Assembly: GCA_026874595.1 (NCBI GenBank)
Contig: CM049307.1
Coordinates: forward strand, 45,319,678-45,383,677
Source of the DNA: Sipunculus nudus
Taxonomy: Eukaryota > Annelida > Sipuncula > Golfingiida > Sipunculidae
Length of the DNA stretch: 64,000 nt
Direction: 5' to 3'
In this document: one piece after another, positions 1-64,000 of the stretch
Numbering within the stretch: the stretch's first letter is position 1
Layout: every line of letters begins with the position of its first letter
Translations under genes and position numbers: made by a program
The notes under the pieces: generated by a model
Told to the model about the DNA's origin: nothing
The model's database searches: none
Seen by the model: only the letters and a program-made list of their open reading frames with translations

Positions 1-14
1 AACAATAAATATAC

Positions 15-3000
15 CTGATCCACTGGGGAGAACTGTACACACCAGATCCCACGCTTGTGTCCTCTGAACACACCCAGCAAACACAGGTCAGAGGAACTCC
101 ACAGCTGAAAGATGAATGTGGGACAAATTAAGGTACACGTTTGATTTAATAAAATTTACAATGGTATATTCAGACAGTAAATATATATAAACTTTCAAGG
201 AAGTTCACGTACACTTACATTTTCAAAATAGTAATACATAAAGACTGAAGGAACTGCAGCGCTTGATAAAGTACAGGAAGAGTATGGATTAAAGCCTGTT
301 TCAGGCATTCTTCTGTGACATTTTGCAAGCATTTTAATCATGTCTATCTAAACTGCTTTGACTTTTCACTTGAAATTTGAAAAGATTAAACAAGACACTT
401 TATATGTTGCTCTATAAAATATTTATCTGTATAATAATTAGTTAATTTTTTTCAATTATTTCAGGCCATGGTAAAATGGGTATGGTATGTCAAAATTCAT
501 TACTAAAACTTAGACATAACTAAAACATTAGCAGTTATTTAAATATATAATATACTTTGATAATTATAAACATACCATTGAATATATAATATTTATCCTA
601 ATTGTAATGCATAATATGAAATGGTTCAAACCCTGGAAGTAGAATACACAAATTGATACAATGTAAATACCTTTACGATGCTTTGCAGTAATAATATTAA
701 CTTTACCTTTGCTGTTTTATCCTGGGATCCAGTAGCTATAAATTTATCATTTGGTGCTATCACAATACTGTTGATATCCTTGTCATGGGCCTTCTCTGTC
801 ACCTTGGCATGTAAGGTCGTGACCCCGTCCTTGACCTCAGGGTCAGAGGGCAGAGGCCAGCACTTGATAGTACAATCCTGGCTGCCAGTAGCCACAAAAG
901 AATGCTTCAGTCTGCAATTAATGACATAAAACAACATAAATTTGATTTTGTTTTTTTTTAAAAAGAATAGATTTTCCTATCTTTAAAATGTGTCACCACA
1001 TTTCTTATATCAAGGGCCAATTTATGATTTTATAATTCAGCTTTTATGATTTAAAACATCATTAGATAAATAAATAAAAATTACAATACCTGACTTACCT
1101 TGGGAAAGCAACAGCTGAAACAGCGTGGGTGTGGCCATGTCCAGCTGCTACTTGATTGACAGTTCCTGTGTCATCCATGTGCCAGACCAATACATTACTG
1201 TCCTGTAATATAAATTATATAAATCATAGTCTGGCTATATGCTTTTTCAATTTGTTTTAATTCAAAGATAAATTTTCAACAATTATAGAAAAAATTATAA
1301 CATCTTAAATAAGTGAAGCAAGGGAGTAATAGCAAACTAATTCCAATCAAAGATGAGTTAGACAATGGATTACCCATACCATGCATAGGAATGTTGGGGT
1401 TATAGAATGCTCTGTCTCTTGTGTTGTTTTATTTTTTTAACTTTTTTATATGGACACTAAGAAATGAGTTTTATACTAGCTTACTGGCTTCTGGATCATA
1501 ACTACAAAATGGTATTTAGATGAACATAATTTAAGGAATATTAAGCTACTGATGCTACTACAAGGGAATGTCATGCAGTTACCAGGAAAGTCCTTTCTAC
1601 ATGCTTTTCTTAAAATGAAATCACTGACTATGAAAAGTGCATACTTTGCCCATAAAGAACAAATTTTATACTGTTTAAGGCTGGCAGAATTTTTTTTTTT
1701 TGCTTAAATAAAACACCATAGAGCTTAACACTTAAAAACAGTTGTTTCTACAAGCAAATAAAGGTAACATCCTTTTTTGCTAGTACTATATATATATTTA
1801 AATGCAAACAGTTATACCTTTTTGTACAATTTTATGTCAGAGCATGTTACTAATGAAAGCACATGACCTATGTTTTAAGAACACTGATATATTTATTTTT
1901 CACATTTCTTATATTTGGTGGGAATATAACAAGAGTGTAATGACTAAATTAACATCATCAACATTACCTTTGCTCCACTAACAAGCCAGTGACCATCTTT
2001 AGATACATCCAGGGCCAGAATAAGATCTGTATGGCCGTGCAGTATCTGACAACTCCATGATGCAACGTCAAACACCTTCAGCAGAGAACTGTTGGTTGCC
2101 ACGGCAATGTGGCTGTCATCAGGTCCCATAAACTTAACATCTATTACTTCATCATTATAACCTACAAACTGTGAGAAAAAGCTTGGTTAAATCATGTATG
2201 CCAATGTAATTTTAACAACAAAATAACACCAATGAAACATGCCATGTAACATATTACATTCATCATAAAGGTTTCTTGAATGCATACAAAAAATAATTAT
2301 TAAATTCAGTCAGGTATTTAAAAAAAGGTCATTAAAAATGATAACTGCATAATTTTCTTTTGATTCTTTTGTTCATTCTACACCTATCAAAGGCAATTCT
2401 TTTTATGGTATGTGATACTTAATGAATCATTAACTACAAAGCATCAATGAAAAGATAAAATGATCTTATAAAACTATTTTACATACTGATCTTTTACTGA
2501 TTTTTATCATCCCTTTGGAGAGAATCACTGAATATATTGACCAAACATGATTCTTTTAAAAGGCAGTTTTCTGTTTTGTTATTTACAACATGCCCCATTG
2601 TCTCTTAAATAATATAAATGTTTCACTAAGTTGATAAAAACTTTGCCAGAAAAAGAAATTAATAGAACTCACTGGCTACTTCTTTAATATGTGCATGTAA
2701 CTTCTGATGAGGCAGACTTTTTTTATACTGTAAGGCAAAGCTGTTAAAATGATGAATATGTCTTGATGCTATAGATGATGCTGAAAGTTGATTGGTATAA
2801 AATTCAAGATGAGAGTCTGGCTTATTAAACACTTACCTGTTTTTCTAATGACAAGTCTTGTAGTTTGTGAAGTAGGATGTTATGTTCATGTGTCACCGTG
2901 ACAACTGTATCTCTGCTCTTACAATAGAATGCCGAAGTGATGCTGTGCTGACCCTGCTGTACCTGTAATTGTGCACCCTCCCCACTGTCTGACTTTGTCT

Positions 3001-6000
3001 GACTGAACACACACTGGGCTGTCACTGTGTCCCACACCTTGAGTACTCCTGCAGAATTCCATGTTTACATTTTACATTCCTATTACACTAAACTAACCTA
3101 AATTTAATACTACAATATCAGTTCCATTTCCCATTATAAATTATAGATTTAAAAAAATGCAACCGAAAAGGACAGTTTGCTGACAAGATGGCAGTTTCCT
3201 AAACTTTAAAAAAATATCCTGCAAATAATAATACTGTATGCTCTTTTATATGTAGAATACAAGGCTTGATTAATATTTAAATGTTATTGAGGACTTTAAC
3301 AATACAGCTGAACAAATCAAGATCCTGAATTAACAGTTAACCATTCCTTATCTTTATATATAAACTGCTCATGGAAGAGGTAACTAAGAGGTCACTTACT
3401 CATACTTCTATTTGTGTTTTGCCATATGGTAAGAACTTCAAACAAGACACCACTAACACATAGGACTTTTTCCTTAAGAACTGTACACTGATTACTGCTT
3501 TTACATAGGCAAATGTTATGCATGAAATACACAAGCTTTTGAAACCGACTACAGGTTTTGCAGGGGAAATCTGTTTCTCCCTACTGTTCCCTATGTGAGC
3601 ACACTATAAATTACATATATCAGCACTGAAGAATTAGTCCTGTACCTTTGCTGCCAGCAGTGATGAAGTACTGGTGACTGGAGTCAGTGACGCCGAGCTG
3701 GGGTAGATCACTGTCTGGAGGGAGGAGAATCAGGGCCTCCACAGACTGAAACACACAAAACAACTTGTGTAACATATCTCTGTAACTGCATAAGGCTGGT
3801 GTAATAAAATATATACAATGGATTTTTTCTGCACTGCCACACCTGCTCACAGGTAGATGGCGCCGTCTGATAAAGACCACTGACAAAACTATCATAACAG
3901 TGCATAAGAATATGCATAGTATGAATGAGTGCTATCATTTTAAAGATTTATAAATAAAAATGTCTTTTTAATCTCCTTTCTTATTATGTAGTTAGGTGGA
4001 ACACATAACTAGTAGCTTCAAACAATATGGAACAGCTAAATGCCAGTCTCAGAGCACTTAAAAGTTGAAAAAGTATGGCCGGCAGGCTGTTGTGAGATCC
4101 TTGCTGGTCAAACCTCGTTTAGATAACTACCTAAGAAATTTGACCACTTTATCAATGTCCCTCTGGTGGTCGCAATAACAAGGTTTTACTGAATTATTGA
4201 CAGGTCTTGAAGTAAATATCAATGGTACAGACCATTCACTTAAGATTAAAGGAAGCACATAATAACATCACAAGTTACCTCATACACAGGTAGTGTCTTC
4301 TCTTTTTGATGACTCTTGGTGTTCCATACAGTGATCACATTATCACGCCCTGCACTACAATAATATAAAGATAATGACTGTTAAAGTGAATGATAATATA
4401 ATTCATACAAATTTACATCCACTGGCAAATTTTAAATATAAAATTTACCTCAGGAGCAAATTAAAATATCTTGTATTCTTGATCATACATAAAATAACAT
4501 GTATTTGAGCAAAAAAAAAGGAAAATTATAATTCAGTAATACAACAAATATAACTTAAAGCTGTTCTTAAGGTACCTACAGTATTCATAAATGTCTACAT
4601 ATTTACATCCTTTTGCATTCCATTTAAGGGTCACCACTTTTGTAGTTAACACAAAAGTACATCCTACAACACTTTACTTGAACACGTGTTGAATAAAGTA
4701 AATCATCATATTTTAAGTTATGAGTAAGTTATATTGCAAAAAAAGGTATGTGAGCCAGTGTTTCACTGGTCTGTGGAACCTGAAACTGATTTCAAAACCT
4801 ATCCCCATATCTTTTGAGACAATTCCATCAACCTTAAAATTATAAATTTCTGCTTTGTTTTGTTAGCTCTGATAATGTACCTGAATAATGTGCTGGCATC
4901 AGACGTGAACTGCAGGCTAGTGACAGCACTAAAGTGGCTCTCCAGCACTGCTATACATGTGCTGGTCTTCAGATCCCAGACCCGGATACTGTAGTCCTCC
5001 CCAGCAGAGTACAGGTGTAACAGTGACATGTCAGGATGGAACTCTACAGCACTGTCATGGAAAAACAAATCTTATCTGATATTACTACTAGACTGTTAGA
5101 CTTGTGATAACTTTAAAAAAAGTAAAATTTGTTTATTTCAAAGTACAAATCCACAAATCTTAGCTAAATAGAATTGATGACCAAGTTATTATGTAGATAA
5201 CCAAGCACCTGCCAGCATTTGAACCTGAGTGAAGACAAAAGTGCCTATCAACACTTATGATATAATTGCCTATATTACTAAACCCAGTGCATCCAATTTG
5301 TAAATAATGTTTTGTTACTAACAACTTAAGTAACTACTAAATATGAGTGTAGTACAGACATTAAACAGTTGTAATACACAGCTGCAACTTGTTAATCATT
5401 AGAGATATGAACATGAGGCATAGTCACTTATAGAACACCATTTCTTGGATTATTTACAATGCTCTTGATAAATCATTCAGAACCAGACAAACCTCAAATT
5501 CTATAAGAACACTGACAGATATCAATTTACCTGATGATACCCTGATGACCCCGCAGGTTATGGGTACAATACTGTCTGATCACATCCCAAACCTTAATAG
5601 TGGAGTCACTGCCACCTGTAGCCAAGAGGGTGGAGGTCGGGTCAAAGGTCATGCTGGTCACAGGTCCTGTGTGGATGGCCTGAAATCAAGTGGAGTGTAA
5701 TACATTAAAATATACATATAAACATATATATGCAAAAACATTATCCCTAGCTATCCCTGCAACTGGTATTAATTCAACCTTGACCTTATTCCCAAGGTCA
5801 AACACTCCATAGCCTAACCCTGATTTTCATTCAGTTACGGGCTTCCTGTGACTGCTATTGCATGCATCAAGTTTCAATTACTTTGTAAATGTAACATTTC
5901 ATCATAAGTTTGTGATTAATACTTTCTGATTTGTACATATTTACATGTGTATGATGTATTTTACGGTACCTTCCATGTACGAGTGACTGTGTTCTCTCTC

Positions 6001-9000
6001 CAGGCCCACTGTTTCAGCAATAAACTCTGTCCTGCAACCACCAATATCTGTGAAAAAAATATATTAAACTAGAAATGTGATCAGAGAGCACAGACCTCTG
6101 CTAAGGCATGTTTATTAAACCTTTGTCATTCCTGAGAACACTTTAATCGAAATAATTGAAAAACACCCTTGCACATCATGGTTGCTGCCCTCGACTATAA
6201 ACACAACGAACAACCACCATGACCCCAATGCTGTACATTGATTTACTGACACATGATTAAGGTAAGGGTACTTGGTTTATAATATGGAAACAATAATGAT
6301 ACTAATCTCCACTTTTTCACTTTGTCTTTCTGTCCCAATATGTACAGAAAATACTAGTGCTAATCTGCTAGAGTTTTCTATCACTGATAGAGACAACCAA
6401 TTCAGTTCTTGGTAAGAAGGGTGCACTGTTACAGTACAGAACTTTACCAGAGATCTTGGCCTAGGAATGCATACCAAAGAGGAAGGGAATCCACTGTCTT
6501 GCAGTCATAAACTGGATATTTAATTAATTAATGAACCACTCTCAGGATTAAGTTAATAGTAAATATAGCTTGCAATATGAATAGGCTATACTAACCTTAT
6601 CATCTGGGCTCAAACAAAAGCATGTCACCTCATCATCATCCTGAAAAAAAAAGAAATAAATATTATCTCATATTAAATAATGGTTTGGCAGACTTTTGCC
6701 TTACACACTTATATTATATCCAATTGTATAATTCACAAAATTATAGGTGTCTTGGTGACAATTACTCTGTAAAATTTACAGGGCCATCTACCAGAACAAC
6801 TGTGTTGTCAAAGATGATACAGAAGAAAAAGGAAAAACAACATAGTTTTACACCTAAAAAGTATGGAATAGTGTAAAAAATAGTCTTTCCTTTAAGAGGT
6901 ATATAACTATTAATACTAAACAAGTAAATAACTAGATGTGGTCGGACAATGGTCCTCAGAGGGCCCTGCGTTTCTGCAAGTGCTGGACTAGTTTACATAT
7001 GGGTGAAATATTAAGTAAAATTTGAAAAATATGACAAACAGAAACAGGTTTATATCTATATGCATGAGGGAAAAAGTCCTACTGAATCAAATGATATTAA
7101 AGAAGATATGTCTGAAATAATGTGTGCAATAGGAAATCACCGAATGTAATCTGTTAGCCATATTTGATTCTGAGCCAGTCAGTAATTCAACAAGTCTGAA
7201 GCCCTCATAGGCACCAATGATCCCTGTGAAATTGGGAAAGCTGCAGTAGGTTGTTGTTAAGTTATTGTGTGCGAAAGAAAATCAGCAATCGGGCTGTGGC
7301 AGCCATATTGGAATTCCAACAGGTCTGTAATTCAACAGGTCTGGATCCCTTATAGGTACCAATCATCCCTGTGAATTTGGGAAAGCGGTAGGTTGTTGTT
7401 GAGTTATCGCGCGCAAAAGAAAATCAGCGGTTGGGCTGTGGGGGCCATATTAGAATTCAGACAAGTCTGTTATTGGATAGGTCTGGAGCCCTCATAGGTA
7501 CCAATCAACCCTGTGAATTTAAGAAAGCTGCAGTATGTTGTTGTTGAGTTATCAACGAAAGAAAATTAGCGATTGGGCTGTGGCAGCCATATTGGAATTC
7601 CGACATGTCTGTAATTTGAAGGGTCTTGAGCCCTCATAGGTACCAATCAACCCTGTGAATTTGGGAAAGCTGCAGTATTTTGTTATTGAGTTATCAACGA
7701 AAGAAAATCAGCATTTGGGCTGTGGCGGCCATATTGGAATTCCAACAAGTCTATAATTTGAAGGGTCTGGAGCCCTCATAGGTGCAAATCTGGTCTGTGT
7801 ATTTGGGAAAGCTGCAGTATTTTGTTATTGAGTTATCGCGCGCAAAAGAAAATCAGCATTTGGGCTGTGGCAGCCATATTGGAATTCCTACAAGTCTGTA
7901 ATTCAATAGGTCTGGAGACCTCATGGGTGCCTATCATTCCTGTGAATTTGGGAAAGCTGCAGTATGTTGTTGTTAAGTTATCGCACGTGAAATAAAATCA
8001 GCTTTTGGGCTGTGGCGGCCATATTGGAATTTCGACAAGTCTGTAATTCAATAGGTCTGGAGCCCTCATAGGTACCTATCATTCCTGTGAATTTGGGAAA
8101 GCTGCAGTGTGTTGTTGTTCAGTTATCACACACCAAAGAAAATCAGCGTTTGGGCTGTGGCAGCCATATTGGAATTCAGACAAGTCTGTAATTCGATAGG
8201 TCTGGAGCCCTTATAGATACCAATCATTCCTGTGAATTTGGGAAAGATGCAGTAAAGTTGTTGTTGAGTTATCATGCGCGAAAGAAAGTGTCACTGACGG
8301 AAGGACGGACTGACACGGTGATCACTATAGGGCACCTGCTTGTCAAGCAGGGCCCTAATAAACAAAAATTTACATTTTTTAAAGTTTTAAAACATGTATA
8401 AAGGGGCAGCACTGCAGGAGAATATGAATTGTTTTTCATTTATATTATCTCATGCAAAAACAAGTGACCACAATGCGGTCAGAAATGAGTTAATATTACC
8501 TGACCAATAGACTTCTGAAGCTGACCAGTGTCCACCTCAAGCACCTGGATGTACTGGCCACACTGACAGAAAAGCTGCTGACCATCTGATGAAATCTGAA
8601 ATGACAGGTATGTCTCAGGCTAATGACAGGCTGGCAAGGATTTTCTCATAAAATGACAGGTATGTCTGAGGCTAATGACAGGCTAGGAAGGATTTTCTCA
8701 TCACTATGACTAATATTTGTTTCTGGTGTTTTTGTCATGTATCTTTGATATATTTCTGTATACATTACATGTGTCATAAAAAAAGATATTTATTATTTGA
8801 TTATTAATTATCTACTTTGGTAATTAATAAAACATTATGGATTCCTTGTTCATATCAGGGTGCTTTTTTTTAAGTTTTGTGTGTTTTATATTCCAAATTC
8901 CTTGAAAGATGGTCATTGTATTTCTGGGAGTAATTTTGTAAACTTTTCTGTGGTAAATTCAAAATAAACTGAAAGTTAAAGAATTTACATACCTGAACCC

Positions 9001-10666
9001 TTCCTCCTGTGTAGAAAGCTTCATATTTCTTCCCCTGGGCAAAACTGTAAAAAGAGAGTATCAAGAGAGTATGCACAAGTAAAAAACAGAAGTAACTGGT
9101 CTTGATCTTTAACTAAAGACTTAAAAACCGATCACGATATATGTGTTTGATACTTATGAAATTGGAAGAGGCTGATTAGTAAACAAAAGCCTGTGTCTAT
9201 GTTATGTCACTCATGAAGACAAAGATACCTACTTTCTTCATACAGAATTTTTATAAGAATCACACGGACTGGTACCCAGCACAAATAGTTTCTTCATGAT
9301 GGCTTCATCTTTGCTGGTTATAGGTTTACACTATTAAAAGCAGTTTCAATATTATCTATTACATAAAAGAGCTAAGTCAACTTTAGGCTATAATGAACCT
9401 TACTTTTTACCTTTTCCTGATGGCATGTAATTTTTTTATTTGTAACTTTTTAGTACTTGACTAGGGAAGAAGTTTAGCCTCTAATTATGAAAATAATAGA
9501 TAAGTATGCACATGAAAATTGCAATATACTTTGTGATATTGTACCAGTGATTAGTCTGATGCAATTTGATCATAAACTAATGGATGGATCTGCTGTGAGA
9601 TGAATTCAGGAAGTGATCATAGTATTTAAATAAAAACAATTTAATTTAAGCGAGTACTTATTCTACTGATAAATAATGTCAGATATACACAAATTTTCCA
9701 GGGAAAACCTCAATAGAGTACTTATTCTACTGATAAATAATGTAAAATATACACAAATTTTCCAGAGAAAACCTCAATAGATTTCTCTCAGTGATGTTAA
9801 TTTAATCAGTTCAGTGCTTCTGACTTCATGAAAATACTGTGGTTGCCTTTTTGTTCGCGAGGGTTTTATTTTCTCGATATTCGCGAATGGGATATAATCA
9901 CGAATATGAAACCCTCGGGAATAAGCTGCCCTTTTATCGAGGATTGACAATAGGATATGATGCATCTGCAGATTCTGCACAAATGAACTAGTTATTACAC
10001 CTCTGAAAACATGGTTTGTAGATAAACAAAATAATCTGTGGGTTTTATCGCAACCTTCTCATGCAAACACTTAATGATAATGGTCAAAACATCTATTATG
10101 AGGCCAGTTATAACACAATGACTATAAAGGTAATGAATGAGGTATTGTGGGATTTATTTAATTTTATAATACCTGAATGAAGATATTACTGTACTACGAT
10201 TTCATAGATTCTAAGGAAATCGCAAAAATGAAACCCTCGCAAAAAACATTCAAAATGAAGAAATCGCAAAATTTCAGCCTCATGAATATGAAGCCAACCA
10301 CAGTATATGATGAACTATGATTGTCACAAGCCTCACCCCAGCACTGCCCCAGCATGTCACTGATGAGTGGGCAATCAGCTGCGAGCTGGCCTATAAATCC
10401 TCTCCCCTAGTTAAATAACCACTAACATGGCTTGCACCCTGCCATGGGGTACAAACCATGCAAAGGGTGCAAACCATGCAATAGTAGCACTTCAGCCCCT
10501 ATTCGTTCATGGACTTCCTAATGAGTGACTGTCAAATAACCAGCTGCATGGTGTATGGCCCATATATACTCACATTATCGCTCACGTTTACTGCAATAAT
10601 TCGGTTGCTTCAAGTACAATTATGTACGACTCATGAAACCTACCTTGCTTTCAGCTGTGTAGCCAT
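15..10666 (-). CDS. TBL3: TBL3 / UTP13, WD40 protein of the small-subunit processome (N-terminal 534 residues, 3' end off window)
   Basis: TBL3 (yeast Utp13) is a WD40 protein of the UTP-B complex in the nucleolar small-subunit processome that processes pre-18S rRNA. Exons read on the minus strand in order: 10644-10666 (ATG at 10666), 8993-9044, 8500-8595, 6596-6640, 5970-6047, 5531-5679, 4881-5051, 4279-4354, 3646-3745, 2837-3048, 1968-2168, 1099-1202, 707-911, 15-104. All have AG/GT borders and matching phases, giving 534 residues. The protein starts MATQLKASFAQGKKYEAFY. WD40 signatures are visible throughout: STIKVWDV, YSIRVWDL, NVITVWNT, VLKVWDT, LHGHTDLILALDV, GHGHTHAVSAVAF, VATGSQDCTIKCW and FRGHKRGIWCVQFSP. 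These align along the whole length with vertebrate TBL3. The family is about 800 residues, so the last WD repeats and the C-terminal UTP13 domain lie left of base 1. Very sure. Confidence 0.96.
6641..8499. repeat. TBL3 intron holding an eight-copy 143-bp satellite (array about 7140-8290)
   Basis: This 1.86-kb intron contains about eight head-to-tail units of 142-146 bp. Anchors of the type ATTGGAATTCNNAC recur near 7310, 7452, 7594, 7736, 7879, 8025 and 8172, with a degenerate first unit near 7168. Each unit also carries a GGGCTGTGG(C/G)(A/G)GCCATATT block, a CCTGTGAATTTGGGAAAGC block and TTGTTGTTGAGTTATC. The array ends in a GACGGAAGGACGGACTGAC tract and CAAGCAGGGCCCTAAT (to about 8360), while GAGGGCCCTGC near 6958 may be the other edge of a host element. 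No exon was found inside. Confidence 0.85.
8597..8701. repeat. Two-copy tandem duplication, about 53 bp unit
   Basis: The block AAATGACAGGTATGTCT, then AGGCTAATGACAGGCT and GGATTTTCTCAT, occurs twice in a row with few differences. It lies directly upstream of the 8500-8595 TBL3 exon in transcription order, so the first copy abuts the splice acceptor. Confidence 0.8.
9654..9779. repeat. Two-copy tandem duplication, about 63 bp unit
   Basis: GAGTACTTATTCTACTGATA followed by an AT-rich stretch and CCTCAATA occurs twice in immediate succession with about three differences. It lies in the first TBL3 intron, next to the transposon at 9837. Confidence 0.8.
9837..10303. mobile_element. TA-flanked MITE, 467 bp, first TBL3 intron
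   Basis: The left end CTGTGGTTGCCTTTTTG and the right end, whose complement reads CTGTGGTTGGCTTCATA, form terminal inverted repeats, and TA lies on each side (9835-9836, 10304-10305). The interior repeats modules such as GAAACCCTCG and ATCGCAAAA. No coding sequence. TA flanks suggest a Tc1/mariner-like target, but the family is not identified. Confidence 0.65.
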
Positions 10667-11948
10667 GACAACTAGGCTAAGGTAAAGAGTCAAGTTATTG
10701 TGAAATTCAGAGACTTGTTTGAATGTGATGACAGATCGGACTGCACGTTGTCAGCGAGTATCTAGTAAACTCGGCATCTTGAAATTTCGGCAAATATTAA
10801 CTCGGCCCCAGTTAAGATAAAACTCGGCTCCAGTAAAATAGGTTACAGCTCGATCTGTGCACATGCATGCAACTCGGTCTCATAAATTAAATATATAGTG
10901 AGTAATAATTCTGTTGACCAATCAATATGTCTAAAATGTAGGCCTAATGATTATTACATATTGCTGGCACATGTATGATAATGATAATTAAAACCATTCA
11001 TGAACATTTATAACATATTTTCAGTAATAAAAAAAAATTGTCATTGTTATTACACGTAAGGTGTACGTGTTTTAGCTCTCAACCATATGTTAGATTAACA
11101 ATTTGGGGAGTGGGGGGGGGGGGGGCGGGGGTCTGGGGGTGGAATCTCTTTATGAACTGTTTCTAAAGATTGTGCTATATATATTATATAAATTTTAGGG
11201 ATTGTGAATAGCTATTACAACATGAAAAGTTTTCATACATAACATGGTACGTACGTGGATTTGAATACAATGTGGATGCGTGTTGGGAGAGGGGAGGTGG
11301 GCAGCTGTAGATTTGTTTTCAAGTCCAGAACAATTGGTGCAATACAATTTCAATCAAATTACAGCACAGAGAGTATTAGTAGTTTAAATAAAAGTTTATA
11401 TAGTTATTTAGGTTTTCTTAGATACTACCATTAAATATGATCTATAGGCCTAAAGGCCGTGTAGACTGGGCCAGTCTTTTCGGAAAAAGCAAATCTATTT
11501 AAAAAATGTGAACACGTCCAAGCGTCTGACCGAAGGAGGAGGAAGCATTTTAGGACAGGACATAAAAAAAAAACAGTAGGCCCCTATACCGATCCACAGG
11601 GATGCATGGTCCAGTTAAAGGCCTTACATATTTACTATTGTCAAACTAATCCCTTAATATTAGACCATTCCTTTAAGTTTGATAAAACTTTTGGAAAAAT
11701 ATACTTTTCAGAGATTTATGTGAAATTATAAGGAGACTTAATTAATAAACGAAGTTCACATAGTGTTTTTATTAAAAAAAAAACAAATGTTTAAATAAAC
11801 TTAGAAACAGGGAGGTTTAGTTATATATTTTTCACTTACAAAGTAGTATAGAATTCCTTTATTTAGCCCTTGTTTTTAAGTATGTTTGCTTCAATCAAAA
11901 TACGTAAAAGGGACAGTTTGTTATGGTCATTTTGAAAAACGTGATATG

Positions 11949-11989
11949 AAGTGGCGTCAATTTTTCTTCAAGGGTGGGGGGGATGACTT

Positions 11990-12055
<66 letters not shown>

Positions 12056-12397
12056 TATACCTTTCTCAGCGTCTCTGAGTGGCATTCCAACTATATATAT
12101 ATATATATATACATATATACATATATATATATATAATTATTATAAATATATACTTAATCATATTTCAAATAATTATAATGTTTACAAAATAAGTTATTTT
12201 GTGAATTCTAAGCAAGGTTTAGATGTAACATTTTTTAGTAAATAGATCCAAAGTCCTTAATTCTATTTAATATATTCATTTGCAATATTATTATATTATT
12301 TCTGAAAAATGGGGGGGGGGATGATTACATTGACCATCCCCCTTGCCAAAAAGTGGGGGGTATATATACCGCCATCCCACCTATATTGACGCCCCTG
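11949..12397. mobile_element. hAT-like nonautonomous element with 8-bp target-site duplication
   Basis: The left end AAGTGGCGTCAAT and the right end ATTGACGCCCCTG (complement CAGGGGCGTCAAT) are inverted repeats with a CAG(G) start typical of hAT elements. Both sides carry the same 8 bp, GTGATATG (11941-11948 and 12398-12405), the hAT target length. Inside are two long TA microsatellites (about 11991-12050 and 12091-12135) and GGGGGGGATGA modules near each end. No transposase. Confidence 0.75.
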
Positions 12398-14854
12398 GTG
12401 ATATGAGTAGGCCTAATCTGAAATTGTTGAAGCGCAATATAAATTATTATGCTCAGGCATTCAGCTGAGATGACAGCTCAGGAGAGCTCACCCTACATTA
12501 ACGGATATACATAAATTAATCTCTTCGTTGTTTTGTTCCTTAATTCTTTGTATTTCTTTAAAGAACGTATCCCCGAAAAAATCTTTTAGTGCTCTGCAGG
12601 TGCCTGACTTGAAGAAAGACTATAGCAATGACTCTTATTTCCAAACGTGAATCACACCACATAAAACTTACAACGAAATTCATTGAACGCAAATGTAGGC
12701 TTTTAGGTCTAAACCACCTGGGAATATTGAGTGTTAAGCAGGTGTGAGTTGTCAGAGCCAGCAAGCCGATCCAGCTGGTACTGATAATGCTTCAGGCTGG
12801 GGGTCGACGATCTCAACCTGGTTACGAGAAGCCATCTCTTCAGTCTTGTTATCATTACAATTTTGACTTTTGCGCATTATCCGATATTTAGGGTTAGCTA
12901 ACTAAGATAACAAGCAATATTTAATCTGAACCGTTGCTTTTGAAATGTTCACTTGGCGGGTTAGACATTATGAGGTAACTTTTCGTAATTTGTATAGTAA
13001 CTAGGATATTAAGAAGATACACGTGCAAAATTTGGCACTGCACTGTTCCATCGTAAATGATATATATTAACCAAATTCTCGATCAGCAGTTTATGAAGAG
13101 ACACGCTTTAAAATGGAAGTTTGGCACTGTTCAGCATGGTGGTGCTTAATAGAAAAATTATAGCAAATGAAGCGGGTTTCATGATTGAAAATTCATAAAA
13201 AAAAATTCATATCTAACTTGGGAAGTTTTTGAGTGATAATAGTCGTTTTACCCTAAATCTTCTGAAAAAGAACAAGAACTCCCATGAGTAGCTAAGTTGC
13301 TATACTCCTCATGCAGCGGTTATACACTGTAGCCGTCTCAGGTCTCCTTCGTTTTAACCGCTGCTTGGTTTAGCAGGTTTTAGAGGTCTCGACACCAAGG
13401 TTGGCACAGGGCCAAGAAATGGACCAACAAGAATGGGAAGTCCCGGATATATGCACAAGGCGATACCACATTTTCATTGGTCTTATTATGTTCAATTGTT
13501 TTCTCTGTGCTAGTCCTGGTGGTGTAACCCCCTGAGAATTTTGCTCTACAAAGCAGCAGTTAAAAGGAAGGAGATCTGGAACGACTGCAGTTTGAAACCT
13601 CTGTGTGAGTGGTGTAATAAGTTTTTAGTTGCTGTGGATACAAATTAAGAGTATTAAACGGAATATATGTGCAAGAATAGAACACAGCTAGCTCTCTCGG
13701 GATCCGAGTGAAAACAACACTGTTCCTGTCCCAGCATCCCAATAAACCTACATATAGGGAATACCCATGACCTTATTGGAGCTCCGTTTGTGGTGGTCCG
13801 TCCAAGATCGTTGGTTCTCTCCACCTTACAGACTATAGGACGCCACCATTCGAAACATGCATGGAGAGTGCGTCGTTTTAGTTATTATATAGCTACTTGT
13901 ACAATCCATGTAAAACAAATACAGATAATATAGCTCAGTTTATAATTAATGAAACTATCGGCACATACACTGTCATGTGATACGCACTATTTCAATGACA
14001 ATTTTAAAACAAACCCCCATTCAAGTTCAAAACACCAACACGATGTTTATTTTCACCTAAAGCAATTCATTTTTATATCGACGGGAATCTTATGTACGCT
14101 GAATAATTCAAGGGTTGTTCTGTCTTTATACAATAGAAGAACAATCTGCCAGGGCGCACTTGCAAGAGCGTAAAGTGGATGGATGTCTGTTTGAATGTGG
14201 CTTATGCAATTTGTACCTTTTCTAAGTGACTAGAAACAGGTTGAACAAACATTTTAGTGTCTCTGTTATAATATGTATATATGTGCATACGTGATACAGA
14301 CCTTTTGTATTACACATCGAACGCTTTTAGCGGCACTAAATGGTAGCATTTCTTAAACAGTCACAAACAGCAGTCTGCCGCTGAGGTTGATACCCTGCTT
14401 GCTTGTAATGTTCCCGTACAGACGATATTTTCAGGCGTAGCATGCACCCGTTAACAATGAGATAATGGATATGTTTAAATAATAGAAGTCCCCGATGCCA
14501 GAGGAGTCAGTAGAGGTTATCTTTTTCAACCTATTTTTCTTGCCCGCCCCCGCTACCCATTCCGGACCGGGGGAGCTTTTATTACAAGTTTTCTCATTAG
14601 TCCCTTTTTTTCAAAATTCTGGATCAACCGCTGGGATTGTGCACATGGTAGTCACGTTTGCCTTGAATACATGATTGGTAGGCTGACAGTCAATAGAATG
14701 TCAGAGGTACAAAATGCCGCTTTTGGCACGTCAACACAGGCCAAGACATTAGTGTTCGTCAATTGTTTTCGCCTTGAAACAAACCTAAATTTCAATCAGC
14801 TTGTCAGTTACTGCAGACATTGCCAAAATAACATTGACAAACAAGGTAAAACAA

Positions 14855-16205
14855 GTGACCCATGGGTCATGACGCTCAGCTGACTGGGAAGAGATTCACA
14901 AAAGGAAATTTTATCATCAGAATGGTAGATACCCATTCAACTGAAGCATCAAACAGATTAACCAACAGGCCAAGATTTAGTCTGTATTTATATATCTGAA
15001 AAATAGAGAAAAAATGTGTAAACTTTAAAAACTAGAATACGGGTAGCCGACAAGTGACTACGTGTATCTGCAAAAATCAGAGTGAAGTGAGGCATGGATT
15101 GAGTGGCAAGGGGAAACAGAGTGAGGTATGTTGCATATTAGCATGGATGTCTGCAGCCTAAATGTGTATGTATAGGTTGTGCAACCTACCACAAATCGAG
15201 AAAGCTGTCCAAGTTGTATACATATGCAAAATTTTAGGCAGAAAAGTCAAACCACTACATGGATATGAGTGATTTTAGCCCACGGCAGACAAACAGACAC
15301 ACGCTGTGCAAAAATGGTTGCAGTTTTGTGTATGATAAAGACCTATGTGAGATCTAAACACAAGCACAATTTTGGCCCAATCGGTCAAATGGTTCCTGAG
15401 ATATTAGCTTGGATGTGTGCAGCGTTAACTAGAATGTAGGTGGCGCCACCTGTCATAAAATCAAGAAAGCTATCCAGGATGTATAAACCTGCAAAATTTT
15501 AGGCAGTTATGTCAAACCACTACAGAGAAATGAGTGATTTTAGGCCACGGCAGACCAACAGACAGACGCTGTGCAAAATGTGCAAAAATGGTTGCAGGTG
15601 GCCCCTCCAGTTTTGTGTATGATAAAGACCTATGTGAGATCTATACACATGCAAAATTTTGGCCCAATCTGGGGGGTTATTGGGAGCCCCCCATAGCTCA
15701 AAGGATATGGGTAACAGAGACCTTATTTCAGGTTTCCATGCAGACTTTTTAAGGACCTCTCAGTGTGTCAAGAATGAAGATTCTAGGTCCAGTATTTATG
15801 ATTTGTGCCCTGTTAACAGCTGTTCACATTTTTAAATTCGTAAAAAATCGAAAAATTCAGGTGGCGCCACCAGTCTGCAGGAAGTGATGGAACATCTCAT
15901 GATCAATATGTATGCCAAAAATCATGACCATCAGTCAAGTAGTTAATGAGATATTGAAGTTTTTGTATGAAATTTTTGACTTTTCTGGTGGGTACTTTGG
16001 GGCCCCATAGCTCGAAGGATATGGGTAACAGAGACCTAATTTCTGGTTTCCAAGGAGATTTTTCATGGACCTCTCAGAATCCCAAGTAACAAGGTTCTAG
16101 GTTCAGCGGTTACGATTTGTGCCTGGTTAACGGACAGACAGACGGACGACGGACAAAGAGTGATCGCTATAGCTCAGATGACTTTCAGTCAGCTGAGCTA
16201 AAAAC
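14855..16205 (+). repeat. Interspersed repeat, copy A (+), about 1.35 kb
   Basis: The head GTGACCCATGGGTCATGACG continues into CTCAGCTGA. The tail has a GGACAGACAGACGGACGACG tract, then CTATAGCTCAGATGAC and GTCAGCTGAGCTAAAA. The interior contains a partial duplication (about 15190-15350 and 15460-15640, both with GCAAAATTTTAGGCAG and AAAGACCTATGTGAGATCT) and two ATATGGGTAACAGAGACCT blocks (about 15708 and 16020). Related copies lie at 40418-41155 (inverted) and, in part, 24957-27578. No long reading frame; nonautonomous. Confidence 0.75.
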
Positions 16206-17031
16206 TAAATCCAAGTCACGCCGAGATATGGAAACTGGTGTAGATTGTCTCGCGCTCGTTGTCTCTGGACTGTTATGATGTAAATTCTTTAGACCACGCG
16301 ATGGACTCCATTGGCATTTATACAAATTCGACAGGGGGGGGGGGGGGGGGGGGAGGGGGAGATTGAACCAGCCACACCGTCAGATGGCTTCAACATGTGG
16401 ACTGTGGAACATAATATATCGCCGTTTAGTTAGCATACGGAGGTTGACCTTCTGTCGAGCAAAGATGCTGGACCCATACCCCCTCCCCCCCCCCCATTCA
16501 AATGACCATTCAGCCAACATGACATATAAAGGTCAACACCGCAAATGTTACCTTTTTTAGTTATTCACCTGACCCATATTTTGGCCGTTTTACATCTTAA
16601 ATGGTAATTTAACTTCTAGCTTGCCTGGATCTGGCCAAGTTGATGTGCAGTTATCATTACTTCTGTAACCGTTTACACTCCAATTGCGGCAGTACCCACT
16701 GGAATAAGCTCCCATTTATAACAGTCTGCACTGGTAGACCACATCAACGACCTGTTATCTCTAGTACACGTTTTTCTAGGAGTATGAAAATTGATATCAG
16801 TTGGGCTGGAATAAATTATCCAAATGTTTTAATCCGATATCTCAGCATACCTTACCATTACACAAAAGGCTTGTTTTGACATGTTGCAGCAACCTGGGAG
16901 AAACAGGACAAAAATTGACAAAAGACCAAAATTTGCAAACAACATAAGTTGAAACTTTCAATGGACCACGGGGAATCCATAATTCAAAATCATTATTGTT
17001 AATGAATGATAAGGTAAAAGTATAACTATTG

Positions 17032-17037
17032 TTTATT
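17032..17037 (-). promoter_or_regulatory. RNPS1: Candidate RNPS1 polyadenylation signal
   Basis: On the minus strand this reads AATAAA and is the first such hexamer found downstream of the RNPS1 stop codon. It would give a 3'UTR of about 0.87 kb. No transcript evidence is available. Confidence 0.5.
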
Positions 17038-17899
17038 CCACCTAAAAAGTTACATAAAATGTGTACACACTACAACATGTACAAGTGACAAATATATTAC
17101 AACTGTCTGCATCTTCTGAGGTCCCAAATAAAGTTATGAAAAAACACTCATCACACTTTGTAACTCTTTCGCTGCCTCTACATTTAAATGAACAGTATGC
17201 ATATATTTAAATCATCTAATTCTCAATGGTATACTTACACTAATGTCTGAAAACAAAGTCTGGTTTGCCCCAGAGATGACTTGCTCCCGTTCTTAGACTG
17301 GTATTTAGTCAAATGTAATGCGTTTAGTAAATAATAAAACCTCCTGTGGAAAAGCGTCCAATTAAGAAATTCCCAAGTTAAAGAACAGAGTGTGTTACCT
17401 CTTTAGACTGAACATTAAGAGTGCAATAGTTACAAGAACATCCTATTTTTATAGAACAAAGCAAGTGATAGCATTTAAGTCCCAAGGGGCTTTCTTTCCG
17501 ATACAGCCAAAGAAAATGCTAGGTTTACATTTTAGCACAGGCATCTCACATTTTAACACTGTCCAATCAAGATACTTGAGTCCTCGGTGAAATGACATCC
17601 AAAGTGAGTGCCACTAAAAGTCAGTTAGTTTACACTTTGGAATACACAGAACTCTGTGCAATATCATGTGCAACCTTTAACAATATACTTTTGCATAAAA
17701 GGTGCAATATCTTGCACGTCTACGTCTAGCAAATTCTGACTTCTGAAATAACTATTTCAATTATTTTTAACATTCAACACTCGATGTACACAAACTGTGC
17801 ATTTTCTTAATGTGCTTGAACTTTGTTTGCTTTGTAGTGTTACTTCTGCATGATCTCTACGTTTCAAATGTCTTCACTAAGTCCCTTAGATAATTTTTA
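17038..17899 (-). other. RNPS1: Probable RNPS1 3' untranslated region
   Basis: AT-rich sequence between the RNPS1 stop codon and the candidate polyadenylation signal. It has no repeat signature, and the short open frames inside it have no support. Confidence 0.5.
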
Positions 17900-20800
17900 C
17901 TATCTCGAAGAGCTTGAACTTGATCTGCTGTATCTCCTGCGTCTGGGTGACCTTGACCTAGATTTTGACCTTGACCTGCGTCTTGGAGGGCTTCTCCTCC
18001 TTTGGGGACTGCAATAAAACAAATGGATGCAGAATTACAACCACTACGATTATTTTTTGTACTGGAAAGTTAAGCCTACCAGTGCTTGTAAAAAAGCTGA
18101 TGAAGAAACCCCACCAATCTGAACCCTAACATGTTCTCTTCAGAAATTTTATAAAGAATCAATCTTCTTATTTGATTTTCGTTTGCTGAACAAAAGTTGA
18201 AAGAACCTCCAAGCACGTGTGTGCATATATATGGCCTTAGAGATTTTGAGCATGTCAGTAAATATTAACAGGTTTCTGCAATATATATTTTCCATTTTTC
18301 ACATTATAATACCAGTGCAAGTCAAGTAAACACTGATTGGCAATTTCCTAATCTTAATGAATCATACATCCTTTTGGCAGATAATTTTAAACATTTAGTA
18401 ATTAACTTTAATGACTTTGTATGTTAGTAAACAAACTTAAGATTTAAAATTCAAAAACACATTTCATCACAATCCGGAGTGTATCCATAAAAAAAATTGA
18501 AGACATTTATATATGTACCTTCTAGGCCTGTATCTTGGTGGTGACTGGCGCCACCTAGGAGGAGGACCTCTGCGTAGAGGACTGCGTCGTGGTGGCCTTG
18601 GTGCTGGTCTTGGGGCTAAAACTGCTGCGGCGGTGATTTCCTGGCCATCAATCTGACCTATAAATTCAAATATAAAATGGTGTATCACACAAAGAAAAAC
18701 ACTAAGGCCACGCAAAAAAATTGTTTTTCTATGGATTTGCTGCTCCAAATCTTTTTTCTTTCTTAAATCAGGACCAGGTCTTTGGTAATGTTGCTAATTC
18801 ATGTCTTTCCTTGATGTCCTTCAAAGAATTCTTACAGGAACAGAAAATGGACTAAATTTTGTGTTGATAAAATGCAATATTTCAAGAACTGAAGCAAATT
18901 TATATATTTTATTCCTAGAAGCCTTGCAAATTTCCACACAATGCATCTCAAATACTAATTTTTAATGTAAAATTTGCCTCTAGCATCATAATTTTTTTTT
19001 TTCAAAATATGTAGAACAATTAAATTTTTTGGTTTGGCCTAAGTTAGACCATTTACCTCATGATGATGTCTTTACTTCATCAACCACATTTTAAGATAAT
19101 TGATTAAAATATTTTTATTGGAAAATGAATTTTTCAGATCTTGCCTGTACTTGAATTCTCAAAGTGGATAATAGTGATAATGATAATAATAAAAGCAAAC
19201 ATACAGGTATCGAAAAGGGTGGATCAAACAAATCCTCAAATCAATGATGATTTGAGCAAACAAAAGATTGCTGTACATACACTTCATAAAATATTTTAAA
19301 TTTATAAGAATATCTTCCTTTGTCCCAAAACCTCCAATCAAAATGAGCATTTTTAAAAGAAATCTGTTATTTATATAATGATAAGAATGGCTGCTGTATC
19401 TACATGAGAATTATTGCTCTTATAGGTTGATCTGAAAATAGCTACATTTTATAAACTCCTAACCTCAAATACTGAATTTTATTTTATAGCTAATACTGGA
19501 AAATGAGAAATCTCACACCTCCATCCATATGTTTGATGGCTTTCTCAGCATCAGTCGGATTATTGTAATCTACATAGGCAAAACCTCGAGAGAAGTTTGG
19601 ATGAATACGATCACTTGGCATCTCTATATTTTTCACTGAACCATACACAGAGAATATCTCCATGATGTGTTCTTTGTTCACATTGCGTGTTAGCCTCCCT
19701 ATATGGACTTTTGTGGGTTTTGGAGATGGGCTGTGACGTCTTCTGCGTGGAGACTCGGAGCGTGATTTGGTCCTCCTATAAAACAGAATAAACAAAATTT
19801 ATAAAGGAGTCTATTCAATTCATATATACCAGTATTCAAATACCGAACAAAAAGTAAGTACAAGTATGAAAACATAAGTATGCAAGGATTTAATCTGATC
19901 TGTGGCCTGTTATTTCCTATTATTTCCAGTTATTTAATCTACATCAAGTACAATTGCTTATTATATTATTGTCTATTGGCCAGATGATGCTGGCAGCCAT
20001 TAGTAAATATTATCCCTTTACAGAAAGCAGGAAGCTCAGGTCACAAGTCTCTTCATAGAATGATACTATTCCCTCATTCAAATAATGGAAGCTATACCAA
20101 AACATTGTACGTTTTATGTATTAACAGTCTGAAGCTGGGTCACATGGTGTCAAGAGCAGATATACATGTCCTGCTTGAAAGAAGGTTCAGTCATAATAGG
20201 TAAAAATCAAATGTGCTGCTACTGTTCATGTTAAGCTTATCATATTGATTTTGTATAGATGTTTTTCATTCTTTACATAAGACATTTACTAGCTTTTAAA
20301 TTTAAGTCCTGTTAATATATCTTCTATACTAAAAGGATTCATTATTATATATCAAATTGTACCTTATCTGTACTTCTACACAATGATATGGCCACAATTG
20401 CCAGATTTAAGCTTCATTAGATATCTGCCTATTCCTACAGTAATAAGAGATGCTAATCAAACAGGTAATGGCTGATTGGTACCAAAAGAGAACTCAATCG
20501 TTTATGAGTTTAAAATCTAATGAAATGCAAATGCATGAATCAATAAAAAATATACTGCTTTGGATACACAAGAACCTTATGTTTTAACACTCATGGGATG
20601 CATTCGATTTCAGTATTAATTTTTGACTGCCATCATTGCGTGTACACTTGAATATCTCACTGTGGGCCGCACTGAACGGATAGGCTGAGCCAGAATATTG
20701 TTACATCTTGTTTAAACAAGCCAGCTTTGAACAGCAGTGGGCTGATAAGTGGTCAATGTAACACTTGCTGCCACTGGGCTGGGGGTTATATTTTTGAAAG

Positions 20801-23800
20801 TCTAACAAACTTCACCATATGTGAGGGCCTAGTGATATTAAGACTGATTTTATGAGGATATTAGTAGCCAACTAGAAGTCAGCGATAGGTGATGGCTGAA
20901 TGAACCATGTTGGTTTGGAGTAAATTTCTGGAAAGACCACCAATTACTGCTGACGTCACTAGAAAAAGACCTTAGTTCAGTGATGCAGGGATGTCTGGCG
21001 CTGACCATCCCACAACCAGTGGACATTACCAGTCGATGAAAAAGTCAGCAAGAGGGCCCTAAATTATGAAATTACCTTACATAGTTTGCAGCTAGGTGGC
21101 AGTACCTGTTCTGAGCATTGCGACACATCAAGAGCAAGTTTGATTTCTCTGTTAGTGGGAGGAATGAAGTGTTAACCATTGCATTCACTGGTCCAGTCTA
21201 AATAACCATTGCATTCACTGGGCCAGTCTAACAAACAGGAAAAGCAGAAATTTATTTACATAACCAAATTAAAGGGACATAATCAGGAGCAAAACTCTGC
21301 CTATTCTTTCACACTATCAGTTCAGTTTTGCTTTATACAAAATTTCTCAGCAAAACCATACCAGCACACAGTCTCAGTACCTCGCACACAGCTGTTTAAC
21401 ACCTTGTTATGGCTCTGCGTATTGGTAATCACAGTCCACGTGTGTTTGTTTACCATAACAAGGCCACGTGACCAGAGGTCCAAATATGAACCTCAACAGC
21501 AGTAACATGTATTACATTTTTTGGCTAAGTCAGTCGAGGCATCTCCTGATTGACACGTGTTCTGACTCTGTGATGCGCTGTGTTTATGTTGACACCTGCG
21601 ATCGCGCCCAATACACTGTTTTTAACACCTGTTTACAATAGTAAGCAAACAGTTTCAAGGCAATATTTATTGCAGGTACAGATTTGTTTTAAAGGGAAGA
21701 AGCTATTTTCCTTGTTATTTCAACATGCTTTATAGGTAATTGGGCCCCTTTAAAATTCATAAAAATAATCACCTGCTGAACATTGGCTTTTTTCTTGTGT
21801 CTGTTATTTCTTAAACTGGTTTTAATAATACAGATTATCTATATATACTGACCACAGTAACATAATGAGGTTCACAGAAATCCATTTTCAATTTATCCTA
21901 TTACTTTGAGCAGCCATCTTCCTGATGACATCAGAACCCTTGGTTACTCTGGATATTGGGAACTGGTTTGTGTCTTGTTCTTGGCCATTCAATTAACAAA
22001 ATTACTGAACTTGTGGGTGGTGTTTAGATGCCTTTTCTAACTAAATGCACTGATGACATGCATCTTCTGGGTCCTATGCTTTGTGGTGTGTGTGGCTTTA
22101 GCATAATTTCATCCTTGTAGTCTCACCTTTTTCTGTCTCGTCCCCGACTCCTACTGCGTGAGGACTCGCTACTTGAGCTACTTGCTGACCTACTGGAGCC
22201 AGAGCTGCCGGAACTGCCGGAACTACTTCCTGTGCTGCTTCCTGTGCTGGATGATGAGCTGGATCTGCTTGCTGAGGATTCATTGCTGCAAATATGATAA
22301 CAGAATCATGTGAATTAATGTGTGTGACATACTGAGTAGGACTACAGACTTAAAGCCTAATTAAATCACAGTAATCATTTGTAATTAATCAAGCAACTGA
22401 TATGGTTCTTGTTTTATTCAGAATATTTTCACTATTTAAGATGCATTAAAATGTAATTTGAACAAAATTGGATATTATGACCAGAATGGGTACTGGTCAT
22501 GGGTGCAGGCAAATGTAGAACAAATAACCTTCTAGCTCTAGCACCTGATGTGGCTGTTTAGGTTGTGTGCTCCCCAGGGAGCTGAGAAAAGTTACAAGAA
22601 CAAACAGGCCCAAAAGAACAGGAAGGCAAAGTGTAAAGTCAGATGAGACTGACATCGTCAGTGATATCAGACTATAAACCCCAACCTTTTATTTTTATTA
22701 AGACCACCTTTCAAGTTCAAACAAATTAGCAATGCAAAGATTCTTTCATAGCTCATGAAAAAAATTTTGACCACTAAAAAACCCTGTCTCCCCATCCTCA
22801 AGGACTTTAATTGTGAAACCTCACCAACAAACTTTTCTATGATTTAAAAGTACATTCAGAGAGTTCAATAACTTTAGTTGTGAAAAAAAGGATGCAAATT
22901 GCAGAACTCTGTAAATTTCAAAATTTGTTAATATATATATCAATCATGTGCTGCCAAGTAAAAGAAAATATAGACAGAAGATGGATCACAGCTCATTCAA
23001 AGCCCAGGCAAAAAATTCTTCAACATAGGCTTTTTCTTATTCACAGTAACAATTGTCTGAAGTCACCTAACTTAACAAATAACAAACATGTCCTAAATGC
23101 TATGTTTAAAAAATTTTAGATAGCCTCATAAATTTTATTTACTACAAATCCACTACTACTAATACTATAGTCATATTAGATTGTGAAGTGGTGAGGGGTA
23201 CTGTATGGTGTGAACTATGTGATAAACTGGAAATGAGTGTAAAATACTTGAACGCAAACTTACCTGCTGCTCGAGCTGTCCCCCCTTCGCTTCCTGTCTC
23301 GGCCTCTCTCAGTCTTGCGGCCACGTTCTCCACTCTTGCTTCTGCTTCGAGCCCTTAAAAATAAAATTTTTGACTTAAGGTATAACAACTTGTGTTCAAC
23401 TTAAATACACCTACTTATGTGTCATAATATGTACAGCTGTACCTTACCTTCTGATCTGTTAAGATTATACACAGCATTAGAAATGCTGACACTTCTTTTC
23501 TGGGGCACAATTATCATGACTCCAATCCATCAAGGATACTTTGACAGAATCTCATGAATCCATCAGCCACTCAAGAGTTTTCAGTTGACAAAAAGACAAT
23601 AACTGAATGTCAAGTGACAGTTTTCTTGTAGGCCGTGAGGCACTGTCAAAAATAACAATAATATTGGCATCCTCATAGACCCTTACAGTGCTGTCCTCGT
23701 TGAAGGATGTAAAGGCACTCTAACACTATATACGCTAGTCATAGACTCGCTAGATTGCTTGCTCCATAAATAGAATATTTCCATATATGGAAATAACACT

Positions 23801-26800
23801 GGTTACCTATGCATACAGTATCATAGACTGATAGCACACTCCAACTCCTCTGGGCCAATTGTTTTGTTTTCATCTGAGAGAAGTAGTTTAACAACTTGGA
23901 ACAAACAACCATGCGGGGTCAGGTGGAATTCTGTGGGGTCTGGCAAATTTTTTTGGATGTCAGACCCCATTTCAGGGGGATAGAAAAGTTAATTTTCTGC
24001 CCTGTATGGGAACACTGATACATTCAAAATTATATTTTAAAAGGTGTAGTGAGTATAGAACCCGGACTACATGGATGAGGTGATTGGTGTATATGGACGG
24101 ACATCATGATGTTTAGGATTCATGTAATGGAAAAGTAAGTGGCATGTCAATGTCATATCATCAGGCATGTCATGGCTTATGTTGATTACTACTAATATGA
24201 GACGGTCCAGTCAGTTTGGACCCATCTTGGAAATGAAGACCAGATTCTATTTGGACCTAAAAGGTTATGTTATGACTTATGGTAATAATTTTGATCTGTC
24301 TGACAGGTCCTCCCTTGCATAAAGGCCTCTCTGAAACGTCCTAGTCAGGTACATCTTAGTCCGGGATGTCCTAGTCTGAAATGGCCTACATTTGTCTTAT
24401 ACTGCACTAGTGTTATGCTGCGTTTGTTACTGCTCGTACATGGTATGTACCTGATGGCGGCTCATTTGTACGACTTGCAAACGTTCCGTACCCAGCAAAA
24501 GACCCACTGACTGGATGTCTAGGTTGTGATAGTAACCAAAAAGAAACCGATTAATAAAATAGGTTTCATGTTACATTTGTTCAACTTTTTTTGTCATTTA
24601 AAACTTTTATGTAAACTTTTATGTCAAATACTGCCATTATTGGTGTCTTTATTTGCTCCCTGCAATTCGAAAAGCAGAGAATAAAGGTGAAGGTCGCTAA
24701 GTTGAACAGATCGACTTGCTCCGCCAAATCCCAGTTTCCCAGTGGTACGTTCCACTTGGATCACATGTCGAACAGGATTTTGAACGAAAATGCCCACTGG
24801 GAATCTCGTACTTACCATCTATTCCAGAGGTAACAAACACAGCAATAGTGTTACAAGGAAATTATTAGATATCTTCTGTAGTTCAACCCATGTAATTCAG
24901 CAGAGACTGCTGAAATCAGATTATATAAAAAAATATGCAAGTCTAACATATAACAAGGGACCTATGGGTCACGACGCTCAGCTGTTATATATAATAAAAA
25001 AATATTATTTAGAAATGAGGCACATGCTGGTTTTGTGTGGTAATAAATATAAGCTGTATCATGAGTTGTTGTTGTTTAGCTTATGTATGATTTTGATAGT
25101 ACCTTTGGAGACAGGGAAGAGGATTGATTTCATTTATTTTATTAACAAATGGAGTACTACTGTCACACAGATTTTGACTTGGCCATATAACTTATAAGCA
25201 GAACATATAATATAAGAGTTTAACTATTTATTAAAAAAATTACAAATATTGTCCCAAATATAATTTTTATTAAAAATAATAAGAGAATCATATGATTTTT
25301 TAAAATGAAATATAACTGATATGATTATTAAAATAATATTAAAGAATATATTCATGAATGCATTCATGAATACATTTTGAAAGTATTTGCACGAGTATTC
25401 ATATACTTTCATTTTTACCTGAATTCCCATTCTTTATGCAAGAAATGTTATAATGGAGTACATAATCATATTCGTATTTAAATACAATTACAAAGTATTC
25501 GCACCACGTCTGGTATTTATTCAGTTTTCACCAAACAATGATGTTAAGAATCCAGAATATACAAAATTCACACATTTAAATAATGATCATAAGTACCTGG
25601 TTTTATGGCTTTTATTTATATTAAAAAATAACTGTAAAAAAATTCATTTTGGACTAATTTCACATCAATGTACACACTAGACACAGTAGGAATCTAGATT
25701 AATATTATCAACTGCATCTTTGTCTATCATTAATTTCCTTCATATAATCCTTAATGATTAGTAATGAATAATATGATTTACTTCTTTATCATTAAAAATG
25801 AACTGAAAAATGCCATAGGTGACTGCATGGTGTTATTTGGAATATGTGACATTCTACCCATCGATACAAGATTCTTATATCATCAGTAACTGCAAGTTAA
25901 TTTCCTGTTATTATAAACTAACAAATTCCTTTTCTATTTTTCTTTAATTTGTTATTAAAAACCAATAAAAATTTATTAATTTATTGTTTATTGTTATGTT
26001 GTTGGTTAAAACTACTAGATGAGTTGGGTTGAACACCTGGATCAACTGTGGCTGGCCATCAGCTGCCTGGATTCTCCCCTCAAGCGTGCATAATTTGATG
26101 AAAGGTCAACAAGGTCAACATACAGGCGACTCAAGAAGGGCTTGAGAGAGCCAAAGTCTGACAGGGTCTCATAAAAAACATTAATAAAAGCTACAATATT
26201 TGGCAAATTTCTTTCAGCTTTCTAAACTAAAAAGCTGAAATCCTTATGTGTGCAAGATATGAAAATTATATCAACAGTGCTCACGGGAAACAAACGTGCC
26301 ATGGTCACAGTTGGGCAAAATTTAAGGTACTAATTTTATATTTATACTAATAACTTATAAAATTTGAAAAATTCAGAACTAATTTTGGGTATTCAATTGA
26401 ATCATGATTAAATAATGTTACATCCCTGACAAAAAAAATCTCTAGCTTCAGCAATGCCCTTGTTAAGGGAGTAAATATATTTCTTGATTTTTTACAAAGT
26501 GCATTATGTTTGGGCCCATAACTTAAAAAAAATACACAATACTGACATCATTTCTGGCATGTGCATAGTGAATGTATAGAAAAATATGTATATTATATAT
26601 GATCAAAGTCAGATCAGTGGTTTTGATATTAGGCAGTCTTAAAGTGTAACATTGGGTTTTTAATGGAAAAATTAAGTTTTTCATTGATATCTTGAAGGAA
26701 TTAAGTCCTAGTGACCAAATTCTTGGCATGGTAGGGGATTTTGGAGAAATCTAACTGTATGCCAAATTTAAGGAACTTAGAGCTGAAGCTCGGGAGCTGA

Positions 26801-27853
26801 GCTCTAGCAAACTGCATAACACTAGCAATATGTGACATGGTGCTTGAAAACTTGAATAAAATCTACAGTTTTTGATCAACTGGTTTCAAATTTTTGGTGT
26901 TAACAGTTAAAATGCTAACAAAAACATGCTGTGAAAATTAAATCCACAGCAGTTACAGCAAAAAAACGTGCCATGGTCAAAGTTGGGCAAAATTTAAAGT
27001 ACCAATTTTTTATTTTTGCTAATATTTTTAAAAATTTAAAAGATTTTGATCTAATTTTGGGTATACAATTTAATTTTGATTAATAAAAGTAATATTACTG
27101 GAAAAAAAGTGCTTAGCTTTAACAAGTTTTGTGTTAAGTGATAAAATTTCTTTCCTGATTATTTAAAAAATGCATTATGTTTGGGCCCATAACTTTTTTA
27201 AATTAAATAATACAGACCTAATTTCTGGCATGTACATAGGAATTATATAGAGGATTATTTATAGGAAATATGAGGAAAAACAGATGAGTGGTTTTGATAT
27301 TAGGCAGTCCTAAAGTGTGAAAATAGGTTTTTAATAAAAAATTGAGGTTTTTCCTTAATTTCTCAAAGGAATGAAGTCGCAAAGACCCAGTTTTTGGCTT
27401 GGTAGGAGATCTTGGGGACATCTAACATTATGCTGAATTTTGGATTCCTAGGTCTTACGGTTTCAAAACGTGCCACATCTACGGACGGACGGACGGACGG
27501 ACGGACGGACAGACGGACGGACGACGGACAATGGACCACGACTATAGCTCAGATGACTTATAGTCAGCTGAGCTAAAAATAAGGCGATTAATATGAGACT
27601 TCATTCGATGGTCATGATGGTATCGGTGCAAGATCAATTTTAGGTGATAAAAACATTATTCCATATATTGTGCATGTATTATCGCCCGTCTTTTTTCTGA
27701 TCTCCAGTGACACCTTAAACTCTTATATCTGTTCAAAATATGGCTAATACTACGTACATATGTTACTATATTTGCTCAGTGTTGCTTCAAAGTAAATAAA
27801 ACTTGGTCGATTGCCATGATTTTGCCTAGGATGGTCAGGATTTTAACTTACAT
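17900..27853 (-). CDS. RNPS1: RNPS1, RNA-binding protein with serine-rich domain (exon-junction complex / ASAP)
   Basis: RNPS1 is a nuclear SR-like splicing activator of the exon-junction complex and of the ASAP complex with SAP18 and Acinus. Exons on the minus strand: 27852-27853 (AT of the start codon, end of exon 1), 23264-23353, 22127-22285, 19519-19775, 18519-18657, 17900-18008 (stop at 17900). They total 756 bp, 251 residues, with consistent phases. The N-terminus reads MARSRSKSGERGRKTERG. Residues 32-75 are a serine-rich tract, about 106-184 an RRM (TKVHIGRLTRNV, RGFAYVDYNNPTDAEKA, HMDGGQIDGQEI), and the tail is rich in P and R, ending SRSSSSSSR. Human RNPS1 is 305 residues; the difference is in the N-terminal region. 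RRM and tail are certain. The split ATG is an inference from a perfect donor at 27851 and matching phase. Confidence 0.93.
19776..22126 (-). other. RNPS1 intron between the serine-rich and RRM exons
   Basis: This 2.35-kb intron carries no recognisable gene. A 31-bp unit containing AACCATTGCATTCACTGG and CCAGTCTAA is duplicated in tandem at 21173-21231. The rest appears to be unique AT-rich sequence. Confidence 0.6.
24957..27578 (+). repeat. Interspersed repeat, probable copy C (+), head and tail of one or two insertions
   Basis: The head GGGACCTATGGGTCACGACG plus CTCAGCTG (24957-24984) matches the head of copy A. The tail, (GGAC)n then CTATAGCTCAGATGAC and GTCAGCTGAGCTAAAA (27480-27578), matches its tail. 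The interior does not resemble copy A, so this may be one long family member, or a fragment plus a second insertion. Confidence 0.5.
26220..27430. repeat. Degenerate tandem duplication, about 670 bp unit
   Basis: AACGTGCCATGGTCA followed by AGTTGGGCAAAATTTAA occurs near 26292 and 26966. TTTGGGCCCATAACTT occurs near 26509 and 27179. TTTTGATATTAGGCAGTC occurs near 26622 and 27292. The spacing is constant at about 670 bp. The two short reverse-strand open frames here resemble each other only because of this duplication. Confidence 0.75.
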
Positions 27854-27988
27854 TTTGTCGTTTTCACCGACTTTCAAGCCCAAGCGTCGGCTACTACCGT
27901 AGCTTCATGTATCAGAGATAGCCATTGGTTGTTGGAATTCTATTATCGAATGACAGATGCCGAGACAACGCTAGCAACGTAAACAAAC
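27854..27988. promoter_or_regulatory. Bidirectional promoter between RNPS1 (-) and EEF2KMT (+)
   Basis: Only 135 bp separate the two translation starts, so both transcripts must begin in or near this interval. It carries an ATTGG (CCAAT box on the minus strand) at 27924-27928. The EEF2KMT start sits in AACATGGCTGC, which resembles the YY1 site AANATGGCNGC often found at divergent housekeeping promoters. No TATA box was seen. On the RNPS1 side a short upstream open frame (ATG at 27908, stop at 27894) could be transcribed. Transcription start positions cannot be seen. Confidence 0.75.
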
Positions 27989-30900
27989 ATGGCTGCGCCC
28001 ATGACAGCACCCGGCGAAATAGGAAAAATGTATTTGGCTATGTATAGTGTTGGGAAGTTGAAAGGAATGGTAAAAAATTATTCCTTTTATGAGAAATTAA
28101 TAGTGATGCGTACACAAACAAATATTTTTGCTGCTGGTTCAGTGATATTCATAATAAAGCGGTCTACACTTAGTTGCCTTTAATATCGCTCAAAGTCCAT
28201 TTACAGAACTGATTTAGGCACTCTGAATTCCAAACTGTAAATTGTCACACGTGAATGAGACATAGTCTTAATATATACATTTTCGACAAGGTGTTCTGAC
28301 GGATATCGGGTGATCCGGTATAATATAACATTGACATTCAGGGAAAAGACAAATTTATTTCATTTTATTTTTTAAAATTTAGTTAAAATTTTATTTTATT
28401 GTAAATATTTCTATAACTAAGCTTAGTTCTACATTTTCAATTTTTTATTATATTTTAATTATGAATGTTTTAGCTTCAATAACATATTTAGGGACTCGTT
28501 TAATGTTTGATACAATGTATAACAACAGTATAACTATAAATAAATGAAAAGTATGCAGAATCATGTATCTGCAGGTGAAACCGTTTGGAACGTATGACCA
28601 AATTTCATCAGTTGACATTTCAATTTATATCAGTTATAGAGACAGGGCTAAAGCCAGTCTTGTGACAGTATATACAGGTCCAGGTACTTGAGAAATGAGA
28701 AGGTGTTGTTAAATGTACAGGACTTTTGTAAATTACCTAGGTACAGGTACTTTAGTCCAATTCTAAAAATGATTAATCCTATGATATTTGTGTCATTTTA
28801 TCTATTAAAAGTTATAATAGGAAGGCAGAACACATTAAAAAAAGTATTATTATTGGATCGCTACAGTAATCTTCATGGGGTATGGGAGCAACCCTTACCT
28901 TTCCCAATTTGCCCTTTACTTTGTGCTGATCATGCCACAAAGAACTTTTGAGTGTGAAGGCTGAAGGTAGACCAGTATTCTACCAGCCCAGCTATTCCAC
29001 TCAACTTCAATGGCTGCAGGATCTATCAGGGTTGGCATTCTTTTGGGAAGATAGGTATTTCTTCCCTCCCCAGGGAAGTTAGGGAAATTTCCGAGATGTA
29101 AAGGAAGTTTCTGGAAAGTAAAGGAAATTCGGGAAGAAAACTAGGGACATTTTCCACAAACTGTTATTAAAGTAATTTAAACATGTACACACATTTAACA
29201 GAAAATCACAGAATAAAGTATTACCATTATTCATTATTTAATCATTTTTATCCATTATCTATACATTGAATTAGATTGAAATTTTATAGAAATTAATTAA
29301 ATAAAACAAATTCACAATATGAGGACAGTAACACTGACACTACCGGCCTGGGTATGCCTAAGCCTGAGACAAATCAGTTTCCATGAGTGTTTTGGGTTCA
29401 TGCCCAAAAAATCTACTCCCAAAATGTCTACTGCACTTTTTTATTTTAATTGTGGTTGTTCTAATAAAATCTACTCACTAATATGGGTTTTGTCCGGTAA
29501 TGCCTGCTGGATATTATCTAGCAGTAAGAGGGTAATCAATCATTCCCCACATTCCTAGGTATATATAATAAACATATAATTATTAATTAACCAGTAAGTA
29601 CCATTAATTAATTGATAAAGCTACTCACAAAATTTAAAGTTTGACAATTATTCATAGATGAATGGGTTCCCACATGTTCACAATGCTAAATAATAGAACA
29701 AATTTTTATTAAAGAAATGTAAATAGCCTTTGATCCTTATATTTGATTTTTTAGAATAGAAATTATAAGTAATAGGTTAGTAATAGAAGCCTCTAGACAT
29801 TTTCGGATCCCAATCTGAGACTCATTTTCTATAGCAGATGTTTTGGAAGAATGAAGTGTGATATTTTGGGAGTAGGCATTTTGGGGAGGCCTCAGTTTTT
29901 TTTGTTTTTTTTTATCAACTGGCTAGATCTGCTCATTACTGGACAAATAAATAAGCAATCGGCTCAACAGTCAATAAATTCTCAAAAGTGCATGCTTTTG
30001 CTTCACCAAATTTGTACTGACATGAAAGGCCAAAATATCAATTGAAAAACAAAAATGAAATATATGTTGTGACTGTATTTCTTCCATGGGAAGAAATTGT
30101 TGGAAGAAAGTATTTCTTCCCTTAATTTCCCTCTGGGAAGGTTGTGTCAACCCTTTGATCTATACATGCTTGGTAATTACGCCTGCCTGGGATATGTTAT
30201 GACTGTCCTGCACTGCACATGTTCTTGACTAAAGTTATCATACATGTACCTGGAGTAGATATTACCAGGTACAGATACTTAGTTCAAGGTACCAGGTAAT
30301 TCCTACCCATGGAAGCCTGGTACAGGTACTCTGTATTATATACCTTGTTACATGTACAAGTACCTGACACCAACCATGGTCAAGGAGTGTACACTTGGAA
30401 TGTTACAAAAGCAAGCTAGTAATCAAAAGTATTCTCTGATTACTGCATAAATGTCTTCGCAAACAAGAAATGCTATTGATAATTTCTCAGACTCCTTCAG
30501 CACAGAGCACGCCATGCCTGCAAAAAGGCACGTTAAAATACATTGTCCAATTCTTTACATGAGACATGTCCCCTCCTGAAAAAAAAGTGCTGGTTCTTGC
30601 ATTCACACTTGAGTAGAAGGCTACAATACGGGATATCACTAATACCAATACTCTTGTGTGTGGAGGCAGTAAATACCGGCCTATAGGTAAAAAACAAGTG
30701 CCCCCTAGCATCCAGCCTGACCAGCCCATTCATTCAACAGAGCAGTGTGGTCACCAGAAAAATGGTTTTAAATTGCCGATTATCCTGATACTTATTAATT
30801 ATCATATTTATTAAGCTGTGTTAAAACATATTACAGAAACATGAAAAGACATCAGAATTGCTGCATTTCGGCACAGTTTGCATAGATATTCGATCTTGAA

Positions 30901-33900
30901 TCAACTGCCTTGTAGGATGGAAAGGAGAAACATACACAGGGTCTTTCAGTCATTGATAATTGACAAATTTTGCAAGTTTCCTTGAATTTTTTGTACATTC
31001 TGGTACCAAACAATTGTAACCTCATATTCATTTAATGATCACATTATTCAGTTAGAGTCCATAGGGTATATTAGCTAACAAATTGGGGGATTGTCAGTTT
31101 CGTCGGTGCTGATGAATGTCTGGCTGAATCACGCTTGTGTGTCCAAATGGGCTTCCTGCTGTGCCAGCCAGTTGTTTTTTCTCCTCCATCTACATGAGAA
31201 GCTGTATTAGTGATACCCAATATTCTGTTACCAGTGATGTAAGACTTGAGTCCACACTTTGACCCAGAGTCCACACATGAGTCCACTTTTCAGGGGACTC
31301 CGACTTGGACTTGATGGTCCTGGACTCAGATTTGTATTCAGACTCAATTAGGAAACCAAACCCATTCCCCCTCAAGTCCAGTAAAAAAAAACTTTTTAAC
31401 TCAAGGTCTAGCATTGAGATTGAAAAAAACATCACAAAGACTTAAGTTGTATACAAACAATTGACTGAATATTTCAAACACAATAAGACTACCTGGCAGT
31501 TTACATTATATTCCTTCAAGAATGTCTAAATAGGACAGACCCTCTAGGTAAATGTAATTTATATTAACTTAAAGCAAGCATGAACTTAAATAAAAACACA
31601 TGATTATCTCAGATTTCCATTTTTAATATTTTGAAAATACATATCAGTTATGGACCTATACTCAGTTGCTCAAAGACTCAGACTTGAAAAGGTGGACTTT
31701 GACTTTGACTTGGCCAGTCTGGACTCAGACACGCACTTGGATAGCGGGGACTCGACTACAACACAACCTGTTACAATTGTGTATGTAATGTATTCAACCA
31801 AACATGTATCTGAATCTTAAGTGCTAGATTTAATTTGCATTAAACTGCATGATTTCCTTTAAAAGCAGGTTCACTAAATGATCATGAAATATTCATAATC
31901 AAGTCAAGGAATACTGGATCTCTTCTGAATTACCAGAATCTTTCTAAAAGTAAAATTAATTTCTGATTATTTATTCAAACCCCACAACTAATACATATGA
32001 GCTAGAGGCCTGTAAAGCTATATAATTTGTTCTAAATTAAAATAACATACCGTCTCCATTTTCCTTTTTAAAGTGAGCTCAGCATTGCATATCTTATAAG
32101 CAGATTTCCATTGTTACAGCTTTCAGGTATCTTAGAAAAAGATGCAAGTACTATACAGCAGGTACAACTACTGAGTGAGACATTACATCATCCTGTTGGG
32201 AGGAGGTACCCAGCTTCTTTAAGCTACAGAACAGCTTTCATGAAAGAATTAATCAAACAGGTATTGAAAAAATAATGACACATCAATATACAAGACATTC
32301 CTTGTTATTATATTATTAAGCTTTGTCTTGCAGAGATTATTGCCCAATTAATTTAGTAAACTTTATATTGATATATGTTTACCTATATAATTCTTATTCT
32401 TGCAGGATTTATTAGTTCAGTCTTTTCCCACGAAGTTTTCAGGTTACAAAGATTTCAGGTTGTACCCAGAGCTAGCCACTAATGATTTATACACCAGCCT
32501 TTCCTGGTAAAACAGACTATGCTTTCAATATAAGCTTACATCTCCAGCTTCGACTTCTTATGTAACCACATTGGCCTCTAACTGAGGCTGTCTCCAGGAA
32601 GCATTAATTTCCAGTAATCTTCCAGTTGGTTTGAAGACTGCACAGTCTCGCATCAACATTGGTAGCACCATTTTGGCCCGCTGACAATAGAGAGTCTCTG
32701 ACCAGTTCCAGGGTACCCTTACATCTTGTATGGAGGGCCACACTATATGGCTCGGGGAGGATGCATATATTTTCCTCATTTTATACCATGCCTCATGGCC
32801 TACAGGTACACTGTCACTTAAAATAAATCAGACAAAATTAAACAACCAATTGTTAGATACTTGGTGTACTTTCTAATAGTACCTACAATTTACGCTCCAA
32901 AAAATTGTTTTAACTCTGCTTTTATTCTGACGGCATGAAGGCAACCATGTTCTGCACAGATTACTGGACAATATCCAAATTGTACGCTACACATAAAAAA
33001 CAGATTTATACTTTGATTTGTGAGCTTACATGTATTCTTTTGTGTTAATTCATCACTTGTACCCTGATGTTAATATTGCTGACTGTTACCAAGGAATTGA
33101 TAGGATGCATGCCTGTTGCAGTGCTCTCCCGCGTATAACTTGTGTCACGACTTGAGTACAGACTTACTATTGCACCCTGATGTTAATATTACTGACTGTT
33201 TACCATGGTATTGATGCAATAGGATGGATGCCTGTTGCAGTGCTCTCCCGCGTATAACTTGTGTCACGACTTGAGTACAGGCTTACTATTGCACCCTGAT
33301 GTTAATATTACTGACTGTTTACCATGGTATTGATGCAATAGGATGGATGCCTGTTGCAGTGCTCTCCTGCATATAACTTGTGTCATGAATTAAGTACAGG
33401 CTTACCATCATACCCTGATGTTAATTTTACTGTCTGTTTACCATTGTATTGATGCAATAGGATGGATGCCTGTTGCAGTGCTCTCCTGCGTATAACTTGA
33501 GTCATGACTTGAGTACAGGCTTACCATCATACCCTGATGTTAATTTTACTGTCTGTTTACCATGGTATTGATGCAATAGGATGGATGCCTGTTGCAGTGC
33601 CTTCTTGCGTATAACTTGAGTCATGACTTGAGTACAGGCTTACCAGTCATTTGAGTCTTGTATTCACAGCTTCACCTTGGGCAGCACTTTATTGATTTCA
33701 TTTCATTCTATTCAGCCTTGTTAATATTATCACCTTCAGGACAGTTAACTGAAAGTGGTCACATTAGCTGAGTGGTCAACAGAAGGTATCTTATTATTAC
33801 CATAAAACAACAGAGTTAAAGGATAAACAATATTTTTGCATGTATACAAATATTTACTTTTTTTAAAACAATTTGTACATTGAACACCGGTTCTGTTTGT

Positions 33901-34946
33901 TCCAATGTTTGCAATCTAACATGATATGATATAACACATTTCGATTCTCTTTACAGTTAGACAATATGGGTGCAGAGATTGCTGATGAGGTTTATGAAGC
34001 TTACACAGCGTGTTTGGCTGCATCCAAAAGTACAGACCACCTGTGCTACAGAAATTACACTCTTGTAAGTATATTAATTATATTAAGTATATTAAATACA
34101 CTATCAAACTTGATTTTAAAATGATCGTCTGCCATTGTGTGACTCTTTACGATGTCAGCTTTTTATTCATTTTACGTTTTGACAAATAATCATTGCTAAA
34201 TAAAGCCGCAAATGGGTTTAAAGTAGGCTTTTATTTCAATTTTGCTTGACCATGCCCAACGAAGTGGGCTGCTGTGTGTTACAGCAGGGTTGTTGTAAAC
34301 GTATTATTTGGTGACAGTTACCAAGATTTTATAACAAGTTATATATCACACGAAACTAATCAGCAATATTTAGTTTATAAATAACAAATAATCGTAAATA
34401 ATACATTTAAACACGGCTCCCATGCATGCGAGACTGCTGCTAAGAATGGCCTTCGAAAGTTGCAATATTATTGCCCACTCGGCCCAAAAACGATGTCTGT
34501 CAGGAAGATATTCAGGAAACCCTTCTAGTATAAACCGCACAGTGCTTTCAGGAAATCAACCCGATTTCAAGATTTTAAATTTCTTGATTAAACCGCAGTT
34601 TTAAGTGGAGATTTTACGGTAGGTATCAGCAAGGCTCCTACTTTCTTAAAGTATCTAGTAAAAGTATGTGCATCAAAATATTAGATCATATCACATTTTT
34701 ATCACCAGATACCAGTTTTAACATAGACTACATGTTTATCAAAAAGTATTAAAGAGGTAAAATGTCTTAAATATGGTAAAAACATCACACTAACTTATGA
34801 CAATGCTGCACCAAACAATGTGAGGACAGTATGTTGAGCATCAGATAGATAGATAATGCTTTATTTCAGACTTGCGGTCCATATACATACATGCATAGGT
34901 CAGTATACACATAATATAAAGACATTCACTCATATGTGTATATATA

Positions 34947-34990
<44 letters not shown>

Positions 34991-37900
34991 TATAAATATA
35001 TATACAATTATAACATTATACCTAACACATACCTACATATATATATATATATATACATATGTACAATAATATACATACATGTGCATAAACATATATACAT
35101 ATACACATATACACATTATACATGCATGCATATATGCATGACATATAAATATACAAATTTACACATAATTTACACAAATTAATACAAATTTACACATATA
35201 CTATTGTACTGGTCTTATTCTGTATTTAAAATTTAATTTGTGTTGGAGTGAAGCTTATGGAATTGTGGAAATGTATTTCAGAACGGGAAATATTTCATCA
35301 CGATGAGAGAGTCAACCATCCTGGTTTCTGATGGTACTACTGGTCTCTGCACATGGCAGGTATAAGTGTGTGCCAATTAATTGATTATATTAATGATTGA
35401 TCATTATCTTTCATAATTGATAAAGTTGGTTGCATTTTTGCTTAATCAATCTCAAACAATGATGTATATACATTCAAAGAAGTCATGTTAATCAGAAAAA
35501 TAATATCCTAACGAAGTCAGAGAGATATGAAAACGGGACACAAGGTAGTGAAGGTGGCAGGTATAGTATAAACAGAGCATAAATCTTTCTCCCTATACAT
35601 TCACATATTGGTAGGTGGGCACATACTTTTACATATTCACACTGCTTTATAATCAACTACAGTGGAACCCCGCCTTGCGACCACCCCACAATTACGACCA
35701 TTTTGCTTGGTCCCGAATTTTTTAAAGTTTATTAATGTTAAAAAATGACTCACAATTACGACCACCCCTGAATTCAGAATTACGACCAGATTTCCTGGCC
35801 CCAGCGCTAATGGGACCCCGCTAATGCGACCACCGCCGAGAAGTACTGAAACAACATTTGTCACGAGTCAATGGCTGCGTCTTGTCACAGGCGCCTTAAC
35901 GAAAGATCAAAGCGGGTAACAAGGTTTCTTAACCCGAGCGTTAATCTGGTCCCGCATATCTTCCCGACTCGGTGTCTTCGCTGAGACTCATTGAGGTGTA
36001 GGTTATAGATCAAAGAGGGTAACCATCGGCCTGATTACTTAATGAGCCGGTCTGACCTGGGGTCAGTTGCTAATTGCCCCTCAGTGATCACCTGTATTAC
36101 AGCTACCCTAAGTGTGGGGTTGCGGGCTTAATATTTCAACTCATCACATATTGTTCGATCCTCATTGGTAAAATTAACGACCTAGTTAATCCCAAATGTG
36201 TTCATACCTTACTGACACTGAGTATTGAGCATTCAGTAAAATGTATAAATAAAACTTGCATGGGGGGAAAATCCCTCACATTAACTTGCCTTTTCTGATA
36301 GATCGTTGTCAGTTTATTTCTCTACTGGTTAAGTTTGCATTTAAATTGCTTGCTGATAGGCAACCATGCCTCTGAAAGAGCACTCCTTGAAGGATAAAGT
36401 GGCGTTAATCAAGGCGGCAACACCACGCGCAGTCAGCACCAAATGGCTCAGCAGTTTAGCGCCAGGAAAACTCAAGTGCACGAATTTATACTTAAGCGGA
36501 AGGCTAAATATATGACAGCCACGTATTATGTTCAATATGCATTCAGTATGTGTACATGTATATTAATTTTTATCATGAATAAATATGTTCAGCTACACAC
36601 AAAAAAAAACATTCATAATAAGGCGCCTCCGCTAAGTAAAATATTTTGTTATAATTCACATTAAAGATATGCAATAGATAAACTCTGATTCACATTAAAT
36701 AGCGTGTTATATGCGAAGTTTCACAATTACGACCACCCCCAAATTACGACCACTTTGCTCAGTCCCCAGGGTGGTCGTAATTGTGGGGTTCCACTGTATT
36801 TACTGTAATTCACATTTTTAAATGTGTGGAGGTTGTATGACATTGACCTTTGATTATTAGTGGTATTATTCCCCTCCCAAATTGTTACACTTAAATGTTT
36901 CTGTTTTTAAAATTACTTTTCTTTCTTTTGAAGGCAGCCATGTATCTGACTGAATGGTTATGGGAAAATCCTGATATCCTAAAGAACAGGTAAGATGGCT
37001 GACTGTGTGCAGGCTGTTGCATAGATTTGTTTATGAGAAGTGCATGGTAAACTGATAGAGGGCATTGTAATAAGAAAATTCTAGCTAATGAACAGAAAAT
37101 GTCTTAATTTTAAAAAGGATAGGTCAGTGAATTGTGTAGGAGGCTCCTTAGGTCTGAATTAATGTAATGTTCTTATTTGGTTCAAAAATTGGAAATGCTC
37201 ATTTTGCAGACTGGCTTTATTCAGTTCCCATGCTCAAGATGGCCACTAATCTCAGATCTTCTCGTGAGAAAGTAAACAGTGAAAATAGTTATTACATTGC
37301 TCACTAGATGGCAGCATTGCCTTACTGGGCCAACTCTATAATCAAAGAATGAGGAATAAGGAAACTACATGAAAAGAATGATATGTTATTACCAGGGATC
37401 CTAGGTTTCAGGTTTTTTTATGCACAGGGCCAGGAGTAATACAGAAGTCATAGTTTTGATTAATACATAAAATAAAATCTCTGAGGTTCTATCAAGATTT
37501 AACCTTTTTGCTTAATAGGGAAGCTAAAAGACCCAGAAGGATTTCAACCAGAGACCTCCTGTTCCAAAGTCCAACACATTTACTCATCTTCAAACTACCA
37601 AGTATATGGCTACACTTTCAGAGACCTTTTTTCAGCCACTCAAGTCTGTTTGATGAATAATGAACTAGCCTGCAAATGTTTGGGCTGAAAACAAGATTCC
37701 AATCAAATCTAATGAACGCCATCTGAACAAGAACACATGCACTGGCAACAAGACAGGTGTAGAAATTTGCTTAATTTGATTGGACAAGTTTTTGATGACC
37801 TCCATTTGATTGGTTCATTTGACTTGTTCATTATTCATGAAATAGGAGCAAGAGTGGCTGGCTGAATCAAGGTCAGTGAGGGCATAGCCACATACTTGCA

Positions 37901-40900
37901 ATTGGTATTATGAAGATGCCTTAACCACTAGGCTATGTCCTTTCCCAAGAAATGAAAAAGCTAGTGAGGGAGTAGCAGGCCTATGGATAGAGGGATTTAT
38001 ATGTAATTATTTGTTTTAATGTGGGAATAAACGTTAAGAGATGGTATGTGTGTGACAATGAAACAATTAATGTGTCCCTGCGTGTTGGACAGTATCCAGT
38101 TCTATGTGATCCATATGATTTTGTAGATTCAGTTGGCCATTGAATCATTTATATATTTTTGTGCCTGAGCCAATATTTAATTCTACAAGTTTTATTTGAA
38201 TTTCAAAGTTAAATTAATCTTTGTTGATAAATAAGCATATGGTAAATCTTGGTAAATTTCCTGATATCTGTTATTCAAACTGATAACTGAAATTTACTAA
38301 CAAATGACCACCCTTTAATTCCCTGATGTAAAATGGACTTCTCATTATTAGTACACTTTTAGCATGGCCATGCAAATTTATTCTTAATGACATACTTATT
38401 TCCCAAGTGTTTATTTATTAAGCAAACATAAAGTTGCCACATAAATGCAATTTGTCCATATTGTCATCTGTGACACAGGCTCTGAAAGTGTTATTGCCTT
38501 TGTAGTATAATTCATATAGATCTCCTGTCATTTTAAATAAAAGAGGTATATTTTGATTTTTTACAGAAAAGTTTTGGAGCTTGGCAGTGGTTTAGGGTTC
38601 ACAGGTATAGCTTGTTGTCTAAACCTGCATCAGGAGTCCTACATGTTCTCAGACTGTCATGACAAAGTCCTGGACTTACTGAAAAGCAATATAGAACTGA
38701 ACATAACAGAAGGCGCCTGTCATGCATGGAACCCTGCCAGCAGTGGTACAGACCATTCAGGTCAGCAGAATAAACTTTCAAATTTTAATGATAATGATAA
38801 TGAAACTCTGGAGCAGAACATCTGCAGCACACATGAACCTAGTGACTGTGAAGATTCCTCTGAAAAGTGTCGTTCATTAAATAGAATACCATCAAGGAGT
38901 CAGTTGTGCCACAGCTGGGAGAGGGGGACCTCTGGTGGGAACAGTCTGCACCGATGGCATCTCAAACACATGAGGAATATCAGTGTTCTGAAGCTTGACT
39001 GGGAAGAAGTTTCAGATGAAGAACTTAGTCAGATTGACTGCAATCTTATCTTAGCGGCAGGTACTCCATTTCAAAACTTCCATCACATATAGCAACTTTT
39101 ATAAATAAGGGAACTATTTTACAGCCTTGATGGCAGCTGTATATTTGTAGAACTGTCTGGAAAATCAGTCACACTGCACAGAATCAGATCCACAAGAGTA
39201 CGAATCTGCTAGTTAGGGTTTGTGGGCATTGAAATGTAAGTCCCACAATGCACGAAGGCATCTAAATACACCAGCAGCGTAGGTATAAAGGTAGTGAAGA
39301 GGCTGAATAATGGAGTTAGTTCAAATATATTGGATTAAAATTGTTTGAAGGGAAATTACAAAAAAACCATGGGTGTTTTGTCTTGTGGACATCATGGTGT
39401 AAGTTATATCATGTAAGCATGCACATGTGAAACATAAATAGAATAAATTTCCGTGAAATGTAACAAAGTTTGATTTTGAAGTTTGATAGTTGAGTTTGGT
39501 AGTCCCAGCCCTCCTCACAATTTCAAAATGAAAGAGGTTTGTTTTGAGTATAAATGACCTGGCAGAAGGGTGGAGCACAGGTTTTGTTCTGTTCATGTTT
39601 AAAACTTGTATATGTGTACTTTTGTTAAACTGAGGAGGAGAGTTTAACTTTGTCCTTGGGGCATGAGACTCATTGACTTGATCTCTGTCTGATTAAGTTA
39701 GTACAACATTATAAGGTGGGTGGACCCAGCATTGATTGACAGGTTATTTGAATATTTATCACTGGACTCTCTTTTTTATAAACCAAATGGTCTCTTAATG
39801 TATATTATAAAATCACATCAACTATATAAGTATTTTATATCCTTTATATGTGTATAACATTTAATATCATTACTTTTCAGATGTGGTTTATGATATCAGT
39901 ATTATTCCTGCCCTGGTGAGAGCCTTGAGAACTATCCTCAAAAAGTCAACAGACAGTATATGTTATCTCGCCTCTACTGAGAGGAACCCAGACACCATGA
40001 AAGTTTTCATAGAATCACTTGGTAAGATGTTATATAATACAGTAAAGGTAAAATGACATACAAAAAAACAGGTGATTGACATCTACATTTACATAAAAGC
40101 TGGGCCAGAACAACTGTAAAAGGGGCCTATTGCAATATCTGCCATCTGTCAAATGAAGATAATCAATGGAACCTTTCATAAAAGAATAGGCTAGAAAACA
40201 CCAGTCCCATGGTACACAGTCTGTTGATTTTGTTTAAATCCATATGTGTTAACAAATGGGTAACCTATCAAAATATTCCAAATACATTCAATGTTGACAT
40301 CTGGTGGCAAGAAAGATGAACCAGAGTGTTGCAAATGACGTTTTGCAACAAGTGGCCTTTCAGCTCCATACATATATAACATATACATGCACAACCAACC
40401 AACTTCATTTTAATGATTTTTAGCTCAGTGTCTGAGCGAGAGTGATCACTTAGGTCTCTGTTACCCATATCCTTTGAGCTATAGGGCACAGAAGTACCTA
40501 CGTGAATAATTAAAAACTTGATACAAAACTCCAGTATCTGAATAACTAATGCATTGATCTCCATGAATCTACACATGCATATTGACCATGGAGTGTTCCA
40601 TCAGTTCCTGCAGACTAGTCGTGCCACCTGTATTTTTTTTTATTTAGACAATTTTTTTTCTCTGTTTTTTTTTAAATTTCAGATAAAGTGGTTTTGCTGT
40701 TAATAGGGCACACACTGGATCAATTTTTAACTTTGCATCCAAGGAGGTCCTATAAAAATCTCCCTGGAAACCTTAAATTAGGTTATAGTGACCTATATTT
40801 TGGGAATTCGGGAAAAAAACTGATTTTTAAGCACTCATTGAGTCAGATGGGGCACAAATTGTGTCCATTTGGCCTTTAATCCTCATACATGACCCTCACA

Positions 40901-41869
40901 GAGGTCCATAAAAAGTGTTCTTGGAAACCTGAAATGTCACACTGACCTATTTTCTGCATGATGTGTGAAAGAAAATTATTTTAACACTCTATTAGTCAGA
41001 TGGGCACAAAAAGTAGCAGCTGAATGTAGAATAAGGTCACTGTAACCTATATCTAAGGTATATTGGCAGAAAGCATGATTTTGAGCATTCTGGGAGTCAT
41101 TTTACCGATTGTTCAAGGCTGCTTGAATTCAGCTGAGCTTCATGGCCCATGGGCCACATGTTTTCTAATTGTTAGTAGTGGCACATTTACTTTGTTTACT
41201 AATAGCTTATAGATAAACAATGTCATACATCTGTTACAGAGGCATTTTAAGGTTTCGTTAGCAGGAATTACCCACAGATCATTAGTATGTACCCTGAAAA
41301 GGACAGACATTTTGAAATTCTCCAGATAAGGCAGGTCAATAGCTGGCTTTAAACAAGCATCCCAGGGGAGACTCTCATTTAATAAAGGATGTTTGTTTTT
41401 TCCTGTTTCATGGTCAGGAGGAAATATGCTAATGATCGGTCCCTGATCAGTTTAGATTATTAATATAATATCATTTGAAAACTGTACAAGAATGCATTTC
41501 CATTAAGGATTGAATTGTTAGACCTCTGATGTATTTAAACAGAACAAAAGGATATAAATAATTTGTTTGAAACAGAATGTATGTTCAGTGCAAATATGCG
41601 GAATATTGAAATAGAATGGACGTTTCTGCAGCAAATATATATAAATAAATATCAACCACAGATTACATTATTAAGTAAAGAGGTATTTTCAGATATATAG
41701 TTGCCCTCATTAACCTCATTAATGCTTCATTGACAATTTATTTTTTCTTATCCTAGGAGCAGCCAGCCTGAAGATAAAACCCATTGAAGGTCCAGCAACA
41801 AAGGTTCTGTTCTATGATCGCTCTACTCCTATCAGTATATTACAGATCACGGCAGGAAACCCCACATGA
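27989..41869 (+). CDS. EEF2KMT: EEF2KMT (FAM86), eEF2 lysine methyltransferase
   Basis: EEF2KMT (yeast Efm3) is a cytosolic seven-beta-strand SAM methyltransferase that trimethylates a lysine of elongation factor eEF2. Exons: 27989-28069, 32120-32260, 33957-34064, 35282-35359, 36934-36989, 38567-39060, 39881-40021, 41757-41869 (TGA). They total 1212 bp, 403 residues, all phases consistent. The FAM86 N-terminal domain covers residues 1-110 ([27 protein letters not shown]). [15 protein letters not shown] precedes [19 protein letters not shown] motif I is [12 protein letters not shown] (157-168), then [19 protein letters not shown], the LDW motif, and the catalytic-type AADVVYD near 320. Human EEF2KMT is 330 residues; the excess is mainly a low-complexity insertion at about 201-292. 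The start is in good context and shared with the divergent RNPS1 promoter. Identity very sure. Confidence 0.96.
29027..30155. mobile_element. hAT-like nonautonomous element, 1.13 kb, with 8-bp target-site duplication
   Basis: The left end CAGGGTTGGCATTC and the complement of the right end, AAGGGTTGACACAAC, form imperfect inverted repeats of hAT type. Subterminal GGAAGAAAT/ATTTCTTCC and GGAAATT modules occur at both ends. The flanks are GGATCTAT (29019-29026) and TGATCTAT (30156-30163), 7 of 8 identical. The interior has no transposase-like frame. Confidence 0.7.
31232..31766. mobile_element. hAT-like nonautonomous element rich in GAGTCC/GGACTC modules, with target-site duplication
   Basis: The left end is CAGTGATGTAAGACTTGAGTC. 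The right end complement contains GTGTTGTAGTCGAGTCC, matching a hAT-type terminus. Flanks TCTGTTAC (31224-31231) and CCTGTTAC (31767-31774) agree in 7 of 8 positions. Both subterminal zones are built from reiterated ACTTGAGTCC or GACTCAGACTTG words. Confidence 0.65.
32406..32510 (+). CDS. Possible alternative terminal exon of EEF2KMT (speculative)
   Basis: TTATTCTTGCAG makes a good splice acceptor 145 bp after exon 2. Joined in phase 0 to exon 2, the frame stays open for 34 codons ([19 protein letters not shown] and on) to TAA at 32508. Vertebrate EEF2KMT has no such segment, and exon 3 follows exon 2 without a gap in the alignment. If used, it would give a truncated protein without the methyltransferase fold. 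It may be a cryptic site only. Confidence 0.2.
   Translation, partial: DLLVQSFPTKFSGYKDFRLYPELATNDLYTSLSW
33061..33647. repeat. 118-bp satellite, five tandem units, EEF2KMT intron 2
   Basis: Units begin ACCCTGATGTTAAT at about 33061, 33174, 33293, 33412 and 33530. Each carries GATGCCTGTTGCAGTGC, a CGTATAACTTG block and GAGTACAGGCTTAC. Units 2 and 3 are nearly identical, while units 4 and 5 share private changes, so the array grew stepwise. Confidence 0.9.
34065..35281 (+). other. EEF2KMT intron 3 with a TA microsatellite
   Basis: The main feature is a long TA and TA/CA microsatellite from about 34935 to 35185, preceded by GATAGATAGATA at 34845. Apparent reading frames over it are artefacts of the simple repeat. 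Confidence 0.75.
35660..36796. mobile_element. pogo/Tigger-like DNA transposon relic, 1137 bp
   Basis: The left end is CAGTGGAACCCCGCCTTGCG, and the right end complement begins CAGTGGAACCCCACAATTAC. TA lies on both sides (35658-35659, 36797-36798). CAGTGGAACC termini flanked by TA are typical of pogo/Tigger elements. Repeated ATTACGACCA blocks form the subterminal regions. A plus-strand frame at 36366-36509, starting [19 protein letters not shown], resembles the N-terminal helix-turn-helix start of pogo/CENP-B-type transposases but stops after about 48 codons. Nonautonomous and decayed. Confidence 0.8.
37519..37603 (-). mobile_element. tRNA-derived SINE head (degenerate)
   Basis: On the minus strand it reads like a decayed tRNA. 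A box-A-like TAGTTTGAAGATGAG is followed by GTGTTGGACTTTGGAACAGG, then AGGTC and the box-B-like CTGGTTGAAATCC. It lacks CCA and a full acceptor stem pairing, so a SINE or tRNA pseudogene is more likely than a working tRNA. Confidence 0.55.
37850..37945 (-). mobile_element. tRNA-derived SINE head (second type)
   Basis: The minus strand shows ACATAGCCTAGTGGTTAAGG, a good pol III box A (TAGCCTAGTGG), followed about 50 bp later by CCTTGATTCAGCC, a weak box B. The spacing is slightly long for a tRNA. Called as a SINE head; limits uncertain. Confidence 0.45.
40418..41155 (-). repeat. Interspersed repeat, copy B, inverted, about 0.74 kb, EEF2KMT intron 7
   Basis: The left end, TTTTAGCTCAGTGTCTGAGC followed by GAGTGATCAC, is the inverted tail of copy A. 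AGGTCTCTGTTACCCATAT and GAGCTATAGGGC follow, and CAGTTCCTGCAGACTAG then CACCTG match copy A's interior in reverse. The right end, CAGCTGAGCTTCATGG then CCCATGGGCC, is the inverted head. Internal deletions make it about half the length of copy A. Confidence 0.75.
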
Positions 41870-42490
41870 CCAAGGCCTCAAGTCTATTCTCAAAACTGGT
41901 CCTGTAGAGCTCAAGCTTAAAGGGTAGCAGCCTATCTTTAAATAGAGAACTGTTGATGTTGTAGATTTGAAATGTCATTCATAATATATGACTATCTGAT
42001 ACTGCTATAAGGTTAGGTAAACATATTAGCAAGTAGATTTTTTATGTAACGGGAGAATTGCATCCAGGCAGAGTCTGGGCCTTGATGCAATTGCATCCAG
42101 AACAGAGGCTGGACCCTGATGCAATTGGCTATTGCAAAATGTGATGTCTCATGGTGGGGGGAGATTGGTCTTGCAATCACTAGGTGATTGCACATCTCTA
42201 GCCATGTGATAAATTAGATTTTTCACTGGTTCTGTGTTATCAAACTTTATTTTACATGTCTCCCTCTCATTTTGATATTGTACGATTTGGTATTTTCTAA
42301 ATTTGGCTCATTATGAATATGCAGATTATTCATGAAATATATCAGATGTTAGATTCAGTTGTTAAAGGTGACTGGGCACTAAAGCATTTAAAAAGGGTTT
42401 AATGCTAAGCTTTAGAGTTTAACATGACTAGATAATCAATCTTTGTAAGTTCATAAACTTTGTTTTAGATAAATATTTATATCTTACTTG

Positions 42491-42921
42491 TGTTACGAAG
42501 ACAAATAAATGAAGGGAAAATCCTGGGCCGATCCGGGAGTTGAACCAAGGTCAGTGGCACATAAGTCTGGCGTACCAACCGCTTCGCTAGCAAAGCAAGC
42601 TTCACTAGCGAGTCAGTTCGGTCTGCTTTCATGTCACTCCGTAACACACCCTCTTTTAAGAGCATTCTGCTATCAGAACAAGACTAATTATCCCAGGAGT
42701 CTCACTCTGGTGAGCTTATTCCCTGGGCCACAAAGTTAAACGTCACGTTAGACGAGCCCCCATTTTGTTACGAAGACAAATAAATGAGGGGAAAATCCTG
42801 GGCTGATCCAGGATTCAAACCCAGGTCGGTGGTGTACAAGTCTGGCGTCCCAACCGCTTCATTAGAAAAGCAAGCTTCACTAGTGAGTCAGTTCAGTCCG
42901 CTTTTATGTCACCCGGTAACA
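42491..42921 (-). mobile_element. TRIM-like mini LTR retroelement with tRNA-like promoter inside each terminal repeat
   Basis: Two direct repeats of equal length, 42491-42646 and 42766-42921 (156 bp each, judged roughly 85% identical by eye), begin TGTTAC and end GTAACA. They flank a 119-bp interior. The flanks are CTTG on both sides (42487-42490, 42922-42925), a 4-bp target duplication. In minus-strand reading, 3 nt after the first terminal repeat comes TGGGGGCTCGTC (42751-42762), the start of a tRNA-Pro primer-binding site. Purine-rich AAAAGAGGG precedes the second repeat. Each repeat also carries a pol III-type box A (TAGCGAAGCGG in the left copy) and box B (GGTTTGAATCC in the right copy). 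There is no coding sequence. The alternative reading is two neighbouring tRNA-type SINEs. Confidence 0.65.
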
Positions 42922-43299
42922 CTTGAGAGGAACAAGTTTTCCTCTGTTTTAATTTAAAACCTTGTGAAAAGATATACTCATGTAGACTTTGTTACGGGAA
43001 TTAAAAACTAATGAAATTGTGCTAGATTTGTGCATATTTGTGTTGTGCAAAGATTGCTTCACAATCACTAATATATACTAATTTGAATTTTATGATATTA
43101 ATTTATTTTTAATATTAATGCATGTATACTGGTATATACTGGTAACTGAGTCCTCCTCGTCAAAGTACAAAAGAATGAAGCTTTTTTTTTAATATTTTTT
43201 GGGTGGAGGTAACCGCCTCCATTTTTTTAATGCTTGCTTAGCTAAGTACAAAGTACAAGTACAGAGTTCCATTCCAGTTTTGGACTACGTGACAGGGGC

Positions 43300-43585
43300 T
43301 TATACTTGATAATCCTGGTGTCAACCAGGTTTGGTGTACCACTCCTGCGGGTCCTGGGTGTGTGTTATCCTCAATACTGGGTCATAACACTGAGGAACCC
43401 CTGAAAGACAACTAATTATAACACTAATTATAATTTGTGAGTGAACCACAACTGTTGGGTACAGTCTCCCCATTAAGCCTGCAGAGCGCTCTGCCTGGGT
43501 GGGGGCCGACTGCCAGTGTGAAAAATCTTGTCGCCTCAGCTGAGATTTAAACTCAAGATCTACCCCTGAGCCACAGAAGCCGGTC
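43300..43585 (-). mobile_element. tRNA-derived SINE
   Basis: The minus strand from about 43585 reads CCGGCTTCTGTGGCTCAGG then GGTAGATC, with a full box A (TGGCTCAGGGG), followed by a decayed box B (GAGTTTAAATCTC) about 20 bp on. This is a tRNA-like head with a body of about 250 bp. The anticodon region is too short for a working tRNA. The tail is uncertain. Confidence 0.5.
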
Positions 43586-45313
43586 AAACATTTGATTTGC
43601 AAAAAACTGAGCGGTTGTTATACCTTGCATTTTGATTGTTGGTATGATACCATATTTGATTTAGTAAAGATAACGGCATTGCTATACATTATATGTCAAT
43701 CTTGATACAAAAGTTGTTTTCAGTTAATTGTATGGAATGGACTTTTAGAGAATCTGTTGCATACTGAATCTGTTTATCCAACAAGATCATACACAATACA
43801 CAACAAACAACTTACATCAACTGCATACTTTAATTGCCATAAAGAACAATCTTTCTAATGGTGCACAGTGGCAGTATTAATACCAATATATACAGTAAAT
43901 ATAATTTGTACAGCTGTAACCTGTATAATACATGTTGCATTTATTTAAAAAACAAACAGTGTCCCATATAGAAAGGTTCCCAATGTATCCCAGAATGCCT
44001 TTAAATGTCCCAGAGTGCATTGCTCCTCCTTTTAATGTATCCCAGAATGCTTTATAGTATCCCATAAAGCAGTGCTTCTCCATGTTGTTTGACTTGGTTG
44101 CAGCATCAATTCTACACTGCAGGAAGAGACTTGATATATTTATAACATAACAAAGCCCAAGAATGAATGATTCTCACTACCATTTTGCATAATAATATTA
44201 TTTCTCCACTTCTGATCACAGCTGAAGTAAATGGAGCAAAATTTCACCTTTTCAAGTTTCAAATATGATTTCATCAATGCATGCATATTTTATGATGACA
44301 AAAGTGACGACATAGTAACACACGTTCATATACGCATTGAACTTTTATGTACAAAAAAAGGAGAAAATCTATTGCCAGCATTTTTCATTCTTTCAAATAT
44401 ACACAAGTATATTAAATAATAAACGTACATCATGCAACAAAGATATAATTGCAATATCATTGAACACTAAATCGTAACAGGTGACATTGTAATATCATGA
44501 TGTTACAATGTATTCATGCATGATGTGAAGACCAAGGAGTTTAATGGTGTTTGCACTTTTATTAAGAAAAAAGTATCAGGATATCATGGTTGACTCAATT
44601 ATCCCAAAAATAAATGATCTCTTTGTTCAGATCGTCAAGATCTGTGAATAGTTTTATAGATGTCAGACAGGTGGTGTCACTGTGAGATGTCCAGTTGTGC
44701 AAAATTTGTCTTTAACATTGATACAGATTTTGATATTTTCCAGGATTAGCAAGTTTTTCAACTTGGTCGAAGCATTACATAAATTGTCATCAGCATTTGA
44801 CTGATTAAATTTCATATGACTTTGCAATAGAAATAGTCATATTCAAATATATTATTCAATCTGATATCTGATTGACTAACATTATACAAACTGCTGCCAT
44901 AGTTAACAGAAGCAGTCATATCTGTACATTAATGCAAAAAAGTATTCCACAACGTGAAGTCAGCATGAATCAAAGTGTGTTTAACGTTTAGCGGTTGAAT
45001 CAAGCTTTGTACATATGGAGTACATTCAGCTATAATTTCACTAAATGGCACGATCTGTACATATATGTACATTTTTGCATATTCACAGCATCTCTATGTT
45101 TTCAGGTTAAAATGACATGAAAGACAACAGTTGGAATACATATTTATAAAGCATACGTGTCACAACCTTTAAAATGATCATGGTATCAATATAACCTCTG
45201 ACCTGCTTATATAATATTAATATTAGCCATGAACCTGCGCATGATGTTTGAAACAAATGCTATTATATACACCAACAGTTGAGTAATGCTGTAGCGTAGT
45301 TTTTGAATTGCTT

Positions 45314-45421
45314 TCAGTCACAAATGGGCCTATCATTGGCATCTGTTGCCACCCTTTGATATAATTTATTCAGATGAGATCCTTGATCTTTCGACCTCGA
45401 ACTATCATAAATTTCATTTAT
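45314..45421 (-). CDS. Isolated candidate terminal exon, unknown product (weak)
   Basis: After a plausible acceptor (CCACTTCAG) the minus strand is open for 35 codons (INEIYDSSRSKDQGSHLNK, then LYQRVATDANDRPICD) and ends in TGA. The composition looks like protein, not simple repeat. It cannot be an alternative RGS end from the 49885 exon, because that phase meets a stop at once. No partner exon was found and no family is recognised. Confidence 0.2.
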   Translation of the reverse strand: MNEIYDSSRSKDQGSHLNKLYQRVATDANDRPICD

Positions 45422-45944
45422 CTGAAGTGGAAAACAGAATATATTGTATTCTGAGAAGAACATGTTTCGTTTAAGGATTATTTGACCGAAAAAAAACGGG
45501 TTGTGCATGATTTACCCCAGGAATATTTGGACAAACGAGAGGCCTGCTGTATCACAGACAAACGGGGGCCAACTGTATTACATATAAACATTGAGTATAC
45601 GTGAAGATTATAACCACAGCAATACACACGTACACCATCTAAGAGAGGTGGCATGAATCTTGTTAAAAGTAACAAGTAATATTTATAAGTACGAGAAAAC
45701 ACGCTAATGGTTACTGTACAGGCGTATTAGTGCTGTCCAAAATATTTCACCAAACTTTGTCATTTGTTGAATAAACTAGTAATTTATTTTGGACCCATGT
45801 CATCTGACTCGTGTGTCTTCATTGGAGAATCCGCTGCATCAGACATTGGCTGATTAATATTTAAGGGCGGTTGAGGGGTGGTTGAACTTCATTATGATTG
45901 GCAAAGTTGTCTTTTACAAAAGAAGTCCGATCAGAGGTCCGATC

Positions 45945-46058
45945 TTGCGCATGCGCAAAAATACCAAAGAAGAAGAGACACGAAGAAAACATGTGCGTTC
46001 TTGCGCATGCGCAAAAACTACCAAAGAAGAAGAGACACGAAGAAAACATATTTAAAGA
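45945..46058. promoter_or_regulatory. Duplicated NRF-1-type palindromes, possible promoter or enhancer
   Basis: TGCGCATGCGCA, a perfect palindrome fitting the NRF-1 consensus YGCGCAYGCGCR, occurs at 45946-45957 and again at 46002-46013. Each is followed by the same CCAAAGAAGAAGAGACACG block, so a 56-bp unit is duplicated in tandem. NRF-1 sites mark promoters of housekeeping genes, but no gene start is visible beside them. Confidence 0.5.
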
Positions 46059-46911
46059 AAACTTCGTTTGCAAGCTTGAAAAAAACTGAGGTTGCCATCA
46101 GGTGGCGTGTGCGTTATGTCACTGATTGCGCCCGTTGTAAGTTTTTCTTCCACTTGTGTAGGAGTAGACAAACGGGTTTACAGGTAAATATTGGCAGATA
46201 CCATTATATTTTAAGGAGAAAACCTATTTCATATATTTAACATACCTAGCAAGTGAATAGGTTTCTTTAAAGTGATCGATGAAACGAATATGATAAGTTC
46301 GCATGAGCCATTCCGGTCGAACTGCGTTCATCAATTTCAAATTTCACACGACATATCGATTTCATGACCTATCAAAACTCGGTCTTTCAATTATCAGACA
46401 TTGACATTACTGACTTCGGGGCACTGGAGGGAATTTGTATATTTTCCCTAAACAACAAATCGTGTCTAAGACGTTTGAAGCTGCAAGTAAGTGGAAGGGT
46501 CTATTTTCATTAAACTGATATAGTTTCGTTGGCATCTGAAAGAAATCACACACACAAATATGCGTATATGTTGCCTCCGTTGCCAGTTAGAATAAATCGA
46601 ACTCTATGTTAAGTCCTGTCTATATAATCAATGCACGGCCTTATAGGTGTCAATTTTACCGGACCACTAGGATACTTATCCCCACACCTTTGGCTTTTAC
46701 TTCCAGTTATCCAATTTTCAGATAAATGCCAACTGAGCGCTTACAAATTAGCATAGGCCTATATAGTTCAGAAGTATGATGAATACCTTGAGCCTGTGTT
46801 TACTAAAATTACAAGAAAAGCGAAACATATTTTTAGTATGTTAGCTACTACAAGCAGACTACAATGTAACATCCATTGAACAAAACCGTAACAGGTGAAG
46901 CACGCGTAGTC

Positions 46912-49900
46912 CTACGGCGTCTCGTCCCAGGGTGCGACCACGTTGGATTCCTGGTTTGGCACAGAAATGTGTACAGGTACATTAATGTCCTTATTTGATT
47001 GTTCTTGTTGTTGTTTTTGGAGAGTTTTGGGGCCACTCGTATGCTGTCGCGGGACCTCCAGACTGCTTTTTCCGGGTGAATCGTCACTGTTGCCAAACTG
47101 TTCGAGTTTTCTTCTAACTGACCGTGGTGACAATCTGAAGAGTAGATTAAATTAATAAAATAGGTGACTCAAGTAATGTACAGTGAAACCTGTCTTAAAG
47201 ACCATCTTCTGATAAGAGCACCCTTGAATAAATCATAAGCATTTATATTTGTTGTAATTTACGTGACTAATAAGACCACCTGTGAACTAATGCCAGTCTC
47301 GGCCAGTCCCAAGGGTGGTCTCATTAAACAGGTTTCATGTTTCGTTCCATACCATGATGTGACATGTTAGTTGTTTAAGTTGTACAGGTGTTTTAGTTCA
47401 CAAAATTTTGTTTTAGTTAATCGTTACATATGCTACATTTTGTATGTGGATAAAACATCTGCACTTTACCACTTATTGTCAAATAAGGAAATACTACGAC
47501 AATTTCAAACCAATGAACCAAATAAACGTGAAAAACATATTTTATTTTTCTCAAAGGGCCATAGCAAAATTTCCTATAAAGCCAAAGTATTCTTTATATG
47601 CGTATGCGGTACAATGCGTATATATATGCAGTAAATATGCGTAATGTACCTGGACAACGAACGCCTGTGATTCCATCAATACTGTGTTAACGTATGCAGC
47701 ACAATCAAGCCTATAGTATAGAGCTGAATAAGTAGAGGTCTTCCAGAGGGATACCCTATCACTGACGTGAAAGTTTGTAATTTTTCCGTTCGTTTACCAT
47801 GCGTATGCATTTTCAGTCGCTACAGTGAGCTATCGAAACGTGCTGCATACGCATATACGTGTATATACGCATGCGTACTGCATACCCATTAATAGGATCA
47901 CTCCTAAACATACGCGTATTAGCAGTGTCAGCTTAAAAACATATGACTGATCTGCGAAGAAAAGACAAAAACAGGGATAGATCAAGTAAAACACCACAAT
48001 ACATTAAATACAACACCACAGAACACCACAATAGACCACAGCACCAGTCTTGAGAAGACATGTTCCTGTTTGCATATCAGCGACGCAAAGTAAAAAAAAA
48101 AGCTCACATATTGAATGTTTCATGTACATGCGTACCGTTTCCATGGGTTTGACTTCTTGCCGTTATCTTGCAGTTCTGAGTTGCTTCTGTCAGTGATAAA
48201 AAGTGAAACGTTAGGCCAAAAAAAATAAAAGGTATGGTTCTCAGGCACCGCCCGCCATAATTTCAACCCCACGCATAAAAAAAATATTTTGATTTTCATC
48301 TTTCAGGAATATAAAATAATACAATTTTGATAAGATTTCCTTAGTTATGTAGTGCTTTTACCTATTCAGCAAAACAGTTCTGTTATTTTCATGCTTTTCA
48401 CTGATCATATGATATTTTTATCGAAACATACAAAAAATGTAAAAAAAAATAAGATATCGACCGCCCGCAATGGTTCCTGAAAAAAGCCTGAGAACCATAC
48501 CTTTTTTTAGCCTTATTTGAGGATTTTATAACCACCTTTAATGCTGTGTCATTCAAGGTCTTGGGAAGAGAAATTTTTTTTTAATAAACTGATAGAAATG
48601 ACAAACTTTGGAAACTTAGTCTTGTGGAAGTAATAATGAATATATCCGGTGAATGTGTAACATAATTACATGGCATGGGCCATTAAAAAAAATGTATGAC
48701 TGACTTTACTTTTTTGTAAGATTACATTTTTTGATAAACTATTGGTTTTGATAAAAAATTAAAATTAAGAATCCTCATAAGATACTAGTAACAAATAAGA
48801 TGAACTATAAAGTCCACAGTTGTAGCCTGAAACCTTTCCGTAACAAGCTTGATGAGACTTACGCAATATCTGTTGTGCATTTCAGTGTTTTTTTTGTGTG
48901 TATAAATCTCAAGGAGAACTATTAAAGCTGTATCTTCCGTTACGGCATCGTTGAGAACTGAACTGAGGGTGCACAATTTTGCCCTCTTGCTCCATTTATA
49001 AGGGTATAATTCTTTTATTAATAAAGTCGCTCTTTCTATTATTAGAATCGTAAGCAGCATATATTCCTAGTGCATAGGGCACAATACTTTTATCACAGAA
49101 GCTTAAATCGTAATTTGTTTATATTTGTTACTTTTCTGACTTTACTTGTTATTGACTTTTGCTAACCTGGCCGCCTCGCAACGCTTTAATATGGATGACC
49201 GAGTAACAACGCTTTAATAATGATGAAGCACTGCGCGGAGTAAATGACTGTTATAAATAACGAATTAACACGGAATCAAATTATATACTAATATCAATTT
49301 GGGCGCCTTTGTGCTAATATTTACACGGATGTAAACTGACTTGTTTGAAGGATGACTAGGATATGGCAGCAAAAGATGCACACATAATGCGCCGGTGACT
49401 AGGCAAGTACTGAAGTGGGGACCAGTAATACAGACGGACTATAGTGCCGACGTAATACTATACAGCTTGAGGTGCACATATGATGTCAAGACAGAACCAT
49501 GAAATCGTTACATATATGATAATTAATCTGCACAAATCACGAACACATGCATCACACACACAGGACAGGAAAAGACTATTTTTATGGTGTAATTTGACAT
49601 AATTAGACTAAAAAATTATTTTTATTACACATATTTCTGTTTCGTGATTAAAAGTGCTGAAATTGTGCTTTAGATAACCACTACACGATATCTAATTGAT
49701 CTAATAGAGTCCAGGGAAGTGGCATCAGAGTTTTTAAATGTGAATATCAGTTAAACCTATCATCTCGTGTAGCAGACGTCACAGACATTCACATGGTTAA
49801 TGTAATGACTAGTAAGACATGGTACACTCTAACAGTGAACGTCTTCATTAAATCAAATCAACTTGCCTAGAGTTCAATATTTACCCAAATGGTGAGCTCT

Positions 49901-51207
49901 GATTGACCCGATTCGATTCGAGCTCTCTGAGGTTTCCTGTACTGAAGGAATGCTGAGACAGCACCCCTACACTCTTTCTGTCATAGGCGTCACTCTCGGC
50001 ACTGCCTCGTCGTTTTGACCGAGGACTTGGTGTCGGGCTGGGGTTCGGGGATTTCCGTCTTGTTCCGAAGGAGAAGAACCTGAAAAAAATTATGCTTTCT
50101 GTGACAATCCAAGCTTAGCTGTACGCGTCTCTTTGTATGCATTACTGTAGGTTTCTAGCACATCGATATGTTATATTTTTTGGTTGTTGATGATGGAAAC
50201 AAATACCTCAATGCATATAATAATTCAGCATAAAGTCATTTCACCATTTTCATTTGCATTTTATTTACAACTTGATGTAAATGAAATCAATTACGTTATA
50301 TTTTATTTACAACTAGATGTAAATGAAATTAATTACGTTATTTCTTTTCTATATCTAGAAATTTAATGCTTTACACAGTTGTAGAACATATATAAGAGAA
50401 CAAAAAATTAGTAACTTTGCACACATGGAACAAATTAATCACAACTGCTTCACACTTTCACCCGTTTGAAACTCTGTGACAGAACGCTGATTTTCCTTAA
50501 TTTAACAAACTTCGTAATAGAACGCCGTTTTTTCATTACTTTAACGAACTTCGTAATTGAACGCTGTTTTTCCTTACTATAACGAACTTCGGAATAGAAA
50601 TTTGTTTATCCTTACTTTTTCTTGGGACTTGGATTCTGGGCGGCCACCTGCAGCTGTTTGTACTGCTCTGACCGGAGAAACCTTGGGTAGCTGTCCTTCT
50701 TCATCAACAGGAAGATGTGAGACTGCGCGGCATCAAAGGTATATCTGGTCAAACATAACACACCAGGTATCAGTCATCATGTGGATACACCTGACTCCGT
50801 GCAAAACATATACAATGAAAACTGTGTAATAAGACCACCCATGGGACTGGCCAAAGTGGCCTTTATTAAAAGGTGGTCTTATAAGAAAGGTCAATTACAA
50901 CCCATTCGAACGCTTTCGGTTGTCTCAAGAGTGGTCGTAAGAGACAGGTGGACTTATTTGACAGGTGGTCACCATCTTTTAGACAGGTTTCACTGAATGT
51001 ACACTTCCTTTTGAAGACTGTATAATCTGATATCAGATACATTTTTCTCTTTTTTAAGATTTTTTATTCTATAACGATCAGCACTTTTTTTCTAAAGAAA
51101 TTTATAGTTTCCGCTAAAAACTCAAGGTATATAAATTAAAAATAATACGAATGTATTACTACTGCCCCAAGAATGTTTTTTTCTGTTTACCTTGGTCATT
51201 TCTTAAA

Positions 51208-51276
<69 letters not shown>

Positions 51277-54200
51277 ACAGAATAGAGCGTTCTAAAATAA
51301 AACGTTCTGCCGGATATAAGAAATTACTTCTGATCGATTGAACTTCATAACGACGGCATTGCCAAAGTGTCATGTTACTTTATAAATACTTAAAGAACAT
51401 TGTAACAGAAAACAATTTTTTTATATCTTGAATAAGATATAGTTTTAAAGTAAGTATTATATTTTAGTATGCTGTCTATACCTCGAGGGAGTCTTCATTG
51501 CTTCTTGTGTGAGCTCCATCGTTTTACTGTCGATGTTGATCTCCTGTGGTGCGCCGGAACTCAGGAATTCTCTGAAAAGAAATGTCCTGCTTTAGGCCAC
51601 AAAAGGTATGGTCCCCAGGCACTTTCTTTTCGAAAATCAGTGCGGGCGGGCGCTTTTTTTAACATTTTTTTTAATTTTTGACAAAAATGTCATATGATCA
51701 GGGATAAGCATAATAATAACAAGATTTTTGCGCTTAACAGGTAAAAGTACTACATAACAAAGGAACTCTTATCAAAATTGTATTATTTTATATTCTTGAA
51801 AGATGAAAATCAAAATAAAAATGTTTGATTTAGGGGGTTTAAATTGACGCGAGCGGTGCCTGAGAACCATTCCTTTCTTTGGCCTTATATTTCCTGTTTA
51901 TGCATGGTATATAATTGCTGCACTATAGTTAATAGCAGAGTGCATGTATAATATACACAGAAAAGTAGATGGCATGCGTATATCAACACAGAAGAATATT
52001 TGGTATCGTAAAAGCGGAAGTTGATAAAGATTGTTACTTCCTGTGTTCAATTAATAAAAAAAGTGTTGTCCGATTGACCGATGGTATTTGCTTACAAAAG
52101 TGAAAAATAATGAACGGGTTATAAGCTCGTGTTTAAAATAAACCTTTCTCCAAACCAACAGTATGGTGTGTTTGCTTACTTGTATATCTCCTGGACCTTG
52201 CTCTCAACTTTTGACTGCGGACAGCGCCTAAGTTCCATAGCTGCGTTCCAGAATCGGATGTTCTCGACGCTGTATTCTGTCTCTAGGTAGTGCTCAAACT
52301 CCACTCGTCCTGCCTTATCAGCCAAGAGCTCCTCAAACGAAAACCCCCATCTCTGTACACGTGCCTCAGTAGGACTCTCACTACTGAAAATGTAAACAAA
52401 ATACATTCATGAAATACTCTCTTCCAAGAAGTAATTGTAAATTAAGTTTTACGCTTTAAAATTTCTTATCTTACAATTTTTCTTATATAACTCTACCTGT
52501 ACCATTTAATATATCATGAAATGAACCCCATCGGTACACACAATTAAAATGTAATTCATCCTGATTTTTATTTATTTGCCTAATCATATTTTAACTTATC
52601 ATTCGAGCTCTCAGGAAGCTAATGTGCAAAGTTAAGTAATGTTAGTCATATGTTTAATGATTATGTAAAACTTTGCTACATACAAATATTTCGAATAGCT
52701 CTCTGTGTTTTTGATGTGTTCACTTTAATTTATTCATTTTTATCTGTAGAAAACTAAATTGCTTCCTAATTTGCTCAAAATATACTCATGTATCAGACAT
52801 TACGAGACCTGATGGTCAACATGGCGTCTACCTTCATTAGTACATAGATATAGTACATAGATATTCCTCAACGGAATACACAGATACTAATATAAGATAG
52901 TTCTCCAATCAAATGAACCATATCTTGTCTGCATAGATAAGTCAACTGGTCTAATTCCAAATGTCTGATATGAATGACCAAATTAATGTTGATATGCCTA
53001 GTTTCTAATGTCTGTGGGCGATAAGGCTTGCGGGCTATGTCTGTGACAAATATATGTTTGACATTCTAAAGGTATGTGATGGATATAATCCAGTTCTGAA
53101 ACAGAAAACTCACAGGCACGAGTTGAGGACCCAGAGCGTTGTTTCGTCCGTCACCCACGGGTTGGAAGGCTGTGGCGGACATAAAAATGGATCAAGGCTC
53201 TGGTACAACTCGCATCTCCCTGTTAAACTGGAAAGAAAGTAAGAACTAGCTGAAACATCGAAGTACGGCCCAGAACATGTACGATAAATGATGGCATAAC
53301 ATTTATAAAATTTTATATCATGTAGAACCGGAGATGTTTACAAGCATATCATTTCGTGAATTTCGCGGGGTAACTTTAATTCGCGAAAATTAAATGCTCG
53401 CAAAAATTGCATACCATACTCGCGTAGGTTAGCATGCCCATCACAAGAATATGAGTTTTAATTTCATTTAAATAATATCTTAAATTAAAACCGTTATGAC
53501 AAGCCGAAAATTAGTTTTCCCTAGCAGAAACATATGATGACCTTTTGAACATCAAAGTGAGTTATGGATGTATGACCTTTATAACAAATCCATAATTTGT
53601 TCTCCTACCGGAGTAGTTATTGCGAGGGCGATATATTATACGCGGACACCCCACATAGGGCCCGCCTGATTGTGTAAGCACAATTAAATGCATAATGCAC
53701 CTGCGCAATTATCCATAACCAAGACTGGTTTTTGTTAACGTATACTTCCTATCTTATTCTTTTTTTTTTGTAAACATGTTTCCACAAGCACTTTGCGAAA
53801 CTCAAATTTCGCGAAAGGTCGGACCTTGCCAATTCGCGAAATTTGAGTTTCGCTAAAATAACAAATTCTACAGTAAAATATACTGTATTCCATTTAGAGG
53901 GCGGACTGGGGTAGGATACAGGCCATCCCTGGATATGTGCGTGAAAGCGGTAAAATCATTTAATACATCGCCCCACCGGCATGAATATTTATTATACACA
54001 ATCGGCAAAGCGACATTAAATTTTTGTTTAAGTCATCGGCCCAATCGCCTTTGATTCCCTGGATTGCACAGTTCAATTCACCAAAGATACCCTGTTCACA
54101 ATTAACAGTTAGACTATAATGACATGCGTTTTATATTAATATGGAGGTGTGACTGACATTTTATAAAGCAGCATTGAGTATTTCAACTTTGATAATAAAA

Positions 54201-57200
54201 TTTGCACAGTTTTCAACATATGTGAAGTATACTTACGTATGTAGAGGAAATAGCAAATATGCCTGAGAATAACCCGTAATGAAGTACAAGGCGTGATCTA
54301 GAAAATTAATGTTAATTTTTCCCTGACTCAACACGTTTCCTAACAAAAACTTGCTGATTAGCCAAAATAACTCATGCATAATTCATGATCCAAATGAGAT
54401 CCATGATCCTTGAATCAATGTCTGATGCCAAATTATGACCCAGTTGAAAATATAAGGAAAAGTAAAGTGCACATCTCCGACCGAAGTCTCTACTTTGACC
54501 ATTCGTGAGGTCTGTCTCGGGAAATAAAAAAAAACCGACGAGCTCAGTGTATTATAGGGGTGTAACATGGCATTGAAGAATCGATACATTGCACTGTAAG
54601 CCCTCGGTTAAATTATAATCGTTTATTAACTTCTGAATCGGTTCATTTGTTAATTATTTTTTATATAAATAATCCCGAAGTCCTTTGTAAATTCTCAAAT
54701 TTGAGAGCAGTTTGCGATGTCCAATCTCAATCGCGTATGTGCCCTAAATTCACCATAAACGTTCGCTAGTGGACTACTCCACTCGCATGGCAAAAACAAA
54801 CAGAGGGAGCGCTATATTTTTTTAATATAATAACATCTGTTTTGGTAGAATTGCTTTTATTTTTTTAAATTCAAGAATTTACCAGTAATGTAAGAACTGA
54901 ATCGAGAATTGAATCGAAGGTACAGAATCGATAGTTGAATCGATTCTAAGGGCCCTCACAGTTCACAGGCCCAGTATATATGCACTACAGACAAGGACAA
55001 ACAACATTAAAAGCATTTAAGTCGCTGTCCCTGGCTGACTCTTCGTTTATCTACAAGCTATTAGTAAACACTGTATATGCGTCAGTGTTGGCAAACGGAA
55101 AACACAAACATATAATCTAAGGAGGTTGGCTGTAGTTGTAGAGAAGACGAAAAGGTCACCAGTAGCAAAACGCCCTTTGCAAAACTCTGGTTCGTCTGAT
55201 TTGCCACCAGATGTCCTTGCTGGATGTGTTTGGCCAATTTTGCGGGAACGCCATATATTATAAACATAACGGTTGGATCGGCGTTTTTCTTAGTTATTTT
55301 CATAATAAGTACGAGGGATTATCTCCAGATAACAGACATCCGATACTGGATTATCCTCCTTTAAATCTCACACATCAAATACAGTGTTCCCTCTCCACAA
55401 ATATCTAAATACTTCCGGTGAGAAATTATTCAAACGCCATATATATCAATTATATATTTTGCAGTTTATCTGTAATTGTTAATAATCTAAGTGATATTTG
55501 ACTAACCATTCGGCTGCCTTTGACACCTTCAGTCTGTGTTGTGTTAAAGCCTGGTTCAGGAAGGCAATCTGAAAAAAAAAGGATTTTTTTAAATTATTAA
55601 TAGAATAAAGTTAAATGAATCCCCCCAAAGTCATGTCAAATTACCACTGCATTAAATCCTTGGTCCTACATAAATATACGTAAAATGCCATCTAAAAAAA
55701 TCAAAATACAAAACAAATCGATCACCATTCCGTCTTTTAATGTTATTATTTTGATCATATATTCCAAATATATAAGATATATAAGTTAAATCTAAGGATG
55801 TGTTATTTTCTTCGGCAGAGAAGCTTATATTACTCGACAAAGTCGGTAATATAACAAGTCAAACGGAGGGTTTCTTGCTTTATTAATATGTAAAAAAAAT
55901 ACATATCTGATATAAATGTATTTACGTTTCAGTTATTTGTAACAGTAAGCTATCAAGATTAGTGACATGTGATATATGCAAAATAATAGATATGATAATA
56001 CATTTGTTGGGTAATGGCATTGATAACCTTGTATATTTTATTCAACTGACCAAGGTGGAAGCCAGGATAAGTATGGCCAAACATTTGATTCGACCACTCT
56101 TATTAAATAATCGCAAAAGATCCCAATAGTGGTTGGAACTGGTCGTAAAATCATATCCGATGATCAAACGAAAATAAGGACTGATGATCACTTATAAATA
56201 GATTATTGTTGTGTCCCTTCTATATTTCCTTAAAACCTTATAATATAATGAGTCAGTATTCATGTAGGGACTGGATAACCAAAAGCGGATCGGGGGGGGG
56301 GGGGGAGTCCGAAAGGAGTTCAGACCAATTTTTAGGGCTTGGAATCCCCCCCCCAACCCCCCCACACCCCCAACCCTCCCCTCTCCCTTTTTTTAACCAT
56401 TTGTCTTCCTGGGACTAGACCCCTTTTTTCTAAAACTATTATCCGCCCCTGATGAATAATGTTATCATGAAGGCAGTGGCCAGTTTTAAAACAGGCACTA
56501 ATGACAGAGCTTATGATTACGGTCATACAAAAAAGGCCTAAGTAACTGATGGGTTGTTTAAACGTGTCCGCATTCCGAAGTTCAATTTGAATGTTGTTCG
56601 CTTTTTAATTTATTTTTAGATAATATGACTTTTTTGTATGTGCTGACATGAAATAAACTATATCGGTTATAATAGAAAACGACAATTCATTGATGTAAAC
56701 ACTTAATCGGCGCAACACTTGTTCCTAATTTGGTTCGAAGTAACTTTTCTTGAGCATTCGCACTGCGGGAAATGATCGTCTGCAATGTTTGAGCCAGCTT
56801 TGATGGCATCGTCTTCGTATACTCCCGTCTTATACATGAATGGACGGGGTCATTTTATGTATGTATTACGATGTATGTTTGAATATGGAGTCACGTGACT
56901 ATGTATCAATGTACTATGTAAATCTTATTGCGGAGCTATGGGCCTGAGCAAGCCTGGCAAAGGAAAATGTCTGAGTAAGTGCTCTGTCGCTCCCAAAGTC
57001 AGAAATATACATGGTGTGCATCCCGCTACATGAAAATAATGATATTTTCCACATGTTGTGACACATGCTGGACATTTGCACACAGAATTATTGAGAAGTG
57101 TTCCATTCTTGTTCTAACTGGATTCTTAAAGCAGGTAGAAAAATGGTATATATCGGAATTTTCACTGTAAATAAGAGAAACATAAAGTGCAGTTAAAAAA

Positions 57201-59047
57201 AAAGTGAATAAAAGAGTAATTAGCGTCATTTTTAGGTTATCCTAATAAAAAGGGTGACTATTTTAAAAAAGAATAATTTGGCAGGCCTACTGAGACATAT
57301 ATTCTCTTCATAAAATTCAATCATTAAATCATTATAGTATGGCCTGCGCCCGTCCGTTCGTTTGTCCATTTGATAACCTTTGGCGTCGCAGCGATAACTT
57401 ACCAGGAATCTGGTGGATTTTCATGAAACTCAACATAAATATTTAACAAATTATTAACTCGTCTGAGTTTGAATCCGAGCAAACTAAGGTTAAATGAGGT
57501 CAGATATCACCAGACTTCTTTATTTTTGTGGTGTTCCTGTAATAATTTACCAGGTATTCAAAGGAGTTTAATTAAATTTGCTATGACTGTTTATCACCAA
57601 CATATAAAGAAGTCATTGATCATGAGACTCTGTCACATCTTAAAAATCTAATTACGGCGGGCCAAATATGCACTTTTGAGGACATTTTGTTAGAATAAAA
57701 CTTGTCCGCTTTGAGGCATTGAATAATTTCTTTTGGATTTGATCTGGAGAGAAGTTCAGAGAAAGGTGTTATAAAACCTATCTATTCAAAACATGCTTGT
57801 CCTATGGGGCGGAACAAAACTGTTTCATGGATAAGTTACAAAGTCCATTAATTTTTGTCGGCGTTTGATTGGAAACTGGTTACTCTCCAATGTACACAAC
57901 TATGGTACTTTCATTATTCATTGGAAACAAGACACTCAGCATATTATTTCAATGATACATGAAGCCGAACTTTTTTGTATATGTATGAATTAAGGTTTAG
58001 GTAAATTAGGGTTTCAGGAAAGATCTGGTGGAATAGTTCGCAATGCGTAGTTATCCACTCTTATAAAGATTTATTTTCAACTAACATTAAAACAGTCCTA
58101 GTTACAAATGTCATCGATACTATTGCGAGGTTAATGCCTTCTGAAACTTAAGGACATATAATGCCCTCGTATTTATTAGATTAACGCCCTTGTTTAACCT
58201 TCGGACAGAATATGCCAGTGTTACTGTAAGGTTAACACCCCCTGAGGACTTTTGGAGAGGCCATGTACATCTTCAGTGAGTGTCGACACCCGATGTGAAT
58301 TATTCACGAATATAATTGAATCTGGCCGCCAATTTGGTGTTGATAATGGTAACAGATGAGGCCTTTATTGGGTATTCATGAAGAGGTGTCTTAAATTTGA
58401 TAATTTGCCCCGAGATGGCTTCTAAGTGCAATGAAGAGGAGGACGACATCAACGGAACTGGCATTGCCGAAATACTGCTCGAGCAGTTAAACTGGGGATA
58501 GGGAAGTTATGGTCTGACCCCTGTGTGTGTGTGTGTGTTTGTCTGTATTTTGTCTAAACTCTACAGATTTATATCCCAGGAGAGCCTCCGGACATTTCAG
58601 ATATCTAATCACCACAGACCACTGCTGTGGATATATAACGATTCCATCATAAACATTCTTTAATGTCAATCACGGCACGCGTGCTGATCATTTTGTTGTT
58701 TGTCCGTGATGGTCATCATTTTTTTTAATCAAGGTCCAGTCGGATACATCACGTCCAGCTATGGATTTGCCATGAGGTTTATAGGCCGGATTTATGGGGA
58801 TGATACTGGCAAACAAACATACCGAATCTCAAAATTTCATAATTTCTTTGTATTAGTTGGATGTAAAGTTTCAAAATCAAGTTTTAAATAGATAAAAATT
58901 GTATATAGTTTATAGACTCACGTGACCTCTGTAGCCAATTCTTACCTCCATCATACAAGATTCTATGGTTGGTTTCTTTCTCTGGTTGATCTGGCTGAGT
59001 CGGCTGATCCTTCGCACCCCTTCATCAATGCAACACACCTGTCCCGG
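46912..59047 (-). CDS. RGS11: R7-family regulator of G-protein signalling, RGS9/RGS11-like (last 8 coding exons)
   Basis: R7 RGS proteins speed GTP hydrolysis by Gi/o alpha subunits in neurons and photoreceptors, and bind G-beta-5 through a GGL domain. Minus-strand exons: 58946-59047, 55507-55568, 53114-53227, 52180-52383, 51482-51571, 50616-50744, 49885-50079, 46912-47134 (TAG at 46912). They join in phase into 372 residues. Residues 1-34 are the end of DHEX, 35-70 GGL ([20 protein letters not shown]), then [16 protein letters not shown]. The RGS box is about 102-220 ([56 protein letters not shown]). The tail is Ser/Pro/Arg-rich and ends VVAPWDETP, like the end of long RGS9. Residues favour RGS9/11 over RGS6/7. 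The symbol is a choice, since this would predate the vertebrate RGS9/RGS11 split. DEP and upstream exons lie beyond 64000. Confidence 0.92.
47181..47340. mobile_element. Small pogo-like MITE, about 160 bp
   Basis: It begins CAGTGAAACCTGTCTTAAAG directly after TA (47179-47180). The complement of its right end reads CATGAAACCTGTTTAATG. GACCACC/GGTGGTC modules lie inside each end. A related copy is at 50826-50995. Confidence 0.65.
48212..48514. mobile_element. MITE family M, copy 1
   Basis: The termini are inverted: TAGGCCAAAAAAAATAAAAG then GTATGGTTCTCAGGC at the left, and GCCTGAGAACCATACC then TTTTTTTAGCC at the right. The interior includes GATTTTCATCTTTCAGG and AATACAATTTTGATAAG. A second copy in the opposite orientation is at 51592-51889. 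Confidence 0.75.
50262..50607. repeat. Two short tandem repeat clusters beside an RGS exon
   Basis: The block TTTACAACTTGATGTAAATG then AAATCAATTACGTTAT is duplicated at 50262-50341 (about 46-bp unit). About three 40-45 bp units with AACGAACTTCGTAAT and GAACGCTGTTTTTCC cover 50474-50607, ending just left of the 50616-50744 exon on its donor side. Confidence 0.75.
50826..50995. mobile_element. Small pogo-like MITE, truncated second copy
   Basis: The right end reads AGACAGGTTTCACTG, the complement of the CAGTGAAACCTGTCT terminus seen at 47181. AATAAGACCACC and AGGTGGTCTTAT blocks match that copy. The other terminus is lost. Lies between RGS exons 50616 and 51482. Confidence 0.55.
51212..51272. 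repeat. TA microsatellite
   Basis: An uninterrupted run of about 30 TA units in the RGS intron between 50744 and 51482. Confidence 0.95.
51592..51889. mobile_element. MITE family M, copy 2, inverted relative to copy 1
   Basis: The ends are TAGGCCACAAAAGGTATGG and CCATTCCTTTCTTTGGCCTTA. The interior TATCAAAATTGTATTATTTT and ATGAAAATCAAAAT are the reverse complement of the interior of copy 1 (48212-48514). Lies between RGS exons 51482-51571 and 52180-52383. Confidence 0.75.
53228..55506 (-). other. RGS intron with TTCGCGAA-rich repeat
   Basis: Around 53355-53880 the palindromic word TTCGCGAA and relatives (GAATTTCGCGGGG, AATTCGCGAAA) recur toward both ends, and the right end carries TTCTACAGTA. 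This suggests a degenerate inverted-repeat transposon, but clean termini were not found. No gene in the rest. Confidence 0.45.
55569..58945 (-). other. RGS intron, 3.4 kb
   Basis: Holds a G- and C-tract MITE (56280-56451), a repeat head of the type CGTCCGTTCGTTTGTCC followed by GCAGCGATAACTT and GGTGGATTTTCATGAAACT (about 57347-57432), and a GT microsatellite near 58521-58540. No exon was seen. Confidence 0.55.
56280..56451. mobile_element. hAT-like MITE with G and C tracts, copy 1
   Basis: The left end CAAAAGCGGATCGGGG and right end TATTATCCGCCCCTG (complement CAGGGGCGGATAA) are inverted repeats. A run of about 15 G lies near the left end and several C runs lie inside. Related to 60491-60725. 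Target duplication not convincing. Confidence 0.55.
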
Positions 59048-60490
59048 CTGCAAAGACACCAGACAAATTGTTATATAATGGTATAAGACAAAAATCACAT
59101 TAGCATGAAAAAGATGGATGAAGTAACAGCTTCTACTTTATTTTGCCCAACGAGAGCCTTTTGTAGGTCTCGGTATGCTCCATTATGAAACTTTCCTGTT
59201 AGAGTAAGACAATTTATAGTAGAACCGAATATGTTTTAAATGGATTTTTTTTAGAAACATTTATTATTTATTTCCATGTTCGTCAGGGGGTCGCAACCCA
59301 TTACAATCCCGAGCCCCAGTAGTTATTATAGCGGGGAATTTTATTTTTTTTATAAATAATATACAAAGCCCTACTTGAGTGTGTGTAATTTTTTTATTTA
59401 TTTTTTTTTGGTATTATGCATGTGAGGTACATATGCTCCTTAGTCTATTTATTTATTACTAGAACATTGTTTTGGGACAGGGATAGATATTGACGAAATA
59501 AAACCAACGAAAATAAGGGCTCTTACATTATTTATATCACAATGAGGAAAAACCATTCTTTCCATCATTTTTTTGCCAGGCTCCTTACAAGAGTATTTCA
59601 CCAATGCTCCGCTATTCACCGCTGCTGCATAGCGATTGTTTTGAGGGAGGCGCAACATGGCCCTGCAGCCGTAAAACATCTATACCCCACCTAAAAGTTA
59701 CTTTGCGTCATACACTTTGGAACAAAATTCCAAACGGACTGATCGCTGCATGGCAAGCCATTATATTTACATCCCTTTCATTCAAAACAACAAGAGCAGA
59801 GAAGTTGATAAAGACGTATAATTTTCTTATTTTGTTTAATCGGGGTTTCCTGGTTTATACAATTAGAAGTATCGGTAGTTATATGTATACACGCTAAAAT
59901 TAAGCCTACATTTTATCAAACAATTTCCACATCGTTTGAGTCCTCCCCACCAATGGTGCCCCCTCCCCCTAACTCCAAAATCCTGCGCACGCATATGCCG
60001 ATGGTTTTTAAAATGATTACAACTCTAAAAGCATAGACCCTGGGTAATATAGTCATGGTACTAATCAATCAGCAAAGGATCTTAAGAATGACTTTAATTT
60101 GATTTAGTACACAATATAAAAAGGTCAAATTATTTTCTCTAAATCGTCTATTTCGATATCCGATGTCTATCAACTAAAGATAATCCTTCGAAACTTTTGT
60201 AGAGTAAGCGCCGACAACTCCGACCCCACCATGCATAGGATATTCACTTTGTTTGAATATCCACATAATTATAACCCGTGGGTGCCTGCACCTATATACA
60301 TGAAGCAGCTACAAGGTCGATGAAAAACAATATCGCAAAGGGCATTTTGTAATGAGTGTTCTTTCAACTTCCGCAAATTTGCAACCAACCACCTTAGAAT
60401 AAAAGTTGTTACGTTTGTCATAACTGGGCCATGTACCGTGCTTACCAACAGCGCGTAGAAACACATAGCTCATATATCCATCACAGTGGG

Positions 60491-60725
60491 CAGGGGCGGA
60501 TCGGGGATTAAAGAAAAAGGTGGGGGGGGGGGGGTCCAAACCAGGAGGACAAATGAAAACTCTATTAAAAGGTCCCCAGGCCCGTAATAAAAAAAAGGGG
60601 GGGGGGGGGTTCCAGGCCGCAAAATTTGTCTGAAACCCTTTAAAAAATTGCGGTGGATGAAAAAAAGGGGGGGGGGGGGGGGGTTCCGGACCCCTTGGAC
60701 CCCCCCCCCCCCGAGTCCGCTTCTG
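60491..60725. mobile_element. hAT-like MITE with G tracts, copy 2
   Basis: Starts CAGGGGCGGATCGGGG and ends CCCGAGTCCGCTTCTG (complement CAGAAGCGGACTCGGG). Three runs of 12-18 G and one of 13 C occur inside, each next to AAAAA or TTCC. A clear target duplication was not seen. Confidence 0.55.
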
Positions 60726-62223
60726 GAGGTGTGATGAGAACTTTTCTTACCATGAACTAGCTACAGTTCATTAATATGTATGCAGATACAAGAAGTCTCA
60801 TAAATACTACAGAAAAGGTAGATGAATGGCGAACGTTAAATTCTTAAAGAATGTCAAGTAAACTAAATCGTGGATATGTTCTGATTTTGTGATCTTGTCC
60901 ATTATACAATATATCCACCGGAAGCATCAATAAGGCATGAGATTTCCTTTTGTAGAGATCAGACGTGCCAATATATTATTAGCATTATCAATGAAAATGT
61001 GTGAGAGACCCAAGGAAAAACAGTTTGTGACACAGATGAAATCTGGCAGCCCATTTGGCAAGCCGAGTGTATTTTGAATTATTCATACACGCAGGCCGCC
61101 CGTGGCTGCCAGAGACGAATTTGCTGCCACTATTAGAGAAAATAAATGCCAGCATGCAATGAAATGTATTGTAGTGTTAGTACTATAAATCCCCGGAAAC
61201 TAACAGTAATCATAATCTATTAAAACTCACAGGTTAGGTACATATTTACTACTAACAAAAGAAAAAACGTGCACTCGTCATTAGAATTTGATATATAGGG
61301 AAAATCATTAAATAACTTGACCAAAACGAATAATTTGGCTATATATATACTTAATTACGGCCAAATTATGACTGTTAATTAACAAACGTCATTTTTAACT
61401 TCAGGTTTGTGAACAATAAACCGAAACCCTCGGTCTTGGTACCAAAATGAGCCTTTTTAACCTATATTCTAAAACATAAAGCAGCGCATCAGTGAATGAT
61501 GTACGGCCTTGGATGACAACATTGATTATATTCAGTGCTGGATATAGGCAATGAAAGGCCTGGCTTAATGAGGCTGAAATATAATAGTACCTCATGTTAG
61601 AAACACAACAAAATTCTGTTTGCCACCAACATTATAAAAAAAACATGCCGCTGAAGTATAGCTCATATAAAAGATTTTGAATAAAGGTAAACCTTTAATA
61701 AGTTACAAAAGTACGGATTCAATGGAAACATTCACAACTTTGTTTCAACAGCATGTGCAGCAATAATTCATGTCCACAGGTACCGCTTTAAAATGGCTGC
61801 AATTCGCTGTTTATGAAATTGAGCAACTGGGCCTACATATTAAAATCTATTGCGTTTGGTACCCCCATTAACATGTTCCTGAAATCTCGATTTGTGTAAA
61901 TTTACACATTATTTTGGCCCCGAATTCGTGTAAATGTACACCTTATTTTGGCTCCGAATCGTCTTTGATTTTTTTCCTTGCAATCGAAATATGTATCTGC
62001 ACTTATGTACATGTATGGATGTATGTACAAGCAGTTATGTGGATTTGGGTTATTTGTACGAACTGGAAACCGGTATGTAGTATAGATGCTTCCAGAAACA
62101 CACCAGGGCAACGACCGACCAGCTCCTAGCAAATTTAGTGTTGCCAAGAACAGCGCTGTTTGATGACACTATGGTGTCTGTAATGGATTCCATCCTCTTT
62201 TGTAATGCTATGTCAGGTTCACA

Positions 62224-62811
62224 GGTATAGGTGCATTATACGGGGCTGAAATTCAGGGGGCTAAAACAGTAACTGAACCCACATTTTTTTAATGTGGGTT
62301 CAATGCCTAATAGGCTTCTACTATACTCTATTATAATTAATATATTAATATTTTATTACTTTTATAAGTTATATAGGAAACATAAGCGTCATTACTTGAC
62401 TTATTTTTCTTGACTTGCTATGTGTACGGTACGTCATTGACAAATATACGAAATCTGGGTTAATCATGAACATACATAGATCAGCTAGAACATGAAGTGA
62501 ACCCACATTTTCTTTTTTTAAAATGTGGGTTCAACATTTATAATATACAGCTTTTACTATATACTTATATAAGTAATGTATAATAATATTTATAAGTTAG
62601 AAATAAGCAGTAAAAAATAAGCGTCATTCCATGACTTATTTTTGTAAACATGTTACGCGACGTCATTGACAGTAAAAACGAAGGTGGGTTCAATTTGCAC
62701 AAAATAAATGTTGGTTCACAGGCAGATTTTGGGAATTTGTTAAAATAAAAACGTGGGTTCGCTTGTTGTTTGAGCCCCCTGATGTTCATCCCCGTATAAT
62801 GCACCTATACC
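62224..62811. mobile_element. Nonautonomous DNA transposon, 588 bp, 40-bp inverted termini, 7-bp target duplication
   Basis: The left terminus GGTATAGGTGCATTATACGG, continuing into CAGGGGGCT, is repeated inverted at the right end with few differences over about 40 bp. GTTCACA lies on both sides (62217-62223 and 62812-62818). Inside, a unit with a GAACCCACAT...ATGTGGGTTC hairpin, ATAAGCGTCATT, TGACTTATTTTT and CGTCATTGACA occurs twice, at about 62275-62445 and 62497-62675. No transposase frame. Confidence 0.85.
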
Positions 62812-64000
62812 GTTCACACGCAAGGGCCATGCCATAATCCTTATTTAATGCCGAAGTCACACACATCCGTAACTGTGTCTTGATCAATCGTTGGTTATTA
62901 GGCAAAAAAATGTTTAATTTTACATTTTATTTTAAAATATGGTAATGTTTCGCAAATATGAATATGTTGGCAAGAGCGGAAGCTTAAACCTTAGGCTGAT
63001 GGTGGCAAGGTGATATTTTTTTCTGTTCTAATTCATATTAGATAGGACCCGGAACTGGTGTGCCTGGGTTTCACTGGAAATGTCTACAAGAGAATACATG
63101 ACTGTGAAAGCTAGCTTATACATGTAACATGGGAAAAATGTTAACACTCATAATTGTCAAAAAATTACGGGAATATCATAATATTTTTTTTCAATTTAAA
63201 TTACTCTTTAATTTATCAAACTGGTTATTTGACAATTTCTGGTCAACTTGAAAAGTGGTCGGGCACTTAATGTGCACCTTCGCCAGAATCCTTATAAAAC
63301 CTTGCTCTGTGTGCAGATCATAGAGGCCCTAGCATAAGTGAAAATCTAGAGCCTCCGGCAAGGAAATTGTCCTTTCTCTGAATGTTATTATAAAATCCCC
63401 TGAATTGGAAACAAACTTTAACCGATTGTTTCTAAGGTGTCTTCCTAACCTTTCATAGAATTTTTTAGAACTTTTTAATAGAACTTTTGAGGACATTTGT
63501 TAATAGACAAACCAAACCGGATGAAAATATCTCGCCATCTGGCAAAGGTATAATGAAGATTTACACAGTGCCACACGAAGAAGTATTAGGTATCGTGTGG
63601 GCGACTCGTTCTTTCTAGTTCTCAGCCTATTCATAGGATCTTTTGTTTGACCTTTTCCGTGTGGTAGTAGAATTAATCTTCGTTTGGCAACCTTTGATTG
63701 GCAGAAGTCTTTTGAAACGGAAAGATAGTAGACATAGCCACTCCTTATCTGGGTATAAGGGTTCTAAATATACACCCCCTTCCCGGGGGGATAAAAACCA
63801 TCACTCTATCACTCCATAAATATCGATATAAGGCTCTTGTCAATTGTTAAGCTCAATGACGAGCTTGTGAAGAATCAAGACCCTCTTGACCTCTGAACTC
63901 TTTAAGAACCCACACCGATGGCACAATTGAAGAATGACCTTTATGGACTTTACCTAAGCAGCCTCCTGTTCAAGCGTTTCCGGTTTGAGGCTATGGAAGA

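Follow-up and report, generated by a model that had tools for sequence, protein, structure and literature searches.

TRIMs whose LTR carries a tRNA-like pol III promoter were named Helenus by Kojima, who used Censor and tRNAscan-SE (Kojima, 2024; PMC10886601). According to the available sections of that paper, 51 Helenus families occur in pteriomorph bivalves, the sole molluscs in its table; animal Helenus elements produce 4-bp duplications, use tRNA-Pro among the bivalve primers and measure 311–1263 bp. The same sections state that experimental validation of pol III transcription is lacking. No further paper on tRNA-type TRIMs was found, either by a full-text search for Helenus or in broader listings judged by title and the start of the abstract. 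A precedent from plants is Cassandra, a TRIM whose LTR holds a pol III promoter and terminator and which is stated to be transcribed from that promoter, with the start in the 5′ LTR and the end in the 3′ LTR (PMC10886601, available sections). Among molluscs, biv-TRIM forms solo repeats and tandem arrays, and no helper was found for it (PMC6934838, available sections). Pol III TRIMs raise the question of how elements that have hardly any sequence in common with an autonomous retrotransposon come to be recognised and copied.

The element described here is located in a window of 64 kb, by which we mean the whole stretch of DNA analysed, on contig C2 of a 1.43-Gb assembly (G000). We consider it very probable that it is a decayed Helenus-type TRIM with many hundreds of relatives in the same genome, a reading that takes in the pol III life cycle and the larger helper element proposed below. 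It agrees with Helenus in the tRNA-like boxes A and B of the LTR, the primer-binding site (PBS), the polypurine tract, the 4-bp duplications, the tRNA-Pro primer known from bivalves, the tandem arrays and the solo LTRs, and its length of 431 bp lies within the published range; it differs in the start of box A, which is TAGCG here and TRGCY in most Helenus elements, and in having recombined with an integrase-first Gypsy-type element, whereas the Gypsy link drawn by Kojima is a likeness of the PBS (PMC10886601, available sections). An earlier note on this DNA had thought the kind of element possibly undescribed. The 2024 description of Helenus overtakes that suggestion (PMC10886601, available sections), and the family in the window is a further member of that kind or possibly one of those already listed. 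Unlike Cassandra, which is derived from 5S rRNA and found in plants, the window LTR has no 5S match (PMC10886601, available sections). It is also distinct from biv-TRIM, which has repeats of 202–218 bp and an inner domain of 77–80 bp against 156 bp and 119 bp here, the tract GGGGAGA in most copies against AAAAGAGGG here, no unambiguous tRNA PBS and, in the available text, no mention of a tRNA-like LTR (PMC6934838).

The coordinates of the features are listed in Table 1. Two 156-bp repeats flank 119 bp, and they are identical at 134/156 positions, with 17 of the 22 differences being transitions. Because the PBS and the polypurine tract lie so on the minus strand, the element is read on that strand, in the order LTR, 3 bases, PBS, internal part, polypurine tract, 2 bases, LTR. 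The boxes run from A to B in the same direction as the PBS to the polypurine tract. The earlier note had read the paired repeats, the PBS-like motif 3 nt from one repeat, a second motif just before the other and the bracketing CTTG from the letters, and all of these are confirmed. Its further claim that each repeat carries boxes A and B holds for the 3′ LTR; in the 5′ LTR both boxes are decayed (box A TAATGAAGCGG, box B GGTTTGAATCC). No stop-to-stop frame of at least 110 aa overlaps the 431 bp. A conserved RNA fold was not seen in the internal domain (z = −1.23; 19/200 shuffles equally good), and the compensatory changes were not convincing.

Table 1. Features of the element and its flanks, in window coordinates.
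Feature	Position	Strand	Basis
Target-site duplication CTTG, left copy	42487..42490		Exact 4-bp duplications in 20/33 informative loci
3′ LTR, 156 bp, TGTTAC...GTAACA	42491..42646	-	Repeat comparison
TTTT just past box B, candidate pol III terminator, 3′ LTR	42517..42520	-	Putative function
Box B of tRNA-type pol III promoter, GGTTCAACTCC, 3′ LTR	42536..42546	-	Consensus match
Box A, TAGCGAAGCGG, 3′ LTR, 43 nt before box B	42579..42589	-	Consensus match
Internal domain, 119 bp, without frame of at least 110 aa	42647..42765	-	Frame scan
Polypurine tract AAAAGAGGG, 2 nt from left repeat	42649..42657	-	Sequence
PBS TGGGGGCTCGTC, 12-nt form, 3 nt inside right repeat	42751..42762	-	Exact in 29/44 internal domains
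5′ LTR, 156 bp, boxes A and B decayed	42766..42921	-	Repeat comparison, box scan
TTTT past box B position, 5′ LTR	42792..42795	-	Putative function; model requires read-through
CATAAAA, TATA-like, 5′ LTR, sense 14–20; without counterpart in window 3′ LTR	42902..42908	-	Same place in 73/84 LTR copies
Target-site duplication CTTG, right copy	42922..42925		Flank comparison

The promoter boxes were scored with the consensus TRGYNNARNNG (box A) and GGTTCRANNCC (box B) at a spacing of 30–65 nt. One such pair was found in the window and none in 40 simulations of 64 kb with matched dinucleotide composition; if box A must also end in a second G, the window element is missed as well. In a set of 84 LTR copies, box A was present in 71, box B in 56 and both in 46, with a spacing of 43 nt in 46/46. 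Box B keeps GGTTC and box A keeps TRGC in this set, and the fifth base of box A is not Y. A run of at least four T is located at sense 121–135, just after box B, in 75/84 copies, and a second such run lies upstream of box A in 42/84. In LTR variants of four loci (L032, L054, L062 and L073), about 21 nt upstream of box A are missing, at a place with a near repeat of a segment that resembles box A.

At the window LTRs, neither ARAGORN nor Rfam reported a tRNA; ARAGORN found no gene in the window nor in 44 of 60 fetched loci, and in 18 of these loci Rfam matched no tRNA family within an LTR, its weak matches being two to tmRNA (L013) and one to a snoRNA (L003). No Rfam family reached the gathering score in the window, and 5S was not among the weak matches. 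An excess of conservation in the boxes outside CpG sites was not seen (box A segment 0.937, box B segments 0.970 and 0.947, LTR mean 0.959), and a search for selection acting on them was negative. With no tRNA call, no conservation excess and a TATA-like CATAAAA in the LTR, pol III transcription and read-through are inferences, for which Cassandra is the precedent.

The most serious alternative is that the element is a true TRIM transcribed by pol II, with the tRNA-like boxes as a relic. CATAAAA occupies sense 14–20 in 73/84 LTR copies and could serve a pol II start or an upstream-aided pol III start, a TATA-like TATAAATAGGGG lies in the homology upstream of the LTR end of the candidate helper, and the unexceptional conservation of the boxes, together with their joint agreement with the consensus in only 46/84 copies, would suit such a relic. 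Against this, box A or box B is intact in most copies at a tRNA-like spacing, TTTT is missing from 40/44 internal domains, and Cassandra offers a stated case of transcription from the pol III promoter of a TRIM (PMC10886601, available sections). We regard pol II transcription as rather unlikely, and the pol III reading is preferred below.

The element is widely dispersed. Its exact 22-nt LTR/PBS junction, CGTAACA-AAA-TGGGGGCTCGTC, occurs at 765 places genome-wide, to which one array can contribute more than one junction, and the reversed control gave 0. Three queries were used to collect copies, namely the 431-bp element (55 rows, best 40 of 2756 candidates scored), the LTR (42 rows, best 40 of 2085) and the internal part (41 rows, best 40 of 972). 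From each, 30 loci were sampled, giving 90 loci, of which 70 were independent after the removal of duplicates. These comprised 40 loci with the order LTR-internal-LTR, 10 solo LTRs and 20 tandem or irregular loci (14 with three LTRs, three with four, one with six and two irregular); as the sampled loci are the best matches to the window copy, these shares are biased towards it and are not genome-wide rates. All 10 solo LTRs came from the 30 LTR-query loci, and the same LTR adjoins the internal part in 30/30 internal-query loci (L061, which is the window itself, to L090). The loci are scattered over many contigs.

Four near-identical copies are located at G000:C17:38068065-38109172 (L038–L041), with three LTRs in L038 and two in L039–L041. 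Since three of the four sit about 8.9 kb apart, the host DNA around them has been duplicated.

Insertion left a consistent signature. An exact 4-bp duplication flanks 32/55 independent two-ended loci, compared with a shuffle mean of 3.3 and a maximum of 10. After 22 loci flanked by AT repeats or homopolymers were removed, 33 informative loci were retained, of which 20 have an exact 4-bp duplication (mean 1.1, maximum 7 in 5000 shuffles) and 30 match at three or more of the four bases (mean 5.1, maximum 13); a 3-bp duplication was found in 1/33 and a 5-bp duplication in 1/33. By class, the exact count was 14/20 for two-LTR elements (shuffle maximum 6), 4/8 for arrays (maximum 5) and 2/5 for solo LTRs (maximum 2), so that the two-LTR class alone beats every shuffle by itself, because the solo and array counts do not exceed their shuffle maxima.

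The two LTRs of an element were identical at its birth. In 20 two-LTR elements, partner LTRs have 42 rare alleles in common, as against 15.9 ± 3.7 (maximum 32) when the LTRs were re-paired in 5000 trials. No fixed difference between left and right LTRs was found in these 20 elements, with position 101 near a tie. Identity is 0.919 within elements (38 neighbouring pairs) versus 0.909 between elements (3429 pairs), and the window pair, at 0.859, is among the lower pairs, one of its LTRs being closer to 73/82 LTRs of other loci than to its partner. The small contrast agrees with an old burst whose copies acquired most of their differences once inserted; exchange between copies may also have contributed. 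The suggestion of the earlier note that the window insertion is old is supported.

A 4-bp duplication with TGTNR ends is also the mark of Ginger-like DNA transposons. A non-autonomous element of that type, with ends directly repeated by chance, would account for the duplication, the TGTTA...TAACA ends and the imperfect 26-bp inverted arms inside the left window repeat, which are 73% complementary. DNA transposition, however, does not yield the 765 exact LTR/PBS junctions, a polypurine tract by the other LTR, or private variants common to partner LTRs without a fixed left/right difference; it is therefore set aside as very improbable. Still less probable is a tandem satellite whose unit measures about 275 bp. 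The arrays, which reach six LTRs at a spacing of about 255–281 bp, have that appearance, but 50/70 loci consist of one element or one solo LTR, on many contigs and with 4-bp duplications. Of the arrays themselves, 4/8 have an exact duplication and 7/8 match at three of the four bases, and arrays of the form LTR-internal-LTR-internal-LTR are known in other TRIMs (PMC6934838, available sections). The least credible account, two adjacent 156-bp tRNA-derived SINE insertions that flank 119 bp by chance, draws on the tRNA-type boxes in the repeat and the 10/70 single units, and is contradicted by the common LTR-internal-LTR order (40/70), the tandem or irregular chains (20/70), the constant junction of LTR and internal part, duplications of exactly 4 bp rather than of variable length, and, in the flanks inspected, varied sequence past GTAACA without a regular A-rich tail.

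The genome-wide structure, the 4-bp duplications and the rare variants common to partner repeats thus identify an LTR-type TRIM and not two SINEs. The earlier note had named mostly lone 156-bp units with their own duplications and A-rich tails as the pattern that would speak for SINEs; single units make up 10 of the 70 loci and complete elements 40. Its reading is supported in that the element is TRIM-like, its LTRs contain boxes of tRNA type and its PBS is of the tRNA-Pro type.

The PBS matches over 12 nt in the window and over longer stretches elsewhere. An 18-nt form, TGGGGGCTCGTCCGGGAT, is present in L010, L081, L097, L105 and L106, and its first 17 nt in L114; TGGGGGCTCGTCCGGGAT is complementary to the 3′ end of tRNA-Pro. 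The 16-nt form occurs at 637 places genome-wide, with 0 for the reversed control. Twenty of the first loci among these 637 were fetched (17 on C1, three on C2) and inspected by eye. Seven had a Helenus-like LTR end and two were unclear, while 11 carried the LTR end of a different element, which we call X.

X has the same PBS as Helenus, and its LTR ends in CGTAACA. Its junction mostly reads AGGTTCCGTAACA-TAAAAT-PBS-GCTTAATAG, with point changes, and the exact form occurs at 157 places genome-wide (control 0). Homology extends about 630–650 bp upstream of the X LTR end in the fetched loci. Neither the start of the X LTR nor a target duplication was found. When the Helenus LTR was compared with the X end stretches (241 bp), the best match outside the terminus was not significant (E 0.16). 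The larger coding partner with the same ends that the earlier note proposed to look for is matched in part, with the last 7 nt, CGTAACA, and the PBS agreeing and nothing more in the last 160 nt compared.

X is known from these short ends and from one 2.2-kb coding stretch of one copy, located about 2.4–4.6 kb downstream of one X PBS; from this distance and from the direction, the stretch and the PBS appear to belong to one element. An integrase was recognised (rve 1.5e-14, H2C2 8e-14), the best solved relatives of which are the PFV integrase (9.5e-27) and the Ty3 integrase (1.1e-20). The next open reading frame holds an integrase C-terminal domain (residues 10–42, 6e-7) followed by a Ty3-type reverse transcriptase (residues 132–225, 1e-15), so that the integrase lies ahead of the reverse transcriptase in this copy. 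A portion of 781 bp of the coding stretch recurs at 89% in L008. The order of integrase before a Ty3-type reverse transcriptase sets Gmr1 apart among Ty3/Gypsy elements and is the likeness between X and the Gmr1 type (PMC8220671, PMC6238403 and PMC2582038, available sections). In X, this likeness is one of domain order within 2.2 kb of the coding part. The evidence for a candidate helper in the same genome is the new part of the finding.

Helenus and X have been joined at one locus. L054 is a Helenus array in which, at positions 1853–2114, the 16-nt PBS comes after the second LTR and leads into about 55 nt of X leader (89%, E 1.5e-14); some 80 nt that lie outside the X stretches used come next, and then the internal domain of Helenus (90% over 104 nt, E 1.5e-38). 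The simplest account is template switching between co-packaged RNAs; recombination at the DNA level is possible. An X-like leader after a Helenus-like LTR end was also seen by eye in L101.

The observations suggest a life cycle of the following kind. Pol III would begin at the tRNA-like boxes of the 5′ LTR and would sometimes pass the TTTT just after box B, transcribing the PBS, the internal part and the polypurine tract. The transcript would stop in the 3′ LTR, either at the corresponding TTTT or, for roughly half of the copies, already at the second TTTT upstream of box A. Because of this start in the 5′ LTR and stop in the 3′ LTR, for which Cassandra is a precedent (PMC10886601, available sections), both RNA ends would carry a repeated R segment. 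Minus-strand synthesis would be primed by tRNA-Pro at the PBS and plus-strand synthesis by the polypurine tract, and integrase would yield the 4-bp target duplication. Both reverse transcriptase and integrase could be provided in trans by X, the larger tRNA-Pro-type Ty3/Gypsy element. Later recombination between LTRs would give the solo LTRs and the tandem arrays.

A more specific reading is offered tentatively, as somewhat short of probable. In it, one genome contains both a TRIM driven by pol III and the helper of that TRIM, a Gmr1-type tRNA-Pro Gypsy element that copies Helenus. Template switching would have left its traces in L054 and perhaps in L101, and the TTTT past box B would be a leaky terminator that helps to set R, a pol III equivalent of the poly(A) signal that retroviruses carry in R. 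Since this genome has hundreds of Helenus junctions, a coding element that agrees with them in PBS and terminus, and a recombinant of the two, the question of recognition becomes directly testable.

Further traces of tRNA-Pro were seen beside some LTRs. At positions 1434–1498 of L046, a tRNA-like stretch that ends in CCA, with the tRNA-Pro 3′ end, is located between a solo Helenus LTR and an X LTR end. It scores 30.7 bits with the Rfam tRNA model (gathering 29), ARAGORN calls no gene in it, and it is perhaps a reverse-transcribed copy of the mature primer tRNA; the imperfect duplication of the LTR there (ACTG/ATTG) allows for a later insertion beside the stretch. In L103 and L112, the PBS is followed, by eye, by letters like the tRNA-Pro T-arm that run into the LTR, as if the template had been switched in the T-arm common to the primer tRNA and the LTR.

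Elsewhere in the window, tandem arrays are located at 7156–8287 (period 145 bp, 7.9 copies) and at 33057–33645 (period 119 bp, 5.0 copies, 93% matches), and an exon-like lysine methyltransferase frame (Methyltransf_16; nearest solved chain EEF2KMT) lies at 38541–39092, about 3.4 kb from the element. A search for the mollusc haemocyanin domain PF14830 gave no match, its control being blind as well, and a ferritin exon matches ferritins of many animals. In the assembly, the small contigs C61–C127 hold intronless ferritin-family frames, some of which score equally on three or five contigs. The one that was read, on C127, matches bacterial ferritins, and these contigs probably represent associated bacteria in the assembly.
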